This document shows positions 1-64,000 of a stretch of 64,000 nucleotides of DNA, piece by piece. The position numbers and the translations under genes are program-made. Source of the stretch: Actinomycetes bacterium. Lineage in GTDB: Bacteria > Actinomycetota > Thermoleophilia > RBG-16-64-13. How positions within the stretch are numbered: the first letter of the stretch is position 1; every line of letters begins with the position of its first letter. The DNA is taken from contig JAGXFW010000033.1 in assembly GCA_024637035.1 (NCBI GenBank), positions 1 through 64,000 on the forward strand, in the 5' to 3' direction. The notes under the pieces were generated by a model, which did not search any database, was not told the DNA's origin, and saw nothing but the letters and a program-made list of their open reading frames with translations.

Positions 1-675
1 GAGGAGGAGCTTGGCGATGCTCTCCTCGGGGTGCTCCAGAGGGGAGATGGGTTCGTTGTACACCACGAAGTAGGGTTTCTGGCGCAGGGCCTCGGCTCCG
101 CCCCGCAGTTCCCGGGCCACGTCTACCATCACTTTGAGGTCACCGGCGTTCTCGGCGGTCATGACCAGGGGCTTGGTGCTGTTCTCCATCATGGTCTTGA
201 AGCTGAGCAGATAGGAGTGGTGCGCGTTGACCTCGGTGGGGTGCGCGGACGACATGATGAAGTCCATGTGGGGCAGCGCGTCGCACAGACGGGCCGCGCG
301 GGCCACGTCGTCGAGCACGCTGGCCCGCCTCTCCCCTGTGTCGAGGTCGTAGGTGTGCATGAGGTCGGAGCCGGTGCCGAAGTAGCTGTTGTAGCCGCCG
401 AGCTCCATGGCGAGGTCGCCGTTGCGGTCGTAGACGTCGACCACTGCGGGCACCGAGAGCCGGGCCTGCTCCACCAGGTGGCGGGGCATGAGCACCCGGT
501 CCTCGGGGGTGAGTGTGCAGCCGGCTCCGAGGAGCATGGCCTTGGCTTCCTCGTGATAGACGCGCATGCCCACCCGGCTCATGACGTCGAGAGCCGCGAT
601 GTAGATGTCGCGCTTGTTCTCTTCCGTGAGGAACGAGAGGCGTCCTACTTGCGATGCGTTTCGAAGTTCCTTCAT
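1..675 (-). CDS. Trimethylamine methyltransferase (MttB) family protein, C-terminus beyond the window
   Basis: The reading frame is open from an ATG at 675 to the window edge, giving the first 225 residues. The start is supported by an AAAGGAG Shine-Dalgarno sequence 11 bases upstream. The N-terminal sequence, with MSRVGMRVYHEEA near residue 35 and GYNSYFGTGSDLMHTYD near residue 95, is typical of the MttB/COG5598 family, which transfers methyl groups from quaternary or tertiary amines to a corrinoid protein. The pyrrolysine site of true MttB lies in the missing part, so trimethylamine cannot be told from a non-Pyl substrate such as glycine betaine. No corrinoid protein or activator is visible in the window. 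Confidence 0.85.
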   Translation of the reverse strand, partial: MKELRNASQVGRLSFLTEENKRDIYIAALDVMSRVGMRVYHEEAKAMLLGAGCTLTPEDRVLMPRHLVEQARLSVPAVVDVYDRNGDLAMELGGYNSYFGTGSDLMHTYDLDTGERRASVLDDVARAARLCDALPHMDFIMSSAHPTEVNAHHSYLLSFKTMMENSTKPLVMTAENAGDLKVMVDVARELRGGAEALRQKPYFVVYNEPISPLEHPEESIAKLLL

Positions 676-1151
676 ATCCAGTGGCGCTCCTTTGAGGTCG
701 TCTCGGGACCCGAACGTCCGTCGTCAAGGCTCGCGGTGAGGGCGCTGGGTCGATGGAGGGGGTGCGGAGCGACGGTCCACGAAACGACTCAACGAACCGG
801 GACTGAGCACATCTCCAAGAAGAGCGCCGGACGAGCCGGGCTACGGACGAAGATCCGGGTTACCAGTCCTCGCCGAAGTTCGCATGAAGGTGGGGGCGCG
901 TGATGGGAAGTGGCGTGGGGGGAAGTGGGGCAGGTGCAGGGGATCCGAGGGGGCACGCGCCGGCGCGGGCTCCAGTGGGAGACCCGGCGGGTCGCGACCC
1001 TGCGAGCCGCTCGTGATGTGGTCGGCGATCCATCGAGCACTCCACGACGAGACGAATGGAAGCGCCCGCGGCGCCACCGTGTGGGCACCGGCACGATACC
1101 CGCGCCTCGCTCGAGTGTCAAGCACCCGAGCGCCGAGAAGCCAAGAGCGCC
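676..1151. other. Intergenic region without a supported gene
   Basis: Between the mttB-like start and the end of the DUF2207 gene there are about 475 bases. The open frames here have arginine-rich translations with no family resemblance and look like frame shadows of GC-rich DNA. The only structure seen is an imperfect hairpin at 1108-1132 just behind the DUF2207 stop. The promoter of the mttB-like gene must lie here, but no convincing -35/-10 pair was found. Confidence 0.4.
1108..1132 (-). terminator. Weak hairpin behind the DUF2207 gene
   Basis: CGCTCG (1108-1113) pairs with CGAGCG (1127-1132), with an inner GTG/CAC pair and one mismatch. It begins about 20 bases after the stop codon but has no T-tract, so a termination role is only possible. 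Confidence 0.3.
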
Positions 1152-3134
1152 TCAGCCTGCGCGGAACCCTCCTCCACCGCCGCCCCCCGAGAAGCCTCCA
1201 GACGACCCGCCTGACGACCCTCGGGAGCTGCTGGTCCAGCCTCCGCTGCGGCTGGACGAACGGCTTCCGAAGGAGCTGCTCGACGAGCTGCGCGACGAGG
1301 TACTGCGATGACCGCCCGACGCCCCCCGACCCGATCCGGTGCTCGAAGGGGCGGCAAGCAGTGTGCGGGTGACGCCGTCGAGGCCGCCGAAGATACGGTC
1401 GGAAAGAGTGTCGAGAGTCAACGGGGGGCCGCCCGACGAACCGGCGGAAGCCGCGCCTCCGGCGGGCACCCCGACCGGGCCCGCGCCGGCAGGCCCGCTC
1501 AGCGGCCCAGCGGAAGGCACGACATCGCCCCCGGCCGGGAGAGAGGTTGGAACCGGCACGGACACCATCCATCCCGGAGCGGGTAGCGATAGGCCCTCGA
1601 ACCGCCGAGCCCAGTTCCGCTCCACCCCGAACGCGACGGCATAGGGAAGGTACCGCTCGAACGAATCACGCGCCGTCTCGAGATCCTGGAAGCGTTTCAG
1701 ATCACGCAAATAGTTGCGGAAGGCCTCCCACTTCCGTTGCTCCTGGGCCCCCGCCAGCGTCCGTTGCGGCATGCGCCGCACGAACATGCGCATCGCGAGC
1801 ACGCTCGCCACAGCACCCACGAAGAAGTAGCCCCAGCCTCCGATGTCCTCGAGAACGAGGAAGACGGTGACCACGGTGAGGAGCAGGCCGAACCACCACG
1901 TGCGCTTCCTCCAGGCACGCCTGGCCGCTTTGGGGCTCTCGGCGAAGTAGCCGGCCTTCACGATCGCCGCGAAGACCGCCTCCTCGAAGGGAACGGCCAG
2001 ACCGCGCAGGCGTTCGCCGATGGTCTCCCCCTTCACGTTGACCGCGCCGCCGGGGAAGATGGTCGAGACCACCAAGGCATCCAAGCCCTGAAGGTCGGCT
2101 GCGGGCTTCAACAGCTGCAACCTCTGCGCCGACGCCTGTTTCGAGCCCGTGGGGTCGGGAAGCCGAACATATCCTCGGCGGGCAAGATCGGCCAGCGTGG
2201 CCAGGATCTCCTGGTGCTCCACCTTCTCATCGATAAGAGCGCCCGCCATTGCCGGCGCCAGGCCGGACGGTGGCTCGGTGATGAAGCTGGCATGCACCGA
2301 CGCGGGCTCATCGCGACCCCTGCGCACCCAGACGAGCAGCATCATGAGCAGCGTGAAGATCGGCAGGGCGAAGCCCACCCGTGGAGTGATGAACGACATG
2401 ACGCGTCGATAGGTCCAGGGGTGCCCCACGACGCCCTTGGGGAAGCCGCCTGCGATCCAGAAGTGCGTGTACGGGGCGATGTCCTCCGCCTCGAACACGA
2501 TCATCGAGGGGCCGGGGCTGGAGGTCGTGTTAAAGACGTCGGGGCCGGTGTCGACGGCCGCGACGAGCAGGTCGGGCGGGGTCGATCCGGGCAGGTTCAT
2601 CGTCACTCGTACGGACCCGATGGGCACCGGGGTATCGGCGTCGAACACGCGCCACACAAGTTCATCGGCGTCGTCGAAGTAGGAGATGGCACCTTCGGCG
2701 ACGTAGCGGATCTCCCAGGTGGCGGTGGTGTCGGCCAGGGCGAAGTTGAGCTGCACCACCAGGTACTCGCCCTCCATGAAGGTGCTGTACGAGTCGGGTC
2801 CGTCGCCGATGGGCAACGCCGTGCCGTCGCGGAACACCTCGACGGCGCCGATCGAGTCCACCTTGCCTGTTGGGATCAGGCGCCCTACGAAGCTGTACGA
2901 TCCCTCGAAGGTGAACGTGATCTTCTCGGTGACGAGCACCCGGCTGTCCGATTGCACGTCGAGCGTGACGTCCAAGGCGTCGATGCGCCAATCCTTCGCC
3001 TGAGCGGGTGGCGCGATGATCAGGCCGACGGCAAGCGCCGCGCAGAACGCCGTGACGAGACAAGCTGCCAAGAATCCCGCGGCTCCGGTTCTCGACCGTC
3101 GCGGGGATACCCTCCGGGAGTCCACGATGTCCAT
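1152..3134 (-). CDS. DUF2207 family membrane protein
   Basis: This 660-residue protein has the usual DUF2207 layout. There is an N-terminal signal/anchor (about residues 20-46), an exported beta-rich domain starting near KDWRIDALDVTLDV, a membrane segment near 255-275, a cytoplasmic stretch, two more membrane segments near 415-460, and a Ser/Gly-rich tail ending in GGGGGGGFRAG. The family is widespread in Gram-positive bacteria and has no assigned biochemical function; the glycine-rich tail is common in it. It runs divergently from the flavodoxin gene. The ATG at 3134 gives a good signal peptide but the Shine-Dalgarno sequence is weak, so a nearby GTG at 3125 is possible. Confidence 0.8.
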   Translation of the reverse strand: MDIVDSRRVSPRRSRTGAAGFLAACLVTAFCAALAVGLIIAPPAQAKDWRIDALDVTLDVQSDSRVLVTEKITFTFEGSYSFVGRLIPTGKVDSIGAVEVFRDGTALPIGDGPDSYSTFMEGEYLVVQLNFALADTTATWEIRYVAEGAISYFDDADELVWRVFDADTPVPIGSVRVTMNLPGSTPPDLLVAAVDTGPDVFNTTSSPGPSMIVFEAEDIAPYTHFWIAGGFPKGVVGHPWTYRRVMSFITPRVGFALPIFTLLMMLLVWVRRGRDEPASVHASFITEPPSGLAPAMAGALIDEKVEHQEILATLADLARRGYVRLPDPTGSKQASAQRLQLLKPAADLQGLDALVVSTIFPGGAVNVKGETIGERLRGLAVPFEEAVFAAIVKAGYFAESPKAARRAWRKRTWWFGLLLTVVTVFLVLEDIGGWGYFFVGAVASVLAMRMFVRRMPQRTLAGAQEQRKWEAFRNYLRDLKRFQDLETARDSFERYLPYAVAFGVERNWARRFEGLSLPAPGWMVSVPVPTSLPAGGDVVPSAGPLSGPAGAGPVGVPAGGAASAGSSGGPPLTLDTLSDRIFGGLDGVTRTLLAAPSSTGSGRGASGGHRSTSSRSSSSSSFGSRSSSRSGGWTSSSRGSSGGSSGGFSGGGGGGGFRAG

Positions 3135-3384
3135 GCCTTCTCGCTCCGCTCTCGTGAAGTTTCGACCTGCCGCTCCACGCTACAAGAGGAGTCGGCCGGG
3201 GGCAAGAGCGCAGGGTGTCTGCGACTCGGACGCGGCCGTTGGGGAAGCCTCGGGCGGCGAGACCGATGCAGTTTGGCGGCGCGATGTTCCTGGGTACGCC
3301 CGAGTCCGGCGGGGTGATATCACCCCAAGCGCACCCGTTCCGCTCTCTCTGCAGAGCAGGTAGCCACCCAGGAGGTGTTCGGAA

Positions 3385-3828
3385 GTGAAGTTCCTGATCG
3401 TCTACGGCAGCATCCAGGGCAGTACCGAGAAGATGGCCGGCTACATCGCCGAAGGCATGCGTTTCGCCGGGCATGAGGCAGGAGTGAAGTCGTTCACCGA
3501 GGTCCGCGAACCCGAGGATTTCGCGGGGTACGATGGCTATGTGTTCGGCGGGCCGACGTACCACAAGGACCTGCTGCACGGCATGAAAGCTTGGCTGTTC
3601 AAGGCGAAAGAGGGCGGCCTGGACGGCAAGGTAGGTGGGGCGTTCGGTTCGCACACGCACTCCGGCGAGGCCCCCGGTATCCTCTTCGATACGATGGCCC
3701 ATGTCTACAAGATGAACATGGTGGACCTGGGTCCGTTCAAGATGGAGGAGTCCGTGGTGGGCACTCCCGAAGGCATGAAGGCCTGCCAGCAGTACGGCAA
3801 GGCGCTCGTGGAACGCGCGGCGGGGTAG
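3385..3828 (+). CDS. Flavodoxin
   Basis: This 147-residue protein starts with FLIVYGSIQGSTEKMA, a flavodoxin FMN-phosphate loop, and later has the YVFGGPTY segment that covers the isoalloxazine ring. The length fits short-chain flavodoxins and flavodoxin-like electron carriers. The GTG start at 3385 is set by an AGGAGGT sequence about 8 bases upstream. It would supply low-potential electrons in the cytoplasm. The partner is unknown; the por genes are 22 kb away and the next gene gives no clue. Confidence 0.88.
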   Translation: MKFLIVYGSIQGSTEKMAGYIAEGMRFAGHEAGVKSFTEVREPEDFAGYDGYVFGGPTYHKDLLHGMKAWLFKAKEGGLDGKVGGAFGSHTHSGEAPGILFDTMAHVYKMNMVDLGPFKMEESVVGTPEGMKACQQYGKALVERAAG

Positions 3829-3901
3829 ACCAAGAGCGGTCGGCGCGGGCGCGCGCGGGCCGCCGCACCAGGCAGCACCCGGCGAGGAGGCGGTCACGCA
3901 G

Positions 3902-4432
3902 TTGGATCTTTCGCGACTCGACCACTTGGACGCGGAGGGGCTCCGCGAATACATAGAGTTCCTGCTGTGGCACTACAGGGTGATGGACTCGTTCTGGTTC
4001 ATCAAGGTGGCGGAGCGCTACGGTCAACCCGTCGCCGAGGCGGTCAACGAAGAGGTGTGGGGCCGCATCTCGGGCATGGCGGCCGGCGACCTCGTCCGGC
4101 GGTTCCGCATCGAGAAGACGGGGCTCGCCGGTTTTGCCGAAGCCCTGCGTCTCTTCCCCTGGACGATCCTCGTGGGCTACGAGATCGAGGAGACCGACGA
4201 CGAGATCACCGTGACGGTGCCGGTCTGCGTGACCCAGGAAGCCAGACGCAAGCGCGGTCTGGGCGAGTACGCCTGCCGCGACATGCACAGGCTCGAGTTC
4301 GAGGGACTCGCTCAGGCCGTAGATCCTCGCATCCTGGTGCACTGCGACGTCGCCCCTCCAGACGACCGCCCGCCCGGGCTTGACTGCCGTTGGCGCTTCA
4401 CCCTCTCACCGGCAGAGGAAGCATCGGAGTAG
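3902..4432 (+). CDS. DUF6125-like protein of unknown function
   Basis: This 176-residue soluble protein starts at a TTG with GAGGAGG about 12 bases upstream. The C-terminal part has a CVTQEARRKRGLGEYAC segment, a HCDVAPPDDRP segment and a final CRWRFTL motif. I associate this Cys-containing pattern with DUF6125, a family of anaerobic bacteria and archaea without known function. The name is from memory of the motif and was not searched. The gene lies 73 bases behind the flavodoxin gene and may share its transcript. Confidence 0.6.
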   Translation: MDLSRLDHLDAEGLREYIEFLLWHYRVMDSFWFIKVAERYGQPVAEAVNEEVWGRISGMAAGDLVRRFRIEKTGLAGFAEALRLFPWTILVGYEIEETDDEITVTVPVCVTQEARRKRGLGEYACRDMHRLEFEGLAQAVDPRILVHCDVAPPDDRPPGLDCRWRFTLSPAEEASE

Positions 4433-4524
4433 ACGCCCCGAAGCGCCCACGTAGGTTCGCAGAAGCGCTCGCAGGAAACCTTCAGAGGCACTCACAGGAA
4501 GCCCCGGCGGCGAGCCGGACGGGC

Positions 4525-4554
4525 TTGACAGGCCCGCGAATAACCGATAAAGAT
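4525..4554 (+). promoter_or_regulatory. Promoter of the attenuator leader
   Basis: TTGACA (4525-4530) is followed after 17 bases by TAAAGA (4548-4553). This predicts a transcript start near 4560, just before the folded leader RNA. It is one of the best sigma-70-type promoters in the window. Confidence 0.75.
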
Positions 4555-4557
4555 GGT

Positions 4558-4663
4558 ACTGACTGTCACAAATCAGGGGTCCGGGCACGTTCGGTTGTCC
4601 GGAGGTCGCACGTCAGGTAGTCGGGCCGCTACCTGGAGATAGCTCTCCAGGCAGCGGCTTTTT
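4558..4663 (+). promoter_or_regulatory. Riboswitch-like attenuator leader, class not recognised
   Basis: The leader can form two exclusive structures. A terminator has a 5' arm at 4625-4639 and a 3' arm at 4644-4658, followed by TTTTT. An antiterminator pairs CAGGTAG (4614-4620) with CTACCTG (4629-4635), which uses part of the terminator arm. Upstream, CTGAC (4559-4563) can pair with GTCAG (4612-4616), closing a domain of about 58 nucleotides that contains an eight-pair stem-loop (4580-4602). Closing this stem would occupy the antiterminator and favour termination. I cannot match it to a known riboswitch class. Confidence 0.65.
4625..4663 (+). terminator. Intrinsic terminator of the leader
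   Basis: GCCGCT-A-CCTGGAGA pairs with TCTCCAGG-C-AGCGGC around a TAGC loop and is followed directly by five T. It lies 77 bases before the start of the next gene, so it acts as a conditional terminator if the antiterminator forms. Confidence 0.85.
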
Positions 4664-4739
4664 CGCGTAGTGGCCGGCCACCGCGCCGGGCGGCAACGCG
4701 ACGTGGCAGCAAACGGCAGAACGATGGAAAGGGGAAGAC

Positions 4740-5171
4740 ATGGGACTACTCAGTGGGATTCTCGGCAAGAAGGAGGAAGAGCATCCGCCCCTCGACCCGG
4801 GTAGCGCCGCAGCGACCAGATTGAGCAGCCAAACCAACACCCTGGCTGATCTGCTGAAGCGCGCCAACGATCGACTCGAAGCGATCCCGACCGACCATGG
4901 GCTCTACGTCTATGTGGGTAAGCCGCCGAAAGAGTTCGGCGTTGTCTGGTACAAGAACGGCGAAGAGCACAGCTTCATGTCGGTGATGAAGGAGAAGGGC
5001 CTGAGCGGGGACCAGGTGCAGGACCTCTCCGATGCTCTGAGGGATGTCTACAGCGCCCACATCGACGAGCCTCGCTACTCGTACCCGGTCGGCGGCAAGC
5101 AGGTCGTGGTGACTCCGTCGGAGGCCCTGGCCGTCGATCTCGAAAGAGTCATCGGAGCACTTGACATCTAG
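4740..5171 (+). CDS. Small protein of unknown function controlled by the leader
   Basis: This 143-residue soluble protein starts at an ATG with AAAGGGG eight bases upstream. I do not recognise the family. It begins MGLLSGILGKKEEE, has a helical region near 30-50, and a segment HGLYVYVGKPPKEFGVVWY followed by conserved-looking FMSVMKEKGLS. It has no signal peptide, membrane segment or cysteine cluster. It is the only gene behind the attenuator before a hairpin at 5193, so its level is likely set by whatever the leader senses. Confidence 0.6.
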   Translation: MGLLSGILGKKEEEHPPLDPGSAAATRLSSQTNTLADLLKRANDRLEAIPTDHGLYVYVGKPPKEFGVVWYKNGEEHSFMSVMKEKGLSGDQVQDLSDALRDVYSAHIDEPRYSYPVGGKQVVVTPSEALAVDLERVIGALDI

Positions 5172-5192
5172 GCTCCGAGGAGCGGATTCGGA

Positions 5193-5223
5193 GGGCGGGT
5201 ACCTCCAGCGAGAGGTCCCGCCC
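5193..5223 (+). terminator. Hairpin between convergent genes
   Basis: GGGCGGG-T-ACCTC pairs with GAGGT-CCCGCCC around a six-base loop, 21 bases after the stop of the small gene. There is no clear T-tract. It could end transcription from both sides, as the next gene is convergent. Confidence 0.55.
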
Positions 5224-5358
5224 CTGGATTAGGGGTGCTTGGCCGCGCCACGCCTGCTTCTGGGCTGGATGCCCGATGCCCGACGCGATAACGGAGCCAA
5301 GGGGCCGAGTTCCGGTGTCCGCGCGCGGAGGGCTACGACCCGCCGGATCTGCGGACGC

Positions 5359-6927
5359 TCAAGCCGAGCCGAGTACCACCCGCACCTTGGACGCCAATCC
5401 CTCCAGCGTGAAGGGCTTCTCAAGAAATGGCCGTTCCGACGATCCCGCGCCGCCGTGATGGCTAGCGGCGGAGTACCCGGAGGTGAACAGGACTTTGAGA
5501 CCCGGATACCTCTGCTGGAGGGTCTCGGCGAGAGCCTCGCCGCCCATGCCCGGCATGACCATGTCGGTGACCACGAGCGCCACGCCGGCCTCGGATTCGG
5601 CCATGACCCGGACGGCTTCCGATCCCGATGACGCCTCAAGGGTGGTGTAGCCCAGGCCGCGGAGCGCCCGCACGGTGAGACGCCGGACTGCGTCCTCGTC
5701 CTCCACCACGAGTATGGTCTTCGTCGCGACCGAGTTCTCTGCGACTGGACGTGCGCCCGTTACGGACACGACCTCGGGAGAGCCCGGCGAGGCCGGGATC
5801 AGGACGCGGAACGTGCTCCCCCGGCCGGACTGCGACGTCGCCTGGATGCCGCTGTGCCAGTTCTTCAAGATCGCATACACCGTCGAGAGCCCGAGCCCTG
5901 TTCCGCGCTCGGGCGGTTTCGTACTGAAGAAGGGCTCGAACGCCTGCGCCAGTGTCTCCTCGTCCATGCCGGATCCCGTGTCCTCCACGGTAATCGATGC
6001 GTACGGCCCGGCGGGAAGCTCGCCTCCCAGCCAGGGGATCCCTTCCGTCGATACCAGACTCCCCGTTGAGAGGCGGATGCCCCCGCCTCCCGATACTGCG
6101 TCGCGCGCGTTCACGACCAGGTTCATGAGTATCTGTTCGATCTGACTTGGATCGGCCCACACGGCGTTCACCCCGGGGGCCACCTCGAAGGTCAGCGCGA
6201 TGTCCTCGGGCACCAGACGGTGCACAAGTTGCCGCATGCCCTCCACCAGGGCGTTCACATCGATCACCTGCGGTTCGGGCGCGTCCCTGCGCGAGAACGT
6301 GAGTAGGCGGCGCGTGAGAGCCTGGCCGCGCTCCGCGGCTCTCTGCACCTCACCGAGATCGGCGGACACGTCCTCCGGCAAGTCCGTACGCACCACGAGA
6401 AGTTCCGCGTAGCCCGCGATCACCGTCAGCAGGTTGTTGAAGTCGTGCGCGATGCCCCCGGCCAAGCGCCCTACTGCTTCCATCTTCTGGCTCTGCCGCA
6501 GCTGCTCCTCCGTGGCCCGCTGGGCCGTGACGTCGCGCTTGACCGCCACGAAGCTGATGATGCCGCCCGCCTCGTCCCGCACCGGGGATATCGAGGCCTC
6601 TTCCTCGTAGAGAGACCCGTCCTTCTTGCGGTTGACGAAGCGACCCTGCCACGTGTCGCCGCGGTGAATAACGTCCCGAAGATTCTGGTAGAAAGCCGCG
6701 TCGTGCCGGCCGCCGCTCAAGATACGGGGGGTGGAGCCGAGCACCTCGTCCCGGGAGTAGCCTGTCACGCGCTCGAAAGCGGGGTTCACGTAGGCGATGG
6801 TGTGGTCGCGGTCGGTGACTATGACCACCTCGCCCGCCTGCTCCACGGCCATGAACAGGCGATCGCGCTCCCGCTCCGCCGCGCGGCGGGCGGTGACGTC
6901 GGTGGCCACCACCATGACGCCCCTCAC
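5359..6927 (-). CDS. PAS-histidine kinase-receiver hybrid kinase (3' part of a split gene)
   Basis: The frame encodes, from about residue 20, a PAS domain (FMAVEQAGEVVIVTDRDH onward), a PAC segment, a HisKA domain with GGIAHDFNNLL, an HATPase domain with the GTGLGLSTVYAI box, and a C-terminal receiver with VEDEDAVRR and the acceptor Asp in VVTDMVMPG. The first residues, VRGVMVVATDVTARR, are the last strand of the PAS domain encoded by the preceding frame. The GTG at 6927 overlaps the upstream TGA as GTGA. This may be an ancestral single gene split by a one-base indel, or a coupled pair. Confidence 0.75.
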   Translation of the reverse strand: MRGVMVVATDVTARRAAERERDRLFMAVEQAGEVVIVTDRDHTIAYVNPAFERVTGYSRDEVLGSTPRILSGGRHDAAFYQNLRDVIHRGDTWQGRFVNRKKDGSLYEEEASISPVRDEAGGIISFVAVKRDVTAQRATEEQLRQSQKMEAVGRLAGGIAHDFNNLLTVIAGYAELLVVRTDLPEDVSADLGEVQRAAERGQALTRRLLTFSRRDAPEPQVIDVNALVEGMRQLVHRLVPEDIALTFEVAPGVNAVWADPSQIEQILMNLVVNARDAVSGGGGIRLSTGSLVSTEGIPWLGGELPAGPYASITVEDTGSGMDEETLAQAFEPFFSTKPPERGTGLGLSTVYAILKNWHSGIQATSQSGRGSTFRVLIPASPGSPEVVSVTGARPVAENSVATKTILVVEDEDAVRRLTVRALRGLGYTTLEASSGSEAVRVMAESEAGVALVVTDMVMPGMGGEALAETLQQRYPGLKVLFTSGYSAASHHGGAGSSERPFLEKPFTLEGLASKVRVVLGSA

Positions 6928-7628
6928 GGGGCCCCTCGCGGACCTCGCACCGCCGCGGCGGATAGATCCACATCGATCCGCGCCCCGTCCTTCCGTAGGC
7001 GCGCCGTTTCTAGCCCGGTGATGGCGGCGCCGCTGTCCAGCACATCCCGCAACGTACGGAGGAACTCGTGGGTGCTTTCCGGCGGAACAGAAGGGGGACG
7101 CTGGCCCACCACTTCGTCCTCGCTCCATCCGAACACGCGCTCCGCGGCCGGGTTCCACATCCTGATGTGCCCACCCACGTCCAGAAGGTAGATCGCGGCC
7201 GGAGACGCTTCGATGACCGCCCGCAGACTCTCGGTGGTGAGCCTCAGTTCCTCCTCCGCCTTGCCCCGTTCCACCGCGTAGCGTAGTGCGTGCGTGAGAA
7301 GTAGTCCGTTTACCTGCCCCTTGACCAGGTAGTCCTGGGCTCCCGCTTGGACGGCCCGCACGCCCATCTCCTCGTCGGCGAGCCCGGTCATGACAACCAC
7401 GGGCACCGAGTCCGCCGCTTCCAGCAGGGATTCGAGCGTGTCCAGACCTCCGCTGTCCGGGAGGCCGAGATCCAGTAGGACGGCGTCGAAAGAGCCCTCG
7501 AGCAGGCTGGCGGTACCGGCCGAGAGACGGTCGGCGTAGCTGAGCTGCACCTCGCTCCCCACCTCCGCCAAGAGCTCGCGGATGAGCCGGACGTCGCCGG
7601 GATTGTCTTCGACGAGCAGGACTCGCAT
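6924..7628 (-). CDS. Receiver-PAS protein (5' part of a split hybrid kinase)
   Basis: This 234-residue product starts MRVLLVEDNPGDVRLI, a receiver domain with the acceptor Asp in AVLLDLGLPDSGG and the conserved Lys in DYLVKGQ. A PAS domain follows from about residue 130 (VIEASPAAIYLLDVGGHIRMW). The frame ends inside the PAS domain, after VDLSAAAVRGPRGAP. The missing last strand continues in the shifted frame at 6927. One added C in the CCCC run near 6930 would join both parts into a REC-PAS-PAS-HisKA-HATPase-REC kinase. It starts 8 bases after the upstream gene ends, so they form one operon. Confidence 0.75.
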   Translation of the reverse strand: MRVLLVEDNPGDVRLIRELLAEVGSEVQLSYADRLSAGTASLLEGSFDAVLLDLGLPDSGGLDTLESLLEAADSVPVVVMTGLADEEMGVRAVQAGAQDYLVKGQVNGLLLTHALRYAVERGKAEEELRLTTESLRAVIEASPAAIYLLDVGGHIRMWNPAAERVFGWSEDEVVGQRPPSVPPESTHEFLRTLRDVLDSGAAITGLETARLRKDGARIDVDLSAAAVRGPRGAP

Positions 7629-7635
7629 CAGCAGC

Positions 7636-8094
7636 CTACCCGCCCACGCAGCCGACAGCGGGGAGTGTCGCCACGTCGAACCAGAAGTCGAGCAACCGGG
7701 GCAACGTCTCAGCGGTCCACGCGCCGCCCGCGCTCTCACGCACGCAGCAGTTCGCGTGAAGGCGGTACACGTCGCGGACGACGTCGTCGTCGACTCCACC
7801 CGGAAGAACGATCGTTACAGGCAGGCAACTGACGAGGGCGTGGCCCTTGAGCTCTTGGAGCACCGAAAGGTCAGGACCCGCCGCCTCCAATTCCATCAGC
7901 ACCAGACCTGGGCGCGCACGGCCCTGAGCCGCGCCCTCCGTCAAGAGGGCGAGCGCGGAAGCGCCGTCGGCGCAGACGCCCACCTGTATCTCTCTGCCTC
8001 GCGTGGTGCGGAGCGTCTCAGTTACGACCCCGGCCGCGAACTCGGCCCCCACCAGCAACAGTGTCGCCGGGTCAGACCTCCCGCGTTCCATCAC
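7636..8094 (-). CDS. Degenerate receiver-domain protein
   Basis: This 152-residue protein looks like a paralogue of the next upstream receiver. Both have the segment YxLHANC near residue 115 and end in a DFWF-V-TLP stretch. In this copy the N-terminal acidic pair is replaced (VGAEF instead of VEDN), the phospho-acceptor Asp is replaced by Glu or lost ([10 protein letters not shown] against [10 protein letters not shown]), and the conserved Lys region reads VRESAG instead of ITKPLS. It is therefore unlikely to be phosphorylated in the normal way and may act as a constitutive or ligand-type pseudo-receiver. It overlaps the preceding gene by ATGA. Confidence 0.65.
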
Positions 8095-8564
8095 GACTCC
8101 CCCGCGACGTTCGAGACGGCTCCGTCTTGGGGTTCACCGCTCCCCGGCAACGTCACGATGGCGAACCAGAAGTCCTCCACGGCCTGCACTACCTCCGCGA
8201 AGCGATCCATGCTGAGCGGTTTGGTGATGTAGCAGTTGGCGTGCAGCTTGTACGCCTTCAGCACGTCGGCCTCCGACTGCGAAGTGGTGAGCACGGCGAC
8301 CGGGATGGTGCTGAGAGCCGGGTCGCTCTTCATAACCTCCAAGAACTCACGACCATCCATACGCGGCATGTTCAGGTCGAGGATGATGAGATCCGGCCGG
8401 GCCACCGAGGCGTGCTCCCCTTCCCGCCTGAGCATGCGCAGAGCCTCGAGACCGTCCCGGGCGACGCTCAGATTGTTCCTGATCTTGCTGTCGGAGAGGG
8501 CCTCCTGCGTGAGGCGGATGTCGCCCGCGTTGTCTTCCACCAGCATGATCTCGATCGGTCGCAC
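8091..8564 (-). CDS. Single-domain response regulator
   Basis: This 157-residue protein is a stand-alone receiver with [11 protein letters not shown], acceptor Asp in [13 protein letters not shown], the TTSQSEADV switch region and the Lys in YITKPLS. It has no output domain. Such Rcp1/CheY-like regulators usually relay phosphate or act by protein contact. The GTG start at 8564 has AAGGAGG about 9 bases upstream. It sits directly behind the kinase gene and is its likely partner. Confidence 0.85.
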
Positions 8565-8627
8565 CTGTCCGTCCTCCTTCTGCGTGGTCCGAGGCGCCGA
8601 GGCTCCCCCAACCCAGCGCTTCGGGTT

Positions 8628-10157
8628 CTAGTACCTATCGACATCCACGGCGGGAAGCGTGAAGAAGAAAGATGCGCCGTCGTGGGCGGCGCCGTCGTTC
8701 TCAGCGCCATCCACCCAGATACGACCACCGTGCCGTTCGACGATCTTCTTGCACACGGAGAGGCCTATGCCTGTGCCCGGGTACTCGTCGCGGCCGTGAA
8801 GTCTCTGAAACAGACCGAAGATCCGTTCCGCGTACTGGGGCTCGATCCCGATGCCGTTGTCCCGCACTGCGAACACCCAGAGCGCACCGTCGCGCGTAGC
8901 GGAGACACGCACGCGGGGACGCTCCTCCCCTCGGAACTTGAGGGAGTTCGAGATGAGATTCTGGAACAGTAGGGTGAGCTGCCCCGGGTCCGCCGCCACG
9001 GTGGGTAGCTCCCCGTCCGCCCGCACGTCCCCGCCGGTCTCCTCGATCTTCAGGCGCAGGTTGTCCAAAGCAGCGGCGAGCGCGGTCAGAGACTCTACCG
9101 GCTCCGGCTCCCGCCCGCGCGTGCCCACACGGGACAAGAGCAGCAGGTCCTCGATCATGGCCTGCATCCGTCCGGCCCCGTCGACCGCGAAGCCGATGAA
9201 GTCGTCCGCATCCGCATCCAGCTTCCCCTTGTACCGCCTCTCGAGTATCTGCAGATAGCTCACCACCATGCGCAGGGGCTCCTGCAGATCGTGGGAGGCC
9301 ACGTAGGCGAACTGCTCGAGTTCGGCGTTGGAAGCGGCCAACTCGGCCGTCTGAGCGCGGAGCGTCCCCTCCACTCGGACCCTCCAGGCGACCTGCTCCT
9401 CGAGTTCGTCGCGCGACACGGTGATGTCCCGGAGGTCCGCCGTCATCTGGTCGAACGCCCGCCCCAACTCGCCGACTTCATCCCTGGACGTGAGGCCCAT
9501 GTGGTGATCCAGATCTCCACGACCCACCACGCGCACGCCGTCCTGGAGACGGTGCAGCGGACCGAGGAGTCGCCGGCCCATCAGGACGAAGAGCACCGTC
9601 AGCAGAGCGGCCAGACCGGACACCGCGCCGAACGTGGCGCTGGTGCCGCGTCCCTGCGCCCGTACGAGCATGTCCTGGACGTGACGGTCAAGGCGCACCG
9701 AAGCTACGATCATGTCGTTCAGGGCCACCATGAGCTGGCTCGTCAGCCGCTCCTCCCGAGCCTGGAATGCAGCGGCTTCCACCGTTCCGGACGCCTGGGA
9801 AGCGTCCCGGGCCTCCACGATCCCCTCGAAGAGAGTACCGAGGAGCGCATGGTCCGCCGCTACGCGATCGAGCAACCCCGCCATGTCGGCATCCGAGGAA
9901 GCGATCTCATCGATGAGCTCCCCCTGCGACTCGTGCCGCGCTCTCCACTGCACCCGGGCCCGCTCGCTGCCCCGAGAGACGTACTCGAACGTAACGAGCA
10001 CGAGTTGGGAGTTCGCCACGCGCACCTCGCTGGTGACCACCGAGAGAGCGAGGGCGCGGTCGGTGGCCCGGCTGACCACCAAGAACAAACCCCCCACGGC
10101 CAACACTAGAGCGACCGCCAGCACGCCCCCGAGGGTCAGGATCGAACGGATCTTCAT
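8628..10157 (-). CDS. Membrane-bound sensor histidine kinase
   Basis: This 509-residue kinase has a first membrane segment (about 7-27), an extracytoplasmic helical region of about 135 residues, and a second membrane segment (about 165-185). These are followed by a HAMP domain (PLHRLQDGVRVVGRGDLDHH), a coiled coil, a HisKA domain with FAYVASHDLQEPLRMV, and an HATPase domain with DNGIGI and GTGIGLSVCKKI. The kinase core resembles the phytochrome-type bacterial kinases that work with single-domain receivers. The ATG at 10157 overlaps the stop of the lipoprotein gene (ATGA), so the two are coupled. The apparent longer frame upstream is arginine-rich shadow. Confidence 0.88.
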   Translation of the reverse strand: MKIRSILTLGGVLAVALVLAVGGLFLVVSRATDRALALSVVTSEVRVANSQLVLVTFEYVSRGSERARVQWRARHESQGELIDEIASSDADMAGLLDRVAADHALLGTLFEGIVEARDASQASGTVEAAAFQAREERLTSQLMVALNDMIVASVRLDRHVQDMLVRAQGRGTSATFGAVSGLAALLTVLFVLMGRRLLGPLHRLQDGVRVVGRGDLDHHMGLTSRDEVGELGRAFDQMTADLRDITVSRDELEEQVAWRVRVEGTLRAQTAELAASNAELEQFAYVASHDLQEPLRMVVSYLQILERRYKGKLDADADDFIGFAVDGAGRMQAMIEDLLLLSRVGTRGREPEPVESLTALAAALDNLRLKIEETGGDVRADGELPTVAADPGQLTLLFQNLISNSLKFRGEERPRVRVSATRDGALWVFAVRDNGIGIEPQYAERIFGLFQRLHGRDEYPGTGIGLSVCKKIVERHGGRIWVDGAENDGAAHDGASFFFTLPAVDVDRY

Positions 10158-11158
10158 CGGATGACCGTGACCGCCTCCGGTGAGACGTTCTCGAGTGCCG
10201 GGAAATACAGCGCCGTGAGAGGGTCGGGAGGAGTCTGCGCCGACACCATACCCGACTCCACCATCCAGAGCGCCTCCTCCTCGAACGAGGACACGAGACT
10301 CTGGTCGAGCGCGAGTTCGAAGCGGAAATCGGGCCAAACGCCGGCCACGTAGGCGGCAGCCGTGCTTGAGCCTGCGACCACAGCGGCCTGCGCCTTCTCC
10401 GGGTGCACGCGGAGTTCTTCCTGCGCCCGCTGGAGGGCCCGCACGAACGACTCCGTCACCTCCGGCCGTGCGCTCACCGAATTCTCGGTGCCCACCAGCA
10501 GCCAGAACAACTCCTGCCCGTCCTGGCCGTCCCATGCCACGGTGGCCCCCGCGCCCAGGTGCTCTATCAGTTGGCCCGCGTTCGGCTGCCAGAGCATCAC
10601 CGCGTCGACATCGCCGGCCTCCAGTGCGGCGGCGCACTCGCTCGGGCTCATGAGGCGCACGTCCACTTCCTCGCGGGGCACGAGGTGTAGCAGTAGATGG
10701 GTCTCGAGGAAGAACTGGGCCTGCGTCTTCGGGGTGACGGCCACCGTCTTGCCGGCGAGGTCGGAGGGCTCCGAGATGCCGCGGTCGGCCCGGGCGACGA
10801 TCATCATGTTGTTCTTGATCGTGCTGAGGGATGTCACCACCCGGAGCTCGGGGTGCTCGAACAGATTGCTGGTGACAACGAAACCGGCGGCCGTGGCCAG
10901 ATCTACTTTTCCGGCGATCAGATCCTGGACGGCCGCCGCGCCCGACTCGTAGTCCACAAGCGAGACGTCTAGGCCCTCGTCGGCGAAATAGCCCCGTTCC
11001 TGGGCAACGTACACGATGGCCGAGTAGACCCCACCGAAGGACCCGACGGTGACGCGTTCGCCACCCGCCGCCCCCGTGCCGCCGGAACCACCAGACTCCG
11101 TACACCCCGCCGGCGTCACGAGCAGGAGGGCGAACAACACCACGGGAAGGAGGCGCAT
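10154..11158 (-). CDS. NMT1/THI5-like substrate-binding lipoprotein of a signalling operon
   Basis: The ATG at 11158 gives MRLLPVVLFALLLVTPAGC, a lipoprotein signal with the lipobox Cys at residue 19. The rest is a periplasmic-binding fold of the SsuA/ThiY/NMT1 type (GGVYSAIVYVAQERGYF, DLIAGKVDLATAAGF, LAGKTVAVTPKTQ). No ABC permease or ATPase is next to it. It is translationally coupled to the histidine kinase behind it. It probably binds a small molecule and presents it to the kinase sensor domain rather than feeding a transporter. The ligand is unknown. Confidence 0.8.
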   Translation of the reverse strand: MRLLPVVLFALLLVTPAGCTESGGSGGTGAAGGERVTVGSFGGVYSAIVYVAQERGYFADEGLDVSLVDYESGAAAVQDLIAGKVDLATAAGFVVTSNLFEHPELRVVTSLSTIKNNMMIVARADRGISEPSDLAGKTVAVTPKTQAQFFLETHLLLHLVPREEVDVRLMSPSECAAALEAGDVDAVMLWQPNAGQLIEHLGAGATVAWDGQDGQELFWLLVGTENSVSARPEVTESFVRALQRAQEELRVHPEKAQAAVVAGSSTAAAYVAGVWPDFRFELALDQSLVSSFEEEALWMVESGMVSAQTPPDPLTALYFPALENVSPEAVTVIR

Positions 11159-11379
11159 CACCCGCCGCCGCCCAACCTCCGGATCGGCCCTCTGGTCGGC
11201 ATCCGCGACTCCGCCGATCGTGCTGTGCCGGCTCCGGCGACCGCTCTCAGCGACCATGAAATCCCCCATTGGTCGACGACCGTCCCCGGAATGGGATCCG
11301 AGGGATCATCAAGGCACGCGATCACGCCTCCGTTCGAGACATCGTCCGCTCGCCTACCCCTGTATGGCAAGTCGTACAC

Positions 11380-12342
11380 CTAGTTATCCCGCGGGAACAC
11401 CGCGAAAGGATCAGCGACGCCACCCCCGGACTTTGCCCGCTTGCCCGCGCCGCGCCCTCTTGTGAGGTGCAAGACCGCGATCTCGGGCGGGCAATTGAAT
11501 CGCACGGGGACCACGGCCCAGCCGATGCCGCGGTTCACGAACACCTGCGAACGACCGCTGTAAGGTTCACCCGACACGCTGCCCGCGTGGCCGCTTTCAC
11601 GAAGCCCCTGGTCGTACCGGCGGTTGGTCACGGGCAGGATAGGCGAGCCCACGAAGGGCACGCGCACCTGCCCGCCGTGCGTATGGCCACATACGAAGAG
11701 GTCGACGCGCGACTCGTACTCGAGGTCGGCGCAATCGGGGTTGTGCGCCAGAACGATCCGTGGAGTCGACGGATCCACACCGGCAAGCGCGGCATCGATG
11801 GACACCTCATCCTCCCAGAAGTCACCTACCCCGGCGATGGCGAGTCCCGCGCCCCCGCGGCGGATCACGCGAGATCGGTTCCTCAGCGAGCGCCCACTCT
11901 CGGAGAGTAGCAACAGGGCCCGAGCGCTGTCCGCCCAGTGGTCGTGGTTCCCCAGCACCATGCCCACACCGTGGCGTGCGTCCAACCGAAGCAACTCGGG
12001 CCAGACGGTCTCGAGCTCCGTTGGAGTGTCGCGGGCGTGCACATAGTCGCCGGTGAGTACGATGAGATCGCCGTCTTCTCGAAGCGCCTGGTCGAGCACC
12101 CCCGATATCCACGATAGAGGCACCAGACTCCCGTAGTGGAGGTCCGTGAGGTGGACGATGCGGAATCCCTCGAACTCCCCGGGGAGCCCGTCGATCGGCA
12201 CTTCGTAGTGATTCACCGATACCAGATACCGCTCGATGGCGAACGGATACCCGGCGGCCAGCCTCACGGCGAGAGCGCCGCGGAGAAAGGTCCTCCGCGA
12301 GATCGCGGGGCCGGGAGTTCCCACCGACCGGGGAGAAGCCAC
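11380..12342 (-). CDS. Metallophosphoesterase with Tat-like signal
   Basis: This 320-residue protein carries an SRRTFLRG twin-arginine motif near residue 16 and a weak hydrophobic stretch. The calcineurin-like metal motifs follow in order: HLTDLHYG, LTGDYVH, GNHDHWAD, LAHNPD and CGHTHGGQ. It belongs to the YkuE-like group of exported phosphoesterases, some of which act on membrane lipids. The actual substrate is not known. The gene follows a small membrane protein gene with a 10-base gap and probably shares its transcript. Confidence 0.85.
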   Translation of the reverse strand: MASPRSVGTPGPAISRRTFLRGALAVRLAAGYPFAIERYLVSVNHYEVPIDGLPGEFEGFRIVHLTDLHYGSLVPLSWISGVLDQALREDGDLIVLTGDYVHARDTPTELETVWPELLRLDARHGVGMVLGNHDHWADSARALLLLSESGRSLRNRSRVIRRGGAGLAIAGVGDFWEDEVSIDAALAGVDPSTPRIVLAHNPDCADLEYESRVDLFVCGHTHGGQVRVPFVGSPILPVTNRRYDQGLRESGHAGSVSGEPYSGRSQVFVNRGIGWAVVPVRFNCPPEIAVLHLTRGRGAGKRAKSGGGVADPFAVFPRDN

Positions 12343-12352
12343 GGCCGACCGC

Positions 12353-12802
12353 CTACTCCGGCGGCGCCGTCTGGAACAACCGTCCGGTCCTCAACCCGAA
12401 GCGCCGCCTCGACGCCCGGCACTCGAGCGCCACGGCGGCCAGAAGCGTGAGAAGGGTCACGGTCCCCATGATCAGCACCATGCGGCCGAACGGCTCGCCG
12501 GTCGCGCGCCGGTCGCCGAGGATCGACAGGGTGGTCATGACCCACTCGAACGCGCCCATCACCAGCGCCACCTGCACCACCCTCACCGCCCACGCCTTAC
12601 GCACCGTCAACAGGAGCGGCAGCAGCAAGAACACGAGGACCAAGGGCAGGGTGAACGACCGCAAGAAATGGGCCGCAAGTATCAAGCACGCTAACACCGC
12701 GGGCGTGACGCAGGCCGCCAACGGCGGCCCGGACCCGCCGAGCGTGGGCTTGCCGCCCGAGTCTCGCACCGGCCGGCCGGTGTCTTCCGGTGATGACGTC
12801 AT
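12353..12802 (-). CDS. Small integral membrane protein, unknown
   Basis: This 149-residue protein has about four hydrophobic segments: AACVTPAVLACLILAAHFL, LPLVLVFLLLPLLL, VVQVALVMGAFEWVMTTL and MVLIMGTVTLLTLLAAVAL. I see no family motif beyond this layout. It lies directly upstream of the exported phosphoesterase and divergent from the pyrophosphatase gene. The codon use matches its neighbours and the frame ends close to the next start, which supports it being real. Confidence 0.65.
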   Translation of the reverse strand: MTSSPEDTGRPVRDSGGKPTLGGSGPPLAACVTPAVLACLILAAHFLRSFTLPLVLVFLLLPLLLTVRKAWAVRVVQVALVMGAFEWVMTTLSILGDRRATGEPFGRMVLIMGTVTLLTLLAAVALECRASRRRFGLRTGRLFQTAPPE

Positions 12803-12899
12803 GAGCGGATCCTCCTCCAGACACGCTACCGGTGTCCCTGCGCGATTCGCCGTTCCACTCTACCCTCATCCGACCGAGCGGTCACCAAACGCGCCTCAT

Positions 12900-12929
12900 T
12901 TGACACCGCGATCCATCGAGATGTACCAT
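12900..12929 (+). promoter_or_regulatory. Promoter of the membrane pyrophosphatase gene
   Basis: TTGACA (12900-12905) is followed after 18 bases by TACCAT (12924-12929), predicting a start near 12936 and a leader of about 58 bases. Confidence 0.55.
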
Positions 12930-12956
12930 ATCGAACGATATATTTAAGCACGCTTA
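12928..12956 (+). promoter_or_regulatory. Two operator-like inverted repeats
   Basis: ATATCG-AA-CGATAT (12928-12941) and TTAAGC-AC-GCTTAA (12943-12956) are two 6-2-6 dyads side by side at the predicted transcript start. This AT-rich patch stands out in the GC-rich surroundings and is a likely binding site for a dimeric regulator. Confidence 0.5.
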
Positions 12957-12993
12957 ATTATACCGATCGGCGTGCGAGACAAGGAGGGAACGA

Positions 12994-15519
<2,526 letters not shown>

Positions 15520-15565
15520 CCTGAGATCGAGTCGCGCCGGCGCACCGCCGGTGACCCGACCCTCC

Positions 15566-15597
15566 GCACCCCCGACCAGAGTAGCGGTCGGGGGTGC
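15566..15597 (+). terminator. Terminator of the pyrophosphatase gene
   Basis: GCACCCCCGACC (15566-15577) pairs perfectly with GGTCGGGGGTGC (15586-15597) around an eight-base loop, followed by ATTTCATT. It begins 46 bases after the stop. Confidence 0.8.
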
Positions 15598-15642
15598 ATT
15601 TCATTGTGCGGCACGACGCGGACACCGGGTCCCTCCGAAGAC

Positions 15643-15671
15643 TTGACGCTAGCGGGTCGGTCGCGTATGGT
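15643..15671 (+). promoter_or_regulatory. Promoter of the first hcp gene
   Basis: TTGACG (15643-15648) is followed after 17 bases by TATGGT (15666-15671). The predicted start falls at about 15678, inside the palindrome described next. Confidence 0.7.
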
Positions 15672-15674
15672 AAC

Positions 15675-15699
15675 GAGCGTTTGCACAGTGTAAACGCTC
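15675..15699 (+). promoter_or_regulatory. 25-bp palindromic operator of hcp
   Basis: GAGCGTTTGCAC-A-GTGTAAACGCTC is symmetric in 11 of 12 positions per arm and covers the predicted transcript start. The position suits a repressor. Hcp genes are often controlled by nitrosative-stress regulators, but the regulator here is not known and none is adjacent. Confidence 0.65.
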
Positions 15700-15736
15700 C
15701 TAACTGCCGAGACCGTTGAAATGGAGGAACGCATTC

Positions 15737-17380
15737 GTGGAAGACCTTGCGATGTTCTGCAACCAGTGTGAGCAGACGAGGAAGGGCGGAGGCTGTGTCA
15801 CCGCCGGGGTGTGTGGCAAATCGCCCGAAGTGGCGGCGCTGCAGGACCTGCTCACATACGCACTGCGTGGCCTATCCCAGGTAGCGCTCACCGCGCGTGC
15901 TGAAGGCATCACCGATGCGCGCATCGACCGGTTCACGGTGCGGGCCCTCTTCTCCACGCTGACGAACGTGAACTTCGACACCTCCCGCTTCCAGACGCTC
16001 GTGCACGAAACGGTGTTCCGCCGCGAACAACTCCAAGAGGCACTCGCCGCCGCGGGCATCTCGTACTCGGGCGACGACCCCGCGGCCACGTTCCGCCCGG
16101 CTCCCGACCTGACCGGTCTCGTATATCAGGGCGCGAAGGTGCGCCTCCCCATCGCTTGGGACGCCGACGAAGACGTGCGCAGCCTGCAAGAAGTCACGCT
16201 CTACGGCCTGCGTGGCCTGGCCGCCTACGCCGATCACGCCGCCGTCCTCGGGCACGAAGACCCTGAGGTCTACGCCTTCGTGCAGGACACGCTCACCAAG
16301 TTCGCAGACCTCTCTCTGGGCCTGAACGACTGGGTGGGCCTCGCACTCGAGACCGGCAAGGTGAACCTGCGGGCGATGGAGTTGCTCGACGCAGGCAACA
16401 CCGGCACGTACGGACATCCCGTCCCCACCTCGGTGCCCCTCGGGCACAAAGAGGGCAAGGCCATCCTGGTGTCGGGACACGACCTGCAAGACCTCGACGA
16501 ACTTCTGAAGCAGTCGGAGGGCAAAGGCATCTTCGTGTACACCCACGGCGAGATGCTGCCCACCCACGGCTATCCCGAGCTCAAGAAGTACCCGCACTTC
16601 TACGGCCACTACGGCACCGCGTGGCAGAACCAGAAGGGCGAGTTCGGCGAGTTCCCCGGGGCGATCCTGATGACCACGAACTGCATACAGGATCCCAAGG
16701 AGTACATGGACAACATCTTCACCACGGGCCTCGTGGGTTGGCCCGGTGTGCGTCACGTGGAGAACGGCGATTTCGGCCCGGTGATCGACATGGCGCTCCA
16801 GATGCCGGGCTTCGCCCGGGACCAAGTGCGCGACGAGGTCATGGTGGGCTTCGCCCGGAACGCCGTGATGGGCGTGGCCGGCCAGGTGATCGACGCGGTC
16901 AAATCGGGTGCAATCAAGCACTTCTTCCTGGTAGGCGGGTGCGACGGAGCCAAGCCGGGCCGCAACTACTACACCGAGTTCGTGGAGCACGCTCCCGCGG
17001 ACACCGTGATCCTGACCCTTGCATGTGGGAAGTTCCGCTTCTTCGACCGCAAACTCGGCGACATCGGCGGTATCCCGCGCCTGCTCGACATCGGCCAGTG
17101 CAACGATGCCTACTCGGCCGTGCAGATCGCTGTGGCGCTCGCTGAGGCCTTCGAGACCGACGTGAACGGCCTGCCCCTGTCTTTCGTGCTCTCCTGGTAC
17201 GAGCAGAAAGCGTGCGCGATCCTCCTCTCCCTGTTGCACTTGGGAATCAAGGACATCAGGCTCGGCCCGAGTCTGCCCACGTTCATCACACCGAACGTGC
17301 TGAACGTGCTCGTGGAGAACTTCGCCATCAAGCCGGTCGGTTCGGTGGACGAAGACCTTGCGGCCATGCTGAGCGCCTAG
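15737..17380 (+). CDS. hcp: Hybrid cluster protein (hydroxylamine/NO reductase), first copy
   Basis: This 547-residue protein has the N-terminal iron-sulfur motif C-x2-C-x8-C-x5-C at residues 8-26. The hybrid Fe-S-O cluster ligands are all present: His in TYGHPVP and Glu in THGEMLPTHGYP, Cys in TTNCIQDP, VGGCDGAKPGRNYYTEF, LACGKFRF and GQCNDAYS, and Glu/Lys in WYEQKA. Hcp detoxifies NO or reduces hydroxylamine in the cytoplasm of anaerobes. The GTG at 15737 is preferred because GGAGG lies nine bases upstream. A near-identical paralogue follows. Confidence 0.95.
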   Translation: MEDLAMFCNQCEQTRKGGGCVTAGVCGKSPEVAALQDLLTYALRGLSQVALTARAEGITDARIDRFTVRALFSTLTNVNFDTSRFQTLVHETVFRREQLQEALAAAGISYSGDDPAATFRPAPDLTGLVYQGAKVRLPIAWDADEDVRSLQEVTLYGLRGLAAYADHAAVLGHEDPEVYAFVQDTLTKFADLSLGLNDWVGLALETGKVNLRAMELLDAGNTGTYGHPVPTSVPLGHKEGKAILVSGHDLQDLDELLKQSEGKGIFVYTHGEMLPTHGYPELKKYPHFYGHYGTAWQNQKGEFGEFPGAILMTTNCIQDPKEYMDNIFTTGLVGWPGVRHVENGDFGPVIDMALQMPGFARDQVRDEVMVGFARNAVMGVAGQVIDAVKSGAIKHFFLVGGCDGAKPGRNYYTEFVEHAPADTVILTLACGKFRFFDRKLGDIGGIPRLLDIGQCNDAYSAVQIAVALAEAFETDVNGLPLSFVLSWYEQKACAILLSLLHLGIKDIRLGPSLPTFITPNVLNVLVENFAIKPVGSVDEDLAAMLSA

Positions 17381-17451
17381 GAGCAACCGGCCGAGCGCAC
17401 GGGCGGCGTGTTCTCACCGCGACAGTGCGCACGTGACGGTGACATAGACTA

Positions 17452-17489
17452 TGAAAGAGGGTGGCGTCTTCCGGCGCCACCCTCTTTCA
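17452..17489 (+). terminator. Strong hairpin between the two hcp genes
   Basis: TGAAAGAGGGTGGCG (17452-17466) pairs perfectly over 15 bases with 17475-17489 around an eight-base loop. The descending arm is C/T-rich and no T-run follows. It may end most hcp1 transcripts, or act as a processing or stability element for hcp2, which has no obvious promoter of its own. Confidence 0.65.
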
Positions 17490-17532
17490 AAGACATCCAG
17501 CCCGAAGCGGTACTTCCAAGAGAGGAAGCGTG

Positions 17533-19194
17533 ATGTTCGACGATCTTGAGATGCACTGCAACCAGTGCGAACAGACCCAGGGGACCGGATGCCGCGTGGA
17601 GGGGGTCTGCGGGAAGATGCCCGAAGTCGCCGCTCTGCAAGACCTGCTCACCTACGCTCTTCGCGGCCTCTCACACTGGGCCACGGCGGCCCGCCGCTCC
17701 GGAGCAGGAGACCCCGTCGCGGACCGTTTCACGATGCAGGCACTGTTCGCCACTCTCACCAACGTGGACTTCGATCCCGAGCGACTCGAAGCCCTGATCC
17801 GCCGGGCCGTGGAACTCAGGGACGCACTCCGCGTCGCCGCCGGCGAGGCCGGCGAGACAGAACCCGGTGACGCAGCCGCCACGTTCCAGCCCGCTGAAGA
17901 CCTAGTGGGGCTTGTCGATCAAGGTGCTTCTACGGGTCTCCCCGTGGACCGCACGCGGACCAAGGACGTCCAGAGCTTGCAGGAACTCACGCTCTATGGA
18001 CTCAGGGGCGTGGCTGCCTATGCCGATCACGCGGCCATCCTCGGCCAAGAAGACCCGGCCGTGTACGCGTTCGTCCAGGAGACGCTTGCGAAGATGGTCG
18101 ACCCGTCGCTCGCAGTCGAGGATTGGACGGCTCTCGCCCTCGAGACCGGGAGGATCAACCTCCGGGCCATGGAACTCCTCGACGCCGGCAACACCGGCAC
18201 GTACGGTCACCCGGTGCCAACGCCGGTGCCCCTCGGCCACGCGGCGGGCAAGGCGGTGCTCATCTCGGGACACGACCTCAAGGATCTGGAGCTGCTCCTG
18301 GCGCAGACCGAGGGCAGCGGAGTAGCTGTCTACACGCACGGGGAGATGCTACCCACACACGGCTACCCCGCCTTCAAGAAGCATGCCCACTTCCACGGAC
18401 ATTACGGTACGGCCTGGCAGAATCAGCAGACCGAGTTCGCCGAGTTCCCGGGCGCGATCCTCCTCACCACCAACTGCCTCATGCCGCCTAAGGATGAGTA
18501 CAGCGATCGCCTGTTCACGACCGGTCAGGTGGCATTCCCCGGGATACCGCACCTAGAACGCGACGACTTCGCACCGCTCGTGGAACGCGCCCTGGAACTA
18601 CCCGGCTTCCCGGAAGCCACGGAGGCGGGCTCCGTCTGGGTGGGATACGCCCGCAACACCATCCTGCAGGACCACCCCATGGGCAGTGTGAAAGACACCT
18701 TGCTCGCCTACATGAAGGCCGGCACGATCAAGCGGTTCATCCTGGTAGGAGGCTGCGACGGCGACAAGCCGGGGCGCAACTACTACACCGAGTTCGTCGA
18801 GAAGGCCCCGGCGGATACCGTGATCCTCACCTTGGCCTGCGGGAAGTTCCGCTTCTTCGACAAGGACCTTGGCGCCATCGACGGTGTGCCGCGATTGGTA
18901 GACGTGGGTCAGTGCAACGACGCCTACTCGGCCATCCGTATCGCAGAGGCGCTGGCGGAGGCCACCGGCGTCGGCCTGAACGAACTCCCTCTCTCACTCG
19001 TACTGTCGTGGTATGAGCAGAAGGCAGTGGCCATCCTCTTGACGCTCCTACACCTGGGCATGAAGAACATCCGGCTGGGCCCGACCATGCCGACGTTCCT
19101 CACCCCGAACACGCTCGAGTTGCTCACCGAGCGGTTCGCGGTCATCCCCATTGCGACGCCGGAAGCCGATCTGGCGGCCATCCTGAACGCTTAG
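17533..19194 (+). CDS. hcp: Hybrid cluster protein, second copy
   Basis: This 553-residue protein is clearly paralogous to the gene 150 bases upstream. The N-terminal iron-sulfur motif is C-x2-C-x7-C-x5-C, one residue shorter in the loop. The hybrid-cluster ligands are conserved: TYGHPVP, THGEMLPTHGYP, TTNCLMPP, VGGCDGDKPGRNYYTEF, LACGKFRF, GQCNDAYS and WYEQKA. The ATG at 17533 is chosen because it gives the family N-terminus MFDDLEMHCNQC and has AGAGAGGAAG upstream. The duplication suggests either dosage or division of labour under nitrosative stress. Confidence 0.94.
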   Translation: MFDDLEMHCNQCEQTQGTGCRVEGVCGKMPEVAALQDLLTYALRGLSHWATAARRSGAGDPVADRFTMQALFATLTNVDFDPERLEALIRRAVELRDALRVAAGEAGETEPGDAAATFQPAEDLVGLVDQGASTGLPVDRTRTKDVQSLQELTLYGLRGVAAYADHAAILGQEDPAVYAFVQETLAKMVDPSLAVEDWTALALETGRINLRAMELLDAGNTGTYGHPVPTPVPLGHAAGKAVLISGHDLKDLELLLAQTEGSGVAVYTHGEMLPTHGYPAFKKHAHFHGHYGTAWQNQQTEFAEFPGAILLTTNCLMPPKDEYSDRLFTTGQVAFPGIPHLERDDFAPLVERALELPGFPEATEAGSVWVGYARNTILQDHPMGSVKDTLLAYMKAGTIKRFILVGGCDGDKPGRNYYTEFVEKAPADTVILTLACGKFRFFDKDLGAIDGVPRLVDVGQCNDAYSAIRIAEALAEATGVGLNELPLSLVLSWYEQKAVAILLTLLHLGMKNIRLGPTMPTFLTPNTLELLTERFAVIPIATPEADLAAILNA

Positions 19195-19226
19195 CGGATC
19201 GACTGGACAATCCTTGCTGTGACGAT

Positions 19227-19255
19227 CGAGGGGCCGCGCGACGCGCGGTCCCTCG
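19227..19255. terminator. Bidirectional terminator between hcp and padR-like genes
   Basis: CGAGGG-G-CCGCGC pairs with GCGCGG-T-CCCTCG around a GAC loop, between two convergent stops (19194 and 19268). Confidence 0.7.
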
Positions 19256-19267
19256 ACGTTGATCCGG

Positions 19268-19888
19268 CTAGGCTTCGCTCTCCGTCGACCCCTCACCTTC
19301 GGGCTCCCCACCTTCGGGCCCCTCGCTCTCGGGGCCGGCGATCTCCTCGACTCTGCGGCTCGCGTCCTGCAGCACCGCGCCGATCGCTCGGATCTTCTCC
19401 GGATCGTCGGCGGTTCGCCACACCGAAGAGGCGATACCACCGAAGAGTCGGCGCAGGTCGTCGAGGAGCTCCAGCCCCTCACGGCTGGCCTTCGGCCACG
19501 AGCGGCCCGGCATGTGGTGCCAATGACTCCGCACCTTGTCCCCGTTCTCTTTCAAATGCGCGAGACCATCGTCGGTGATCTCGTAGATGCGCCGCCCATC
19601 GTCCTCGCGCCCGCGCACGAACCCCTGGTCTTCGAGCATCTGTAGGACCGGGTAGATCGAGCCCGGGCTGGGGCTGTACATGCCCCGGGACTGCTCCTCC
19701 ATGGCCTTGATCACGTCGTAGCCGTGCCGCGGCCGCTCCCGCACCAAGTCGAGCACCAAGAACTTCAGCGCTCCCTTCCTTCCTCCCCCACGGCCGTGGC
19801 CCCGATGGAAGCCGCCGCCGGCCATGCGGTGGCGCGCCACATGTGCTTTCCAGCCTTCGTGCCAATCTCCCGCCGGTTCTCTGTGCAT
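19268..19888 (-). CDS. PadR family transcriptional regulator
   Basis: This 206-residue protein has a basic, Gly/His-rich N-terminus and then the PadR winged helix: ALKFLVLDLVRERPRHGYDV, SPGSIYPVLQMLEDQGFV and RRIYEITDDGLAHL. A C-terminal helical dimerisation part is followed by a Glu/Gly-rich tail. The ATG at 19888 has AAGGAG seven bases upstream. Its promoter region contains three phased repeats, which suggests autoregulation. PadR proteins often sense phenolics or antibiotics and repress an efflux gene. No obvious target lies next to it except the divergent DUF362 gene. Confidence 0.88.
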   Translation of the reverse strand: MHREPAGDWHEGWKAHVARHRMAGGGFHRGHGRGGGRKGALKFLVLDLVRERPRHGYDVIKAMEEQSRGMYSPSPGSIYPVLQMLEDQGFVRGREDDGRRIYEITDDGLAHLKENGDKVRSHWHHMPGRSWPKASREGLELLDDLRRLFGGIASSVWRTADDPEKIRAIGAVLQDASRRVEEIAGPESEGPEGGEPEGEGSTESEA

Positions 19889-19924
19889 CCGCCCGCTCCT
19901 TCGTCTCTCGTGGAATGGACTCTA

Positions 19925-19956
19925 CGATACATGGCGATACATTGCGATATATCGCG
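19925..19956. promoter_or_regulatory. Triple phased repeat, probable PadR operator
   Basis: CGATACAT occurs twice at a ten-base interval and CGATATAT follows after another ten, so the protein would bind one helical face. The last copy lies in the perfect palindrome GCGATATATCGC (19944-19955). The rest of the 359-base gap up to 20247 holds no gene. Confidence 0.6.
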
Positions 19957-20247
19957 TAGCATCGTAACAGCAGGCCGAGTACGTGTCAAGCGCACGACAC
20001 CCGGCGCTCCGCGGATTCGGCGGTGTGCTACCCGTCCAGATCGGCTCCGCTCCCTGTCGGGCGGAAGCCGCTCGTGGGAGACGCGCCGGTGGCCCGTAGG
20101 TGTCTCCCGGCTCGGTCTCGGAAAGACCTGGCACGGAGACTCTCCTACCGGTACTGTGTCGGGTGGCGCTTTGAAGCGCCGAGGTCCGGCCTCCTGTTGC
20201 GTTCGAGGCGGCGAAGGACGGGCCGTCGAAACCCACCTGGAGGCTAC

Positions 20248-21450
20248 ATGAACGTCACGACCGACGAACCACGCCGAGTGCCATCGACCGTGGCGTTGGT
20301 CCGATGCGAGGAATACGACCCCTCCACCGTGCACGCCGCAGTCGGTCGCGGCCTCGACCTGCTCGGAGGAGCCGGTCGGTTCGCGGAAGCGGGCGAGCGC
20401 ATCCTGCTCAAGCCGAACCTCCTCGTGGCCAGCGCCCCGGGCGAAGCGGTCACGACCCACCCCGAGGTGTTCCGAGCCGTGATTCGCCACCTGGGCGAGA
20501 CCGGCGCTGAGTTGAGCTACGGCGACTCACCGGCCTTCGGCGGCACCCGCATGGTGGCCCGCAGGGCCGGCATCGAGGCGGTGGCACAAGAACTGGGGGT
20601 ACGGCAGGCGCAGTTCGGGCATCCGCAGACCGTCTCGTTCCCCTCCGGGGGCCTGATCAAGCAGTTCGATATCGCGCAGGCTGTCCTCGACGCAGACGCC
20701 CTGGTATCGCTCCCCAAGCTCAAGACCCACGCCCTCACCCGCATGACCGGCGCCATCAAGAACCAGTTCGGGTGCATACCGGGGGTGCGCAAGGGCACCT
20801 TCCACGTGCGCATGCCCGACGCGGAACGCTTCGCCCAGATGCTGGTAGATCTCAACCGGCTCCTGCGACCCCGCCTCTTCGTCATGGACGCCATCGTGGC
20901 CATGGAGGGCAACGGACCGCGCGGCGGCGATCCTCGTCCGTTGGGGGCTCTGCTGTTATCCGCGGACCCCGTGGCGCTCGACACGTGCGCCTGCAGGATC
21001 ATCGGCCTCGACCCACAGTTGGTGGACACCATCCGGTGGGGTGCACTCTGGGGACTCGGCGAGGCGGATGACATCGAGGTTCTTGGCGATCCCCTGGAAT
21101 CGTTCTACGAACCCGACTTCCGAGTCGATCGTAAGAAGGCCCCGAGCCCCACGCGCCCCGGCCTTAGGAGCAGGATCGCGCGCGACCGCCTCGTCCCACG
21201 ACCGGTGATCGACCCGACCCTCTGCACAGCCTGCCACACGTGCGTCAAGATGTGCCCGGTCACCCCGAAGGCGTTGACTCCTCGCACCAAAGGCGGTCGC
21301 GGGGGGGCGGCTGAAGCCTCCCAGACCGAGATCAAGCCACCCACCTACGACTACGACGTCTGCATACGCTGCTACTGCTGCCAGGAGACCTGCCCCGAGC
21401 ATGCCATCTTCGTGAAGACCCCGCTTCTCGGGCGCCTCATACATTCCTGA
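20248..21450 (+). CDS. DUF362 protein with two 4Fe-4S clusters
   Basis: This 400-residue protein starts at an ATG with TGGAGG upstream. Residues 15-300 form a DUF362 domain (ILLKPNLL, THPEVFRAVI, YGDSPAFGG, LPKLKTHALTRMTGAIKN). The C-terminus holds two ferredoxin motifs, CTACHTCVKMCPV and CIRCYCCQETCPE, separated by about 40 residues. DUF362 ferredoxin proteins are common in anaerobes; some help Fe-S assembly or reductive enzymes, but the role here is unknown. It is divergent from the PadR regulator and may be under its control. Confidence 0.85.
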   Translation: MNVTTDEPRRVPSTVALVRCEEYDPSTVHAAVGRGLDLLGGAGRFAEAGERILLKPNLLVASAPGEAVTTHPEVFRAVIRHLGETGAELSYGDSPAFGGTRMVARRAGIEAVAQELGVRQAQFGHPQTVSFPSGGLIKQFDIAQAVLDADALVSLPKLKTHALTRMTGAIKNQFGCIPGVRKGTFHVRMPDAERFAQMLVDLNRLLRPRLFVMDAIVAMEGNGPRGGDPRPLGALLLSADPVALDTCACRIIGLDPQLVDTIRWGALWGLGEADDIEVLGDPLESFYEPDFRVDRKKAPSPTRPGLRSRIARDRLVPRPVIDPTLCTACHTCVKMCPVTPKALTPRTKGGRGGAAEASQTEIKPPTYDYDVCIRCYCCQETCPEHAIFVKTPLLGRLIHS

Positions 21451-21481
21451 GACCGCTTCCCGCCGCGCGCTCGGGTCGTTG

Positions 21482-21487
21482 TATACT
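21482..21487 (+). promoter_or_regulatory. -10 element before the membrane protein gene
   Basis: TATACT at 21482-21487 stands out in GC-rich DNA about 70 bases upstream of the membrane protein start. The -35 region is not clear. Confidence 0.4.
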
Positions 21488-21555
21488 AACGGCCCTGTGG
21501 AACACCACGCCGACACATCCTGGGCACGTCGAGTTCCATCACCGGGGAGACCACG

Positions 21556-22308
21556 ATGATCGGCGGGCGAAGCGCGGCCCCAGTCCTGGGAAGCGTGCGC
21601 TGGGTGCTCGGGGTGCTCATATTCTGGGAGGCACTCGTGGTCCTGGGCAGATCGGGCCCCACCAACTGGTGGGGCTGGCCCATCGGCCCATTCGACCTAC
21701 TCCACCTCGTGCTGGTGCTTCCCCTGTTCACACTTGCGTTCGGCCGACTCTTCCTCGCCGTCACCCAATCCAGCTATGGCTCGTTGAACACCTACACTCT
21801 CACGGCGAGTCCCTTGGCATGGGTCTTCTGGACAGGGTTGGGCCTGGCCCTGGCAGGCCAGGGGGTCCATGCGGCCGGCCAACTCCTCAGTAGCGCCGTG
21901 CCCGAGGTCGTGAGCAGGGGAGAATACGGTGAGATGGTGAGGTTCTTCGACAACTCCCTGGGCCTCTGGCTGTTCGGGATGGGGTTCACTGCGATGTCGC
22001 TTGTGATCACCCTGCTGGGCCAGGGGTCCGCGCAGCGCGTCATCGGGCCGGAGCGCACGGTGATCATCGCCGGCTCGCTGCTGACCTACGGCTCCGGCAT
22101 CCTGTTCTTCGGGGTGGAGCAGCGGCAGCTGGTCCCTGCCATCATCTGCGCGGCGCTGCTCGTGGCGCCGGGCCTGCGCTACTTCTCGCTGCGCGAGGTC
22201 GGCCACGATCCCCTGAGTCTGCTGGTGGTGCCGGGGGCAGGCGCGGCCGGCCTGATCTTGTTCGCGTGGGGTCTTCTGGTGGGTGGCCAACCCACCTGGC
22301 CGTGGTAG
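21556..22308 (+). CDS. Integral membrane protein of unknown function
   Basis: This 250-residue protein has about six or seven hydrophobic segments and ends in a Trp-rich tail (GGQPTWPW). Notable are the first segment WVLGVLIFWEALVVLG, a NWWGWPIG loop, and YTLTASPLAWVFWTGLGLALAGQG. I do not recognise a family. It stands alone between the DUF362 gene and tRNA-Ser. Confidence 0.65.
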   Translation: MIGGRSAAPVLGSVRWVLGVLIFWEALVVLGRSGPTNWWGWPIGPFDLLHLVLVLPLFTLAFGRLFLAVTQSSYGSLNTYTLTASPLAWVFWTGLGLALAGQGVHAAGQLLSSAVPEVVSRGEYGEMVRFFDNSLGLWLFGMGFTAMSLVITLLGQGSAQRVIGPERTVIIAGSLLTYGSGILFFGVEQRQLVPAIICAALLVAPGLRYFSLREVGHDPLSLLVVPGAGAAGLILFAWGLLVGGQPTWPW

Positions 22309-22317
22309 GTGTTCTGC

Positions 22318-22323
22318 TATAAT
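22318..22323 (+). promoter_or_regulatory. Extended -10 promoter of tRNA-Ser
   Basis: TGCTATAAT, a perfect extended -10, ends 32 bases before the tRNA and just behind the preceding stop codon. Confidence 0.7.
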
Positions 22324-22354
22324 CCGCTCTGCTCTCGAGCCGGGGTAACCACGT

Positions 22355-22445
22355 GGAGAGGTGTCCGAGCTGGCTGAAGGAGCACGACTGGAAATCGTGT
22401 AGGCGGGGGTAACCCGTCTCGAGGGTTCGAATCCCTCCCTCTCCG
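22355..22445 (+). tRNA. tRNA-Ser (anticodon GGA)
   Basis: The 91-base gene has acceptor arms GGAGAGG/CCTCTCC, a long variable arm typical of class II tRNAs, the anticodon GGA inside CTGGAAA, and a T-arm GAGGG-TTCGAAT-CCCTC. The CCA end is not encoded. Confidence 0.97.
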
Positions 22446-22523
22446 CCTCGACCCCCTCATACCCCACTCATCGTGAGCCCCCCGATACGCGAGACCCTCC
22501 TCTTGCGACTGCTATACTTCGGC

Positions 22524-22795
22524 GTGACTGTGCTAGGTGGGGAGGTAGCGGTGCCCTGTACCCGCAATCCGCTATAGCGGGGCTGAATTCCCACCCGAGG
22601 AGCGGACCTGTAAGGTCATGCCGCCGTCAAGTGGTGTTGAGGATCAGGTCCCACGCAATGGGAATCCGTGAACCGGGTCAGGACCGGGAGGTAGCAGCCC
22701 TAAGCGGACCCTTCCATGTGCCGTGGGGCAACTTGATCTGAGCCGGCTGACGGAGGGCGCTTGGAGGCTTGTCTTCGACGGTGGGTGCACGGTCG
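22524..22795 (+). ncRNA. ffs: Signal recognition particle RNA, large bacterial form
   Basis: The sequence contains the 5' Alu domain pattern (TGCTAGGTGGGGAGGTAGCG, then TGCCCTGTACCCGCAATCCG), the helix 8 apical tip (GAACCGGGTCAGGACCGG, then AGCAGCCCTAAG) and the 3' end GGTGCACGGT. This is the long Alu-containing SRP RNA of Gram-positive bacteria. It binds Ffh and targets membrane proteins. A TATACT box at 22513-22518 is the likely -10. Ends are estimated from the family pattern and may be off by a few bases. Confidence 0.93.
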
Positions 22796-22858
22796 CTGTC
22801 TTCTCGCGGGTCTGATCGTCGGCGCGCGGGTCCGATCTTTGGGGGAGGCCACCGAGCG

Positions 22859-24595
22859 ATGTCCATAAGCCTCTACCGGAAGCACCGGCCGATTACGTTC
22901 GACGACGTGATCGGACAGGGCCATGTGACCCGTACGCTGGCCAACGCGATACAGCAGGACCGCGTGAGCCACGCCTATCTATTCACAGGGCCGCGCGGCA
23001 CCGGCAAGACCTCTGCGGCCAAGATCCTGGCCATGGCCCTGAACTGCGAAGCGGGCAAGGATCGAGCCACCACCAAGCCCGACGGCACCTGCCCCCAGTG
23101 CACCGCCATCCGCAGGGGGAGCTCGCTCGATGTGCTCGAGATCGACGCCGCGTCGAACCGAGGCATCGACGAGATCCGCGACATCCGCGATCGAGTGAGC
23201 TTCGCCCCAGTAGAGGGACGCATGAAGGTGTACATCGTGGACGAGGTCCACATGCTCACGCCGGAGGCGTTCAACGCGCTCCTCAAGATGCTGGAAGAGC
23301 CTCCCTCGCATGTGGTGTTCGTGCTTGCCACGACCGAGCCGCACAAAGTGCTGCCCACCATCATGTCGCGCTGCCAGCGTTTCGACTTCCGTCGCCCTTC
23401 CGCTCAGGAGATCGGGGCGGTTCTAGCCACGGTGGCCAATAAGGAGGGCATCGACGTCACCGAGAGCGCTATCTCGGTGATCGCCCGGGCCGCGGGCGGC
23501 AGTTTCCGCGACGCGGTGAGCACACTCGACCAGCTGGCCGCGTACTGTGAAGGGAAGATCTCTCTACAGGACGCGCTCGCTCTACTGGGTGTGGCTGAGC
23601 AGGACCTGCTCTTCGAACTCGTAGATGTTGTCGACGAACGCGACACCACGGCGGCCCTGCTCTTCGTTGAACGGCTGGCGCAATCGGGCACCGATCTCAA
23701 CCAGTTCCTGAAGGACATGCTCAGCCATCTGCGCGACCTTTACGTTGTGCGCCACACAGTGGAACCCCCCGACAGCATCGTCAGCAGCGAGGAACACCTC
23801 GGGCACCTGCGTAGCCAGGCGAACCGAGTGCCCATCGCCGAGATGGTGGCCTTCATCGACCTGGTGGGCGACGCCCAGCGGGCGATACGCCAAGGCGCCG
23901 ATCCGCGTCTGGAGTTGGAACTCGCGTTGATCAAACTGACTCGACCAGACGCCGACACCACGATGCGCGGCATGCTGGCCCGCCTGGAGAGGTTGGAGGC
24001 GTCCAATGCGGCCCGCCACGGACCGGGCACCGCTAGCCCCCTGAACCCCGTGAACCCGGCGAACCCCGTGAACCCGGCGAACCCCGTGAACCCGGCGACC
24101 ACGTCACGCGCGACCGAAGAGACCGCGCCGAACGGGAAGCAGGCGGAATCCGCGGCAAGCCAGGGCGACGGCCGAGCGTCCGAGGACACCCCAGCGAAGC
24201 AGGGCCACACCATCAAGCCCACCGTGGAGAACATCACCCGCGCGTGGCCGGCCATCCTCGACGGTGTGAAGCAGCTCAGGCCGAGCCTCTACGCAATACT
24301 GAGCGAGGCCAGACCGGAGTCGATCGAGAACGACGTGCTCATGCTCAAGTTCCCCGCTGGGGCGGATTTCCCGGCGAAACAGGCCACGAAGTCGGACAAC
24401 GCGTTGTTCCTTTCAAACGTGCTTGCCGAGTCGACGGGCCGGCGCTTCACGGTGGCGTCCCGCTTGGCCGGCACGACCGATGCAGTCCCGGAAGCCGCGG
24501 AACCGCATGCTAAACTCCTGACCAAAGATGAGCTCGTCGATATCCTGAAGACGGAGTTCGACGCCCACCCCGTCGACGACGACACCACCCGCTGA
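22859..24595 (+). CDS. dnaX: DNA polymerase III subunit gamma/tau
   Basis: This 578-residue protein is the clamp-loader ATPase. It begins MSISLYRKHRPITFDDVIGQ and has Walker A GPRGTGKTS, a zinc-binding region with CEAGKD and CPQC, the DEVH Walker B, and the sensor ATTEPHKV. A linker with a triple NPVNPA repeat (about residues 395-415) leads to the C-terminal tau-like domain. The ATG at 22859 is chosen over an in-frame start at 22769 because the latter lies inside the SRP RNA; GGGAGG lies upstream of 22859. It leads a dnaX-ybaB-recR operon. Confidence 0.96.
   Translation: MSISLYRKHRPITFDDVIGQGHVTRTLANAIQQDRVSHAYLFTGPRGTGKTSAAKILAMALNCEAGKDRATTKPDGTCPQCTAIRRGSSLDVLEIDAASNRGIDEIRDIRDRVSFAPVEGRMKVYIVDEVHMLTPEAFNALLKMLEEPPSHVVFVLATTEPHKVLPTIMSRCQRFDFRRPSAQEIGAVLATVANKEGIDVTESAISVIARAAGGSFRDAVSTLDQLAAYCEGKISLQDALALLGVAEQDLLFELVDVVDERDTTAALLFVERLAQSGTDLNQFLKDMLSHLRDLYVVRHTVEPPDSIVSSEEHLGHLRSQANRVPIAEMVAFIDLVGDAQRAIRQGADPRLELELALIKLTRPDADTTMRGMLARLERLEASNAARHGPGTASPLNPVNPANPVNPANPVNPATTSRATEETAPNGKQAESAASQGDGRASEDTPAKQGHTIKPTVENITRAWPAILDGVKQLRPSLYAILSEARPESIENDVLMLKFPAGADFPAKQATKSDNALFLSNVLAESTGRRFTVASRLAGTTDAVPEAAEPHAKLLTKDELVDILKTEFDAHPVDDDTTR
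24044..24097 (+). repeat. Three tandem 18-bp repeats inside dnaX
   Basis: AACCCCGTGAACCCGGCG is repeated three times without change and encodes NPVNPA units in the flexible linker of DnaX. Copy number is likely to vary between strains. Confidence 0.9.
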
Positions 24596-24617
24596 TACCG
24601 CGCGTGAGGAGACCCGT

Positions 24618-24938
24618 GTGAACGCGAACTATCAGAAGATGATGAAGCAGGTGCAGAAGATGCAGGCCGACATGGCCAAGGCGCAAGAAGATCTGGCGAA
24701 GGAAGAGGTGGAAGCCTCTGCCGGAGGCGGCATGGTGACCGTTCGGGTGACGGGAGCGCTTGAACTCGTCTCGGTCAAGATCGATCCCGCTTCGCTCGAT
24801 CCGGATGACGTCGAGATGTTGGAAGACATGGTCATCGCCGCCACGAACGAGGCTGTGCGGCAGGCGCAAGACCTGCAGGCGAAACGAATGGGCGGGCTCA
24901 CCGCCGGCCTGAACATCCCGGGGCTGCCCTCCTTCTAG
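24618..24938 (+). CDS. YbaB/EbfC family nucleoid-associated protein
   Basis: This 106-residue protein begins MNANYQKMMKQVQKMQADMA and has the family core GGGMVTVRVTGALELVSVKI followed by a C-terminal helix. YbaB/EbfC dimers bind DNA and are almost always encoded between dnaX and recR, as here. The GTG at 24618 has GAGGAGA upstream and lies 22 bases behind dnaX. Confidence 0.95.
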   Translation: MNANYQKMMKQVQKMQADMAKAQEDLAKEEVEASAGGGMVTVRVTGALELVSVKIDPASLDPDDVEMLEDMVIAATNEAVRQAQDLQAKRMGGLTAGLNIPGLPSF

Positions 24939-25023
24939 AGGCGCCCTCGCCCAAGCACTCGAAGCGCCCGCCGCGAGGCTGGCGCCGCACCGCATCGCGC
25001 CCACCAGGATCGAGGCACACACA

Positions 25024-25701
25024 CTGTACAGCCCACCCATCCAGAGACTGATCGACGAGTTCGCCAAGCTCCCGAGCATCGGGCCGAAGACGGCGCAGCG
25101 ACTCACGTTCTATCTCTTGCGCCTCACCCCGGAGGAAGCGCTCCCGCTGGCTCATGCGCTCATCGAAGCCAAAGAGACGATCGGCTTCTGTGAGCGCTGC
25201 TTCAACCTGACGGCGGAAACGCTCTGCGAGATCTGCCGCGACATGAGGCGCGATCCCTCGCTCGTGGTCGTGGTGGAGGAGCCGGCGGACGTCCCGGTTC
25301 TCGAGCGGGCGCACCAGATCCGCGGCCTCTACCACGTGCTCGGCGGCGCTCTCTCTCCCATCGACGGCATCGGACCCGATCGACTTCGCATATCTGAGTT
25401 GTTCCAGCGCATCAAGGACGAGGATATCCGCGAGTTGGTGGTGGCGACGAACCCCACCATGACGGGTGAGGCCACCGCCCTCTACATCGCGGAACAGCTA
25501 CAGCCCCTGGTCGCAGCGGGCAAACTGCGGGTGACCCGGCCCGCGGCCGGACTCCCCATGGGCAGTGATCTTGAGTACGCCGACGAGGTGACCCTCGGCC
25601 GAGCGCTGGCCGCGCGCACAGACGTGCTGGGCGGGTACTCCGCCCCGCCTCGTTCCAGCGAGACTCGGCACGCGGGGCTCCAGAACGACGGCCAGGACTG
25701 A
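25024..25701 (+). CDS. recR: Recombination protein RecR
   Basis: RecR works with RecF/RecO in gap repair. The frame shows the helix-hairpin-helix region (LPSIGPKTAQRL), the C4 zinc finger (CERC and CEIC), and a Toprim domain (VVVVEEPADVPVLERA). No ATG, GTG or TTG gives the full family N-terminus. The CTG at 25024 yields LYSPPIQRLIDEF in the place where relatives have MYSPPIQ-like starts, with GAGG about eight bases upstream, so I use it as a rare CTG start. A TTG at 25117 would delete the helix-hairpin-helix motif. The product is 225 residues, with a tail longer than usual. Confidence 0.9.
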   Translation: MYSPPIQRLIDEFAKLPSIGPKTAQRLTFYLLRLTPEEALPLAHALIEAKETIGFCERCFNLTAETLCEICRDMRRDPSLVVVVEEPADVPVLERAHQIRGLYHVLGGALSPIDGIGPDRLRISELFQRIKDEDIRELVVATNPTMTGEATALYIAEQLQPLVAAGKLRVTRPAAGLPMGSDLEYADEVTLGRALAARTDVLGGYSAPPRSSETRHAGLQNDGQD

Positions 25702-25722
25702 CTGGACAGTCGACAAGTCCGC

Positions 25723-25752
25723 TTGCTCGAGGCCCCGCGACCATGCTAAAAT
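25723..25752 (+). promoter_or_regulatory. Promoter of the por leader
   Basis: TTGCTC (25723-25728) and an extended -10, TGCTAAAAT (hexamer at 25747-25752), are 18 bases apart. A transcript would start near 25759. Confidence 0.65.
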
Positions 25753-25758
25753 TGACGG

Positions 25759-25857
25759 TCTGACGGTCGGTACGAACGCGCGAGCCGACCGGCGGAGTCC
25801 CACGAGGAAACCGTAGGTCCGGGAACGGTCAAAAGGCGCCGGGGGCGGCGCCTTTTT
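25759..25857 (+). promoter_or_regulatory. Structured leader or small RNA ahead of porGDAB
   Basis: About 100 nucleotides lie between the promoter and a strong terminator. They contain a seven-pair stem CGGTCGG/CCGACCG and an ACGGT/ACCGT pairing. Unlike the 4.5 kb leader, I found no clear antiterminator. It may be an attenuator of the por operon or an independent small RNA. Confidence 0.5.
25831..25857 (+). terminator. Intrinsic terminator ahead of porG
   Basis: AAAAGGCGCC pairs with GGCGCCTTTT around GGGGGC, with a further T. It lies 94 bases before the porG start. Confidence 0.85.
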
Positions 25858-25951
25858 CATACTGTATCCGCATCTATCCTAGGTGGCAGCCGCCGGTGGG
25901 TCCACACGCACAGAGCCGCACTCCCTGATGTTCCAAGCAAGGAGCGATGAC

Positions 25952-26524
25952 TTGAGCGCAACACTCACCGAGATCAGATGGCACGCGCGCGGAGGCCAAG
26001 GCGCCGTGACCGCCGCCAAGATGGTAGCCGAACTGGCGGTGGAACGCGGCAAACACTTCCAAGCCTTCCCAGAATATGGGCCCGAACGTTCGGGCGCACC
26101 GATCGTGGCGTTCACCCGCCTGAGCAGCGAACCGATCCAGATCTACTCTCCCATCGAACACCCGAACCTCGTTCTGGTGCTCGATGAGACACTCGTGGGC
26201 ACGGTGGACGTGACCGACGGCGCCCCCGACGACGCCATCGTGATCGTGAACACCACCGAGTCACCGGAAGAGATCTCGGCCCACATGGATTTCGGCTCGC
26301 GTCGGGTCATGTGTGTCGCCGCCACGAAGATCGCATTGGACACCATCGGCAAGGCCATCCCGAACACCCCCATGGTGGGAGCGATCGCGAAGGCCACAGG
26401 GCTGTTCACCCTCGACGAGATCGAAGAGCACCTGCGCGAGAGTTTCGGGAAGAAGTTCTCGGAGAAGGTAGTCGAGGGTAACGTCGAGGCGGTCAGGCGA
26501 GCGTACAAAGAGGTCCAAGGATGA
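25952..26524 (+). CDS. porG: Pyruvate:ferredoxin oxidoreductase, gamma subunit
   Basis: This 190-residue subunit has the family start TEIRWHARGGQGAVTAAKMV and the FPEYGPERSGAPI segment. It is part of the four-subunit 2-oxoacid oxidoreductase that makes acetyl-CoA from pyruvate with ferredoxin reduction. The TTG at 25952 is chosen because GGAG lies eight bases upstream and it gives the normal N-terminus. It overlaps porD by ATGA. Substrate assignment to pyruvate rests on the overall likeness of the four subunits. Confidence 0.92.
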   Translation: MSATLTEIRWHARGGQGAVTAAKMVAELAVERGKHFQAFPEYGPERSGAPIVAFTRLSSEPIQIYSPIEHPNLVLVLDETLVGTVDVTDGAPDDAIVIVNTTESPEEISAHMDFGSRRVMCVAATKIALDTIGKAIPNTPMVGAIAKATGLFTLDEIEEHLRESFGKKFSEKVVEGNVEAVRRAYKEVQG

Positions 26525-26838
26525 GCTGGGATATCTCCGACATCAAGAACTGGGGTCCCGACAAGCACGAGAAGGGCGCCGTGATCCCCGAGGCCGGGAA
26601 CGCAGTCGGCTATCGCACCGGCGGCTGGCGTACGAACCGCCCCGTTCGCGACGATGAGACCTGCACGCAGTGCCTGTTCTGCTACTTCTACTGCCCTGAC
26701 TCCTCGGTGATCGTGGAGGGGCAAGAGGTCGTCGATTTCGACCTCGACCATTGCAAGGGTTGCGCCCAGTGCGCCACCGAGTGCCCCGTGGATGCGATCA
26801 CCATGCATCCCGAGGCCGAGTTCCGGAGGAAGTCCTGA
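26521..26838 (+). CDS. porD: Pyruvate:ferredoxin oxidoreductase, delta (ferredoxin) subunit
   Basis: This 105-residue protein has two 4Fe-4S motifs, CTQCLFCYFYCPD and CKGCAQCATECPV, and the N-terminal WGPDKHEKG stretch typical of PorD. It passes electrons from the TPP subunit to external ferredoxin or flavodoxin. It overlaps both neighbours by a few bases, so the four subunits are translationally coupled. Confidence 0.94.
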   Translation: MSWDISDIKNWGPDKHEKGAVIPEAGNAVGYRTGGWRTNRPVRDDETCTQCLFCYFYCPDSSVIVEGQEVVDFDLDHCKGCAQCATECPVDAITMHPEAEFRRKS

Positions 26839-28034
26839 TGGCGACGACTGAGAAACTGATGGCGGTCACGGGCAACCAGGCGGTCGCCATGGCCATGAAG
26901 CAGATCGACCCCGACGTGGTCGCCGCCTACCCGATCACCCCGCAGACCGACGTCGTGCAGTCGTATAGCCAGTACGTGGCAGACGGCGAGGTGCAGACCG
27001 AGTTCGTCACGGTGGAGTCGGAGCACTCCGCCATGAGCGCCTGTATCGGCTCCGCCGCCGCCGGCGCCCGCACCATGACGGCCACCAGTTCGGCGGGCTT
27101 CGCCCTCATGTGGGAAGTCGTCTACGTGGCGGCTTCGATGCGCCTGCCCATCGTAATGACTACGGTGAACCGGGCGCTGTCGGGCCCCATCAACATCCAC
27201 TGCGACCACTCCGATTCCATGGGCGGTCGCGACTCGGGGTGGATCCAGATCTACAACGAGGACGCACAGGAGGCCTACGACGCCACCGTGATGTCCTTCC
27301 CCATCGCAGAGCACCCCGACGTGAGCCTGCCGCTCATGAACATGTACGACGGGTTCATCATCTCCGGGGCCATCGGCCCCTTGCGTCCTCTGTCCGACGC
27401 CGCGGTCAAGGACTTCATCGGTGAGAAGCCCGCCGTGCTGAACCTGTTGGACTCGGAGCACCCGGTCACCTTCGGCCCCTTCGACGGCCTGCACGGCTGG
27501 TACTTCGAGCACAAGATCGCGCAGAACCGGGCGATGGAAGCGGCGCTGCCCGTGATCCAGGAGACATACGACCGCTTCGCCGAAGTCACCGGACGCCAAT
27601 ACCAGCACCTCATGTGCTACGACATGGAAGACGCGGACGTGGCTATCGTGGTCATAGGCTCCGCGGCGGGCACGGCGCGCACGGTGATGGCGAAACTGAA
27701 GGCCGAAGGCCTGAAGGTGGGATTGGTGAAGATCCGCACCTTCCGCCCCTTCCCCACGGCCGAGATCGCCCGAGTGCTCTCGGGCGTGAAAGCGGTGGCT
27801 GTGCTCGATCGCGCCGATTCGTTCGGTGCCATGGGCGGACCCCTGTACTTGGAGATCCTCGCCGCCCTCTACCACGAAGGCGTGCACACCAAGACGGTCA
27901 ACTGCATCTACGGTCTGGGCGGGCGTGATCTGTATCCCCAGAACATCGAAGACGTCTTCCGCATGCTGGCCGATGCAGCCGGCGGCGCCGACCTCCCCCA
28001 GTCCCGTGTCTACCTCAACATGAAGGGGGAATAG
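26838..28034 (+). CDS. porA: Pyruvate:ferredoxin oxidoreductase, alpha subunit
   Basis: This 398-residue subunit starts at the ATG overlapping the porD stop (TGATG). It has the family motifs NQAVAMAMKQIDPDVVAAYP, ITPQTDVVQ, FVTVESEHSAMSACIGSAAA and ARTMTATSSAGFALMWE in the pyrimidine-binding domain, and a C-terminal transketolase-like domain (VGLVKIRTFRPFP). It forms the active site together with PorB. A longer reading frame upstream is only an extension of the same frame across porD. Confidence 0.95.
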   Translation: MATTEKLMAVTGNQAVAMAMKQIDPDVVAAYPITPQTDVVQSYSQYVADGEVQTEFVTVESEHSAMSACIGSAAAGARTMTATSSAGFALMWEVVYVAASMRLPIVMTTVNRALSGPINIHCDHSDSMGGRDSGWIQIYNEDAQEAYDATVMSFPIAEHPDVSLPLMNMYDGFIISGAIGPLRPLSDAAVKDFIGEKPAVLNLLDSEHPVTFGPFDGLHGWYFEHKIAQNRAMEAALPVIQETYDRFAEVTGRQYQHLMCYDMEDADVAIVVIGSAAGTARTVMAKLKAEGLKVGLVKIRTFRPFPTAEIARVLSGVKAVAVLDRADSFGAMGGPLYLEILAALYHEGVHTKTVNCIYGLGGRDLYPQNIEDVFRMLADAAGGADLPQSRVYLNMKGE

Positions 28035-28035
28035 G

Positions 28036-28992
28036 ATGGCCACCAAGCTCTCCCCCAAGGAATACGTCAAGCGCGAAGAGCGCCTCACGGGCGGCCACCG
28101 CCTGTGCGCGGGCTGCGGCGCGGGTGTCGTCATGCGACAGGTGCTGATGGGCGCCAAGGACAACCCCGTGGTCATATCGAACGCCACCGGCTGTCTCGAG
28201 GTGTCCACCACCATCTACCCGTACACCGCGTGGAAAGACTCCTACATCCACAGCGCATTCGAGAACACGGCCGCCACCATCAGCGGTGTCGAGGCCGCGT
28301 ACAACAGCCTCGTGCGGCAGGGGAAGGTGAAGTCCGACAAGCCGTACCGCTTCCTTTCGGTGGCAGGTGACGGCGGTTCCTACGACATCGGCCTGCAGGC
28401 CCTCTCCGGTGCGCTCGAGCGCGGGCACGACGTGGTGCTCCTCTGCTACGACAACGGCGCCTACATGAACACGGGCTTCCAGCGTTCGGCCTCCACGCCG
28501 CTCGGCGCCTGGACAACCACCAGCCCCGATGGCAAAGTGGTGCCCGGCAAGCAGCAGCAACGGAAGAACCTCACGGCGATCGCGGCGGCCCACGGAGTGC
28601 CCTATGTGGCGCAGGCTTCCCCTCACAACTTCCGCGACCTGATCGCCAAAGCCGAGACCGCTTTCGAGACTCCCGGGCCGGCCTTCCTGAACGTGCTCTC
28701 GCCCTGCCCCCGCGGTTGGCGCTCCGCCGACCCTGACGGCATGAAGCTGGCGAAGATGATGGTGCAGTCGTGCTTCTGGCCCATGTATGAGGTGATCGAC
28801 GGGAACTACAAGCTCTCGTTCGACCCCAAGGACCGCAAGATCCCCATCCGCGACTGGATGGAGCAACAGGGCCGTTTCAAGCACCTCTTCACACCCGAGT
28901 TCGAGTACGTAATCGAGGAAGGCCAAGCTCACGTCGACCGTGAGTGGGAGCGCCTGAAGCAACTGGCGTCACTCCCACCCATCGCCGAGTAG
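28036..28992 (+). CDS. porB: Pyruvate:ferredoxin oxidoreductase, beta subunit
   Basis: This 318-residue subunit binds thiamine diphosphate and the proximal 4Fe-4S cluster. It shows HRLCAGCGAGVVMRQ with the first two cluster cysteines, NATGCLEVSTTIYP with another, and the TPP motif GDGGSYDIGLQAL ending in CYDN. A late Cys in LSPCPRGW completes the set. It starts one base after the porA stop and ends the porGDAB group. Confidence 0.95.
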   Translation: MATKLSPKEYVKREERLTGGHRLCAGCGAGVVMRQVLMGAKDNPVVISNATGCLEVSTTIYPYTAWKDSYIHSAFENTAATISGVEAAYNSLVRQGKVKSDKPYRFLSVAGDGGSYDIGLQALSGALERGHDVVLLCYDNGAYMNTGFQRSASTPLGAWTTTSPDGKVVPGKQQQRKNLTAIAAAHGVPYVAQASPHNFRDLIAKAETAFETPGPAFLNVLSPCPRGWRSADPDGMKLAKMMVQSCFWPMYEVIDGNYKLSFDPKDRKIPIRDWMEQQGRFKHLFTPEFEYVIEEGQAHVDREWERLKQLASLPPIAE

Positions 28993-29003
28993 GCAGAACT
29001 GCC

Positions 29004-29792
29004 ATGACCGCGTTCGAGGCCGCCGGCGACGACCGGCGGCCTCGCGTGGTCGTCTTGGAGCATCACGAGCGGGTCCGCCTGGGCGCGCTCGCGCCCGCAC
29101 TGGAAGATCACTCGAGGTTGCGCGTGCTCCGGGGCTACCGGGACCCGGAGCAGGGCCACCTCGAGATCGAGGCGCTCATAGCTTCAGGGGAGTACGACGG
29201 GCTGATAGCACTCGGCTCACCCGACGGCGTCTACGATGCCGACCACCTTCCCTACCTGCACGACTCCCTCCGGATCATGGCCGACGCGCTGCGGCGCGGG
29301 GCGCCTGTGCTCGGCCTGTGTCTCGGCTCGCAGATGCTCGCCCATCTGGCGGGGGCTCGAGTGTTCCCCGGCTCCGAACGGGGGCTGGAGCCGGAGGTAG
29401 GGTACTTCCCCCTCCGGCTTACCGAGGCAGGAGCGGCGGATCCGGTCATGGCGATCTACGCGGACCCACCTCCGGTGCTCTTCTGGCACCGCGACACCCA
29501 TGACCTTCCGCGCGACGCGGTGCGCCTGGCCGCCACCGATCTCTACGCCACTTCGGCGTTCCGGTTAGGCCGCTGGGCCTACGGTGTGCAATTCCACCTC
29601 GAGACCACCGCGGATCTTCTGCCCGTCTGGGTGGCGCAGTCTCCTCTGCCCGCCGAGGCGGGCGTGAACACCGACGCGATCCTCGAAGACGCGGCCCGCT
29701 TCGACGCGGTGGTCAGGGAGAGGGGAGCCAGGTTGGCTGAGCTCTTCACCGCCTGGGCCGCTGAGTACGCTCGAGAGCCCGACCGCCTATGA
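29004..29792 (+). CDS. Class I glutamine amidotransferase-like protein
   Basis: This 262-residue protein has the amidotransferase triad: Cys in VLGLCLGSQMLAH, His in VQFHLET and the following Glu. It resembles the GMP-synthase-type GATase domain that hydrolyses glutamine, but no synthetase partner is encoded nearby. It starts 11 bases after porB and may be cotranscribed. The function of free-standing members of this group varies, including gamma-glutamyl hydrolases, so the substrate is open. Confidence 0.8.
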   Translation: MTAFEAAGDDRRPRVVVLEHHERVRLGALAPALEDHSRLRVLRGYRDPEQGHLEIEALIASGEYDGLIALGSPDGVYDADHLPYLHDSLRIMADALRRGAPVLGLCLGSQMLAHLAGARVFPGSERGLEPEVGYFPLRLTEAGAADPVMAIYADPPPVLFWHRDTHDLPRDAVRLAATDLYATSAFRLGRWAYGVQFHLETTADLLPVWVAQSPLPAEAGVNTDAILEDAARFDAVVRERGARLAELFTAWAAEYAREPDRL

Positions 29793-29798
29793 GGGGCT

Positions 29799-29819
29799 CC
29801 GACGGCCCGTAGCCGTCGG
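29799..29819. terminator. Terminator between convergent genes
   Basis: CCGACGGC (29799-29806) pairs with GCCGTCGG (29812-29819) around CCGTA, seven bases after the amidotransferase stop and facing the GGDEF gene end. Confidence 0.6.
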
Positions 29820-29872
29820 GAGAACCATGGGCGCCCCGACCGTCGGCAGAGGCGAGGTTCCCGGCGCGACGA

Positions 29873-31477
29873 TCAGGCGGTGGGCGTCTGCTCCCGGAGC
29901 ACGACCACGCGGTTCCGCCCCTGATCTTTGGCTTGGGTGAGCGCACTGAGCGCGGCGTCGACCAGAGAGAGTGCCGTCACTCCGAACGGTGGATGGATGC
30001 TCACGCCCACGCTCACCGTCATTCGCTCCACCTGGTTCCTGAGCACGATGAAGGGGTACTCGTCCACCCGGGTCCGAATGCGTTCGGCCACGACCAGCGC
30101 GGCCTCCTCGTTGGTCTCCGGAAGCAATAGAGCCAGCCGCCCGCCGCTGATGCGGGCAAGGCTGTCTGTCGACCGGATGAGCCCGCGAACCAGCTGGGAC
30201 ACCTCGGCGATGATCTGATCGCCGGCCGCCGACCCGTGGGTCTCGTTCACGCGGCGCAGCTTATCCACGTCGACCATGACGCAGGCGGCCGGCCGTGAGT
30301 ACCGGTTGCTCCTAGCAACTTCGTGCCGCACCATCGTCAGGAAGTGATCGTACGTGAACACCCCGGTGAGCGTGTCGCGGATCTCGGCCTCGCCGAGTTC
30401 CCGCACGTACATGGCGCGCCCGAAGGCCAGGCTGAACAGAGGATGGGCTCTGCGCAGCGACTCGGGGCTCGGTGGGTCGAGTTCGCCGGACACGGCCAAG
30501 AGGACCCCCGCCCCGACACCCCTATGCTCGAGCGACATGGCCACGAAGCTCCGGGCGTCTGGGAAGGCGGGATCCTGACTGAAGGGCAACCCCGTTTCCG
30601 AATAGAAGCCGCGGCGGAACGCTTCTTTGACGGGCACCGGGAGTGAAGCCTTGCGGTAGCGGGGTGCGCCACCTTCCCTGGCTTCCGGATCGATCGCCTC
30701 ACCGAGACACTCCCAGCGGAGCACCTCTAGATCGTTCTCCAGTTCCAGCCGGTGAAGCACGACCACCTCGTCTGCGGGCCAGGCCTCGCGAACCAGTCGA
30801 GTAGCCTCCGCCGCGAACTGTTCCACGCTCTCGGCACGACGGAGCGAGTCGGCGACCCGAGCCGCGAACGCGTCCGCCGCCGTGCGCTCGCCCAGTCGCG
30901 CGAGCAGATCATCGGTACGTTCTTGCTCCATCCTCAGATCGGTATCCATGACGCGAAGGGCGTTCCGCACCTCGACGACCGTGCGTCGGAGCCGCCCCAA
31001 GAGCTGGTCACCTTCAGGGCGCCACGGCAACTGGCCCAACAACTCGTGCTCCAGACGCTGGATCGGCCTTTCGATCCTCGACCGCACCAGATGGTATTCG
31101 ATCGGGAGGAGCACCAGCAGCCCCACGGCCAACACGGCGGCACTGAGGATGGCGAGCTCGGTCGAATCGGCATCGAACAGGAACACGGACAGCACCAACA
31201 CCAGCGCGGCCGACCCGAACACGACGAGAAAGGTGAACGGAGCCAATGCCGCCCAGAAGAAGTCCATCACCGAACCACGGCCGGCCGATCCACTCTCATC
31301 GAGTGCCTGCGCGATCTCAGCAGAGACCGCGGGCCGCACCTCCGACGTCACGGGCGGCGGCGACTCGCCGACACCTTGATCGGCGCCATCGAGAGTCGCC
31401 AGCGGCTCCGACGCAGACTGGTCTGGTTCGAGAATACCGCCCGCTTCGGGCCAGTCGTCGGGCGAGATGTCTTTCAC
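29873..31477 (-). CDS. Membrane GGDEF-domain protein (diguanylate cyclase-like, degenerate)
   Basis: From the GTG at 31477 the product has 534 residues. Two membrane segments lie near residues 75-130 (FFWAALAPFTFLVVFGSAAL and LSAAVLAVGLLVLLP), then a coiled coil, a GAF-like region, and a C-terminal GGDEF domain (IRDTLTGVFTYDHFLTMV). The catalytic signature reads ISGGRLALLL, so the GGDEF motif is degenerate (SGGRL) and cyclase activity is doubtful. An ATG at 31267 is an alternative start. The apparent extension to 31942 runs antisense to aspartokinase and is rejected. Confidence 0.8.
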   Translation of the reverse strand: MKDISPDDWPEAGGILEPDQSASEPLATLDGADQGVGESPPPVTSEVRPAVSAEIAQALDESGSAGRGSVMDFFWAALAPFTFLVVFGSAALVLVLSVFLFDADSTELAILSAAVLAVGLLVLLPIEYHLVRSRIERPIQRLEHELLGQLPWRPEGDQLLGRLRRTVVEVRNALRVMDTDLRMEQERTDDLLARLGERTAADAFAARVADSLRRAESVEQFAAEATRLVREAWPADEVVVLHRLELENDLEVLRWECLGEAIDPEAREGGAPRYRKASLPVPVKEAFRRGFYSETGLPFSQDPAFPDARSFVAMSLEHRGVGAGVLLAVSGELDPPSPESLRRAHPLFSLAFGRAMYVRELGEAEIRDTLTGVFTYDHFLTMVRHEVARSNRYSRPAACVMVDVDKLRRVNETHGSAAGDQIIAEVSQLVRGLIRSTDSLARISGGRLALLLPETNEEAALVVAERIRTRVDEYPFIVLRNQVERMTVSVGVSIHPPFGVTALSLVDAALSALTQAKDQGRNRVVVLREQTPTA

Positions 31478-31501
31478 AACCTTCCCCTGGTCGGGTAGAA
31501 T
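31473..31501 (+). promoter_or_regulatory. Promoter of the aspartokinase gene
   Basis: TTCACA (31473-31478) and TAGAAT (31496-31501) are 17 bases apart. The -35 element overlaps the probable start codon of the divergent GGDEF gene, so expression of the two may interfere. Confidence 0.6.
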
Positions 31502-31529
31502 CGGACTCCTTCGAACTGTATCGTCCCAG

Positions 31530-32903
31530 ATGACAAGAGAGTTGACCCCTTTGTCGACATCAAGTGAGGTCGCAGGCACGGAACACGAGGTTGGCCTCGA
31601 CGCGACCGGCCAACCTGTGGCCGTACTCGAGACGCGACCGGACACCCCGAAGCGCACGTCGACCATAGTTATGAAGTTCGGCGGCACCTCCGTCGCCGAC
31701 GCCGAGTGCATGAAACGGGTGGCTCGTCGTATCGTGGAGGCGCGGCGGGCGGGAAGCCCGGTTGTGGCGGTAGTCTCCGCGAGGGGAGACACCACCGACG
31801 ACCTCATCCTCATGGCTCGAGAGATCTCGACCCAGCCCCCCGAGCGCGAGATGGACATGCTGCTCTCGGCGGGAGAACGCATATCGGCGGCGCTCGTCGC
31901 GATGGCCATCTCCGACATGGGCTTCCAGGCCATATCCCTCACGGGGTCTCAGGCGGGTATCGTCACCGACTCGGTGCACACCAGGGCGAAGATCCTCGAT
32001 ATCCGGCCCTTCCGGGTGCAGGAAGCACTCGACGCGGGGAAGATCGTCCTGGTGGCGGGATTCCAGGGGGTCTCTACGGTCACGCACGACGTCACTACGC
32101 TTGGGCGCGGCGGGTCGGACACCACCGCGGTCGCCCTCGCGGCCGCCTTGGGGGCCCGCGTGTGCGAGATCTACACCGACGTGGACGGTGTGTACACCGC
32201 CGACCCACGCATGGTCCCATCGGCACGGAAGCTGAGCAAGGTCTCGTACGAAGAGATGCTCGAGATGGCGGCGAGCGGAGCCAAGGTACTCATGCTTCGG
32301 AGCGTGGAGTTCGCGCGCCGGTATGGGGTGGCGCTGCACGTGCGGTCGAGTTTCTCGAATGACGAAGGCACGTGGATCGTCCAGGAAGAGGAGCACATGG
32401 AACAAGCTATCGTCTCGGGCGTCACCTACGCGCTGGAGGACGCCAAGATCACGTTGCACCGCGTGCCCGACAGACCGGGAGTGGCGGCCCGCGTCTTCAC
32501 AGCCATGGCGGCGGCGAACATCAATGTGGACATGATCATCCAGAACGTCAGCGAGGGCGGCACGACCGACATCTCGTTCACCGTGGACGAGGACGACATC
32601 TCCACGACCATCGCCCTGCTCGAGAGCATGAGGGAAGAGTGCGGCTTCGCCGCCCTCGAGGCCGATGCCGACATGGCCAAGGTGTCCATAGTGGGGGCGG
32701 GCATGAAGAGCCACCCGGGAGTCGCCGCGCGCATGTTCGAAGTGCTGGCCGAGAACCACATCAACATCGAGATGATCTCGACCAGTTCGATCAAAGTGTC
32801 GTGCGTCGTGCGCAGCCAGCACACGGAACTCGCGGTGCAGAAGCTCCACGAAGCGTTCGGCCTCGGCGAAGGTTCCGTGAAGCAAGACGAGGTGTTCGGC
32901 TGA
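31530..32903 (+). CDS. lysC: Aspartate kinase
   Basis: Aspartokinase makes aspartyl phosphate, the first step to lysine, threonine and methionine. The protein has VMKFGGTSVAD at its catalytic start, LSAGERISAAL, FQGVSTVTHDVTTLGRGGSD and, after the kinase domain, two ACT domains (HRVPDRPGVAARVF and GAGMKSHPGVAARMF) that usually give feedback control. The start is uncertain. ATG 31530 fits the promoter but gives about 47 residues before the family start and lacks a Shine-Dalgarno sequence; GTG 31617 and ATG 31671 are alternatives. The aspartate-semialdehyde dehydrogenase gene lies at 60.7 kb. Confidence 0.92.
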   Translation: MTRELTPLSTSSEVAGTEHEVGLDATGQPVAVLETRPDTPKRTSTIVMKFGGTSVADAECMKRVARRIVEARRAGSPVVAVVSARGDTTDDLILMAREISTQPPEREMDMLLSAGERISAALVAMAISDMGFQAISLTGSQAGIVTDSVHTRAKILDIRPFRVQEALDAGKIVLVAGFQGVSTVTHDVTTLGRGGSDTTAVALAAALGARVCEIYTDVDGVYTADPRMVPSARKLSKVSYEEMLEMAASGAKVLMLRSVEFARRYGVALHVRSSFSNDEGTWIVQEEEHMEQAIVSGVTYALEDAKITLHRVPDRPGVAARVFTAMAAANINVDMIIQNVSEGGTTDISFTVDEDDISTTIALLESMREECGFAALEADADMAKVSIVGAGMKSHPGVAARMFEVLAENHINIEMISTSSIKVSCVVRSQHTELAVQKLHEAFGLGEGSVKQDEVFG

Positions 32904-32917
32904 TCCGTCCGACCCGT

Positions 32918-32942
32918 CGCCGCCCGGATACGGGAGGCGGCG
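32918..32942 (+). terminator. Hairpin behind aspartokinase
   Basis: CGCCGCC (32918-32924) pairs with GGCGGCG (32936-32942), with possible inner CCG/CGG pairs. No T-tract follows. Confidence 0.45.
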
Positions 32943-33000
32943 TCGCCGGCTGAACGCGACCGGTAGCTCTTGGTCACCCAAAAAGGGCCGCCCATAGATG

Positions 33001-33789
33001 CTAGTGGTGCGCGCAGCCGCCTTCCCCGTGAGCGTGACCCGTGTGACTCTCGCCCTCGGCGCCCGGGTGATCGTGATGGTGACCACAGGTGCTCTCCGAC
33101 TTCGCGATCCCTCCGCTCAGGAACGCCTCCACTGCATTCGTCGCCGACCCGGACACACCGCAATAGAGGTCGAAACCCGCCCTGACGAGCGCCTGCTGCA
33201 TCGGCGGGCCCATCCCACCAGCAAGGATCACATCCACGCCGCGGGAAGTGAGGAACCCGGCGAGCCCGCTGTGATCATGTTCGAGACCGGCGACTTCGTA
33301 TACGGTGCTCTCCGTCACGGAACCATCTTCCGCTTCGGCGACGAGAAAGGCCTGGGTCCGGCCGAAATGGGCGTTCACCTGACCGTCGAGATAGGGGACT
33401 GCGATGACCATCTTCTCTCCTTCTTTCCTTGTGATGTGGGTCGACTCATAGAGCGGTGCGCGCGTTGCTTCTTCCGTTGTCATGTCCGAGAGGCGCCGCC
33501 CAACCGCTACCGGGCCGCCCTCGATAACCAGCGCCTTGCCACCCACCAGGGCGTCGGCGACTGTGCGATGCGCCTCGGCGGCCAAACGGCTGACCGTCGA
33601 CCGAGACACTCCGAGGTGCTGAGCCGCCTCATCCTGCGTCCGGCCTTCCAGATCGAGGAGCCGCAACACCTCGAGCCCGTCCAAGGTCAACACGACCTGC
33701 TCCAGCCCGCGCGCCGGCACACCGGCGAGCTTGAACACACGCGGGTGAACGGGACCCTCCACGCACCTCCACTTACGGGGCCGAGCCAC
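33001..33789 (-). CDS. DUF134 regulator fused to a NifX/NifB-type cofactor-binding domain
   Basis: This 262-residue protein joins two domains. Residues 1-100 are DUF134/UPF0251 with a helix-turn-helix (TQDEAAQHLGVSRSTVSRL). Residues 125-225 are a dinitrogenase iron-molybdenum cofactor domain (MVIAVPYLDGQVNAHFGRTQ, then GLAGFLTSRGVDVILAGGMG). The C-terminal tail is rich in His, Cys, Glu and Gly (CGHHHDHPG, CAHH) and looks metal-binding. Such proteins probably sense a metal or Fe-S precursor. A perfect palindrome overlaps its -10 box, which suggests autoregulation. Confidence 0.85.
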   Translation of the reverse strand: MARPRKWRCVEGPVHPRVFKLAGVPARGLEQVVLTLDGLEVLRLLDLEGRTQDEAAQHLGVSRSTVSRLAAEAHRTVADALVGGKALVIEGGPVAVGRRLSDMTTEEATRAPLYESTHITRKEGEKMVIAVPYLDGQVNAHFGRTQAFLVAEAEDGSVTESTVYEVAGLEHDHSGLAGFLTSRGVDVILAGGMGPPMQQALVRAGFDLYCGVSGSATNAVEAFLSGGIAKSESTCGHHHDHPGAEGESHTGHAHGEGGCAHH

Positions 33790-33852
33790 GACGAACGTCC
33801 TTCGGCACGGTGGGTGATACGTAGGATCTGAGGTCGAACATCAGGGTCATTC

Positions 33853-33894
33853 TGCACATATGTGCATTATAGCCACTCGAAGAACGGCGCACAA
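33853..33894 (-). promoter_or_regulatory. Promoter and operator of the DUF134-NifX gene
   Basis: On the minus strand TTGTGC and TATAAT (33871-33866) are 17 bases apart. The perfect 14-bp palindrome TGCACATATGTGCA (33853-33866) begins at the last base of the -10 box. This is the expected place for a repressor site, and the gene product carries a helix-turn-helix. Confidence 0.65.
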
Positions 33895-34051
33895 CCGGGC
33901 ATCACCGAGTGTAGGGCCCTGTCTTCTCCACAACCCCGTAGCCTGATCCTGTGACCCAACCCAGTTGACATTCGGAGCCGCAAGCGCTTACCTGACCGGA
34001 GCGATTCGATGAAACCACCCATCGCCACTGGCCGGCGAGCCGAGGAGGATC

Positions 34052-35398
34052 ATGAGCACTGAAAGCGACGACCTCTACCGAGACCTGGAGCACTTGGTCT
34101 CCCACAGGACCACCAGGGCGGAACTCGCCGCGGGCATCCCTATCATCGAGCGAGGCCTGGGCTGCAAGGTCTGGGACACCACGGGCAAGGAGTACCTCGA
34201 CCTGGTGGCCGGTGTGACTCGCCCGGTGGGTGTGGGCTACGGGCGGAAGGAGCTCGCCCAGGCCATGGCCGAGCAGGCGGAGAAGCTCTGCTACTTCACC
34301 CCCATGCAGTACTCGAACCCGCCCGCCATCGGTCTGGCGAAGAAGATCGCCTCCTTGCTTCCGGGCGACGTGAACGAGGTATTCTTCGCCAGCAGCGGGT
34401 CGGAGGCGGTCGAGTCGGCCCTCAAGCTGGCCAAACAGCACTACTACTTCAAGGGCGAGCAGAAGCGCTACAAGATCATCGCGCGTCGCGGCGCATATCA
34501 CGGGCAGACCATGGGCGCGCTCAGCATCCTGGGGAGCGTGCACCCGATGCGGCAAGTGATGGAGCCGGCGGTGCCGGGTGCAGTGTTCGTCGACCCTCCC
34601 TACTGCTACCGCTGCCCCTGGAAGCAGAGCTACCCCGGCTGCGACCTGCTGTGCGCAGAGACCGTGAAGGACGCGATCGAGTTCGAGATGCCCGAGATGG
34701 TGGCCGCGGTGATCGGCGAGCCCCTCATGCAGGGCTTCGGTGCCTTGGCGATGCCGAAGGAATACTGGCACCGCGTGCGTGAGATCTGCGACCACTACGA
34801 CGTGCTGCTCATCGTCGACGAGGTGATCACCGGGTTCGGCCGCACCGGCACCATGTTCGCGAGCGAAGCGCTGGGCATCGTGCCCGACATCATGACCATG
34901 GCGAAGCAGATCACCTCCGGCTACATCCCGCTGAGCGCGGCGGCGTGCCGTCCGAAGGTGACCGAGCCCATGCCCACGTTCCAGCACCTGCATACCTGGG
35001 GTAGCCACCCCGTCGCGTGCGCTGTGGGCTTGAAGAACATCGAGATCATCGAGAACGAAGGCCTCGTGGCGCGCTCGGCCGAGGTGGGCGCCTATTTCCT
35101 GGCCGCCCTCAAGGAACTCGAGACGCACCCCATCGTGGGCGAAGCCCGCGGCACCGGCCTCTGGTGCGCCCTCGACCTCACGCCCGACAAAGCGACCCGG
35201 GTCATGTTCGCGCCCGCCGAGCACCCCGGCCCGTCGCTGGTCAACAGGGCGCGCGAGAAAGGCCTGATCATCAAGATGATGGGCCCGGCCCTCGAATTCG
35301 CGCCGCCGCTGGTTATCTCGAAGGACGAGCTCGACTGGGCCGTGAAGGTGCTCGACGAGGTGCTCTCAGACGAAGAGAAAGCCCGCGGCTTGGCCTAG
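34052..35398 (+). CDS. Class III aminotransferase (omega-amino acid type)
   Basis: This 448-residue PLP enzyme has the class III pattern: FFASSGSEAVESALKLA for the phosphate site, RRGAYHGQTMGALS, LIVDEVITGFGRTG with the PLP-contacting Asp, and the Schiff-base Lys in TMAKQITSGYIPLSA. The general likeness is to taurine:pyruvate and related omega-transaminases, with YRCPWKQSYPGC inserted in the middle. The amino donor cannot be told from sequence alone. SD AGGAGG lies eight bases before the ATG. It is a single-gene unit with its own terminator. Confidence 0.88.
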   Translation: MSTESDDLYRDLEHLVSHRTTRAELAAGIPIIERGLGCKVWDTTGKEYLDLVAGVTRPVGVGYGRKELAQAMAEQAEKLCYFTPMQYSNPPAIGLAKKIASLLPGDVNEVFFASSGSEAVESALKLAKQHYYFKGEQKRYKIIARRGAYHGQTMGALSILGSVHPMRQVMEPAVPGAVFVDPPYCYRCPWKQSYPGCDLLCAETVKDAIEFEMPEMVAAVIGEPLMQGFGALAMPKEYWHRVREICDHYDVLLIVDEVITGFGRTGTMFASEALGIVPDIMTMAKQITSGYIPLSAAACRPKVTEPMPTFQHLHTWGSHPVACAVGLKNIEIIENEGLVARSAEVGAYFLAALKELETHPIVGEARGTGLWCALDLTPDKATRVMFAPAEHPGPSLVNRAREKGLIIKMMGPALEFAPPLVISKDELDWAVKVLDEVLSDEEKARGLA

Positions 35399-35405
35399 AA
35401 GAAAC

Positions 35406-35442
35406 GAGCTGCGGGGGACTGACTTCTCGCCCCCCGCAGCTC
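35406..35442. terminator. Terminator between convergent genes
   Basis: GAGCTGCGGGGG (35406-35417) pairs perfectly over 12 bases with 35431-35442. On the minus strand it is followed by a T-rich CGTTTCTTCT, so it should also end the polyferredoxin operon. Confidence 0.75.
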
Positions 35443-35550
35443 GCCACCTCTACCACCTCGCACCCTCACTCCGCCCGGTGACCGCGCGTAACCTACTGCG
35501 CGCCTGTCGGCGCGAACTGCTGCGCGCGACCCCCTCCGCGCAACGCGATC

Positions 35551-37134
35551 CTACCCGGCGCGATGCGCCATCGGCTGGGCGAACATGTACACGTTCACCG
35601 CCACGAGCACCACGATGAGCACGAGGTGCGGCACGAGCACGCGGAAGTCCGGCCGCTTCAGGCCGCGACCGGCGATGCGATAGGCCGCGTAGGCGGTCGC
35701 CAGCGCACCAGCGCCCAGCATCAGGTACTGGAGCACCTGGATGGTGGGCGTATTGAGCAGAGCGTCGCCGTATCCCCAGACCCCACCGAAAGCCTCTACG
35801 ATCGACCGCGGCACGGCCAGGCCTTCGCCAAGCAGGTGGAACAGGTTGTGGCCCATGTGGGCCGCGAGGTCGAGTGGGATGATGGCGTAGCCGAAAAGCG
35901 TGAAGTCAGCCAGCACGTCGCGATCCGAGAAGCGCGACGAGACCTTGCTCACCGCGAGCATCGCCGCCAGCGGCGCCGCCATCGCCACCACGAACAGCAC
36001 CGTGAAATTGACGTTGAAGCTGGCGGAGCCGGTAAGCGATCCGGTCCAGGCCAGCAGGGGCTCCCACACGCTGAGCATGGTGAGATTCTGGATGATCACC
36101 ACTCCCACCAGCACCATCGCCAGGAAGGCGACCTCCGGACGCGGCTTCTTCACATCCCAGAACTCGGAAGTAGGCTTGCGCAATTCGAGGCGGAGCGAAC
36201 CGTGCGGACATGATTTGATGCAATTGCCGCACATGTTGCACTCGCGGTTGGTGTCCATGGTGCGGGGCACCTCGAACATGGGGCAGGCCGCCGCTCGTTC
36301 CGACCCCTTGGCACACCAGAGATCACGACACTTCGTGCGGCAGTTGTCGTGGTTGGCGCGCAGCGCCAGGGGCGAGGTCATCGAGTAGTTGCCCGACAGC
36401 CCGCCGAGGAAGCAAAGGTTCGAGCAGAAGGCACGACGCTCGAAGTAGAGGCTCATGACCACGACACCGACGAGCAGCGCCAGGAGCAGATAGCCGGTGC
36501 CGCGGGGAGACCCGACGATCCCGAAGACGTGGTCGGCCCACGTGATCAGGATGAAGAGGAAGTCGATGATCCAGATGCCGTAACGCTTGAGCAGCTTTGG
36601 AACAGGGAGCGATATTCCGCTGATCTTCTGGACGAGGTCACCTACCACGGGGAACGGACACGCCGTGCACCAGAAGCGAGCGGCCAGGAAGAAGGTCAAC
36701 GGCAGCAGCGGCCACCAGAGGATCCATACGATAGTGGACCCCACGTTGGCGTGCGGATCTACCGTGCCGAACAAGGTGGCCCACATGACCACCGCGAAGA
36801 CGGCGACGCCGGCCGCCTGGAAGACGCCGGGGTAGAACCTACTGCGGAAGATGGCGCCCACGAGAGGAATGTGCAGGAGGTTGGGTTCCGCGCCTGACGG
36901 AGGCAGGAAGGCCATCAATCCTGGCTGGAGGGACTGGTCGCCGGCCGGGGCCGTGTGGTGGATGATCGTAGGGCTCGTGACGGCGGCGTCCTCCTGGTCG
37001 CACAGCACGTGGTCGCACACCGCACAGCAATCTAACCCGGTTTCCTTGTCCAACCCAGGATCCGGGGCCAAGTCAAGCATCATGCCGGGTTCCGGGAACG
37101 GCTCCATCGACCCGTCGGGCGAACTGACGATCAT
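35551..37134 (-). CDS. NosR/NapH-type membrane polyferredoxin
   Basis: The 527-residue protein starts at an ATG overlapping the stop of the YtkA-like gene. An N-terminal soluble part of about 90 residues has a Cys cluster (LDCCAVCDHVLC). The membrane part follows with several segments, the FWCTACPFPVVGDLVQK and FCSNLCFLGG cytoplasmic Cys motifs typical of NapH/NosR electron-transfer proteins, and one clear 4Fe-4S motif (CNMCGNCIKSCPHG). It likely carries electrons across or along the membrane to an exported reductase, but no terminal reductase is encoded here. Confidence 0.8.
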   Translation of the reverse strand: MIVSSPDGSMEPFPEPGMMLDLAPDPGLDKETGLDCCAVCDHVLCDQEDAAVTSPTIIHHTAPAGDQSLQPGLMAFLPPSGAEPNLLHIPLVGAIFRSRFYPGVFQAAGVAVFAVVMWATLFGTVDPHANVGSTIVWILWWPLLPLTFFLAARFWCTACPFPVVGDLVQKISGISLPVPKLLKRYGIWIIDFLFILITWADHVFGIVGSPRGTGYLLLALLVGVVVMSLYFERRAFCSNLCFLGGLSGNYSMTSPLALRANHDNCRTKCRDLWCAKGSERAAACPMFEVPRTMDTNRECNMCGNCIKSCPHGSLRLELRKPTSEFWDVKKPRPEVAFLAMVLVGVVIIQNLTMLSVWEPLLAWTGSLTGSASFNVNFTVLFVVAMAAPLAAMLAVSKVSSRFSDRDVLADFTLFGYAIIPLDLAAHMGHNLFHLLGEGLAVPRSIVEAFGGVWGYGDALLNTPTIQVLQYLMLGAGALATAYAAYRIAGRGLKRPDFRVLVPHLVLIVVLVAVNVYMFAQPMAHRAG

Positions 37135-37880
37135 GACCGCGCTCCCGCGTCGACCAGGCGTCCGGACGTCATCGCCGACCGCAGGCGCCGCTTGAGCCAC
37201 GTGGCATGGGCCCACGCGGCGAATACGAGCGCGAATGAGCCCCCGATAACCCACCAGTTGACAGTCCCGTCGGCAGCGCCGTGCCCTCCCCCATCGTGCC
37301 CTTCGTCACCCACGCCGACCGATGGCGAGAGAGCGGCCGTCCCCGCCGTTCCGTCTGTAACGGGTATTGTGGAGCCATCCGGTTTCGAGGAACCAGTCGG
37401 AGCAGGGGTGTCTCCGAGCGCTCCCGCTCCCGCGGCACCGGTGTTCGGCACTACCGACACCGTCAACGAGGCCTCGGTGGGAACACCGCCCTCGTCCGCG
37501 ACGATCCACACGGTCCACATGCCTTCCGTCGGGAAGAGCGCGGACACTTCGTACTCCCCCGGAGCGACGCCGGGGACTGCTGCAACCTCGAAAGGCTCGG
37601 CATAAGCTTGAGATCCGCCGTCATGAAGAGAGTGCTCGTCGTGACTGCCGCCGATACCGGCGATCAAAGTGACGCGCGCACCGTCCACGCCGTGGTCGCC
37701 TCCTTCGAGCAGGCGGAGGATGAAGTGGTGCTCGACTCCGGCGACCGGAAGGCCGCCCAGCGGCTCGATCTCGATGCTTCGAAGTCCGTCGGCGGCCGCC
37801 GGGCCGGCCATGGAGACCGCGAAGATCGTCGCCAGGATCCACGCAAAGGTCGATCGCCAAAATGGGGATAGGGCGTGCAT
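37131..37880 (-). CDS. Exported YtkA/FixH-like protein with His-rich segment
   Basis: The ATG at 37880 has GGAGGT just upstream and gives a signal peptide (WILATIFAVSMAGPAAADG). The 249-residue protein then has an Ig-like domain resembling YtkA or FixH, with several His in LEGGDHGVDG and GGSHDEHSLHDGG. A Thr/Pro/Gly linker, a second GHDGGGHGAADG stretch and a C-terminal membrane anchor (WWVIGGSFALVFAAWAHATW) follow. It may bind copper or another metal outside the cell. It is coupled to the polyferredoxin gene. Confidence 0.75.
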   Translation of the reverse strand: MHALSPFWRSTFAWILATIFAVSMAGPAAADGLRSIEIEPLGGLPVAGVEHHFILRLLEGGDHGVDGARVTLIAGIGGSHDEHSLHDGGSQAYAEPFEVAAVPGVAPGEYEVSALFPTEGMWTVWIVADEGGVPTEASLTVSVVPNTGAAGAGALGDTPAPTGSSKPDGSTIPVTDGTAGTAALSPSVGVGDEGHDGGGHGAADGTVNWWVIGGSFALVFAAWAHATWLKRRLRSAMTSGRLVDAGARS

Positions 37881-38062
37881 GCCACCTCCAAAGAGCCACA
37901 GGTGTTGCCAGGACCGCGGAGGCGGCAGGCCTCCTGCACGCAATGTACTACAGAGGCTAGTAGAAAGCGCCGGGACAGGCGCAAGCTTGACCTGATCTTT
38001 ACGATCGCTACTCGCGGCGACTTGGCGCTTCAAGGTTCTGCACACAACGCCTCGAGATCAAG

Positions 38063-38096
38063 GCTGGCGGGGCGCCCTGGGAGGCGCCCCGCCAGC
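38063..38096 (-). terminator. Very strong hairpin behind the low-complexity secreted protein gene
   Basis: GCTGGCGGGGCGCC (38063-38076) pairs perfectly over 14 bases with 38083-38096 around a six-base loop. It lies about 100 bases after the stop at 38195. Confidence 0.75.
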
Positions 38097-38194
38097 TTCA
38101 TCACCACCTCGATCGGGCGGTGAGACTCTCGCTACCAAGCCACCGTGTGCATCATCGCACCGCATTGAACCGGCGACCGGTCCTCCGGGCTACG

Positions 38195-38734
38195 CTATGA
38201 CGACTCGTGCAGCCGCCACATTCTCGCGCTCGTCTCAACGACGTCCACCGTGCTTTGCGGGCAGAGCCTGCCACTCCCATCGGCATACTCATCGCGCAGA
38301 CGCTGCTGCCTGAACCGCTCCATCCCGGACAGCTCTGAGTCATTCGAGCGAACACTTTGGTCGCTTGGGCCGGCCTCGATGTGCTGCTGGAGGGTCACTC
38401 GGGTCTGCGCCTGCATCTGCGTGGCGGCCTGAACGGCTGCTTGGGTCATGGGGGGCGTCTGCATCCGAATGGTGGTCTGCGTGGTCGTCTGCATGCCCGT
38501 GTGAGTGGTGGTACCGGTCTGAGACTGGACGGTCGTGTGGGTGGCGGTCATTGACTGCGCGCCGGACCACTGTTGCGTTGCGGTACCCCCGGATGACTCG
38601 TGGTCTCCAGTCGACCCCATGCCGCCCATCATCCCACCGCCGTTCGATCCGGCGACCGCGACACCGCCCAGAGCCAGCGACAACGCCACTGTCGCCGCTA
38701 CCGTACCTATCGATCTCATCGTGTGATTTCGCAT
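38195..38734 (-). CDS. Secreted Thr/Gln/Met-rich low-complexity protein
   Basis: The ATG at 38734 has GGAGGAT seven bases upstream and gives a signal peptide (GTVAATVALSLALGGVAVAG). The mature 150-residue region is low complexity, rich in Thr, Gln, Met, Ser and Gly (GGGMMGGMGSTG, TATHTTVQSQTGTTTHTGMQ). A more ordered C-terminus follows with MERFRQQRLRDEYADGSGRL and one Cys. No family is recognised. Met- and His-rich exported proteins sometimes bind copper or silver. The two-component operon next to it may control it. Confidence 0.6.
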   Translation of the reverse strand: MRNHTMRSIGTVAATVALSLALGGVAVAGSNGGGMMGGMGSTGDHESSGGTATQQWSGAQSMTATHTTVQSQTGTTTHTGMQTTTQTTIRMQTPPMTQAAVQAATQMQAQTRVTLQQHIEAGPSDQSVRSNDSELSGMERFRQQRLRDEYADGSGRLCPQSTVDVVETSARMWRLHESS

Positions 38735-38830
38735 AATGCCGATCCTCCATACTCCTCGGGTGGCCACGGGGGCCACGCTGTTACGTCAACTACAATCCAG
38801 CGTACGCGAGCGAGGTGAAGTGGGGGTAAG

Positions 38831-38850
38831 AAGGGCATGAGAATGCCCTT
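38831..38850 (-). terminator. Terminator of the two-component operon
   Basis: AAGGGCAT pairs with ATGCCCTT around GAGA and, on the minus strand, is followed by CTTACC. It lies about 90 bases after the kinase stop. Confidence 0.6.
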
Positions 38851-38937
38851 ATGGCTGACGCGCGAACGCGGACGCCGGCAGAGGGCCCAGGGTTCGATCG
38901 AAGCGGACACCCCGACTAGGGCGCCCGGGGCGCCACC

Positions 38938-40449
38938 TCAGGCGGGCAGGGTCACCGTGAAACGAGATCCCGTCCCCAAGGCGCTCTCCACTTCGACGTG
39001 GCCGTCGTGTGCCCGTACGAGGGCCACTACGATGGCGAGACCGAGGCCAAGGTGTTGGTCGATGGCCGCATCCTCCGCGCGGGCCGTGGCGGCCGAGGTC
39101 TCAGGCGGATCAGTCGGAGCACCGTGGCCACCCGACCCGCTGCTGCCAGTCGACGCCGCGCCAGATCTCTCCGGACCTCGGTAGAAGCGGTCGAATAGCC
39201 GCGCGCGGACGTCGGCCGTCATGCCGGAGCCCTCATCTCTCACCCAGAGCTCGGCTTGGCGAGGTGCGGTCGCCGAATCACGAACGACCGCCGTCGTTTG
39301 GCCGGGTCCCGCCCATCGCCCGCCGAGGGCGATCACATCACCTGAACCGGTATGGGCCACCGCATTGTGCATGAGGTTGAGGAACACTTGGATCAAACGG
39401 TCCTGGTCCACCCGCGCAGTCCCACCCGGGAGTTCGTCCAGCAGCCACACGCGGTCGCCCAGGTGGGGCCCTTGGTCTGCCAGCATCTTCAGCAAGGCGT
39501 CGAGGTCCACGGGCTCCTTGCGCAGGAAGTCGACACGGGTGGCCCGAGCCAAAGTCAACAGATCGCCGACCAGCCGGTTCATGCGGTCTATCTCCTCCAG
39601 CACGAGACGATGCTCCCGCCTGACGGCTTCCGGATCGAACAAGTGCTCCCTGTCGAGCACCTGTAGGTGACCCTTGGCGATGGTGAGCGGGGTGCGAAGT
39701 TCGTGTGACACGTCCGTGATGAAGCTCTCCTGAGCCTCGAACGCCGTTTGCAGACGGTCCAGCATCGCGTCCATGGTCGCGGCCAACTCTCCGATCTCGT
39801 CATCGGAACCCGAGTAGCCGATGCGTCGGCTGAGATCCTCCCGAGAGATGGCCGACGCCGTGCGCGTGATGCGCCGCACGGGGTCGAGAGCCCGCCCTAC
39901 CAGCACCCACGACCCGTACCCCACCGCCAGCGTGCCCGCGATAGCTCCGCCGGTCACCAGGATCAGCACCCGGCGAAGCGTCGAATGAAGGCCGCTCAAG
40001 GAAGCCCCCACCTCCACAGACGCGATGCGCGTGTCTTCCACGAGGACGGACGTGCCCGCCAGACGGTATGGACCCACGGGGGTGTCGACAGTGGTGAGTA
40101 CGCGCTCACCGGTCGCGAGCAACCCGGCGGCCTCAGGTAGTCGCTCGAGGGCCACGCCTCCGACGCTGGCCACGACAGAGCCGTCCGTGGTCTGCAAGGC
40201 GAGGATCACACCGTTCCGCCTGAGGTTATCGGCGCCCTCGCCTTCGAGGTACGCCCTCGTGAGGACCACCAGCGCCTCCGAACCGTCGGCCGAAGAGACC
40301 GCACGACCGAAGAGACCAAGCTGCTGGGAAAGCTCGTCGTCGAGATCTGCCTGCAGCTGACGGGCTAGAAGCGTGTACGTCACGGCGACCCCGGCGACAG
40401 CGAGGAGCGCGACCCCGACAACGAACCACAGGGTCAGTCGGAGTCTCAC
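38938..40449 (-). CDS. Two-component sensor histidine kinase
   Basis: The GTG at 40449 overlaps the stop of the regulator gene and gives a 503-residue kinase. It has a first membrane segment (LWFVVGVALLAVAGVAVTYT), an extracytoplasmic region of about 110 residues, a second segment (LILVTGGAIAGTLAVGYGSW), HAMP, HisKA with SFITDVSHELRTPL, and HATPase with DEGSGM and GLGLAIVVALV. A Ser/Gly/Thr-rich insert of about 40 residues separates the last two ATPase boxes. It belongs to the OmpR-partner group and most likely phosphorylates the regulator encoded just upstream. Confidence 0.9.
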   Translation of the reverse strand: MRLRLTLWFVVGVALLAVAGVAVTYTLLARQLQADLDDELSQQLGLFGRAVSSADGSEALVVLTRAYLEGEGADNLRRNGVILALQTTDGSVVASVGGVALERLPEAAGLLATGERVLTTVDTPVGPYRLAGTSVLVEDTRIASVEVGASLSGLHSTLRRVLILVTGGAIAGTLAVGYGSWVLVGRALDPVRRITRTASAISREDLSRRIGYSGSDDEIGELAATMDAMLDRLQTAFEAQESFITDVSHELRTPLTIAKGHLQVLDREHLFDPEAVRREHRLVLEEIDRMNRLVGDLLTLARATRVDFLRKEPVDLDALLKMLADQGPHLGDRVWLLDELPGGTARVDQDRLIQVFLNLMHNAVAHTGSGDVIALGGRWAGPGQTTAVVRDSATAPRQAELWVRDEGSGMTADVRARLFDRFYRGPERSGAASTGSSGSGGHGAPTDPPETSAATARAEDAAIDQHLGLGLAIVVALVRAHDGHVEVESALGTGSRFTVTLPA

Positions 40450-41147
40450 AAGCCCGAGGCACTGTGCTCGCGAAGGCGGTATCCGCCGCCTCGTACGGTC
40501 TCGATGAGTGAGGTCGCCGCGACATCCGGCGTGGATCCCGTGTCTAGCTTGGATCGCAGATATCCCACATACACATCGACCACGTTGCTGCCCGGATCGA
40601 AGTCGTAGCCCCATACACCGTTCAGAATCTGAACGCGCGAAAGCACTTGGCCCTCGTGGCGCAGGAAGAACTCGAGCAGCGCGAATTCACGGGAAGTAAG
40701 ATCCACCTGTAGTTCGGCGCGTCGCGCCCGTCGCGACCGAAGATCGAGTTCAAGATCGCCGGATCTGAGTAGGAACGACTCGGGCTGCCGAGGCTGGCGC
40801 AGCCGGGCCCGGACGCGCGCGAGGAGTTCCTCGAAATCGAAGGGCTTGGGAAGATAGTCATCGGCGCCCAGTTCGAGGCCACGCACGCGAGAACTCACAT
40901 CGCCGCGAGCCGTGAGCATGATCACAGGCGTGGCCTGGTCGACTGTGCGGATCTCGGCCAGAACGGTGAATCCGTCGATGTCGGGAAGACCCACGTCGAG
41001 GAGCACGAGATCCGCGGCGCCTTCCAAGGTACGTCGAACCGCCTCAGCCCCAGTGCCGACTACCTCGGTGACGAATCCAGCCCCGTCGAGTCCCTTGGCG
41101 ATGAAGGAGGCCACGCGGCTCTCGTCTTCCACCACCAGCACCCGCAT
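40446..41147 (-). CDS. OmpR-family response regulator
   Basis: This 233-residue regulator has a receiver domain (VLVVEDESRVAS, acceptor Asp in LVLLDVGLPD, Lys in YLPKPFDFEELLARV) and a winged-helix output domain (LTSREFALLEFFLRHEGQVL, ending with TVRGGGYRLRE). It overlaps the neighbours on both sides by a few bases, so the three genes 41639-38938 are one operon. Confidence 0.93.
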   Translation of the reverse strand: MRVLVVEDESRVASFIAKGLDGAGFVTEVVGTGAEAVRRTLEGAADLVLLDVGLPDIDGFTVLAEIRTVDQATPVIMLTARGDVSSRVRGLELGADDYLPKPFDFEELLARVRARLRQPRQPESFLLRSGDLELDLRSRRARRAELQVDLTSREFALLEFFLRHEGQVLSRVQILNGVWGYDFDPGSNVVDVYVGYLRSKLDTGSTPDVAATSLIETVRGGGYRLREHSASGL

Positions 41148-41639
41148 TCAGTGACCTGCCATGCCCGATCCGCTGGAGCCACCGGAACCCGAGGAGTCGA
41201 GACCTCCACCGGTGGACGCGCCTCCCGACGGCACCATGACCGGGGAGTCCGCTCCCGAATGCGTTCGTGCGTGCTCGCGCACAGGGTCGGGCACCACCAG
41301 GCGGGTGGTGGTGGTGGTCGTGACGTCGCCCCCCGAATATCCCGCGGACGTCGTGGCGGATGGCGGCGGCGCGGACTGCGCCCCCTGATTGCCTGGATCC
41401 TCCGCGGAAGGCACCGCTGCCGCGTCCGGAGAAGGCACCAACGATCCGGTGGTTCTCGTGCCATCCGGATCGGAAGTGTTCCCCTGCGTCAGGGATTCGG
41501 ACGCGCCAACGGTGATGAGCGGCAGCCGATCGGCCGCCGCTACCGGATTCGTCAGCTGCGACACCACCCACAGAGCCAGGCCCACGACCACCAGTATAAG
41601 CGCCGCAGAACGAAGAACCGATATCGCGCGTGTCTTCAT
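41148..41639 (-). CDS. Secreted Ser/Thr/Gly-rich protein at the head of the two-component operon
   Basis: The ATG at 41639 gives a signal/anchor (LRSAALILVVVGLALWVVSQ). The rest of this 163-residue protein is low complexity: Pro/Ser/Ala-rich, then VTTTTTTRLVVPD, and a Gly/Ser tail (SSGSGGSSGSGMAGH). No domain is recognised. It overlaps the regulator start, so it is made together with the two-component pair. It may be a target or a sensor accessory; the neighbouring gene at 38195 encodes another exported Thr-rich protein. Confidence 0.65.
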   Translation of the reverse strand: MKTRAISVLRSAALILVVVGLALWVVSQLTNPVAAADRLPLITVGASESLTQGNTSDPDGTRTTGSLVPSPDAAAVPSAEDPGNQGAQSAPPPSATTSAGYSGGDVTTTTTTRLVVPDPVREHARTHSGADSPVMVPSGGASTGGGLDSSGSGGSSGSGMAGH

Positions 41640-41748
41640 GAGCCGAGTATCCCACCTTGGGCTAAGAAAGCGATGAGCAGCCGATGAGAACCTTCTTAGT
41701 ACCGACAAAGAAGCGACACGGCGGCCGCGGGAGATCTCCGTGACCATC

Positions 41749-42156
41749 TCAGCCGATCTTCTCCCCAGCGTTCGGACCCGCGCCCATGTCCCACACAGAA
41801 TCGACGAGGATGCGCACTACGTAGGTCACCGGGGGCAGACCCGCCTGCAGCTCCGCCATCTGAGCCGTGACCTTGTCGAACAGCTCGCCCGTCTGGATCA
41901 TGTCGGCAACGCCCTTGAGCTGTACCGCCACCTTCTTGTCGGCGGAATAGACGCCCACGGCGACGCGGCTGTTGGACAGAAGGTTGTCACGAGTCTTCTT
42001 CGAGAATAGATCGGCGAAGTACACGTGCTCGTCATCCAGGAGCGCGCCGCTGCCCTTGATTGCTACGTTCGGCCAACCGTCCGCTCCTATGCTGGACACC
42101 CACACGTTGTGTCCGCCGCGAAGAAGTTCCTGTACGTTCTCGGGGATCTGTGCCAT
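41749..42156 (-). CDS. Pyridoxamine 5'-phosphate oxidase-like FMN-binding protein
   Basis: This 135-residue protein has the split-barrel flavin fold of the PNPOx-like family (NVWVSSIGADGWPNVAIKGS, HVYFADLFSKKTRDNLLSN, VAVGVYSADKKVAVQLKGVA). It is of the short stand-alone type common in anaerobes. These bind FMN or related cofactors and act in poorly known redox reactions. It lies between the secreted-protein operon and the GTPase gene, all on one strand. Confidence 0.82.
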   Translation of the reverse strand: MAQIPENVQELLRGGHNVWVSSIGADGWPNVAIKGSGALLDDEHVYFADLFSKKTRDNLLSNSRVAVGVYSADKKVAVQLKGVADMIQTGELFDKVTAQMAELQAGLPPVTYVVRILVDSVWDMGAGPNAGEKIG

Positions 42157-42204
42157 CTTGCTCCACTCCTTTAGACGCGTTGTGCCGCCGGCTGAACTGC
42201 CCGT

Positions 42205-43230
42205 TCAGTGGGGCAGAACCCGTGCGATCTCGGCAATGTGCTCCGGGTGGGAGATGAACACGAGGCGATCGACAACCTCTTCCCGCGGAGAAGGCCCCGT
42301 GTAGGGCTCGATAGTCCATTTCCCATTAACCAGGCTGAACAACCATGGCTCACCCGCGAACTTCACGATTCCCTTGCCGCGCACCACACGCTCGGGGAGT
42401 TCGCCGAGCCAGGCGCGCAGATGGTCCTGTGACTCCCAGGATCCTTCGACGACCCACGAGAGGAGGCGGTCGGGTGGTGTGACCTGGGCGGTCTCGTCGG
42501 TGAGGAGGTCGTCGATGTAGGACTCGAGCTCCCGCTCGCTCATCGCGGCCGGCGGCACCTTGTCCGCCTCCTCGCCTTCCTCAGAGTCTGCGTCGAGGCC
42601 GGACGAGCCGTCGCTTTCGGCCAATTCCCGCAGCCCGCCCTCACGGAAGAGCCCTTCGAAGGACACGTCCGCGTACACAGCCTCGTAGAAGCGAGGCTCG
42701 GGGTTCAACTCGCGCACGATCTCCTTGATGCGCTCGACCGTCTCCGGCTCAACCAGATCGACCTTGTTGATGATGAACACGTCTGAGGCAGCCAGCTGCT
42801 TCTCGATCGCGAGGAACGATTCGTACGTGTCGAGGAAGTTGGCGGCATCGACCAGGCAGAACTTGTCGCGCAGTCGGAAGGCGTCGCCGAAGATGGGAAG
42901 CTTGAGGTCGCGGCCGAGGTCGCTGGGATTGGCCACCCCCGTGGTCTCGATCAGCATGATGTCGGGACGCACGGTATGAGCGATCTCGTGAAGCGCTTTG
43001 ATGAAGTCGGTCTTCACGCAGGCGCAGAAGATGGAGCCCTTGCTGATCTCGATCATGTCGAGATCCTCGCCCTCGACGAGCGTGCCGTCGAGCCCCATCT
43101 CGCCGAACTCGTTCATGAGTATCAGGAATCGAAGGTCCTCCGGTACCACCTTCACCAGGCGGTTGAGGAACGTGGTCTTGCCCGAACCGAGGAACCCCGA
43201 GATCAGGTAGACATCGACCTCATGCGCCAT
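42205..43230 (-). CDS. CobW/HypB/UreG-type G3E GTPase (metallochaperone)
   Basis: This 341-residue protein has Walker A GFLGSGKTTFLNRL, NEFGEMGLDG, the Walker B-like LIETTGVANP and NKVDLVEPE of G3E GTPases. The CXCC metal motif of COG0523 proteins is modified to CAC in GSIFCACVKTDF. An acidic linker (DSEEGEEADK) leads to a CobW C-terminal domain. G3E proteins deliver Ni, Co or Zn to enzymes or cofactors. The ATG at 43230 has GAGGAG ten bases upstream and overlaps the stop of a CxxC peptide gene, so the two are coupled. Confidence 0.88.
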   Translation of the reverse strand: MAHEVDVYLISGFLGSGKTTFLNRLVKVVPEDLRFLILMNEFGEMGLDGTLVEGEDLDMIEISKGSIFCACVKTDFIKALHEIAHTVRPDIMLIETTGVANPSDLGRDLKLPIFGDAFRLRDKFCLVDAANFLDTYESFLAIEKQLAASDVFIINKVDLVEPETVERIKEIVRELNPEPRFYEAVYADVSFEGLFREGGLRELAESDGSSGLDADSEEGEEADKVPPAAMSERELESYIDDLLTDETAQVTPPDRLLSWVVEGSWESQDHLRAWLGELPERVVRGKGIVKFAGEPWLFSLVNGKWTIEPYTGPSPREEVVDRLVFISHPEHIAEIARVLPH

Positions 43231-43333
43231 CGCCGTCACACTCCTCGGCGCGCCCTGACCCGCTCATCGCCCGAACATCGGCGATGAGGTCGATGCACGT
43301 CTTGCACGCTGAGCCCGGAACCAGTGCCAACAT
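43220..43333 (-). CDS. 37-residue CxxC peptide coupled to the G3E GTPase
   Basis: The frame starts at an ATG (43333) with a perfect GGGAGGT sequence six bases upstream and runs 37 codons to a TGA that overlaps the GTPase start. The peptide has a CKTC motif (GSACKTCIDLIADVRAM), a short helix and a final Cys in AEECDGDGA. The strong ribosome site, the extended -10 TATGAT about 25 bases upstream (43365-43370), and the overlap with the next gene argue that it is translated. I know no family for it. A metal-binding partner of the GTPase is a reasonable guess. Confidence 0.6.
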   Translation of the reverse strand: MLALVPGSACKTCIDLIADVRAMSGSGRAEECDGDGA

Positions 43334-43361
43334 CGTCCACCTCCCACGTGGGCTTCACTAC

Positions 43362-43375
43362 CGATATCATAGCAA
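43362..43375 (-). promoter_or_regulatory. Extended -10 promoter of the peptide-GTPase operon
   Basis: On the minus strand TGCTATGAT forms an extended -10 about 30 bases before the peptide start. No good -35 is seen, as is common with extended -10 promoters. Confidence 0.5.
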
Positions 43376-43433
43376 AGGTGTCGGGGGGTTCCGCACGCGC
43401 CTACACCGCCTCCCGTGAGGGTATGTTCTCGTC

Positions 43434-43835
43434 GTGGACGACAGCGGATACCGGACCCTGAGGCCCGGCCGGGTGGTCGTGGTGGAGTACCGTCCCTCAG
43501 ACGCCACGTCACGCGACCGCCCTCCGTCACGCGACCGCCCTCCGTCACGCGCCCAAGCTTCCGGCGCCCGGGGCGTACAACCGACCCTCTCCTGGGCCAT
43601 CTATCTTGGCGAGCGCTTCGGAGACGACGGACCGCACGGTTGGTTCGGTCTGCCGGACGGCAGCGAGATCGACGACCGACAGGTGCTCTGGCACTTCATC
43701 CCTCTCGGACCTTCCGACCACCCCGAAGCCCAAGCATCCTTCCTGCGTCGTGTCCGCCTGCGCACGATCAGTCTGCGTATGGCTCATCCCCGCTGGTTCA
43801 AGACCTCGCAGAGGGGACCTAGACGGCACGAGTGA
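43434..43835 (+). CDS. Hypothetical protein
   Basis: This 133-residue soluble protein starts at a GTG. I do not recognise the family. The C-terminal two thirds look structured (LSWAIYLGERFGDDGPHGWF, then GLPDGSEIDDRQVLWHFIPLG). The N-terminal part has an SRDRPP repeat from an 18-bp tandem repeat. It lies between the divergent GTPase operon and the two-CW gene. The start and even the reality of the gene are less certain than for its neighbours. Confidence 0.5.
   Translation: MDDSGYRTLRPGRVVVVEYRPSDATSRDRPPSRDRPPSRAQASGARGVQPTLSWAIYLGERFGDDGPHGWFGLPDGSEIDDRQVLWHFIPLGPSDHPEAQASFLRRVRLRTISLRMAHPRWFKTSQRGPRRHE
43508..43551 (+). repeat. 18-bp tandem repeat in the hypothetical gene
   Basis: GTCACGCGACCGCCCTCC occurs twice in full and once in part, in frame, giving SRDRPP units. 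Confidence 0.85.
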
Positions 43836-43943
43836 GGGTCAAGGGCGATTGTCCGGACCAACAATCGAGTGGTACTGTGAGAGCCTTGCATCGCCGCACG
43901 GAGGCACGCGACGAATGAATGGAACGCCGAAAGGGAGCGCGCA

Positions 43944-44384
43944 GTGGGGGAACTGTGCTGGGAGATCGTAGGAGACGGCGGTCATGGTGACCGTGGTTGC
44001 CGGTCGTGCCCCGCATACCTGACCGGCTCCGACTGTTGGGAAGTGAAAGGCACCCCCTGCTCGTGCAATCCGGCCATCTGCATCCTCATCGAATGCCCCG
44101 TCTACCTCGTGCATAAGGCTGAGATCGAGAGTCGCCTTGCCCACGAAGACCTCGAGACCATGCTGCGCGCAGTCGAGCGCGTCGCCTCGGGTCAGTGCTG
44201 GGAGATCGAGGAGTGCACCGAAGCGGTGAGGGGCACCTGCCCGGCTCACGCAGAAGGCGCCCATTGTTGGGAACTCTCCTCACCCTGCCCCTGCAGCGGC
44301 GAAGACGGGTTCAGCCGTTGTCTCGTCTGCCCTATCAGGGTCTTCCACCAGCGCAACGCTTCTTCGCCGATCCGCAGCAGCTGA
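43944..44384 (+). CDS. Cys-rich two-CW domain protein, duplicated module
   Basis: This 146-residue protein has 18 cysteines and two similar halves. Each half has a CWEI start, a CPA segment, a second CWE, a PC-x-C motif and a final CP: residues 5-52 (CWEIVGDG, CPAYLTGSDCWEV, PCSCNPAICILIECPVY) and residues 85-133 (CWEIEECTE, CPAHAEGAHCWEL, PCPCSGEDG, CLVCPIRV). The pattern fits the two-CW domain family of unknown function found in anaerobes. Metal or Fe-S binding is likely. It ends 52 bases before the ArsR gene. Confidence 0.75.
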   Translation: MGELCWEIVGDGGHGDRGCRSCPAYLTGSDCWEVKGTPCSCNPAICILIECPVYLVHKAEIESRLAHEDLETMLRAVERVASGQCWEIEECTEAVRGTCPAHAEGAHCWELSSPCPCSGEDGFSRCLVCPIRVFHQRNASSPIRSS

Positions 44385-44401
44385 ACCACGATCGCCCGGG
44401 G

Positions 44402-44460
44402 TTGCGCACGCGGTATTCCTCGCGCATAATATATTCATGTATGTCGATACTTCCATACAT
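44402..44460 (+). promoter_or_regulatory. Promoter and operator of the arsR-selenoprotein operon
   Basis: TTGCGC (44402-44407) and TAATAT (44427-44432) are 19 bases apart and predict a start near 44438, almost at the ArsR ATG, so the mRNA may be leaderless. ATGTATG (44437-44443) and CATACAT (44454-44460) form an inverted repeat with a ten-base spacer over the start codon, a fitting ArsR autoregulation site. Confidence 0.6.
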
Positions 44461-44775
44461 AGCACCCGGACCGACGACCCGTCGGAGGCAATACACCTCG
44501 CGCGCCTCGGCCGGTTCTTCAAGGCTCTCAGCGAACCGACTCGGCTTCGGATAGCACTGGCACTCACCGAGGAATGTCGCCCCGTGAGTGACGTGGTGGC
44601 GGCCACCGGTCTTCCTCAGCCCCTCGTCTCTCACCATCTTCGCATCCTGCACGAGGCGGGCATCGCCAAGCCCGATCGACAGGGCAACCAGGTGTACTAC
44701 TGACTGCAACGCGCCGTGGTCCGGGAGGCCATCCGCGTAGCCGAGAAGGCCATCGAGTCGGGGACGGCGTCGTGA
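44437..44775 (+). CDS. ArsR-family regulator with an in-frame UGA near its end
   Basis: Residues 20-88 are a complete ArsR winged helix (ARLGRFFKALSEPTRLRIAL, then GLPQPLVSHHLRILHEAGI, DRQGNQVYY). A TGA follows as codon 89. The same frame continues for 23 codons (LQRAVVREAIRVAEKAIESG) that form a plausible C-terminal helix. It ends in a TGA overlapping the GTG of the next gene. A hairpin of six pairs (44716-44721/44727-44732) with loop CGGGA starts at +13 after the UGA. I annotate read-through as selenocysteine. The short form ending at 44703 is the alternative and would still hold the DNA-binding domain. Confidence 0.6.
44716..44732 (+). promoter_or_regulatory. Putative bacterial SECIS hairpin of arsR
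   Basis: GTGGTC pairs with GGCCAT (with G-U pairs) around CGGGA. The apical loop starts 19 bases after the UGA, within the usual window, and contains G residues. Confidence 0.45.
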
Positions 44776-46025
44776 GCGACGCACCGACGTCCGACGCGCC
44801 ACTCCACGAAGACGCCTCGGGAGGGCCGGCGCAGGGGGGCGCGGAGCCCGCAAACACACAGTCCTGCATCATCTGCGACAGCACGCTCGACTACCTGGAT
44901 TCGGCGGCCGCGCTCACCTGCACCGTCTGCGGGAGTGAGGGTCGGGGGCACGTCGTCTGCCCGCGGGGACACTACGTGTGCGAAGGCTGTCACGGAGCGA
45001 GCTTCATGGAGCGTCTCCCTGGTCTGCTCGACGCGGCCACCTCGTCCTCCCCGTTCGCGATCGCGGAGGACCTCATCGCCGAGACCGACCTCCCCATGCT
45101 CGGGTGCGAACACGCGCACGTGGCGGCGGGTGCCTTGATGCGGGCCCTGGAGAACGCCGGTGTGGCAGGAGTCACCGCCGCCCACAGGGCTGAAGTGCTG
45201 GAGAGGACGGCCCGCCAGGCGGTGAGCGCGTACTGCGGATTGAGTGGCGTGTGCGGGGTCGTGCCTGCCCTGGGAGCCTGCTACAGCGTGCTCGTGGGCG
45301 GTCAGTGCGGCAAAGGCCCGCAGACCAAGGCGGCCATGACCCTTGTCTCCCGCCTCGCGGCGGCCACGGCCGCCGAGGCACACCCGGGCTGCTGCAAAGC
45401 CTATGTGCGAGTCGGCCTCCGCGAAGCCACAGCCTTCCTGCAAGAGGAGTTGGACATCACCTTCGACGCGGCCGCGCCCGTGATCTGCGCCGACACGGAA
45501 CGCCACCCCCACGGGTGCCGAGGCGCGGAGTGCGCCTGGCACCCCGACCACGAGGAGACGCACATGAACGAACCCGATACGGCCGTGCCCACGGCCGGCG
45601 CGGCGTCGACTCTCGGCGGGACGGGCGGCACCGGACCCGCCGCAAAGGCGCGCTACGACGAGTTCTTCGAGCTCGCCTACGCCGACGGCGTCCTCGATCG
45701 CAAGACGAAGATCCTGGTGGCATTGGGGGCTTCACTGGCATCCGGCTGTGCTCCCTGAACTCAGTATTGCCTCTCGGTCGGGAGGCGACTCGGGGTGACG
45801 GACGAGGAGGTCGACGAGGTGCTCCACGCCGCGATGACCGTTGGAGCCACGCGCATGCAGGTGATGCTCTCGCAGGAGGTCGCGCAGCTCGCTCCGGCGG
45901 AGGGAACACCTTCCACGCCTTCTCCCGCCGCGACGGAAGACCCGCGCCCGAGCGTCGCGGCCGACCGAGCAGGGTCGCCCGGGTTCGCCGCCGCCGAGGT
46001 GGTCGAACAGGCGGGTGGTGGCTGA
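44772..46025 (+). CDS. DUF5714-AhpD (carboxymuconolactone decarboxylase-like) fusion selenoprotein
   Basis: The product has 417 residues if the TGA at 45756 (codon 329) is read as selenocysteine. Residues 30-270 form a Cys-rich DUF5714-type domain (CIICDSTLDYL, CTVCGSEGRGHVVCPRGHYV, CEGCHG, LGCEHAHVAAGALM). Residues 290-385 are AhpD/carboxymuconolactone-like (FELAYADGVLDRKTKILVAL). The redox motif reads SGCAP-U-TQYC, that is CxxU where relatives have CxxC. The frame goes on as LSVGRRLGVTDEEVDEVLHA, the normal AhpD continuation, which proves the TGA is internal. A SECIS-like hairpin follows. An ATG at 45564 with GAGGAG upstream could also start the AhpD part alone. Confidence 0.85.
45767..45788 (+). 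promoter_or_regulatory. Putative bacterial SECIS hairpin of the AhpD selenoprotein
   Basis: TTGCCTCTC pairs with GGGAGGCGA over nine positions (two G-U) around a GGTC loop. The loop starts 18 bases after the UGA. A GGUC-type apex resembles the well-known fdhF element. Confidence 0.75.
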
Positions 46026-46042
46026 ACAGGTTGAGAACCCGA

Positions 46043-46061
46043 CGACGCCGGTTCGGCGTCG
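46043..46061 (+). terminator. Hairpin between the two selenoprotein genes
   Basis: CGACGCCG pairs with CGGCGTCG around GTT, 18 bases behind the AhpD-type stop. No T-tract follows, so it may be an RNA-stability element rather than a terminator. Confidence 0.4.
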
Positions 46062-46177
46062 CAGACGGTCTCGGATACCACGGCTACCACGGATCGCCCG
46101 CCGCAGCCGGCATCTGGTTCCACGTGAAAGTAGAAGAGCGGCCCGTGGCGGCCGCCGCACAAGAGGAAAGGGGATCC

Positions 46178-46486
46178 ATGGACCAAGCAGACCAAGAAAG
46201 CCCGCACATCGACCTGATCTCCAAGGGTCCCTCGTGAGTGCTCTGCAATCTCGCCGTGAGCGCGATGGAAGACATACAGGAGGAGAGCCCAGGCCTGTTC
46301 ACGTTCTCGGTGGTTGATGCGTCCACCCGAGAGGGCGTGAAGTGCCTGCAAGAACTGCGACCGGAGGCCGGGCGTCAGATTCCCGTGCCCGGCGTGATGA
46401 TGAACGGAGCGATCATTTTCGACCGAATCCCCGACATGGAAGAGTTCGGGGAATGGCTCGAAGGGCAGACGACGCCCGGGGCCTGA
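46178..46486 (+). CDS. Thioredoxin/glutaredoxin-fold selenoprotein with UxxC motif
   Basis: The ATG at 46178 has AAAGGGG upstream. The frame meets a TGA at codon 20 and continues to 46486, giving 102 residues. The active site reads GPS-U-VLCN, a UxxC motif placed between the first strand (HIDLISKG) and the first helix (NLAVSAMEDIQEE). The second strand (FTFSVVDAS) and the cis-Pro region (IPVPGVMMNGAIIF) complete a thioredoxin fold. Without the Sec codon the fold would lack its first strand and active residue. An imperfect SECIS-like stem lies at 46248-46266. It is the third UGA gene in a row and probably acts with the AhpD-type partner. Confidence 0.8.
46248..46266 (+). promoter_or_regulatory. 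Putative bacterial SECIS hairpin of the thioredoxin-like selenoprotein
   Basis: ATC-T-CGC pairs with GCG-C-GAT with one mismatch around CGTGA. The loop starts 18 bases after the UGA. Confidence 0.5.
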
Positions 46487-46497
46487 CTCCCCGTAGC

Positions 46498-46657
46498 AGG
46501 CTGTTGAAGAATGGACGCTTCGCCGCCAGGGCGCGATGGGCGCGTGCGAGACAAGGAGGCAGGAAGCGCTCGTAGCAGCGCTACGTGCGCGACCGAGGAC
46601 GCCGCATCGCGCCGTCCAGTGCATTCTGGCGGCCAAGGCTTCGATCTTCAACAGCCT
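46498..46657. repeat. 160-bp palindromic element (REP/MITE-like)
   Basis: The element has 13-bp perfect terminal inverted repeats, AGGCTGTTGAAGA and TCTTCAACAGCCT. Inside are further matching arms: CCGCCAG/CTGGCGG, GGCGCGATG/CATCGCGCC, and an AGCGCT-CGTAGC-AGCGCT tip. As RNA it folds into one long hairpin. It begins 12 bases after the last selenoprotein stop and may also end transcription. The remaining bases up to the EamA gene show C/T-rich runs only. Confidence 0.8.
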
Positions 46658-46787
46658 TCCTAGGCCGGGCTCGACGCCGCCCCCCACGGCAGGGCCCGGC
46701 CGCCCCGCCTCTTCGCTCCTCCTCTTCGCCCCGCCTCTTCACCCTTCCACGCCCGAGCCCGCGCTCTCCACCACGGCCCGCGGCGGA

Positions 46788-46793
46788 GTATGC
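46788..46793 (+). promoter_or_regulatory. -10 element of the EamA gene
   Basis: TATGCT eight bases before the ATG at 46802 suggests a leaderless mRNA. No clear -35 is seen. Confidence 0.4.
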
Positions 46794-46801
46794 TTGCCGG
46801 C

Positions 46802-47806
46802 ATGATCTCAGATCACGAGAGCGGACCCGGGGACGGGCATACGATGACCAGCGTCGCCTCACCCGCCCGGAACCCGACCGCCCCCGCCTCGACGCGCGCG
46901 TTTCTCGGCCCCCTCGCTCTGCTTGGCGCCTCAGCCTTGTGGGGCGGCATGTATCCCGTGATGAAGCACGCTCTCCTCGAGACCCAGCCGTTCACCCTCA
47001 TCGCGCTCGAGTACTTGGTGTCGATGCTGGTCCTCTTCCCCATCGCGGCACCGCGGCTGCTCCGAACGCCCCCCCGCATCCTGTTGAAGGCGGTGGGCAT
47101 GGGACTCCTGTGGTTCGCGAGTGTGAGCCTGGTGTTCGTCGGCCTTCGCGAGACGAGCCCTGGTCTCTCCGCCTTCATCGTCATCCAGACCGCGGTGGTG
47201 ACCCCGATCCTGGTGGGCCTCTCCGGCGGCGGCTGGTTCGACCGCCGGCTCGGAGGAGCCATCGCCCTCGTTCTGGGAGGCATGGCAGTGATCTTCCTGC
47301 TGGGCCAGGAGGTCGTCTATGCCCCGGCGACGGCTTTGATCGCGCTGGCCGTCGTGCTTCTCGCCGTGCACATGATGGTGCTTGGAAAGCTCACGCACCA
47401 GGCGCCCGCGTCCGTCCTGGTGTGGGTGCAAGTGGCGGTCACCTGCATCGGGGCCGCCGCCATCAGCTTCTTCGCCGAGCAATGGCCCGAGATCCCTTCT
47501 GGACTCGGCACCTGGACACGGGTCGCGATGCTGTACGGAGGTCTCGGTTCGAGCCTGATCGCCGTGCTACTCCAGACCCTGGGTCAACGTATGACGCCCG
47601 TCACGCACGTGGGTATCTTCCTGAGCCTGGAATCGGTGTTCGCTGTTCTGCTTTCGATCGCCCTTGGGGTGGAGTCGATCGGGGCACGGACGGCCGGCGG
47701 GTTCGCGCTGGTGTTCGCTGGCACCGTGCTCGCGCAGACCGGTCTCCGGCGGAAGTCGGCGCCGGCCGAGATCACGGAGCCCGTCGAGTTGCAAGCGCCG
47801 CTCTGA
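46802..47806 (+). CDS. EamA/DMT-family transporter
   Basis: This roughly 334-residue membrane protein has ten hydrophobic segments in two EamA repeats. The first has LALLGASALWGGMYPVMKHA and the second begins near VYAPATALIALAVVLLAVHM, with VGIFLSLESVFAVLLSIALG near the end. DMT carriers export or import small metabolites such as amino acids. The substrate is not predictable. ATG 46802 is used; 46844 is possible. Confidence 0.85.
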   Translation: MISDHESGPGDGHTMTSVASPARNPTAPASTRAFLGPLALLGASALWGGMYPVMKHALLETQPFTLIALEYLVSMLVLFPIAAPRLLRTPPRILLKAVGMGLLWFASVSLVFVGLRETSPGLSAFIVIQTAVVTPILVGLSGGGWFDRRLGGAIALVLGGMAVIFLLGQEVVYAPATALIALAVVLLAVHMMVLGKLTHQAPASVLVWVQVAVTCIGAAAISFFAEQWPEIPSGLGTWTRVAMLYGGLGSSLIAVLLQTLGQRMTPVTHVGIFLSLESVFAVLLSIALGVESIGARTAGGFALVFAGTVLAQTGLRRKSAPAEITEPVELQAPL

Positions 47807-47840
47807 TCATCGGCCGCTCCGAAGATCCGATCGCTCAGGG

Positions 47841-48560
47841 TCAGACCTCCAAGTTGCGCAGGTCCACTCGCTTGATGAGGGCACGAGGGGAGGCGGTAAG
47901 CGCCGCCATCACAGCGTGCACCACGTCCTCAGGCGCCAGCTTCTCCCGTCCCGCGAAATCGGGATGATCGGTCATAGAGGTCTCGACCATGCCCGGGAGG
48001 ACGTCGGTGACCTTGATACCCCGGTGGCGCACCTCCTCGCGCAGGGTGTCGGAGAAGCCCATGACACCGTGCTTCGCTGCCGTGTACGCGCCCGCGCCGA
48101 CCCATGCGTGTTCTCCCGCGCCCGACACGATCTGCACGATGTGCCCGCGCACACCACCCGCGGTAGGCGGCTGGCGCAGCATGACACGCACCGCCTCACG
48201 AGAACACAGGAACACCCCAGTGAGGTTCACGCCCAGTGCGGCCTCCCAGTCGGCGAGTGCGGTCTCCTCGATCGCACCGCGCACGAGCGTGCCCGCGGAA
48301 TTGACGACTATGTCGACGCGACCATGGGTGGCGACCGCAGTTGAGAAGAGCCGAGCGACGGCCACTTCATCGGTGACATCGGTGGGGACAGGCAGGGCGG
48401 GCGGAAGACCCGGGATGAGGCACGCCTCGGCCAGTTCCTCGGCCCCTCGGGCGGCGCCGACGACCGAGGCGCCCTCCATGAGGAAGGCGCGTATGAGCGC
48501 GGCGCCGATACCTCGGCTCGCCCCGGTGACCACCGCCGTCTTGCCCTCTAGGGAACCCAT
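47841..48560 (-). CDS. Short-chain dehydrogenase/reductase at the end of the bza-type operon
   Basis: This 239-residue protein has the Rossmann motif TGASRGIG, NSAGT, the catalytic Ser in IVSGAGEHAW and YTAAK with catalytic Tyr and Lys. The C-terminus is normal length. It starts 65 bases behind the second radical SAM gene on the same strand and is probably the last gene of the riboswitch operon. SDRs are not part of the known bza pathway, so its role there is open; it could also be an unrelated passenger. Confidence 0.88.
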   Translation of the reverse strand: MGSLEGKTAVVTGASRGIGAALIRAFLMEGASVVGAARGAEELAEACLIPGLPPALPVPTDVTDEVAVARLFSTAVATHGRVDIVVNSAGTLVRGAIEETALADWEAALGVNLTGVFLCSREAVRVMLRQPPTAGGVRGHIVQIVSGAGEHAWVGAGAYTAAKHGVMGFSDTLREEVRHRGIKVTDVLPGMVETSMTDHPDFAGREKLAPEDVVHAVMAALTASPRALIKRVDLRNLEV

Positions 48561-48625
48561 GTGTGGCGATGTACCCGTGGGCGCCGGGTTCCAGGCACGT
48601 CGGGCGCGGGAAGCGGAGGCGCCGA

Positions 48626-50206
48626 CTACATCACGGACGCCTGCGTGTACCTGACGACCGACCCACGCACGTCGTCCACCACCGCTTGAGCGACGGACAA
48701 CGCGGGGGCGATGCTGCGGTCCTCGAGCCCGTCCAACAGGTCCCGGAAGACGGCCACGAGACTCGCGTTCAAGTCGCCGAGTGCGGACCGGCGCGGGACC
48801 GAGACGCCGGACCCGGGCGGGTGTGGAGCGGGATCACCAAGCCACACCTCCTGCGGCAAGCCGGCGAAGACGTTGCGGCACGCCTCGGCCATCGTCTCCG
48901 CGAGGAATCCCACCTCGGGGTGCCGGTAGGGAATGGTGCCCTCGTAGGGGTTGTGGGGTGACACGACCAGCCGGCCCTCCGCCTTAGCGGAGCTGAAGGC
49001 TGGCGTGCCGGCGAGCATGATCTGCTGGTGGTAAAGCACGTTTGCGGTGAGGCTGAGACGGTCGAGCAACCCCTCTTCCTCGAGGAACGCCAGGTTCACC
49101 CGCACGTCGGCGAGCGAACTGTCGGGCTCGAACATGATGAAACCCACGTTCGGCTCGATGCCGTGCGAACGGAGGATGTGGAGCGCGCGCCGGTTCTGTT
49201 CGACTGTCGTGTGCTTGTTCAGCCGGGCCAGCGTGGCGTCGGACCCGCTCTCGAGGCCGATGAGGATCTCGTCGAAGCCGGCCTTCACCAAGGCCTCCAC
49301 CACCTCGTCGTCGATATCGTTCACCCGGCCCTCGATGCCGAAGCGCACCTCGAGGCGCTCTTCGATCAGCCGGGCCAATCGGAGCACGCGCGCCCTCCCC
49401 CGACCCCTAGGCCCGAAGAAACTCGGATCGACGAAGTAGAAGCGACGCTTGTGCGGGTGCTCCTCGAGCACTGAGGTCATCTCTGCCACCACGCTCTCGG
49501 GCGAACGTGGTCGCCAGTGCGAGCCTCCGCCGTAGAACGGGTTGATAGTGCAGAAGGTGCACGACCCGTAGCAGCCCCGACTCGCCGCCACGTTGACCTC
49601 ACGCAGCGAGAGCATCTCGGGTGTGCGGACGGGCGGGGAAAGGGAGTCCAGGTCGTCGACCAACGGCCGCGGAGGCGCGGCGACCACTCGCCCTCCGATC
49701 CTGGCCGCCGTGCCGGCGACGCCGGCCAACGCCTCCGCCGGCGAACCCCCGCGCCGGCCCCGGCCCCGCCCGACCAGCGCGGCCACGGCCTCCACCACAG
49801 TCACCTCGGGCTCCCCCACGACGACGCCGGCGACACCGGGAAAGCTCGTGAGCAGGTGGTGATAGGCGAAGGTGGGATAGAACCCGTACAACAACGAGGG
49901 CACGCCTCCCGCGGCGGCGGAGACCTTGTCGAGGAGTTCACGGACGTGTGCTCCGTCGGTCCAGTCGTATACCAGGTGCAGCCCGATGAGGTCGGGTGCA
50001 TGCGCGGCCACGCGGGCGGCGATCTCGTCCGTTGCGAGACGGCCGAGATTGCCCTCGACCACGAGTACGTCGTGACCGGCTGCCTGTAGCGCGGCTGCCG
50101 CGTACCCGGTCATCAGACTGCTGGAGAGCGGAGTGTTGGCCACATCGTTCATGTGCACCCAGCTCGACCGGCGTGGGTGTTCGATCAGGGCGATCCGGGC
50201 ACTCAA
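48626..50206 (-). CDS. B12-binding radical SAM enzyme (BzaE-like)
   Basis: This 526-residue protein has an N-terminal cobalamin-binding region (about 1-150, SLMTGYAAAALQAAGHDVLV) and a radical SAM domain with SRGCYGSCTFC (C-x3-C-x2-C) near residue 210, followed by FYFVDPSFFG and EILIGLESGSD. It overlaps the preceding radical SAM gene. In known anaerobic 5,6-dimethylbenzimidazole operons two such enzymes, BzaD and BzaE, methylate the ring. Position suggests BzaE, but assignment between the two is by order only. Confidence 0.8.
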   Translation of the reverse strand: MSARIALIEHPRRSSWVHMNDVANTPLSSSLMTGYAAAALQAAGHDVLVVEGNLGRLATDEIAARVAAHAPDLIGLHLVYDWTDGAHVRELLDKVSAAAGGVPSLLYGFYPTFAYHHLLTSFPGVAGVVVGEPEVTVVEAVAALVGRGRGRRGGSPAEALAGVAGTAARIGGRVVAAPPRPLVDDLDSLSPPVRTPEMLSLREVNVAASRGCYGSCTFCTINPFYGGGSHWRPRSPESVVAEMTSVLEEHPHKRRFYFVDPSFFGPRGRGRARVLRLARLIEERLEVRFGIEGRVNDIDDEVVEALVKAGFDEILIGLESGSDATLARLNKHTTVEQNRRALHILRSHGIEPNVGFIMFEPDSSLADVRVNLAFLEEEGLLDRLSLTANVLYHQQIMLAGTPAFSSAKAEGRLVVSPHNPYEGTIPYRHPEVGFLAETMAEACRNVFAGLPQEVWLGDPAPHPPGSGVSVPRRSALGDLNASLVAVFRDLLDGLEDRSIAPALSVAQAVVDDVRGSVVRYTQASVM

Positions 50207-51714
50207 CAGGAAGCCTCCTCGGTGGGATAACGGGCGCCGGTGCGGCGACTCGCATGCAGATGGTGCCTCTCTTCCAGCTCGTAGCGCAGATGCTGGTAGG
50301 GCGCGGGGTCGTGATAGGTAGGGAACAACAGGTGGTCCTCGGGTTCGAGTGTTCCGGACGCGACGAGCTCCTCGGCAAGAGGTGTGCCCGGGTAGACCCG
50401 TAGGTTGTTGAACACGATGGCCCCGAGGTTCTCGCGGGGATTATGTATGTCGTGCAGGCGGTCGACCAGTTCGTGCGCACCGGCCACCACCTCCGAGTCG
50501 GTGCCGGGCACGTTCGCCATGAAGTGGTACACAGAGAGCGCCTCGGTGCCGGCCGCCGCCCGGGCCGCGCCGAGCACGTCGCCGAGCGTGAGGCCCTTTC
50601 GCAGCCGAGCCAGGGTGCGATCGCAGGTGCCGTCACCCGAGAACTGGAAGGCGGCGCACCCCGCCTTCACCGCAAGCTTCGCGTCGGCCGGAGTCAGGAC
50701 GTCTTCGCGGAAGAAACCGGTCCACCGCACGGGCAGACCCCGATCCACCAAACGTCCGCAGACCTCGCGGAAGTGCCCAGCTGGGTAGTTCAACACCGGG
50801 TCGTTGAAGTGCACCCACTCGGCTCCGGTCTCGCGATGAAGCGCTTCCACCTCGGCCACGATCGTCTCCGGACTCCGGTAGCGCAGGCGGCGCCCTTGAA
50901 GAGCGGGATACACGCAGTACGAACAGCCAAGAGGACAGCCCCGTTTGGTCTCGACCCCTGCCGCCGGCGCGTAGCTGGTGCGTCCCGCATAGGAAGCGGC
51001 GAGCTCCGGGAGCCAGGTGCGCACCGCGTCGAGCGCGACCTCGGGAAGCCACGGCCGGGCCGGACCCTCGATCAGGCGGGTGCCGCGGTCGACGGCGGAG
51101 TCCGCAGCGTCGGCGATGGAGCCCGAGGCGTCGGCGATGGGGCCGGTGTGGGCGGCGCAATCGGCGGAGCCCGTAACATCGGTGGGCCGGGCCTCGCGCA
51201 CCCGGACGATCGTGCCCGGCGTCCCCGCGAGATGAGCCACATCCGCTCGGAGATGCTTTGCCGCCCCGGATGGCCGCGCGCTCCGCTCGAGCCCGGCGAG
51301 GACCTCAGGGAAGGTCGCCTCCCCCTCCAAGAACACACCCACGTCGACCGCGGGATACCGTTCCATGATGGCCCGCGGGAACATGGAGAAGCCCGCGCCT
51401 CCCACCACCAGCGGGACGGACGGGAGCCCCCTCCGTACGACTTCGAGCAGTGCGCCGAAGGCCGGAAGGAAGGAGTGGCGGCGGTTGGCCAGGGGATCGA
51501 TGTTGCGAAGCCCGATCCCCACGACCTGCGGGTCCGATCGCCCCAGCGCCGCCGCAAGCGCCGGGAAGGGGTCGGTCGCCAGGTTGAGGTCGACCAGCTC
51601 CACGTCGTGGCCGTGGGCGCGGGCAGCGGCGGCCACCGCCGCCAACCCGAGGGGAGCCACGATCTCGGCGTGGGGGCCTTCCACCGACGGTGCCTGTATG
51701 AGTAGAACGCGCAC
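50203..51714 (-). CDS. B12-binding radical SAM enzyme (BzaD-like)
   Basis: This 503-residue protein has an N-terminal B12-binding domain (VAPLGLAAVAAAARAHGHDV, GIGLRNID), then an Ala/Asp/Ser-rich linker of about 40 residues (ADASGSIADAADSAVD), and a radical SAM domain with KRGCPLGCSYCVYP (C-x3-C-x2-C) near residue 255. It starts three bases after the methyltransferase gene and overlaps the next gene. The order after cobT and a methyltransferase is that of bzaD in the Eubacterium limosum operon. The variable linker is unusual for the family. Confidence 0.8.
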   Translation of the reverse strand: MRVLLIQAPSVEGPHAEIVAPLGLAAVAAAARAHGHDVELVDLNLATDPFPALAAALGRSDPQVVGIGLRNIDPLANRRHSFLPAFGALLEVVRRGLPSVPLVVGGAGFSMFPRAIMERYPAVDVGVFLEGEATFPEVLAGLERSARPSGAAKHLRADVAHLAGTPGTIVRVREARPTDVTGSADCAAHTGPIADASGSIADAADSAVDRGTRLIEGPARPWLPEVALDAVRTWLPELAASYAGRTSYAPAAGVETKRGCPLGCSYCVYPALQGRRLRYRSPETIVAEVEALHRETGAEWVHFNDPVLNYPAGHFREVCGRLVDRGLPVRWTGFFREDVLTPADAKLAVKAGCAAFQFSGDGTCDRTLARLRKGLTLGDVLGAARAAAGTEALSVYHFMANVPGTDSEVVAGAHELVDRLHDIHNPRENLGAIVFNNLRVYPGTPLAEELVASGTLEPEDHLLFPTYHDPAPYQHLRYELEERHHLHASRRTGARYPTEEASC

Positions 51715-51717
51715 GGC

Positions 51718-53340
51718 TTACCCGACCAACAGCAGCCCGACGTACGTCGCCGGGGAGTCGCGGTCGGGGACGGGTTCGAGGCGCCACCCTACGGCAGCGG
51801 CGGTGGCGTAGACATCCATGCCGCTGGCCTCCATGGAAGGCCGCGCCTCGGCGGGGTGGCGGCAGTGGTCGGGCTCGCAGTCAGAGCACAGACGACACGG
51901 TCCCGCCACGAACGCGAGGGCCCTTGGGGCGCCGCCGAGAAAGGCGGCACGCTCCAAGGTCAACATCCGACGGTGGAACTCAGCGGTCGGAGGCTCACCT
52001 TCCACGAGCAAGGCCTGGGTGTAAGAGGCGAGCACCGTCCGCGTCTCATCCGCCTGGGGGGAACGGGGTGGGCACTGGCCGCCCGAGCCGTAGCCCCCGC
52101 AGCCGAACCTGCACTTCACCTCCACCCACGGGGCGGTGACCACGTGGGCGGGCGAGATGGCGGCGGTCCTGCGGAAACCGAGGTCGCGCGCGGCCCCGTC
52201 CAACATCTCGAGGCGGTCTACACGGAGTGCCGACAGAACCTCGGGCGTACGGGCTGCCGCCATGAGCACGGTGTCCTCTTCGCCGGGCGTGTCGCCCGCT
52301 CCCAAGGGGATGGGGCCGGCGACCACCAAACCCTGCGACTCCAACCGATCCCGCACCCACTGCCACGGATACGTGCGCCCCTGGTAGGTGTTGATCATCA
52401 TGTGCAGGTCGAAGAAGGCGCTCTTGACGGGACCGCGCCCCGCTCCGTCGGTGAAGAAGTCGTGCACCAGGAGGAGGCCTGTATCCGATATGGCGCCCGC
52501 GGCCCGGTCGAGCAGGGGACCGGAGTCCTGATGCGAGTAGGCGTGCACCACGTTCGAAGCCACGACCAGACCCCAACCAGCCCCGCCTTCGGGCGGGGTC
52601 GGGATCGCCTGGTCCAAGAGGTTGCAGGCGGCGAAGCTCAGCCGCCCTGTGAGCGGAGGCCCGGCGACGACTCGCTCGCTCGATTCCTCCCGCGCAAGCT
52701 CCACCACCTCAGGCATGTCCAGCACCACGCCCCGCCACCCCGGGTTGCGTCGAAGAAGCTCGGCGGCGATCGCCCCCGCTCCCCCGCCCAGGTCGACGAG
52801 ATGCCCAGGGGCCAAGACGGTCGTGTCGAGCCGATCGGCAATGAGACGAGCTTTGTGGCGGGCTACATCATCCATGGCACGCAGGTAGTCGCGAACCCGG
52901 GCGCGGTAGGCTGCCTCGTCGTCGTGCGCCGACTGCTCGAGCGGAGAGCCGCCTCGACGCACGGCTTCTCCGAGCCGGGACCACGTGCCGGCGAGCCGGC
53001 GCCTGTATCTGAGAGAGTCGCCCAGATAGCCCGGGGAGCCGCGAAGCAGGTGTCGGCGAGAGACCGTGGCACAGGCCACCAGCACGTCCCCGGTATCCGC
53101 CCGCTCGTGGAGGGTCAGCAGGCCCAAGCTCGCGAGGGCCCGCACGAACCGGCTGCAACCCTCGCGGTCCGCGTCGCACCGCCGGGCAAGTTCGTCCACC
53201 GTGAGCGCATCTTCCCCCAGGGCTTCGAACACACCGAGTTCGAGCGCGGCGAACAAGGCCTCCGAGAGCCAGGCCGCGGTTGCGAGGTCCTCGATATCTT
53301 GCGGGGTCGCGATGCCGCCCTCTTTGGGCCAGAAGCTCAT
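51718..53340 (-). CDS. Methyltransferase fused to a DUF2284 domain (BzaC-like)
   Basis: This 540-residue protein has a winged-helix dimerisation part (1-110), a class I methyltransferase domain of the O-methyltransferase type (LVDLGGGAGAIAAELL, VLDMPEVVELA, LLVHDFF) up to about 355, and a C-terminal DUF2284-like region (365-535). The latter has VEVKCRFGCGGYG, GGQCPPRSP and FVAGPCRLCSDCEPDHCRHP cysteine clusters, which probably hold a metal or Fe-S cluster. BzaC, the methyltransferase of the anaerobic benzimidazole pathway, occupies this place next to cobT. The DUF2284 fusion is not part of the BzaC known to me. It overlaps cobT by ATGA. Confidence 0.8.
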   Translation of the reverse strand: MSFWPKEGGIATPQDIEDLATAAWLSEALFAALELGVFEALGEDALTVDELARRCDADREGCSRFVRALASLGLLTLHERADTGDVLVACATVSRRHLLRGSPGYLGDSLRYRRRLAGTWSRLGEAVRRGGSPLEQSAHDDEAAYRARVRDYLRAMDDVARHKARLIADRLDTTVLAPGHLVDLGGGAGAIAAELLRRNPGWRGVVLDMPEVVELAREESSERVVAGPPLTGRLSFAACNLLDQAIPTPPEGGAGWGLVVASNVVHAYSHQDSGPLLDRAAGAISDTGLLLVHDFFTDGAGRGPVKSAFFDLHMMINTYQGRTYPWQWVRDRLESQGLVVAGPIPLGAGDTPGEEDTVLMAAARTPEVLSALRVDRLEMLDGAARDLGFRRTAAISPAHVVTAPWVEVKCRFGCGGYGSGGQCPPRSPQADETRTVLASYTQALLVEGEPPTAEFHRRMLTLERAAFLGGAPRALAFVAGPCRLCSDCEPDHCRHPAEARPSMEASGMDVYATAAAVGWRLEPVPDRDSPATYVGLLLVG

Positions 53341-54545
53341 GCGGTCACTCCCGCTGCGCCGCCCGCTCCGGCCGCTCCGCCCGCTCCGGCCGCGGTCGAC
53401 TCTGCGACCCCTGCCTCGGCGAACGTGGCCATCGTGCCTATGAGGGCCGCAGCGCCATCCACCAGAGGCATGGCCAGTGCTGCGCCCGTACCTTCTCCCA
53501 GCCGCAGATCGAGATCGAGGAGCGGTTCGACGCCCAGGTACTCCAACATGACTCGATGACCCGGCTCGAGCGACCGATGCGCCGCGATCAGGTACTCACG
53601 AGCAGCGGGCGCCAAGGCACAGGCGACCAAAGCCCCCGCGGTAGAGATGAAGCCGTCCACCAGCACCGGTATTCCGGCGGCCGCCGCACCCAGGATGATG
53701 CCCGCGATGCCGGCTATCTCAAGCCCGCCCACGGCCGCCAGTGCGCCGAGCGGGTCGGATGGGTCGGGGCAGTTGAGAGCCAGCGCCTCCTCCACGACGT
53801 GCCGCTTCCGCTCGAGGGCGGGATCGTCGATACCCGTGCCGCGGCCGGTGACCTCGGAGGGCACGCGGCCGGTGAACACGCAGGCGAGCGCACTCGAAGG
53901 GGTGGTATTGCCTATGCCCATGTCGCCCGTGGCCACCAGGTCCAGACCCTCTGCGACCAGGCCCTCCACCACGTCGATGCCCGCCTCGATGGCGGCCGTC
54001 GCCTGCTCGCGGGTCATGGCGGGCCCTGAAGTCAGGTCGTCGGTGCCGAGGCGGACTTTGCGATGCAGGACGGCGCCGGAAGCGAGCGCCTCGGCGAGAC
54101 TCGCGACCGGCCGCAGGCCGATGACCTCAGCCAGATCAGCGGCCACGCCCACGTCGGTGACCACGACCCGCGCTCCCGCGGCACCGGCGAGCGCATTGAT
54201 CGCGGCCCTGCCCCGCGCGAAGTTCGCCACCATCTGGGTTGTGACCTCAGCTGGGAACGCGCTTACCCCACGGCGCACGACTCCGTGGTCACCGGCCATG
54301 ACCACCACGGCCTTTCGTGGGAATGCCGGCGTCAGGCTCCGTTGGATACCCGCGAGGCGAACAGACAACGCCAACACCCTGCCCAGGCTCCCCGCGGGGA
54401 TCGCCAGCTGGGCTGCGCGATCCGTGGCGGCGTCCACGGCTATGGGGTCGACCGGCATGATGGCGGCCAGCGTTCGCGCGAGAAGGCCCGGGCGGCCCAG
54501 CCAGAGCGTGTATTCGGCTGTGGGTGTGTGATCTCCCTGGTTCAT
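53337..54545 (-). CDS. cobT: Nicotinate-nucleotide:dimethylbenzimidazole phosphoribosyltransferase
   Basis: CobT makes the alpha-riboside phosphate of the lower ligand. The 402-residue protein has the family core with LAIPAGSLGRVLALS, VVMAGDHGVV, TTQMVANFARGRAAINAL, GDMGIGNTTPSSAL and the catalytic region GRGTGIDDPAL, plus EYLIAAHRSLEPGH near the end. The C-terminal tail is Ala/Gly-rich repeats (GAGGAAGAGGAAG). The ATG at 54545 is used because it gives the family N-terminus. It sits between the ABC transporter and the BzaC-like gene. Confidence 0.95.
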   Translation of the reverse strand: MNQGDHTPTAEYTLWLGRPGLLARTLAAIMPVDPIAVDAATDRAAQLAIPAGSLGRVLALSVRLAGIQRSLTPAFPRKAVVVMAGDHGVVRRGVSAFPAEVTTQMVANFARGRAAINALAGAAGARVVVTDVGVAADLAEVIGLRPVASLAEALASGAVLHRKVRLGTDDLTSGPAMTREQATAAIEAGIDVVEGLVAEGLDLVATGDMGIGNTTPSSALACVFTGRVPSEVTGRGTGIDDPALERKRHVVEEALALNCPDPSDPLGALAAVGGLEIAGIAGIILGAAAAGIPVLVDGFISTAGALVACALAPAAREYLIAAHRSLEPGHRVMLEYLGVEPLLDLDLRLGEGTGAALAMPLVDGAAALIGTMATFAEAGVAESTAAGAGGAAGAGGAAGVTA

Positions 54546-54591
54546 CGTCCCTCTCTTCCGCGGCACGCAGAAACCTGCACACGCCGCTTGC

Positions 54592-55494
54592 TCATCGTGT
54601 CCGACCCTGCTCCAGCAGTGCGCGCACTTCGACCGCCGCCCGGCGAAGTGCACCGCCGGAGAGATCGTCGTTCCCGGCGCCGCGGAACCTGCGGGCGGGG
54701 GTCACATCCACGCTCCCCATGATGCCGGCGGGGCGCCCGCCGAGCACCGCCACCCGGTCGGCGAGCTGCACGGCTTCGTCTACGTCGTGGGTGACGAGGA
54801 CCCACGTGGCCGGGTGCGTGTCCATGACCCGCGCCATCCACTCTCGAAGATCGGAGCGGGTGATCGCGTCCAGACTGCCGAACGGTTCGTCCAGCAGGAT
54901 GAGACCGCGCCCCAAGGCGAGGGTCCGTGCCAGTGCGACCCGTTGGCGCATGCCTCCCGAAAGCTGGTGGGGATACAGGTGAAGCGAGTCCTCGAGACCG
55001 AACTCGTGGAGGAGAGCGAGCGCCCGTTCGCGCGCGGCGTCCAGTGCCGCACCACGTCCTCCGCGGAACGACCAGCGCTCACCGCCCCGTATCGCCGACT
55101 CGGCTGCGAAGGAAGCGTTGGCCAGAACGGTCTTCCAGGGCAAGAGCAGATCGTTCTGGAACATGTAGGCGGCGCGGCCCCCCATAGTCGGGGTGACGTC
55201 GACCTGTCCGCTGACCGGCTCGAGGAGCCCGGCGAGCGCATGGAGAAGAGTGCTCTTGCCGCAACCGCTCGCCCCGACCACCGCCAGACACTCACCCGGC
55301 GTCAGGTGCAGGTCGATGTGCTCCAGCACCGAAGTGAAGCCCCTATCTGTGGGATAGCCCAGGCTGACGTCGCGGAGCCGCACCTCCACGCCACCGATCG
55401 CGCCCGCGGAACCCGTACCTTCGGAACGCGCCGCGCCGGCGCCCTCCAAGGGCGCCGGCGCCGGAGCGACAGCCATGTCGGCATGCGGCATCAC
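54592..55494 (-). CDS. ABC transporter ATPase in the bza-type operon
   Basis: This 300-residue ATPase has Walker A GASGCGKST, the Q-loop YMFQNDLLLPW, the signature LSGGMRQRVALART, Walker B LILLDEPFGSLD and the H-loop VTHDVDEA. It belongs to the nitrate/sulfonate/taurine-type (SsuB/ThiZ) group that works with NMT1-like binding proteins. The N-terminal 35 residues are low complexity. It follows the binding-protein gene by 20 bases and precedes cobT by 46. Confidence 0.92.
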   Translation of the reverse strand: MMPHADMAVAPAPAPLEGAGAARSEGTGSAGAIGGVEVRLRDVSLGYPTDRGFTSVLEHIDLHLTPGECLAVVGASGCGKSTLLHALAGLLEPVSGQVDVTPTMGGRAAYMFQNDLLLPWKTVLANASFAAESAIRGGERWSFRGGRGAALDAARERALALLHEFGLEDSLHLYPHQLSGGMRQRVALARTLALGRGLILLDEPFGSLDAITRSDLREWMARVMDTHPATWVLVTHDVDEAVQLADRVAVLGGRPAGIMGSVDVTPARRFRGAGNDDLSGGALRRAAVEVRALLEQGRTR

Positions 55495-55514
55495 GTGAAT
55501 ACTGCGACTACCTG

Positions 55515-56720
55515 CTACTGCGGGAGGTAGTCGTTGGTGAGTGCGGATGCCACGTCCAGAGGCGCCGCGAGTAGTCCGGCCTCTATCATCCAGTCATGCA
55601 GTACCTGCCAAGCCGCCTCATCCTGAGCGCCGGCAGAGCCGCCGCCCGGGGCGAGAGCCAACGAGGGGATCGTGGCCTCCCATTGGGCGAGGAGCGTGGC
55701 CCGATCGAACTCCGGATGGGCCGCTACGTAGATATCGACTGCTTCTTCGGGATGCGTGGCCGCGTACTCGAGCCCGACGAGCGTGGCGGCCAGGAAGGCG
55801 CGCACCGTGTTCGGGTTCCGAGCGGCGAAATCATCACTTGTGATCACGTTCATGAAGGCGTAGTCGGGTGAGCCCCAGTCGCGGAAGTCGAGGTAGCCGA
55901 TCTCAGAGTCGGATGCCGCATCCGCCTCCACCAACTCTCCGAACGCGGTGAAGGCCACCGCGTCATACGTGCCGGCGAGAAGAGGTGCGACCAGGTCGAA
56001 GCCTGGGTCCACCAGGGTGACCGCGGCTGGATCCACGTCGCCCGCCTTGAGCATCGCGTCATACGAGGCCCGCACCGAGGGGATCATGGGCACGGCGACC
56101 GTCTTGCCCACTAGGTCGGCGGGGGTGGTCGCGGTGAGACCCGGAGCGAGCGCCAAACCGAGCGGGGCATGGCTCATCAGGGCCGCCACCGATACCACCG
56201 GGGCGCCTTCGCCTCGCGCCATGAGCACATCGGGAGCGTAGTACAGGCCGAACTGGCTCTTGCCTGTGGAGACGAACTTCACCACGTCGGTAGGGCCGCT
56301 GGGGATGGATTGGGTCACGGTAAGCCCGGCATCGCCGTAGAAGCCCTTGGCTTGAGCTACGTCGATAGGGATGTCGAGCACCCAGGGCACCCAGTCCATG
56401 ATCAGGTCGATCTCGGCCACTTCCGGCGCCGGTGACTCCTCGGCGGCAGACGCGACGGTGATGCTGGTGACCGCGGTGGTCTCGGACGCGGGCGCCGTGG
56501 TCACGCTCTCCGTGGAGCCGGCGCAGCCCGCGAGGAAACCGAGCACCAGCACCGCCGTCGAGACCAGCGCTGCGAGAGAACCGACCGAGCGATGGCGGCC
56601 GTCGCCGGTGGAGGCGCCGGCATGAGCGGCGCGGATGACGCAACCAGCATGCGCGGCCTGGGGGGCGCAACCAGCATGCGCGGCCTGGGGGGCGCCGTTC
56701 TTCAAGACAGATTCATTCAT
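55515..56720 (-). CDS. NMT1/THI5-like substrate-binding lipoprotein of the bza-type operon
   Basis: The ATG at 56720 has AAGGAG about 12 bases upstream. The 401-residue product has an unusual N-terminal extension with AAHAG repeats (residues 10-36), then a lipoprotein signal with lipobox FLAGC near residue 67. A binding domain follows (IDLIMDWVPWVLDIPIDVAQ, AKGFYGDAGLTV, LVGKTVAVPMIPSVRASYD). The family includes ThiY and riboflavin-binding proteins and binds flat aromatic heterocycles in several cases. Located between the BzaF-like and CobT genes, it is a candidate for binding a benzimidazole or a precursor. Confidence 0.85.
   Translation of the reverse strand: MNESVLKNGAPQAAHAGCAPQAAHAGCVIRAAHAGASTGDGRHRSVGSLAALVSTAVLVLGFLAGCAGSTESVTTAPASETTAVTSITVASAAEESPAPEVAEIDLIMDWVPWVLDIPIDVAQAKGFYGDAGLTVTQSIPSGPTDVVKFVSTGKSQFGLYYAPDVLMARGEGAPVVSVAALMSHAPLGLALAPGLTATTPADLVGKTVAVPMIPSVRASYDAMLKAGDVDPAAVTLVDPGFDLVAPLLAGTYDAVAFTAFGELVEADAASDSEIGYLDFRDWGSPDYAFMNVITSDDFAARNPNTVRAFLAATLVGLEYAATHPEEAVDIYVAAHPEFDRATLLAQWEATIPSLALAPGGGSAGAQDEAAWQVLHDWMIEAGLLAAPLDVASALTNDYLPQ
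56641..56694 (-). repeat. 27-bp tandem repeat in the binding-protein gene
   Basis: Two perfect 27-bp copies and a degenerate third encode nine-residue units (APQAAHAGC) ahead of the signal peptide. Confidence 0.85.
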
Positions 56721-56722
56721 AT

Positions 56723-57535
56723 TCAGATCGTCTCCTTCGATGTCGTCCGGCCGAGGACGGCCGGTTGTCTCCACCATCCGATACGTCGTTCGAGTAGCCC
56801 GGTGGCGCCGTACGCGCCCAGGCCCAGAAGCGAGATCACCAGCACCGCGGCGAACGCCTGGGCGGTAGCCAGGCGGGCGTTGGCACTCAGCACCAGGTAG
56901 CCCAAGCCCCGATCGGTGCCCGTCCACTCCGCGACCACGGCTCCCACCAGGCTGAGCGTGACGCCGGCGCGGGCACCAGCCGCGAGGAACGGCCCCGCGC
57001 CGGGCAACCGCACGCGCCAGAAGACGTCCCACCGCGAGGCGCCCACGGAATCGAGCAGGAGGATCAGGCGCGGGTCGGCGGACCGCAGCCCCTCCAGGGA
57101 TGTGACCGCCATCGGGAAGAAGGCGATCAGCGCGCAGATCACCACCCTCGGCGTAGAGCCGTAGCCGAACCACAGCACCAGCAAGGGGGCAAGCGCGATC
57201 ACGGGGATCGTCTGCGAGGCCACGACCACCGGTGTCAGCATGCGATCGAGGATGCGAGAGTGCACGGCGGCGGCCGCGAACAGCAGGGCGGCCGCCGCCG
57301 CGACCACCAGTCCGGCGCCAGCCTCGCCCAGAGTCACCAGCGCGTGCCGGGCGAACAGGCCCGGCGAGCCCAAAAGCGACGCGAGGACCATCGAGGGGGC
57401 CGGAAAAATGAACGTCGCGACCCCCGTCGCCCGCACCACGATCTCCACGATCGCAGTCAGCGACAGGATGATCCCAGTCGTTGCGGCGGCGTTTCGGAGA
57501 AGTGACGAACGGGTCGGATGGTTCGCACGGGTCAT
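56723..57535 (-). CDS. ABC transporter permease in the bza-type operon
   Basis: This 270-residue permease has about six membrane segments and the EAA loop DSVGASRWDVFWRVRLPGAG. It is of the SsuC/ThiX type (SQTIPVIALAPLLVLWFGYG, FAAVLVISLLGLGAYG). The ATG at 57535 lies five bases behind the stop of the BzaF-like gene. Together with the lipoprotein and ATPase it forms a complete importer that shares the cobalamin-riboswitch transcript. Confidence 0.92.
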   Translation of the reverse strand: MTRANHPTRSSLLRNAAATTGIILSLTAIVEIVVRATGVATFIFPAPSMVLASLLGSPGLFARHALVTLGEAGAGLVVAAAAALLFAAAAVHSRILDRMLTPVVVASQTIPVIALAPLLVLWFGYGSTPRVVICALIAFFPMAVTSLEGLRSADPRLILLLDSVGASRWDVFWRVRLPGAGPFLAAGARAGVTLSLVGAVVAEWTGTDRGLGYLVLSANARLATAQAFAAVLVISLLGLGAYGATGLLERRIGWWRQPAVLGRTTSKETI

Positions 57536-57540
57536 GCGCG

Positions 57541-58848
57541 TCAGACCTTCTCCGCCGAAAGCGAGTCGCGGAAGAGAGCATCGGCGTTCTTGGCCGCGCA
57601 GAAGTCGCCGCACATCGTGCAGGTGGACTCGTCCGCGGGGGTGCGGCTCGCGCGAATCGCGCGGGCCGTGTCGCCGAAGAGGGCCAGGTCGAACTCCTTG
57701 TCCCACTTCATGTCGCGCCGAGCCTTGCCCATCTCCAGGTCGCGGGCGCGGCCGCGCTTCCCGAGCTTGACGATGTCGCCCATATGCACGGCGAGCCGGG
57801 CCACGCGCACGCCCTCGCGCACGTCCTGCTCGTTGGGCAGAGCCAGGTGCTCGGCCGGCGTGATGTAGCAGATGAGGTCGGCTCCGAAGCGCGAGGACGA
57901 AGCCGCACCCACGGCCGCCGTGACGTGATCGTAGCCGGCGCCGATGTCGCAGGGCAATGGGCCGAGCACGTAGTAGGGGGCGTCGCCAGACATGCGCTTC
58001 TGGAGCTGGATGTTGCCTTCGATCTCGTCGAGCGGCACGTGGCCGGGTCCTTCGACCATCATCTGGCAGCCCATGTTGCGCCCGAGCTCGGCGAGCTCGC
58101 AGTTCGTGACCAGCTCGGCCACCTGGGCCCGGTCGGAGGAGTCGTGGATCGCCCCCGCCCGGATGCCGTTCCCCAGACTCAGCACCACGTCGTAGCGGCG
58201 CAGGATGTCGACCACACGGTCGAACTGCTCGTAGAGCGGGTTGTCCCGGCCGTTGGCCAGCATCCAGGAGACCAGGAATGTGCCGCCCTTGGACACCAGG
58301 CCACCGTAGCGGTAGCCCTGTTTGCGCAGCCGCTCCACGGTGTAGAGGTTGATGCCACAGTGCACCGCCATGAAGCTCATGCCGTCGGCGCACTGGCGCT
58401 CGATGATCTCGAAGAGTAGCTCAGGGTCGAGCTTGTCGGGGTCGTGATAGCGGCGGGTGGCCTCGCAGAAGGCCTGGTAGAGGGGCACGTTGCCCACCGG
58501 GAGCTCTGTGGCACCGAGAACCTGTCGTCGGATGTCGTCGAGGTCGCCGCCCACGGAGAGCTCCATGAGCGTGTCGGCGCCCTCCTCCTCAGCGGCTCTG
58601 GCCTTGCGGATCTCGGCCTCCACGTCGACGATGTCGCTGGACGTGCCGATGCTGGCGTTGACCTTGGTGCGGAGACCCTGACCGATCCCCACCACCCGGG
58701 AATCGCGCCTTACGTTCTTCGGGATGACGATGGTGCCCTGAGCCACCCGATCCCGTACGACTTCGGGCTCAAGCCCTTCGTCGCGGCCCACGACGGCCAT
58801 CTCCGCGGTGATCTCGCCGGCCCTCGCTCGTTCGATCTGTGTTGCCAT
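57541..58848 (-). CDS. bzaF: ThiC-family radical SAM enzyme, probable 5-hydroxybenzimidazole synthase (BzaF)
   Basis: This 435-residue protein is a ThiC homologue (MSFMAVHCGINLYTVERL, MMVEGPGHVPLDEIEGNIQL, YYVLGPLPCDIGAGYDH, CYITPAEHLALPNEQDV) with a C-terminal CTMCGDFC cluster motif (C-x2-C-x3-C). Bacterial ThiC has C-x2-C-x4-C. ThiC makes the thiamine pyrimidine; the paralogue BzaF turns the same substrate, aminoimidazole ribotide, into 5-hydroxybenzimidazole for B12. The cobalamin riboswitch and the cobT/bzaC/bzaD/bzaE-like genes downstream favour BzaF. Without a test, ThiC remains possible. The ATG at 58848 has AAAGGGG seven bases upstream. Confidence 0.8.
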   Translation of the reverse strand: MATQIERARAGEITAEMAVVGRDEGLEPEVVRDRVAQGTIVIPKNVRRDSRVVGIGQGLRTKVNASIGTSSDIVDVEAEIRKARAAEEEGADTLMELSVGGDLDDIRRQVLGATELPVGNVPLYQAFCEATRRYHDPDKLDPELLFEIIERQCADGMSFMAVHCGINLYTVERLRKQGYRYGGLVSKGGTFLVSWMLANGRDNPLYEQFDRVVDILRRYDVVLSLGNGIRAGAIHDSSDRAQVAELVTNCELAELGRNMGCQMMVEGPGHVPLDEIEGNIQLQKRMSGDAPYYVLGPLPCDIGAGYDHVTAAVGAASSSRFGADLICYITPAEHLALPNEQDVREGVRVARLAVHMGDIVKLGKRGRARDLEMGKARRDMKWDKEFDLALFGDTARAIRASRTPADESTCTMCGDFCAAKNADALFRDSLSAEKV

Positions 58849-58885
58849 GTCGTGCCCCTTTCGACGGTCGAACCGTTTCGGGGGC

Positions 58886-58918
58886 AAAAGAAAAAGCCCC
58901 CAGCCTGTTAAGGCTGGA
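58886..58918 (-). terminator. Terminator of the cobalamin riboswitch
   Basis: On the minus strand CCAGCCT/AGGCTGG (58917-58900) is followed by GGGC and then TTTTTCTTTT. It lies about 35 bases before the bzaF start and is the expression platform. Confidence 0.8.
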
Positions 58919-58964
58919 GACTTTGCCATCATCTCCAGGCAGGGCTCCCTCTACTCGGGGAGCC

Positions 58965-59200
58965 TACCAGCTGCTCAGGCAGGTCTTCTGACTCTCGGAT
59001 CGTCGCTCCCCCGCGCCTTCCCATCCTCCTTGCCTCCACTCCCCCCAACTCGGGGAGCGGCGGTGGAAGGACAGTGGCACCTGCGGGCTCACTCCCCGAT
59101 CACAGCGGCGGGACCGTCCGGGTATCGCACCCGGTTCCCTCTTAGCCGCACCCGGTCGCTCCGACTTCGGAGCCACCTCGCGCGGGACCTGGCAACCATG
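58965..59200 (-). promoter_or_regulatory. Cobalamin riboswitch
   Basis: Read on the minus strand, the sequence has the conserved cobalamin-aptamer parts in order: GAGGGAAcCGGGTGCGA, CCCGCCGCTGT, the B12-box GTGCCACTG, GGGAAGG, and CGAGAGTCAGAAGACCTGCC. High adenosylcobalamin should favour the terminator downstream and switch off the operon. The match leaves little doubt about the class. A TPP riboswitch was looked for and is not there. Confidence 0.95.
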
Positions 59201-59221
59201 CTACGAATGCTACGGTCGCTA

Positions 59222-59251
59222 CTTTTAGCACAGGATGCCGGTAGGGGTCAA
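59222..59251 (-). promoter_or_regulatory. Promoter of the riboswitch operon
   Basis: On the minus strand TTGACC (59251-59246) and TAAAAG (59227-59222, with TG extension) are 18 bases apart; transcription would start near 59215. Confidence 0.65.
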
Positions 59252-59378
59252 CCCCACGAGATCGACAGCCTCCTTCGTCATCCTTCGCCGAATGGACGGC
59301 CAAGACGAAGCCCCGTTGCCCGGAGACGGCCCACGCGTCGCCTGCATATTGCCCCAAGTATTTACTACAATGGTGCCC

Positions 59379-60659
59379 ATGCGTGACCTCGAACTCATGA
59401 CTGAGCTGGTGGACCTGCTCAGCGACGCTCCCGACTTCGTGACGGCCGCGACTGCCCTCGCGCAGTGGGCCCGCGACTCCACCGGATGTGAGAGTACGTT
59501 CGTGCGCATGCAGCAAACCGGAGTCGGCTCACGCACGTGGTTGCCGATCGTGGCCGCCTCCGGCTCCCGGCATGCCTACCTCCGAGACGAGGCGATCGTG
59601 GACGACCTCGAATGCGCATGCGGACGCGTGGCTACCGGGGATGTCGATATCGCGCAGCCCTACCATACGGAAGAGGGTTCGTTCTTCTGGGGGCGTCTTG
59701 GGAGCATCGCCCGCGAATGTCCCGGCACCTCCCCTGCGCCACGAGGCCGTTGCATCACGGAAGGCTTCGAGTCGATCGCCATCGTCCCCCTTCTCGGGCC
59801 AAAAGGCACGATCGGCTGCATCCACCTCGCCGACTCCCGGCCCGACCTGTTCGAACCGATGCAAGAGCTCCTGGAAGCCGCCGGGCGGGTCTCGGGCAAG
59901 ATGCTGCTCGGCCATCGGGTCCAGGACGCGGAGCGCGCGGCGCTCGAGTCGATCAGCGAAGCGCTGATGCCGATCGATCCGCCGGTCGTGAGCGGGCTGG
60001 AACTCGGGGTGTGCTCAGCTCAAGCCGAAGAACTCGTCAGCGTGGGCGGTGATTTCTACGATGTCTTCACACTGCCCGACGATAAGATCGCGCTGGTGGC
60101 GGGCGACTACTCGGGCAAGGGCATCGATGCCGTGGGGACGGCCGCGAGGATCCGCCACGGCCTTGCCACTCTGGCCTCATCGGCCCACGACCCCGCCTTC
60201 TTCCTCACCCAGGCCAACGACCTGCTGACTCCTCTGCTCGCGCAGGAGGAGCGCTTCGCCTCCGCTGTGTGCTGCACCATAGACCTGCGCGCCGGGGCGG
60301 TCCGCGTGGGACTTGCCGGGCACCCCGCACCTCTACGACTCAGGCCCTCGGAGGCGCTGGAACTCGATGCGCCGCACAACCTGCCACTAGGCGCGGCACA
60401 GGGCACTCGCTACGAGGACGCTTCGTTCACCTTCGGGGAGTCAGACCTTCTGCTCCTCTACACGGATGGCGTGACGGAGTGCCGCACCGATGGCACGCTG
60501 TTCGGCGTGGAGGGGGTGATCAGGGTCGTGAGCGAACTCGGGACCTCGTCCCTGTCGGACGTTGCGTGCTCCGTGATCGCTGCATGCGCGGCGCACCACG
60601 ACCCCCTGCTGCCCGAAGATGACCGCTTGGTGCTCGTCGCGCGCCTCCCTCTCAGCTGA
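59379..60659 (+). CDS. GAF-SpoIIE/PP2C serine phosphatase
   Basis: From the ATG at 59379 the 426-residue protein has an N-terminal GAF domain with ECACGRVATGDVD and a C-terminal PP2C/SpoIIE phosphatase domain. The latter shows the metal-binding Asp residues in VGGDFYDVFTLPDDKIALVA, GDYSGKGIDA and LLLYTDGVTECR. Such RsbU-like phosphatases act on anti-sigma-factor antagonists. No antagonist or anti-sigma gene is adjacent. TACAAT at 59366-59371 lies eight bases before this ATG, so a leaderless mRNA is likely. Earlier in-frame starts run into the promoter of the divergent operon. Confidence 0.88.
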   Translation: MRDLELMTELVDLLSDAPDFVTAATALAQWARDSTGCESTFVRMQQTGVGSRTWLPIVAASGSRHAYLRDEAIVDDLECACGRVATGDVDIAQPYHTEEGSFFWGRLGSIARECPGTSPAPRGRCITEGFESIAIVPLLGPKGTIGCIHLADSRPDLFEPMQELLEAAGRVSGKMLLGHRVQDAERAALESISEALMPIDPPVVSGLELGVCSAQAEELVSVGGDFYDVFTLPDDKIALVAGDYSGKGIDAVGTAARIRHGLATLASSAHDPAFFLTQANDLLTPLLAQEERFASAVCCTIDLRAGAVRVGLAGHPAPLRLRPSEALELDAPHNLPLGAAQGTRYEDASFTFGESDLLLLYTDGVTECRTDGTLFGVEGVIRVVSELGTSSLSDVACSVIAACAAHHDPLLPEDDRLVLVARLPLS

Positions 60660-60722
60660 AGCCATCCCCAAGGGGAGGGTGGTAGAATCCAGACGACCGT
60701 TCTGGGTAGCCGAGGAGGGCAC

Positions 60723-61747
<1,025 letters not shown>

Positions 61748-61751
<4 letters not shown>

Positions 61752-64000
61752 GAATCCAGCGCTTCGCGGACGATCTTGGCGAGGTCGTCGGCACCGAAGG
61801 GCTTCTGGAGGAACCACGTCATCTGCCCCACGCGGTCCGGTGACTCGTCGCCGCCCCCCGCGTATCCAGACACGAACACCACCTTCAGGTCCGGGCGTCG
61901 CTGAAAGAGCAACTCGGCGAGTCGCGTCCCCGTCATGCGGGGCATGGCGACGTCCGTGACGACGAGGTCGATACGCTCGCCTTCCTCGTCGACGATGGCC
62001 AGTGCGGCCTCGGCGTCGATCGCCTCGAGGACGGTGTAGCCGACGCCCGTCAACGTGCGCGCCGCGAGGCGCAGCACCGGGAGTTCATCGTCGACCACCA
62101 GCACCGTCTCGCGGCCCCGCGGCATGCGCCGCTCCCTGACGCCCGAGCGGACCCCGTCGGACGGGAGACCTTCGTACAACGGCAGAAGCACTTCGAACTC
62201 CGAGCCCTCGCCGGGAATGCTGCGCGCGCTCACGCTGCCGCCCGCGCCTTCGACTATGCCGTACACCGTCGCGAGGCCCAATCCCGTGCCCCGACCCGTG
62301 CCCTTGGTGGTGAAGAAGGGCTCGAACGCCCGACTGGCCACCGCTTCATCCATGCCCGTGCCCGTGTCGCGCACCGAGAGCCTCACGTACCCCGCAGGCC
62401 TCGCCGCCGCGTCGGCGGCGAACGACTCGCTCGAGGCGACCTTGCTCACGCTGATGTAGAGCACGCCCCCGTCAGGCATCGCGTCCGACGCGTTCACGGC
62501 AAGGTTCATGAGCACCTGCTCCACCTGACTCGGGTCCGCAAGGACCACCAGGGGAGCCGGCACCAACTCCGTCACCAGTTCGACGTGAGGCCCGACCATG
62601 CGCCGCAGGAGGGTCGACATGCCCGACACGGCTACCACCATGTCCACGGGGCGCGACCTCACCACCTCCTTCCTCGAGAAGGCGAGGAGTCTGCGCGTGA
62701 GATCGGCCGCGCGCTCGGCCGCATTCTGGATCTCGACGATGTCAAGATGGACAGGATCGTCGGGGGAGATCTCGGCGGCGACGAGGTCCGCATACCCCGA
62801 GATACTCGTGAGCAGGTTGTTGAAGTCGTGGGCCACCCCTCCGGCGAGACGGCCGACCGCCTCCATCTTCTGACTCTGCAGGAGCTGACCTTCGAGCGCC
62901 AACTCGCGGGTGATGTCGCGCTTCACCGCCACGAAATTGACGATGTGCCCCTCGGCGTCGCGAACAGGGGAGATCGACGCCTCTTCTTCGTAAGCCTGGC
63001 CGTCGGAGCGGCGGTTCGTGAAGCGGCCGGTCCAGACCCGGCCCGCCAGGATGGTGGCCCAGAGCTCCTGGTAGAACTCGATCTCTTCCTGCCCGGCGGA
63101 GAGCATGCGGGGGTTCCGCCCGATCGCCTCGTTCCTCGAGTAGCCGGTGACGCGCTCGAACGCCGGGTTCACGTAGACGATGGTCGCGGCGGTGTCGGTG
63201 ATGATAACGACCTCGTCCATCTGCTCCACCGCGGAGAGCAGGAACGCCCGTTCTTCTTCCTGACGCTTTCGGGCCGTTACATCGCGCGCCACGCCGTCGA
63301 GAGCAACAGGGACCCCCGCCGCGTCGCGCCTGAGCGCGAAACTCAGCTCGGCCCAGACCAGCCGGCCCGAGGGAGTGTTCAGGCGGATCTCGATGGCTTG
63401 AGCCTCCGAGAGGTTGCGCCCGACCGCCGCCTCGATCGGCGCGTCATCACCGGGGTGGAGCATCGAGAACATCAAGCCCGGGTCGGCGTAGAACTCTTCG
63501 GGCGAGGCCTCGAGGATACCGCTCACTGCGGGGCTCAGATACGAGAACCCTCGGGGTTCGACCAGGCTGAAGCTGAAGATGACGTCGGGCGAGTTCTCAG
63601 CCAGCAGACGGAAGCGACGTTCGCTCAGCTCCAAAGCTTCTCGGGTACGGACGCTGTCGGTGACGTCGCGTACGATGCCCAGCCAGAGGCTCGTGCCGTC
63701 CCAATGGATGGGTGTGTAGTGGGTCTCTACCTCTCGGACCTCACCGTCGGCGAGTCTGCTGCGGAAGCGGCGCCCGATATCCGGCCCCTCCCATCCCCCT
63801 TCGACCTGTTCGCGCCACGCGTCTTCCGGCAGATCGTTCAGCCGGCTCACCGGCATACCGCGGAACTCCTCCCGGGAGTATCCGTATGCGGCGCATGCCG
63901 CCTCATTAACATCGACAACGCGCGCGGTCACGGGGTCCACGAGGCCCATCACGGCCTTGCTCGTATTGAACAGTTCCGCCAGAGGTTCGGTGGAGCCGGC
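61748..64000 (-). CDS. Multi-PAS hybrid histidine kinase, N-terminus beyond the window
   Basis: The frame is open to the window edge, so the N-terminus is missing. The visible 750 residues have at least three PAS domains (ARVVDVNEAACAAYGYSREE; FRLLAENSPDVIFSFSLVEP; LLSAVEQMDEVVIITDTAAT), a HisKA domain with GGVAHDFNNLLTSI, HATPase with GTGRGTGLGLATVYGI, and a C-terminal receiver (VLVVDDELPVLRLA, Asp in LVVTDVAMPRM). It resembles the split kinase at 5.4-7.6 kb over the PAS-kinase-receiver part, so the two are paralogues. The input signal is unknown. Confidence 0.9.

Follow-up and report, generated by a model that had tools for sequence, protein, structure and literature searches.

Leader RNAs of the nhaA-I class are Li+-sensing ON switches (Li+-I) that mostly stand before nhaA (White et al. 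2022, PMC9646797), and the motif has been listed from Alpha-, Beta-, Gamma- and Deltaproteobacteria (PMC9646797). Rare variants that bear a terminator sense Na+ (Na+-II); they were found only in Deltaproteobacteria, before genes of unknown function, and the example from Desulfobulbus propionicus shows Na+-dependent readthrough (PMC9646797). The discriminating base in the tested Na+-II switch is C54, a position at which most Li+-I RNAs have U, and with the C54U change the D. propionicus switch responded more broadly, namely to Li+, Na+ and NH4+ (PMC9646797). Ion-induced readthrough was obtained in vitro both for the nhaA-I class (PMC9646797) and for the similar Na+-I class (PMC9337991), whose targets include dapB, ablA and eam (PMC9337991).

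We analysed a leader in a 64,000-nt stretch of an actinobacterial genome (hereafter the window). The first-pass annotation had described it as a riboswitch of no known class and had proposed a covariance search (Infernal/Rfam), naming a significant match to a known class as the result that would speak against its reading. That search (cmscan, 246 bases) returned RF03057, the nhaA-I family, with 41.6 bits, above the gathering score of 37 (E 2.8e-7), the single match in the whole 3.57-Mb host genome. The bounds of the match are identical to those of the 58-nt aptamer proposed from the sequence (Table 1). Its assignment to no known class is refuted by this full-length match above the gathering score, together with the relatives of like architecture described below. 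Nor is the ligand as obscure as had been thought: tested nhaA-I members bind Li+ or Na+ (PMC9646797), and the ligand of the window RNA is therefore very probably an alkali cation.

Table 1. Elements of the leader and its target gene, followed by neighbouring and other features of the window.
Feature	Position	Strand	Details and evidence
Candidate sigma-70-type promoter	4525..4554	+	TTGACA (4525-4530), 17-nt spacer, TAAAGA(T) (4548-4554); sequence
nhaA-I (Li+-I/Na+-II type) riboswitch aptamer	4577..4634	+	Rfam RF03057, 41.6 bits, model 1-55/55
Aptamer stem-loop P1	4581..4602	+	4581-4587 with 4596-4602, then conserved AGGU 4603-4606; folds, 15 leaders
Aptamer stem-loop P2 = antiterminator	4614..4635	+	4614-4620 with 4629-4635, conserved loop GUCGGGCCGC (4620-4629); folds, 15 leaders
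Intrinsic terminator	4624..4663	+	Stem 4624-4639 with 4644-4659, U-run 4659-4663 (five U); fold z -4.9
Shine-Dalgarno-like AAGGGGA	4729..4735	+	Sequence
Target gene, 143-aa protein	4740..5171	+	ORF, ATG at 4740; homologues behind same RNA in four other genomes
Upstream neighbour, DUF6125 gene	3902..4432		
tRNA-Gly call (ARAGORN)	9746..9835	-	Inside sensor-kinase reading frame; without Rfam support, probably false
tRNA-Ser, then bacterial large SRP RNA	22355..22792	+	SRP RNA: RF01854, 213 bits
Cobalamin riboswitch	58961..59206	-	RF00174, 95 bits

In sequence and structure the aptamer resembles Li+-I RNAs, scoring above the family cut-off, and it retains the conserved nhaA-I elements: GGGU...AGGU marks the base of P1, and the P2 loop reads GUCGGGCCGC. 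The proposal of an orphan riboswitch class, with a ligand outside the known classes, could draw on a target gene of unknown function and on the occurrence of the RNA in a phylum that the class description does not name (PMC9646797); a full-length match above a curated cut-off, these conserved elements included, makes it scarcely tenable. The window RNA also shares with the Na+-I class (DUF1646 motif) a similar two-stem layout and a terminator overlapping P2; that osmolyte genes are among the Na+-I targets is a further point of likeness. Unlike a true Na+-I RNA, however, it gave no match to RF03071 in the window (E up to 5), and there was none elsewhere in the genome.

How could such an aptamer control transcription? 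The terminator pairs GGCCGCU-A-CCUGGAGA with UCUCCAGG-C-AGCGGCU and ends in the U-run; it had been called perfect, and it is indeed present, but its stem contains one internal A/C mismatch. The P2 3' arm and a portion of the P2 loop lie within the 5' arm of the terminator. Because bases 4629-4635 are common to both, P2 and the terminator exclude each other, which supports the riboswitch design with exclusive antiterminator and terminator that had been read from the sequence; the antiterminator stem postulated there is the aptamer stem P2. The window carries an intrinsic-terminator platform competing with P2, as in the Na+-II variants, whereas most Li+-I members are proposed to use ribosome-site control.

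The complete leader folds at -49.3 kcal/mol (z -3.9), where shuffled sequences average -36.6, and none of 200 shuffles was as good; the same count was obtained for the terminator half. Taken by itself, the aptamer is of ordinary stability (z -0.4), and its significance comes from the covariance-model match, not from fold stability. The terminator is far more stable than P2 alone (-28.1 vs -10.3 kcal/mol). Such a difference would suit a fixed terminator or attenuator that senses no ligand and, for example, ends readthrough from the DUF6125 gene, but it also fits, as expected, a switch that stays off unless the aptamer is held. We regard a fixed terminator as very improbable, given that distant genomes preserve the aptamer core in front of differing genes and that a promoter-like -35 box sits between the DUF6125 gene and the aptamer.

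All parts of the leader noted in the first pass are present between 4525 and 4740, upstream of the 143-aa gene. The promoter had been described as strong. Both boxes can be recognised, and a close relative in the same genus (G001) keeps TTGACA with TAATGAT as its -10, while the -35 in two further genomes (G010 and G014) reads TTGACC. The adjective is nevertheless overstated: the -35 box is perfect, but the -10 box is weaker and departs from consensus, so that a simple consensus promoter scan did not call the promoter.

The leader precedes a single small gene, and the encoded 143-aa protein is uncharacterised, both as had been noted; it has no Pfam or NCBIfam match. Among 359 genomes of the class, the RNA above cut-off and the 143-aa protein were found in exactly the same four, adjacent in each, although these represent two genera of one family and are not independent cases. 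A fifth case, from another class of the phylum (G482), combines about 40% protein identity with the same RNA, terminator and gene order. In the genomes searched, no 143-aa gene was seen without the RNA. Invariant positions of the family include M1-G-L, G60-x-PPK, F66-G-V, W70, E75-x-H77 and R112. A weak profile match in another genome (G247; E 0.005) was rejected, being no better than chance in a search of 396 genomes. Structure prediction from two sequences was unreliable (pLDDT 53), and a fold search gave no match at E <= 0.001; neither was informative. The order of helices and strands resembled CesT/YbjN-like chaperone folds, but such a fold is not claimed. Searches of PHROGs and of solved structures gave chance-level matches only, and no homologues were found in plasmids or viral contigs. 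In two relatives (L002 and L003, in G010 and G014), a 56-aa single-helix protein (MDPLLWIV...) is encoded on the same strand after the 143-aa gene, approximately 570-620 nt past the aptamer; it was not seen in the window.

Relatives' leaders were collected by RF03057 searches of the phylum and of the order of G219, which yielded more full-strength matches; a pattern scan of genome contigs found only a near-identical relative. Four weak matches below the cut-off (L005, L006, L014 and L015), which have no terminator of the window layout, were set aside, and L034 lies outside the leaders read. In most related leaders the P2-loop GGCCGC, together with the 3' arm of P2, is taken up into a hairpin that as a rule has a short U-run behind it, and in most of them the terminator occupies the same position as in the window; the G461 and G458 leaders that were read showed no clear terminator. 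MAFFT put P1 and the terminator in the wrong place when 14 leaders were aligned, and pairs were therefore counted with hand-anchored scripts. In a set of 15 leaders, 96% of P1 cells are paired; exchanging arms between leaders lowers this figure to 68%. Several P1 pairs have changed on both sides. The proposed check on homologous leaders thus turned up both the same architecture and compensatory changes. For P2, 98% of cells pair, against 91% after swapping, with at least five P2 pairs in each leader; this helix is nearly invariant and by itself weak evidence. Variable terminator pairs, counted in the 13 leaders with a terminator, show only a slight excess (80% vs 72% swapped); the strand shared with P2 is conserved and can hardly vary.

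Which genes follow the RNA in Actinomycetota? Members of the 143-aa family do so in five genomes (G000, G001, G010, G014 and G482), and KamA-family radical-SAM aminomutases in five others (G219, G377, G458, G461 and G495). The latter resemble lysine/glutamate 2,3-aminomutase, below curated cut-offs, and were assigned by NCBIfam in G219 and G377, by Pfam in G461 and by evident likeness only in G458 and G495; it is possible that they are beta-amino-acid osmolyte enzymes. In one genome (G505) the downstream genes are those of a DapB-like reductase and a cation ATPase. No nhaA gene was found downstream of the RNA among the strong Actinomycetota matches. Three further loci were recorded in the course of this survey: a tandem pair of nhaA-I RNAs upstream of a KamA-family aminomutase gene, outside Proteobacteria (L013/L016, G377:C22:86087-86280); an nhaA-I RNA with a terminator before an ammonium transporter gene (L023, G471:C21:474866-474923); and an nhaA-I RNA that carries a terminator-like hairpin and is followed by the gene of a long protein, apparently exported, whose first 260 residues match nothing in Pfam (L017, G481:C115:630-694).

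What is the likely mechanism? Without ion, polymerase would make the aptamer, strand 4624-4639 would leave P2 to form the terminator, and transcription would stop at about 4663. With enough ion, the P1 base and the P2 loop would form the binding site and lock P2; the terminator could then not form and the 143-aa gene would be transcribed. The ON direction of this scheme is suggested by the homologous switches of D. propionicus and C. acetobutylicum, both of which have been tested. We hold with good confidence, a judgement that covers class and mechanism and leaves aside the identity of the ion, that the leader is an alkali-cation riboswitch of the nhaA-I class acting as an ON switch by termination.

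Which ion would it sense? Judging from the linked genes, Na+ appears moderately probable, and is favoured for three reasons: (i) terminator platforms marked the Na+-sensing variants (PMC9646797); (ii) the RNA-linked genes of the phylum resemble Na+-I riboswitch targets (PMC9337991); and (iii) the two nhaA matches of the host lie elsewhere, neither with an nhaA-I RNA, and NhaA had no match in three of the seven genomes checked (G219, G377 and G482, the last only 73% complete). With Na+-II of D. propionicus the window RNA shares the nhaA-I aptamer, an intrinsic terminator sharing P2, a target of unknown function and a predicted ON switch; it differs in belonging to Actinomycetota, not Deltaproteobacteria. 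The P2 loop carries the class-consensus U, which alone would make the RNA look Li+-I-like or broad, and the position matching D. propionicus C54 may be that U.

Li+ is retained as a less likely ion, of tentative standing. A Li+-I riboswitch proper, in which the 143-aa protein would serve in Li+ tolerance and be switched on by Li+ stress, is doubtful in the same degree: the RF03057 family takes its name from Li+ sensors linked to nhaA (PMC9646797) and the loop U agrees with them, but the strong Actinomycetota matches have no nhaA downstream, the host nhaA genes are unlinked to the RNA, and the terminator-bearing variants are the Na+-sensing ones (PMC9646797). An nhaA association is the commonest in Li+-I, not an obligatory one; the window gene departs from it. 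Less likely again, and in our judgement improbable, is a broad-specificity monovalent sensor that also answers NH4+. The behaviour of the C54U mutant (PMC9646797) and the ammonium transporter locus could be cited in its favour, but that locus is the only one of its kind and no ammonium gene lies beside the window RNA. The best reading appears to be an nhaA-I riboswitch of Na+ type, or less likely of Li+ type, that would switch on a small salt-response protein; a part in the response to salt or osmotic stress is the likeliest role of the 143-aa protein.

The leader is a real riboswitch of a known class and does not represent a novel type of system. Neither its lineage nor its target gene is described for the nhaA-I class in PMC9646797. 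What is new is an nhaA-I switch in an actinobacterium, preceding the same 143-aa protein in every searched genome that has the gene. A rare ion-sensing class is thereby extended to a phylum that its description does not mention, and additional terminator-type members provide material for sorting Li+ from Na+ specificity. On a wider view, which we hold in even balance, Actinomycetota may contain a Na+-sensing nhaA-I branch with terminator platforms, sometimes in tandem, that would control osmolyte enzymes and a new family of small salt-response proteins. The uncharacterised 143-aa family gains its first functional clue, a probable induction by alkali ion, and if the Na+-sensing branch is real, the switch would be the only recognised clue to that new salt-response family.

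Follow-up and report, generated by a model that had tools for sequence, protein, structure and literature searches.

The window, a 64,000-nucleotide stretch of contig JAGXFW010000033.1 from an actinomycete genome, carries on its minus strand a gene for a COG0523 (G3E) GTPase and, immediately upstream, a 37-codon open frame encoding a CxxC peptide (Table 1). The GTPase matches PF02492 (1.8e-39) and PF07683 (7.7e-10); a GTG slightly further upstream, at 43239, is open as an alternative start. The ribosome site of the short frame ends 5 nt before the ATG, and the TGA of the frame (43222-43220) falls within the GTPase gene, giving an overlap of 11 nt from the likely GTPase start. An extended −10-like element lies further upstream; a scan with the sigma-70 consensus gave no match for a −35 partner and so no full promoter. 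The near-ideal promoter of the earlier note was thus too strong a description. Its strong ribosome site and its stop overlapping the GTPase start were both borne out, the first being kept in the sister species and the second recurring there and in L053, a more distant member of the family.

Table 1. Features of the GTPase locus and of the nearby plus-strand frames (window positions)
Feature	Position	Strand	Remarks
PNPOx_N-domain (flavin/F420 type) protein	41749-42156	minus	Downstream gene, kept in all five family relatives
COG0523 (G3E) GTPase, cobW + CobW_C	42205-43230	minus	SIFCAC instead of CXCC; likely start ATG 43230
37-codon frame, MLALVPGSACKTCIDLIADVRAMSGSGRAEECDGDGA	43333-43220	minus	CKTC; probably what remains of a gene of the Thioredoxin_3/MTH895 type (CxxC-bearing N-terminal part + C-terminal codons)
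Probable GTPase ribosome site, GAGGAG	43246-43241	minus	Inside the 3' end of the probable remnant; same sequence and 10-nt spacing in L052 and L053
Ribosome site of the 37-codon frame, GGAGGT	43344-43339	minus	Kept in the sister species
Extended −10-like element, TGcTATGAT	43374-43366	minus	Upstream of the 37-codon frame; kept in the sister species (L052)
Cys-rich 146-aa frame	43944-44384	plus	Repeated CWE.../CxxCP motifs; directly before the likely selenoprotein cluster
ArsR/SmtB-family regulator	44437-44772	plus	In-frame TGA at residue 89 (GNQVYY-U-LQRAVVREAIRVAEKAIESGTAS); possible selenocysteine-containing metalloregulator
DUF5714/AhpD-like frame	44772-46025	plus	Related to selenoprotein MbdU (NF045648, E 2e-84); continues through TGA at residue 329 (SGCAP-U-TQYCLSVG)
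Thioredoxin-like frame	46178-46486	plus	UVLC motif containing a TGA; relative of NF047660, a selenoprotein with a HUIPC motif

The sister species (genome G001, locus L052) has in the same slot a frame of the same length, with the same overlap and a CxxC, encoding MLAQVPGSACMKCGELIAGIQAVTGSGHVEERVGHGA. The two peptides align without an indel and share 22 of 37 residues (59% amino acid identity, E = 7e-8), while in the 45 nt preceding the ATG only two positions differ and 43 are identical. Because place, length and CxxC recur together with this leader match, the frame is more than a chance opening. Beyond the −10-like element the DNA of the two species is unrelated, and since the leader itself is kept, the operon probably starts there in both, with the 37-codon frame as its first cistron. 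A search of 60 related genomes with the 37-mer gave a significant match in the sister species only. Against Pfam and NCBIfam the peptide returned nothing relevant, lying below detection by every family model, including Thioredoxin_3 and TIGR00412; a Cdc6_lid match (E = 0.066) was set aside as noise.

The GTPase was then used to scan public genomes, which gave 71 loci of close relatives. In 37 of these a CxxC protein of ∼80 aa is encoded just upstream of the GTPase, its stop codon most commonly lying 3 bases short of the GTPase start. Four of the 37 belong to the window's family (G005, G010, G012 and G014, that is, L053, L055, L056 and L054, respectively), and the 33 others are mostly from Desulfobacterota. 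These four are all the other genomes of the family that have the GTPase, and in each the full-length gene lies directly upstream of it. The upstream proteins of two family relatives match Thioredoxin_3 (PF13192; E = 2.8e-16 and 4.4e-18), and the one full-length protein tried on NCBIfam matched TIGR00412, the MTH895/ArsE family (8e-20); a related solved structure is 1ILO. The association between a CxxC protein and this GTPase spans phyla and is both real and old. To this extent the coupling proposed in the earlier note stands, whereas a novel micropeptide is not supported, the 37-mer most probably being a deleted form found in one genus only. Upstream of the GTPase in relatives, a short CxxC frame occurs in the sister species only, and elsewhere there is either a full gene or none; the peptide frame is, in the strict sense, not conserved outside the genus in relatives that keep the GTPase.

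The resemblance of the short frame to these genes lies at both of its ends. From the same start, the peptide aligns ungapped with the full-length proteins through the GSxCKxCxxL segment (approximately the first 16 residues), and C10 and C13, which form the CxxC after the first strand, are invariant in the alignment. The last codons of the frame match those of the full-length gene, and GAGGAG-N10-ATG is common to the window, the sister species and the full-length L053 gene, whose protein ends ...EERCGDGA with an 11-nt overlap into the GTPase, although this 3' similarity is partly forced by the GTPase coding sequence and ribosome site. Thus, in its start, its CxxC segment, its operon slot and its 3' overlap the 37-mer is like the MTH895/ArsE proteins (TIGR00412; PF13192; 1ILO) as represented by its full-length neighbours, but it has 37 rather than ∼80 residues. 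What is absent is the centre, some 45 codons, among them those for the Thr-Pro loop and for the strands and helix that follow it in the MTH895/ArsE type; this middle part was not found nearby in the window or in L052. Scored with a profile of the full-length proteins, the window peptide reached 7.8 bits, a value attained by one of 5000 shuffled versions of itself, and the sister peptide 9.0 bits, attained by none of its 5000; the two were the best of 719 small ORFs by profile score. Pairwise tblastn alone was not significant (E = 2.3), the homology resting on a short stretch.

We consider it probable that the frame is an MTH895/ArsE thioredoxin gene with an internal deletion, retained as a leader whose translation is coupled to that of the GTPase. 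An improbable account is that a leader peptide unrelated to thioredoxin arose de novo and controls the GTPase by coupling or attenuation, with a coincidental CxxC; the conserved leader and ribosome site, the GTPase overlap and the weak pairwise similarity would all be expected of it, but not the profile match, the equal distance from start to CxxC, or an operon slot and 11-nt overlap identical to those of L053.

The probable deletion can be placed on the GTPase tree. By maximum likelihood, the window and L052 form a pair (100/100) inside an actinobacterial clade of six rows (100/100), the other four of which carry the full thioredoxin gene, and full-length genes occur in deltaproteobacterial branches as well. 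The short form is thus confined to two species of the window's genus and nested within a full-length group, for which one shortening event in the ancestor of the genus would be the simplest account. Elsewhere in the window's genome there is a full-length paralogue (G000:C5:96363-96611), which adjoins a gene resembling a permease by eye and has close relatives in G001, G010 and G014.

Comparison of the two species suggests that the amino acid sequence is little constrained. For the peptide, dN = 0.229 and dS = 0.234, a ratio near 1 (bootstrap median 0.97, with a wide interval of 0.38-3.2 from the one species pair), whereas the GTPase gives 0.25 and a pair of full-length thioredoxins, L054/L055, gives 0.08. 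Unchanged residues number 22, against 23.8 ± 1.8 for randomly placed substitutions given no stop. Both CxxC cysteines are kept in both species, a result with a chance of 0.31 without selection, and one Cys codon has changed silently. Neither species has a stop or frameshift, and 58% of random simulations are also stop-free. Changes along the frame (3/30, 8/30, 8/30 and 3/21) are concentrated in the middle. As an indication from two species, purifying selection on the amino acids is not detectable, and the pattern is consistent with two ends that are constrained as DNA (the initiation region, and the GTPase ribosome site and start) and a protein that is little constrained. A ratio near 1 would also be expected if the frame were open by chance and never translated, overlying a promoter and 5' leader that are themselves conserved; this seems highly improbable, as a GGAGGT 5 nt from the ATG is kept in both species and the frame and its length are the same, without an indel.

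A related question is whether the short peptide could itself work, as a miniaturised CxxC protein whose thiol pair gives metal or electrons to the SIFCAC site of the co-translated GTPase. Its ancestry in a GTPase-linked thiol protein, the CxxC of both species and a frame that is open and well initiated in both would suit such a role, and if it were true the peptide would be a minimal relic keeping the function of its full-length thioredoxin ancestor. We regard it as unlikely, given the lack of detectable amino acid constraint, the loss of the Thr-Pro loop and most strands, and the fact that relatives whose GTPase shares the motif either use a protein of full length or have no such gene directly upstream. 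An AlphaFold2 model of the peptide, built with the family alignment, is of low confidence (mean pLDDT 59) and shows one helix and no strands; a thioredoxin-like fold is therefore not predicted.

The motif of the GTPase also bears on this role. Haas et al. (2009; PMC2770081) state a CXCC motif for COG0523. By sequence the window GTPase resembles E. coli YjiA (1NIJ; E = 2e-13 over residues 5-200), but it has GSIFCAC where YjiA has GCICC. The earlier note read CAC as a missing ligand. The motif was confirmed and the inference was not: each of the 70 relatives whose motif is readable has IFC[VAI]C, and CAC as the mark of a degenerate GTPase was rejected, being subfamily-wide. CAC is common to relatives with an intact thioredoxin and relatives with none directly upstream, therefore nothing is missing from the window GTPase in particular; and since IFC[VAI]C is found also where the thioredoxin is intact, the peptide is no substitute for a lost ligand. 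A novel micropeptide that supplies one is unsupported, the linked protein ordinarily being a full-length thioredoxin of the MTH895/ArsE type, and a metal-donor role for the 37-mer is likewise unsupported, though with two genomes to go on it keeps a low probability.

The reading we prefer, an internally deleted gene kept as a coupled leader frame, suggests the following mechanism. Ancestrally, a thioredoxin-like gene of the MTH895/ArsE type would have stood in an operon with the COG0523 GTPase, the two being co-produced. In the ancestor of the genus, a deletion would have taken out ∼45 codons from the centre, and with them the strands and Thr-Pro loop on which the thioredoxin fold depends, a loss that the full-length paralogue on C5 may have made tolerable. 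Ribosomes recruited by the strong GGAGGT would read through the short frame and reach its stop inside the start of the GTPase gene, where restart would be aided by the GAGGAG inside the last codons of the remnant; the overlap thus points to translational coupling. The remnant would be selected mainly as DNA or RNA, namely as the beginning of the operon transcript, its ribosome site and the ribosome site of the GTPase. Its loading function would persist in the genus, and the peptide is probably made, probably does little and is a probable by-product.

The genome makes selenoproteins, and we considered the TGA of the peptide as a selenocysteine codon. This was rejected: the full-length L053 gene ends at the same place, and readthrough would traverse the GTPase. 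Separately, three plus-strand frames nearby (44437-46486) form a likely selenoprotein cluster (Table 1), and contig C26 of this genome carries both SelB and tRNA-Sec. The Cys-rich frame before the cluster has no Pfam or NCBIfam match.

The constant neighbour of the GTPase in the actinobacterial clade is the PNPOx-type flavoprotein. Across the 71 loci, neighbours include URO-D methyltransferase-like (54 loci), RACo (36), B12-binding (15) and MtrH (4) proteins, which occur in Desulfobacterota and Desulfotomaculia loci; the window's own GTPase has none of them. COG0523 subfamily 13 lies beside corrinoid-dependent methyltransferase genes (Haas et al. 2009; PMC2770081), and by gene neighbourhood alone the Desulfobacterota and Desulfotomaculia relatives, with their corrinoid methyltransferase-type neighbours, are like it. 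A difference is that the 70 relatives with a legible motif have IFC[VAI]C, against the CXCC given in that paper for COG0523; the window gene also differs, in lacking such neighbours. RACo is present in all 18 family genomes examined, making any tracking between it and the GTPase uninformative. A literature search for a thioredoxin-GTPase-corrinoid grouping found none described beyond subfamily 13. The neighbourhood suggests that the ancestral pair may serve corrinoid methyltransferases, in their maturation or redox maintenance. In Desulfofundulus australicus (L060, 1060-2206 and 4689-4985, plus strand), four consecutive small thioredoxin-like genes lie near the GTPase, and directly upstream of the GTPase is an uncharacterised CPYCGK...CRFC protein, which 35 of the 71 loci encode and for which Pfam and NCBIfam gave no match.

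What had been suspected to be a new micropeptide is thus probably a gene-shrinkage event that can be placed in one genus. It also cautions that, even where the ribosome site is perfect, a short frame overlapping the next gene can be a relic retained for the sake of that gene's translation. The analysis exposed a wider pairing: the GTPases of a distinct COG0523 subgroup, marked by SIFC[VAI]C, have a CxxC thioredoxin-like protein encoded directly upstream, and corrinoid methyltransferase genes often lie alongside. It is this full-length thioredoxin-GTPase pair, rather than the 37-mer, that merits study.

Follow-up and report, generated by a model that had tools for sequence, protein, structure and literature searches.

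Most of the selenoproteins known from prokaryotes catalyze redox reactions, act as transporters, or bind metals. The table of a 2026 review lists the SAO, Tso, MbdU, MduS, and HUIPC families together with one putative regulator, which is of the FmdB type, and contains no ArsR-family protein (PMC13188914); ArsR and regulators also go unmentioned in the deep-Sep paper (PMC12013277). As far as the citation in that review conveys, MbdU is a metal-binding double selenoprotein (Haft and Tolstoy 2025, cited in PMC13188914). SAO and Tso operons contain several selenoprotein genes each (PMC13188914), and a model exists for an ArsR-type regulator of the Tso system (TsoR, NF045707).

We analyzed a stretch of 64,000 nt, henceforth the window, from a subsurface actinobacterium in which three neighboring genes form a selenoprotein operon. 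Like the SAO and Tso operons it has several selenoprotein genes; however, here the regulator itself carries selenocysteine (Sec). None of the operon proteins matched a Sao or Tso enzyme model, and the SAO criterion of a SaoT-type thioredoxin together with other Sao proteins is not fulfilled. Among the NCBIfam models of June 2026 only the generic ArsR family lies above cut-off for the regulator, which we refer to as Sec-ArsR, and literature searches found no Sec-containing ArsR. Thus, an ArsR-family protein with Sec seems to be without precedent in the literature; the Haft papers of 2023 and 2025, which are the key ones, were outside the scope of these searches, and priority is uncertain. We read Sec-ArsR as a sensor that uses Sec to detect redox state or soft metal(loid)s and that controls a module of selenoproteins, with a probability of roughly two in three; its ligand and mechanism are inferred, and there are no operator-binding data.

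Sec-ArsR and its Cys47/Sec89 pair

The first gene of the operon (44437..44775, + strand, as are all operon features) encodes a 112-aa winged-helix protein that meets the criterion for the ArsR/SmtB family with 77.2 bits against NF033788 (cut-off 55) and 47.4 bits against PF01022 (cut-off 22). Its in-frame UGA (44701..44703) corresponds to residue 89 in the context QVYY-U-LQ. The protein shares the winged-helix fold with metalloregulators such as CzrA, SmtB, and CadC, but it has Sec89 and Cys47 and lacks the CxC arsenic motif. Membership in TsoR is not met either, the score being 56.4 bits (87.1 for the relative at locus L079) against a cut-off of 115. An AlphaFold model (pLDDT 83) has a winged helix-turn-helix fold resembling SmtB/CzrA/CadC, and in it residue 89 sits at the end of the second wing strand (residues 85–90), directly before helix alpha5, while residues 48–49 form a short strand. 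Because the corresponding strand of winged helices usually packs against the wing, residues 47 and 89 are likely near each other, an inference from the model for which the distance is unmeasured.

Cys47 is invariant among the ArsRs that have Sec or Cys at residue 89. None of 27 other aligned ArsRs has Cys or Sec at either position, residue 89 being Ser, Arg, Ala, or Glu. In a tree calculated with columns 47 and 89 masked, a single, moderately supported branch (68/78) separates the proteins with Sec or Cys from the others. We found no conserved operator: the ATGTATG...CATACAT repeat around the start codon in the window is not kept in relatives, and in the operator palindrome search L079 has TTGATATAAACG/CGTTTATGTCAA. 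As a separate observation, a small Cys-rich protein with repeated CWE motifs and no family match is encoded upstream of the regulator (43944–44384); it is 90% identical in L069 and 55% identical in L070, where its gene lies ∼3.6 kb upstream.

The MbdU-like and thioredoxin-like proteins and gene neighborhoods

The stop codon of Sec-ArsR (TGA, 44773–44775) overlaps the start of the second gene (GTGA), which spans 44772..46034. Its product consists of a Cys-rich, zinc-ribbon-like N terminus, a DUF5714 domain (about 45036–45539; PF18978) and an AhpD/CMD domain (about 45636–45848; PF02627), both above cut-off, and a Sec tail. The in-frame UGA at 45756..45758 forms part of the CxxU motif of the AhpD domain (GCAPUTQYC). 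The protein matches the MbdU model (NF045648) with 283 bits, well short of the cut-off of 600, and this match joins residues 20–264 to model positions 29–273 of 468, the DUF5714 half only. AhpD with CxxU replaces the DUF2284-like half of MbdU. On the evidence of its domain matches, the product of the middle gene is therefore related to the double selenoprotein MbdU by a domain swap, while the curated cut-off excludes it from that family. A DUF2284 protein elsewhere in the window (51718–53340) matches MbdU positions 290–450. The DUF5714 domain has invariant Cys and His residues; a fold search of the PDB gave no match, and we found no solved relative beyond weak zinc-finger matches.

Like MbdU, this protein is a Sec protein; the UGA at 45756 is well supported, and a second Sec residue is probable on weaker grounds. 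The original prediction missed a fourth UGA (46023..46025; EQAGGG-U-TG-stop), for which GGC-TGA is conserved in 7/7 sequences, with a TGA stop two codons later in four of the seven. If it encodes Sec the gene stops at the TGA at 46032, and otherwise it ends at 46025. The hairpin behind it (GACGCC-GGUUC-GGCGUC, 46044..46060) is 95% paired (n = 7) with one compensatory pair. The more distant homolog in L079 ends in SDC-U-TP-stop, differing from the GGGU-TG tail in the window, and its Sec fits the name double selenoprotein. No coding signal in the form of third-position bias was found downstream of this UGA. Overall, we consider recoding of 46023 as Sec probable, at somewhat better than even odds. 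A conserved DAGSAS reading would extend the coding region to 46124; however, the hairpin sequence accounts for it and third-position bias is absent, and we do not claim this extension.

The third gene (46178..46486) encodes a thioredoxin-like protein of 102 aa with its UGA (46235..46237) in a UxxC motif (KGPSUVLCN). It resembles the HUIPC thioredoxin-like proteins (NF047660) in being a small thioredoxin-like selenoprotein with UxxC, matching 86 of 91 model positions with 46.6 bits; however, its motif is PSUVLC and the cut-off of 105 is not met. A second, divergent UGA-bearing thioredoxin-like gene (about 48 bits) was seen at another place in three of the related genomes (L109, L110, and L111). 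Directly behind the operon lies a 45-nt imperfect inverted repeat (73%) with a 70-nt spacer (46498–46657), either a small mobile repeat or a terminator-like element.

The genes that adjoin Sec-ArsR differ among the sister loci. In L079 they are an MtaA-like methylcobamide methyltransferase gene and an MbdU-like gene, in L081 an MtaA-like gene alone, and in L080 genes for an MduS-type methyltransferase and a DUF2284 protein; an MduS-type methyltransferase is also encoded beside L090 and beside the Cys-containing homolog L091. The MtaA-like protein of L079 (5443–6492) was additionally seen to end in Cys-Cys-COOH (APCC). In the window a convergent group on the − strand comprises an SDR (47841–48560; syntenic in L069, L070, and L073), two B12-binding radical SAM proteins (48626–50206 and 50203–51714; both in L073 and one, partial, in L070), and the O-methyltransferase/DUF2284 protein mentioned earlier (present in L073). 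This group (47841..53340) is a possible functional partner of the operon, which is not shown. One of the two radical SAM proteins is near BzaD (380 bits; cut-off 450).

The chief alternative to the sensor reading is that the operon serves general thiol and peroxide defense, in which Sec-ArsR would sense oxidants by forming a bond between Cys47 and Sec89, the AhpD and thioredoxin-like proteins would reduce peroxide, and metals or organometals would play no role. The AhpD/CMD match above the Pfam cut-off, the thioredoxin-like UxxC protein, the obligate Cys/Sec pair, and the BigR/SqrR-type thiol-sensing ArsRs among the relatives with solved structures all speak for it. However, DUF5714 and the zinc-ribbon-like cysteines make up the largest part of the MbdU-like protein, and the sister loci contain MtaA, MduS, DUF2284, and MbdU genes and no peroxidases. 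Furthermore, the AhpD domain scores best with fusion proteins, namely the arsenite-methyltransferase/AhpD selenoprotein (ArsM/AhpD, NF041537; 102 bits) and MduS (NF045649; 73 bits), which share the Sec AhpD module, whereas the MbdU-like protein has no methyltransferase domain. Taken together, the neighboring genes in the sister loci and in the window favor, as far as gene content can indicate function, a chemistry of metalloids, organometals, or methyl groups rather than simple peroxide defense; no substrate is shown. Peroxide defense remains a minority possibility. The closest families and the neighboring genes, namely MbdU, MduS, DUF2284, and the MtaA-type methyltransferase, indicate metalloid or organometal chemistry no less than the redox role originally proposed.

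Reading of the in-frame UGA codons

The original prediction placed in-frame UGAs at 44701, 45756, and 46235, with family-consistent frames continuing past them. Reading TGA as Sec bore out these positions: each is the only stop inside its frame (46023 being counted as the gene end), and the matches to HTH_metalloreg (77 bits), CMD/AhpD (51 bits), and the HUIPC thioredoxin model (47 bits) span the UGAs of the regulator, the AhpD domain, and the thioredoxin-like protein, respectively. Its main refutation test was absence of selA, selB, selC, and selD. The source genome (34 contigs, 100% complete) encodes SelA (549 bits) and SelB (345 bits) in adjacent genes, tRNA-Sec on the same contig (72.6 bits; cut-off 47), and SelD (402 bits). 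Therefore, the test does not refute Sec insertion, and the criterion that a bacterial selenoprotein be accompanied by SelA, SelB, tRNA-Sec, and SelD is met. The selD gene (L018, G000:C7:14250-15176) itself has one in-frame TGA and is of the Sec type.

The apical loops start 19, 18, and 18 nt after the UGAs of the ArsR, AhpD, and thioredoxin-like genes, matching the predicted distances of 18 or 19. The hairpins occupy 44716..44732 (stem 44716–44721/44727–44732, loop CGGGA at 44722–44726), 45767..45788 (9 bp, loop GGUC at 45776–45779), and 46248..46266 (loop CGUGA at 46255–46259). That they are SECIS-like gained support from comparison of sequences and none from single-sequence folding, which was not significant (z = −0.39, −1.27, and +0.48); therefore, we relied on the comparison. 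The ArsR stem lies 16–21/27–32 nt from the UGA, a spacing shared by 9/9 sequences, 96.3% of cells are paired (n = 9), three of six pairs have two-sided changes, and the covariation score was reached by none of 500 shuffles and was far lower in slid controls. The AhpD hairpin is 90.7% paired over six sequences with two compensatory pairs; the thioredoxin hairpin is 86% paired over six sequences without covariation. The criterion of a SECIS after the UGA is met with covariation for ArsR and AhpD and more weakly for the thioredoxin-like gene. Among the 1542 TGA triplets in the window, 6.9% are followed at the corresponding place by a hairpin with 6 bp or more (the level of ArsR and thioredoxin) and 0.7% by one with 9 bp or more (the level of AhpD), and the chance of all three hairpins together is ∼3e-5 if they are independent.

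Five related loci from the same family keep the order of ArsR, DUF5714, and thioredoxin-like genes, and their genomes are subsurface and other Actinomycetota MAGs. Including the window, the UGA is kept in 6/6 ArsR and 6/6 thioredoxin-like genes, and that of AhpD in 5/5 AhpD-bearing operon copies and in L079; the copy in L073 lacks the AhpD domain and is thus outside this count. We searched for ArsRs in 18 genomes of the family, 397 of the phylum, and 399 of the class. Matches above 100 bits have TGA at residue 89 in 11 loci from 10 genomes, extending to about 39–47% identity, with the single exception of L091 (genome G159), which has Cys; in the remaining ArsRs, none of which exceeds 76 bits, TGA is absent from this position. 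The Cys homolog that was to be looked for thus exists, and its genome lacks selA, which was found in 9/9 other UGA genomes checked and in the window's own, against a background of 188 of the 399 genomes in the class. The criterion of a UGA at a Cys-equivalent site is met for ArsR through L091 and for AhpD and the thioredoxin-like protein through alignment of CxxU and UxxC with Cys motifs. This apparent tracking of the Sec machinery by the Sec/Cys exchange is the strongest single argument for recoding. Sec-ArsR was not found in the Desulforudis/Clostridia genomes with DUF5714 or in the genome of L074. Genome G076 was seen to have a second Sec-ArsR at a separate site (L081:5409-5783), upstream of an MtaA/URO-D gene. 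Although there is no protein or mass-spectrometry evidence and the inference rests on comparing sequences, the UGAs of the three neighboring genes are almost certainly read as Sec.

For the regulator alone, the UGA could instead be a true stop that yields an 88-residue protein without alpha5 and leaves AhpD and the thioredoxin-like protein as the only selenoproteins. Differences by codon position after the UGA number 0/0/4 for AhpD and 5/4/21 for the thioredoxin-like gene (third position 21/30), and the comparison of the window with L069 shows no such third-position bias for ArsR (6/2/3), as a true stop would have it; this stretch comprises only 23 codons, and the lack of bias is partly due to the SECIS overlapping it. 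In contrast, coding bias follows the UGA in the L079/L080/L089 subclade (6/5/13 and 6/4/12). A true stop is also at odds with 11 loci that hold UGA and never another stop codon, with the Cys homolog, with a covarying hairpin at fixed distance, with a frame that reaches a stop overlapping the next start, and with the occurrence of Cys47 only together with Sec or Cys at residue 89, and we regard it as improbable. Genome-wide reassignment of UGA to an amino acid, which several UGAs in a row might suggest, is more improbable still given that TGA also ends neighboring genes and the operon genes themselves, the Sec system is complete, and the UGAs occupy catalytic Cys-equivalent positions. That the UGAs result from errors in sequencing or assembly, or from nonfunctional genes in decay, is merely a general possibility in draft genomes and is already refuted, in agreement with what had been predicted, by the recurrence of the UGAs in independent assemblies from different sites with frames intact and Sec machinery present.

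A putative Sec-based switch

The redox system governed by an ArsR switch, as first proposed, is plausible and only partly shown. By analogy with its family, Sec-ArsR would act as a dimer that represses the operon to which it belongs, with the Sec89/Cys47 pair as the inferred sensing site. A soft metal(loid), organometal(loid), or oxidant may join or bridge the two residues, either by selenenylsulfide formation or by soft-metal coordination, as inferred from the pair itself; the wing and alpha5 would then shift and the operator would be released. The induced proteins would be the MbdU-like metal binder/reductase with DUF5714, the AhpD CxxU, and a probable C-terminal Sec, and its UxxC thioredoxin-like partner. 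These may bind, transfer, or reduce the sensed compound, probably alongside a pathway of methyl or corrinoid chemistry.

From the GTGA overlap we infer translational coupling, by which downstream output would depend on selenium. A bolder and doubtful extension is that Sec-ArsR founds a class of transcriptional sensors that rely on Sec and, in addition, makes the operon depend on the supply of selenium. If selenium were lacking, translation would stop at 44701, giving a repressor without the alpha5 helix and breaking the coupling to the downstream selenoprotein genes, so that the switch would sense selenium status in addition to the soft metal(loid) or oxidant signal.

If Sec-ArsR is a sensor as we propose, the roles of Sec would come to include direct transcriptional sensing by a winged-helix DNA-binding protein, which would provide a defined test of why cells put selenium in a switch. 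It would also place a DUF5714/AhpD double-selenoprotein variant, a thioredoxin-like selenoprotein, and corrinoid methyltransferases in one testable regulon.

Follow-up and report, generated by a model that had tools for sequence, protein, structure and literature searches.

The window, that is, the whole stretch of 64,000 nucleotides analysed here (on contig C18 of the 34 in its genome), contains an ArsR/SmtB-type regulator gene on the forward strand (44437..44775) with an in-frame UGA at 44701..44703. The gene starts with the ATG at 44437, and 23 sense codons after the UGA lead to a TGA stop at 44773-44775, which would give a product of 112 residues with Sec at position 89 if the UGA is read through. 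The window protein scored 47.4 bits against PF01022 (cut-off 22) and 77 bits against the NCBIfam metalloregulator model NF033788 (cut-off 55), which places it in the ArsR/SmtB family. Its Cys47 is encoded by the TGT at 44575..44577 (forward strand). As a preliminary description of this DNA had pointed out, the extended frame overlaps the next start codon: the sequence GTGA at 44772..44775 joins the GTG start of the following gene (44772) with the extended stop. Two probable selenoproteins are encoded downstream on the same strand, namely a fusion of DUF5714 with a CMD/AhpD-like domain (44772..46025), which has a UGA at 45756-45758 within the motif GCAPUTQYC, and a thioredoxin-like protein (46178..46486), in which the UGA at 46235-46237 is the first residue of a UVLC motif. 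A GC-rich hairpin (GCCUCUC, loop GGUC, GGGAGGC) also follows the UGA at 45756 in the fusion gene.

The distribution of the UGA was examined in surveys of the window's phylum (396 genomes) and class (399 genomes), of another class (36 genomes), and of the phylum to which a Dormibacteraeota genome belongs (400 genomes), and by a pattern scan of an 84,980-species collection, which returned nine stretches, eight of them true ArsRs; the remaining match (L061, Saprospiraceae) was a chance match that is not an ArsR. The survey samples overlap and the scan pattern requires TGA followed by YT, so locus counts are not rates. The codon exactly homologous to UGA 44701-44703 is TGA in 12 intact loci from 11 genomes (the window genome, G006, G007, G009 with two loci, G016, G017, G325, G426, G449, G153, and G410), whose proteins are 40-82% identical to the window protein and which are spread over the phylum of the window plus the one Dormibacteraeota genome. 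The named records among them are Actinomycetota/Actinomycetes MAGs, Thermoleophilia bacterium FR_37, one unidentified bacterium, and Candidatus Dormibacteraeota S106_Bin_1. At the family level (18 genomes), seven loci in six genomes have a single internal TGA, always in the context VYY/VFY-TGA-Leu, and the other matches listed are different, stop-free ArsRs. Neither TAA nor TAG was found at the Sec89 codon in any of the 12 intact loci. The suggestion that the ArsR frame runs on through the UGA is thus borne out by a recurrence beyond chance, and the comparison of related genomes that had been proposed found TGA in 12/12 intact loci and a TAA or TAG end in none.

All 10 rows of alignment A5 share Cys47, Tyr88, the TGA, and Leu90, as do loci L091 and L092, while the codon for Leu90 varies by locus (CTG, CTC, CTT, or CTA). 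Those ArsRs without the TGA that were read in the family comparison continue through the Sec89 position; in nearly all of them the residue there is Arg, Ser, Asp, Glu, or Ala, and in none is it Cys. In a tree of 37 ArsRs, in which 24 of 29 control loci could be placed, 11 of the 12 Sec-containing rows fell into one group (support 82/77), and the second locus of G009 (L063) and the Cys-containing row described below had no resolved placement. One further copy, in G786 (L114), was left out of the 12-locus count: its codons 47 and 89 are both TGA, with a perfect hairpin after the latter and none after the former (4/6 pairs), its N-terminus is interrupted, and the methyltransferase gene downstream is cut down; judged from its sequence, it looks like a Sec-ArsR that has decayed. 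Among viral contigs, neither the Sec-ArsR pattern nor the protein query P0002 found a relative, and a search of plasmids returned a single weak ArsR, 54% identical across 56% of the query.

The presence of the UGA follows that of SelA. SelA was detected above its cut-off in all 11 TGA genomes, SelB in all nine of those tested, and tRNASec above its gathering score in all but one of the 11 (G007, a genome that is 78% complete). In family searches of the window genome, SelA scored 549 bits, SelB 320, and tRNASec 72.6 (gathering score 47). Of the 12 genomes tested, only G518, whose assembly is a single contig, gave no SelA match; its ArsR is a close relative (113 bits) that has no stop, keeps Cys47, and has TGC (Cys) at the Sec89 codon. 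Its tRNASec candidate of 49.4 bits is uninformative, as control genomes also score in this range. Several features commonly asked of a selenoprotein are present: the UGA is conserved together with its flanking residues, SelA, SelB, and tRNASec occur in the genome, and a Cys-containing homologue exists in a genome without a SelA match, albeit as one case only.

A SECIS-like hairpin (44716..44732, forward strand) begins 12 nucleotides after the UGA and consists of a 6-bp stem and a 5-nt loop (CGGGA), with 18 nucleotides between UGA and loop. When the first 45 nucleotides of ten loci were folded jointly with RNAalifold, this single helix was returned unprompted (columns 16-21 paired with 27-32 counted from the UGA); its loop is 5 nt long and has G in second position throughout. 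In the alignment, 96.7% of 60 cells are paired and both-sided changes occur at four of the six pairs; the covariation score of 0.489 was matched by 0/500 shuffles and 0/6 slid versions. All six pairs can form in ten of the 12 TGA loci and five in the other two. Controls came from 41 non-TGA ArsR loci, of which 11 were dropped by the motif rule and 30 could be placed at the codon; at the same position, six pairs formed in none of these 30 and five in one, the Cys form among them having 3/6. According to section 5 of PMC13188914, bacterial SECIS elements have stems of 4-16 bp, loops of 3-9 nt, a G in the first two loop positions, and a distance of 16-37 nt from the UGA. The geometry found here (a stem of 6 bp, or 5 in two loci, a loop of 5 nt, G second, and a spacing of 18 nt) lies within these ranges. 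The same source gives an energy limit of MFE <= -7.5 kcal/mol; the isolated stems range from -5.3 to -9.7 kcal/mol in the ten loci that were scored (the two loci with a broken pair being unscored), and the limit is reached in 4/12. Together with the homologous TGA in relatives and the SelA match, the compensatory changes in the hairpin support the earlier idea of Sec in a regulator, and decoding of UGA 44701-44703 as Sec is strongly supported by the comparative evidence.

The position of the neighbouring start codon is also instructive. DUF5714 directly follows arsR in six loci, and in five of them its start codon precedes the extended stop by exactly 1 nt, even though the extension is 72 nt long in the window, G006, and G007 and 120 nt in G016 and G017; in the sixth (first locus of G009), DUF5714 starts 7 nt after the extended stop. 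That the start codon remains tied to the extended stop despite differing extension lengths points to the latter as the real end of arsR. Against this, the tail is weakly constrained as protein in most pairs: of seven pairs compared, one was saturated after the UGA and the other six had dN/dS values of 0.07-1.30 there, compared with 0.01-0.16 before the UGA. The tail gave no clean coding signal; with about 20 codons that also carry the hairpin, the comparison has little power. Overall, comparison supports decoding of the UGA, most likely as Sec, with the full-length ArsR as the selected product.

A structure model of the window protein (mean pLDDT 86.4) predicts a short strand at residues 48-49, wing strands at 77-82 and 85-90, and a helix at 93-110, with CzrA, CadC, and SmtB-like regulators as the closest solved folds; it thus has the winged helix and C-terminal helix of an ArsR/SmtB protein, and the helix that the preliminary description had suspected after the UGA is present in the model. 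Sec89 is predicted to lie where the last wing strand ends, just before the C-terminal helix. In ArsR/SmtB proteins, the last helix forms the dimer interface, and an 88-residue product would be devoid of it, residues 93-110 being encoded wholly after the UGA. Gene callers that treat UGA as a stop end this ArsR at residue 88, without the C-terminal helix, an annotation that Sec at this position would correct. In the winged helix, the short strand (here 48-49) adjoins the last strand, and by this topology Cys47 and Sec89 may be neighbours in space.

Alternatives to Sec decoding have to account for the same observations. The preliminary description had named a simple nonsense mutation as its main alternative, to which an assembly error may be added. 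The decayed copy in G786 shows that such loci can indeed degenerate, but the recurrence of this TGA at 12 intact loci in separately assembled genomes rules out a chance mutation and refutes this explanation, which we regard as having almost no remaining probability. It is also very improbable that the UGA is a true stop, with the downstream frame as a leftover and the hairpin tuning termination or translation of the next gene: the loose codon-level selection on the tail would fit, whereas the exclusive use of TGA in 12 loci with never a TAA or TAG, the TGC in the relative without SelA, the compensatory hairpin, the 4-nt overlaps with the extended stop, and the fact that other ArsRs run past the Sec89 point would not. 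Insertion of another amino acid (Trp, Cys, or Arg) by a near-cognate or suppressor tRNA would agree with the sequence taken by itself, yet the occurrence of the UGA follows SelA, the hairpin agrees with the bacterial SECIS rules for spacing and loop, and Sec-type UGA motifs are found in the adjacent genes, which makes this reading equally improbable.

The genes that accompany the Sec-ArsR provide some hints on its role. In 11 stretches examined, two of them from the same contig, the UVLC gene was present in six loci and a Sec-type CMD motif in six. The second and third genes of the window resemble the MbdU, ArsM-AhpD, and HUIPC-Trx selenoprotein families of NCBIfam, below the respective cut-offs. 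Elsewhere, an MtaA/CmuA-like methyltransferase follows the Sec-ArsR (G153 and the second locus of G009), or a methyltransferase together with a DUF2284-type protein (G325, G426, and G449); the pair that was scanned, in G449, resembles MduS and DUF2284 selenoprotein fusions. A methyltransferase of the same kind lies near the Cys-ArsR of G518, and a rhodanese gene is divergent to the Sec-ArsR in the Dormibacteraeota genome. A further thioredoxin-like Sec candidate of the DF type, with its UGA in GFSURLF, was noticed near the Sec-ArsR of G449 and G426 (L100:6625-6930 and L101). The common theme of these neighbourhoods seems to be soft metal(loid), methyl, and sulfur/selenium chemistry; their content varies between clades, so that one ligand for all does not follow from it.

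Taken together, we consider the best explanation to be that the UGA is decoded as Sec and that Cys47 and Sec89 form a switch in an ArsR/SmtB-type repressor of a selenoprotein operon, with a probability of nearly 0.8. In the proposed mechanism, SelB, helped by the hairpin just downstream, would decode the UGA as Sec and give the full-length regulator, in which the invariant Cys47 would form a pair of reactive residues with Sec89. These two might be bridged or oxidised by a soft metal(loid) ion, an oxidant, or a reactive species of sulfur or selenium, which would move the C-terminal helix and release the DNA, and the co-oriented metal/methyl-handling and redox selenoproteins would then be induced. 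By way of the GTGA overlap, translation of the next gene would probably be coupled to successful Sec insertion. The regulator presumably acts as a repressor. The operon content, with domains known from selenoproteins that bind metals or are linked to arsenite methyltransferase, would suit a function in soft metal(loid) or redox chemistry. The earlier proposals that Sec89 may serve as a metalloid or selenium sensor and that operon induction may depend on selenium supply are inferences. The chances are about even for the broader proposition, in which the Sec-ArsRs are a repressor family with a Sec89-Cys47 sensing switch, each heading a selenoprotein operon, and the same UGA couples both repressor activity and operon translation to selenium supply.

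A different view of the regulator is that it would merely gauge selenium: at low selenium, translation would stop at 44701 and the 88-residue product could neither dimerise nor repress, while high selenium would give the full repressor, and Sec89 itself would not need to sense anything. Both the location of helix 93-110 wholly after the UGA and the tie between the next start and the extended stop agree with this view, but a Sec-demanding operon would then be derepressed just when selenium is short, and neither the invariance of Cys47 alongside Sec89 nor the Cys form in the SelA-less genome would be explained. We therefore consider it rather unlikely as the main function, and gauging of this kind is possible as a side effect of the Cys47-Sec89 switch. 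If the switch reading is correct, Sec in a repressor would mean that selenium chemistry is used for gene control, with a selenium-based sensor controlling a selenium-based pathway, and these regulators, being small, would lend themselves to experiments on why sensing employs Sec and not Cys.

The window ArsR shares its fold, helix-turn-helix, and C-terminal helix with CzrA (Z 13.8 against 4ggg_B, rmsd 1.7 over 93 residues), CadC (Z 13.6 against 1u2w_B, rmsd 2.5 over 100 residues), and SmtB, and differs from all three in that Sec closes its last wing strand and Cys47 stands alone. CadC binds its ligands through a CxC pair and CzrA through His/Asp residues of alpha5, neither of which corresponds to the conserved residues found here. 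The ArsR fold is also common to the dithiol persulfide sensors SqrR and BigR, which use a two-residue chalcogen switch of the kind proposed here, although their Cys positions differ from Cys47/Sec89; the BigR model gave 40 bits for the window protein (cut-off 155). The best specific model for the window protein is TsoR (NF045707), which is matched by all 10 members of A5, at scores below its cut-off of 115 bits (57 for the window and at best 87.3 across 12 genomes). TsoR, a metalloregulator of the ArsR type, takes its name from the Tso operon of three selenoproteins (the operon is described in PMC13188914, section 9), whose genes differ from those of the Sec-ArsR operons. The downstream genes are built from the same domains as the MbdU, MduS, ArsM-fusion, and HUIPC-Trx selenoproteins (Haft and Tolstoy 2025, cited in PMC13188914), but all remain below the cut-offs and represent other fusions, and the regulator lies outside those families.

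With few exceptions, the prokaryotic selenoproteins known so far are enzymes, transporters, or redox proteins. Among the 119 families in Table 1 of PMC13188914 (2026), there is one regulatory entry, a putative FmdB-type protein, whereas repressors of the helix-turn-helix kind, ArsR/SmtB included, are absent. Neither ArsR nor regulator appears as a term in the deep-Sep report (PMC12013277), and literature searches on Sec-containing regulators and selenoprotein operons, in a collection with few subscription papers, listed no Sec-containing ArsR. The nearest precedent found is a TetR-family regulator with an in-frame TAG, listed under pyrrolysine in a 2007 survey (PMC1914089).

Several other features of the locus may be mentioned. 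An inverted repeat, ATGTATG-N10-CATACAT, spans the start codon (44437..44460, forward strand) and could, speculatively, be a candidate autoregulatory operator; the operator search of the window found only this weak repeat, and no perfect repeat was found in the relatives. Just upstream of arsR, a Cys- and Trp-rich ORF of 146 residues (43944-44384) without a match in Pfam or NCBIfam is 91% identical in G006 and 56% in G007. On the reverse strand, a gene for a CobW-type GTPase with an IFCACV motif (42205-43239) has conserved counterparts close to the locus in G006 and G007, and CobW-related selenoproteins are known (PMC13188914, Table 1).

Follow-up and report, generated by a model that had tools for sequence, protein, structure and literature searches.

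Does an in-frame TGA at the redox motif of an AhpD-type domain, in a gene that joins this domain to a Cys-rich DUF5714 domain, encode selenocysteine (Sec), and if so, to what kind of system does the protein belong? The question is raised by a locus in the window, i.e. the whole 64,000-nt stretch of contig JAGXFW010000033.1 (GCA_024637035.1) that was analysed and to whose positions all coordinates refer, in the genome of a little-known actinobacterial lineage. The reading reached here, to which a probability of roughly 0.8 is given, is that the locus encodes a Sec-containing DUF5714-AhpD protein within a multi-selenoprotein operon. The genes appear to form an operon of an ArsR-type regulator, the DUF5714-AhpD protein with a CxxU motif and a small thioredoxin-like protein with a UxxC motif, all three being putative selenoproteins (Table 1).

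Table 1. Features of the locus, with positions in the window
Feature	Positions	Strand	Details
ArsR/SmtB-family regulator	44437..44775	+	in-frame TGA 44701-44703 (VYY-U-L)
DUF5714-AhpD fusion protein	44772..46022	+	single internal TGA (U329); Pfam domains, five-genome conservation
N-terminal Cys/His cluster, zinc-finger-like	44865..44990	+	C32, C35, C50, C53, C63, H67, C70, C73
Internal Shine-Dalgarno GAGGAG (45552-45557) and ATG (45564-45566)	45552..45566	+	domain junction
TGA read as selenocysteine, position 2 of CxxC (CAPU)	45756..45758	+	PDB relatives, five genomes
SECIS-like hairpin, nine pairs, GGTC loop	45767..45788	+	loop starts 18 nt past TGA 45756
Possible read-through tail	46023..46133	+	TGA 46023 and 46032 (GGG-U-TG-U-EPDDAGSAS), 46125 followed by AAG TAG
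Tail hairpin, CGACGCCG-GTT-CGGCGTCG	46043..46061	+	3' of two tail TGAs
Thioredoxin-like protein	46178..46486	+	TGA 46235-46237 (GPS-U-VLC, UxxC)

The fusion gene and its internal TGA

A sequence-only reading had reported the frame SGCAP-TGA-TQYC at the place of the AhpD CxxC pair, and this frame was confirmed, as was support for Sec in the resulting CxxU motif. The extent proposed at that time, 45564-46025, stood at its end, where the frame closes at a TGA (46023-46025) that is itself perhaps recoded, whereas its start had to be moved, as the protein begins with a GTG at 44772 and 45564 is a probable internal start. Between these limits the frame is open apart from TGA 45756, and Pfam models place DUF5714 (PF18978, E 6e-34) at residues 89-256 and a CMD/AhpD domain (PF02627, E 2e-13) at residues 289-359. 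In alignments with the solved relatives 1vke, 1p8c, 5dik and 7y4r a Cys lies opposite the TGA, and all the aligned AhpD homologues from the PDB run on beyond it; natural termination at this position, which had been named as the observation that would speak against Sec, did not appear.

The fusion with TGA at the homologous codon was found in five genomes, i.e. that of the window (G000) and four Actinomycetota metagenome assemblies of the named collection (G001, G012, G010 and G014), which together represent three genera of a single family and are independent assemblies. The codons 3' of the TGA are under purifying selection, with dN/dS of 0.22 between G000 and G001 and 0.18 between G010 and G014. 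Because the TGA is kept at this codon across the three genera and purifying selection acts downstream of it, it is not a chance occurrence. The genome encodes tRNA-Sec with a UCA anticodon, SelA, SelB and SelD, and SelA was present in all six of the operon genomes; on the sequence evidence TGA 45756 is taken to be decoded as selenocysteine by this machinery. The selD gene has an in-frame TGA of its own (G000:C7:14250-15176, L017).

The nine-pair hairpin with a GGTC loop that had been noted after the TGA is present. All nine pairs can form in three genomes and seven of nine in two, and in the alignment 91% of cells pair compared with 47-67% in slid versions, all of which it beats. Covariation is minimal, amounting to one two-sided change that was matched by 103 of 500 shuffles. 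The hairpin is evidence for, but not proof of, a SECIS function.

The DUF5714 part may bind a metal. Its N-terminal Cys/His cluster is invariant among 27 DUF5714 homologues and it also contains a Cys-Cys-Lys motif, features that would fit a metal-binding, zinc-finger-like site. When modelled alone the domain has a well-predicted fold (pLDDT 93), with which Foldseek found nothing significant; the best rows on a second look were MmgE/PrpD helical domains (Z 6.4 over 134 residues, 3.9 A), a resemblance that may reflect merely a common arrangement. The CMD fold of the AhpD part, already evident from sequence, is supported by its structural model, the best second-look match of which was 3bey (Z 10.5 over 86 residues, rmsd 8.0). 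Two stand-alone DUF5714 ORFs (L056 and L057) have a terminal TGA followed by a second stop one to three codons on (SC-U-R-stop and QA-U-EYW-stop), which could be a C-terminal Sec or chance.

The flanking genes, the tail and the surroundings

Beyond what the sequence-only reading had covered, the analysis found TGA-containing ArsR and thioredoxin-like genes on either side of the fusion, further TGAs in its tail and an internal start. The TGA of the thioredoxin-like gene occupies a homologous codon in six genomes, the codons past it gave dN/dS of 0.11 and 0.23 in two close pairs, and it aligns with a Cys of 1nho, in a weak match (E 0.38). Sec in this protein is judged very likely. Of the 399 class genomes examined, only these six were found to have close relatives of the gene. 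All six operon genomes also have a paralogous thioredoxin-like gene, again with a single in-frame TGA (G000:C24:9743-9988, L089-L094).

The upstream gene has the winged helix-turn-helix of the ArsR/SmtB family, matching NF033788 with 77.2 bits (cut-off 55; E 6e-22) in an alignment that extends beyond the TGA. Here too the TGA is at a homologous codon in six genomes, in all of which a Leu and a Val-Arg 3' of it are retained. The case for Sec is weaker than in the other two genes because dN/dS past the TGA is about 1 in the G000/G001 pair, over just 23 codons, and the residue aligned with the TGA in solved ArsR proteins is Ser or Arg, not Cys; Sec in the ArsR protein is considered likely. At E 1e-22 a search of 396 genomes of the phylum returned only the ArsR genes of this operon. 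ArsR is not mentioned in the available text of the 2026 selenoprotein review (PMC13188914), and no Sec-containing regulator was found among the selenoproteins described there.

With the TGAs of the ArsR and thioredoxin-like genes conserved in six genomes, the locus can therefore be described as a three-selenoprotein operon. The order of ArsR, DUF5714 gene and thioredoxin-like gene is kept in all six, and in five of them the ArsR stop (44773-44775 in the window) overlaps the start of the DUF5714 gene as ATGA or GTGA, GTGA being the form found here. The middle gene in G005 encodes DUF5714 without AhpD. The surroundings of the trio are of at least two kinds, some genomes having an SDR gene and genes related to B12 next to it, and G010 and G014 having arsM with other genes; since gene order is kept across these differing surroundings, the trio behaves as a unit. 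All comparisons of the operon and of the tail cover 5-7 genomes of a single family, those given by name being metagenome assemblies.

The fusion frame may not end where it first appears to. TGA 46023 is conserved in seven genomes and TGA 46032, which would give a UxxU motif, in four; TGA-AAG-stop (at 46125 here) is found in four, and a fifth has a TGA in the equivalent position. The tail motif also occurs without an AhpD domain, in G005 and G004, and a hairpin resembling that at 46043-46061 is present in most relatives. The tail codons give no uniform picture of selection, with dN/dS of 0.29 for one pair and 2.0 for another, and the case for read-through at the three TGAs into a Sec-rich tail is suggestive only.

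The wider window holds several other features. An anaerobic B12 lower-ligand (bza-like) cluster lies on the reverse strand at 48626-58932, with ThiC/BzaB-like and CobT proteins and two B12-binding radical SAM proteins, one of them BzaD-like at 380 bits, under the cut-off; a cobalamin riboswitch (58961-59206) lies upstream of it. Within the cluster is an O-methyltransferase-DUF2284 fusion (51718-53340, reverse strand) with no in-frame TGA, the DUF2284 of which is a module also found in the selenoprotein MbdU. Directly 3' of the operon is a MITE-like palindromic repeat (46498-46657, about 160-180 bp; AGGCTGTTGAAG.../...CTTCAACAGCCT) with 37 matches of 67-100% identity in the same genome. On the forward strand a Cys-rich ORF (43944-44384) has no Pfam or NCBIfam match but has conserved counterparts close to the operon of G001 and G012, and an nhaA-I riboswitch (41.6 bits) is found at 4577-4634.

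Possible function and alternative readings

It is tentatively proposed that the system, under ArsR control, handles a soft metal, metalloid or electrophile by selenol/thiol redox chemistry. The ArsR protein would sense a soft metal(loid), an organometal or a reactive electrophile; the Cys-rich DUF5714 part would bind either what is sensed or a metal; in AhpD the Cys-Sec pair, aided by Cys333, would reduce or relay thiol/selenol groups, and the thioredoxin-like UxxC protein would re-reduce the Cys-Sec bond. A bolder version, put at somewhat below even odds, is that the regulator is itself a selenoprotein, an ArsR whose DNA-binding wing has Sec at its end, and that it controls both a DUF5714-AhpD protein with as many as four Sec (those of CxxU, of the UxxU tail motif and the penultimate one) and a Sec-containing thioredoxin-like partner; expression would then be gated by selenium supply as well as by ligand. 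If the regulator does contain Sec, selenium would be needed to complete a protein that regulates transcription.

Several other readings have to be weighed. TGA is a normal stop in this organism, and under table 11 the ORF ends at 45756, which would leave a DUF5714 protein ending at CAP and an AhpD remainder that is decayed or a remnant of sequencing error. This is very improbable given the same codon in five independently assembled genomes, the strong selection past it and the Sec machinery of the genome; such a truncation would also cut AhpD within its active site. A more serious contender is that DUF5714 and AhpD are mainly separate proteins, with AhpD-U translated chiefly from ATG 45564 and the in-frame fusion secondary. 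In every one of the five genomes, no other internal ATG is preceded by so strong a Shine-Dalgarno sequence as this one (AAGGAGG in two of them), which suggests that the AhpD domain is also translated alone; residues 269-288 form a low-confidence linker in the model, and DUF5714 occurs without AhpD in G005 and G004. Against it, no stop codon separates the domains in any of the five genomes, therefore ribosomes starting at 44772 must make the fusion, and mainly separate production is regarded as the lesser, though real, possibility.

As to activity, a peroxidase role had been suggested, and the CMD/AhpD fold with its CxxU pair would allow a classical peroxidase of the AhpD type in which Sec is used. 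A Glu and a His around the CxxC define the AhpD peroxidase. These two residues, which flank the motif in 5dik and 1vke, are replaced by Ile314 and Cys333 in all five fusions, which carry a CMD/AhpD domain with CxxU but depart from the pattern E-x11-C-x2-C-x3-H; classical peroxidase chemistry is unlikely because of this replacement, and the peroxidase reading is accordingly given little credence. The putative metalloid-reducing role suggested alongside it is possible. A dedicated arsenic detoxification system, with the Sec-containing ArsR as arsenic sensor, is also doubtful, if slightly less so. An arsenite methyltransferase gene (arsM) adjoins the operon in G010 and G014, and the AhpD part is closest to that of the ArsM-AhpD selenoproteins. 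Yet this arsM is convergent and has its own ArsR-like gene nearby, the two genomes are related, an adjacent arsM was not seen in the other operon genomes, and the neighbours in the window are an EamA transporter, an SDR and the B12 lower-ligand cluster. The arsenic link rests only on gene neighbourhood and family resemblance. The three genes together offer a compact test case for the roles of these orphan selenoproteins.

Comparison with described selenoprotein families

The table of the 2026 review (PMC13188914) has entries for ArsM/DUF2284, ArsM/AhpD and MbdU, the metal-binding double selenoprotein credited to Haft & Tolstoy 2025, and the CxxU motif is given there for the ArsM/AhpD and MduS selenoproteins. 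DUF5714-AhpD was not found in that table as available, and the fusion matched no family model above its cut-off, which agrees with the earlier proposal of a new architecture. No further DUF5714-AhpD fusion was found in 84,980 species scanned by two short DUF5714 peptide patterns. Where the earlier reading had proposed looking for Cys or TGA at the codon in homologues, both were found, TGA in the five genomes and Cys in the aligned PDB relatives.

Both halves of the fusion have selenoproteins as their NCBIfam relatives. The N-terminal part matches positions 29-273 of the 468 in the MbdU model (NF045648), but the 283 bits fall short of the cut-off of 600, and AhpD takes the place of DUF2284, to which there was no match; a true MbdU from Nitrospirae (748 bits) consists of DUF5714 followed by DUF2284. 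The AhpD part matches positions 266-340 of the ArsM/AhpD selenoprotein model (NF041537), the protein scoring 102 bits against a cut-off of 510, with DUF5714 instead of the ArsM methyltransferase; searches of the class genomes yielded no full ArsM_AhpD_UU members. Similarly, the C-terminal part of the MduS methyltransferase domain selenoprotein (NF045649) matches the AhpD region with 73 bits, whereas the fusion is without the methyltransferase domain. The distant AhpD homologue/GSU3128 family (NF041047) is likewise an AhpD-type CxxU selenoprotein, but with 25 bits the fusion stays under its cut-off of 110, and as the model has 84 positions this family is without the DUF5714 part.

The third gene resembles the HUIPC-motif thioredoxin-like selenoprotein (NF047660) in being a thioredoxin-like UxxC protein (46.6 bits), but lies under the cut-off of 105 and has the motif PSUVLC. 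The adjoining selenoprotein genes recall the three-selenoprotein Tso operon (PMC13188914), from which the locus differs in that no gene matched the TsoA, TsoB or TsoC models and the ArsR gene reached 56 bits with the TsoR model, for which the cut-off is 115. The fusion thus supplies the missing DUF5714-AhpD combination in a set of selenoproteins that pair ArsM or DUF5714 with DUF2284 or AhpD, and the modular make-up of this set hints at one common biochemical theme.
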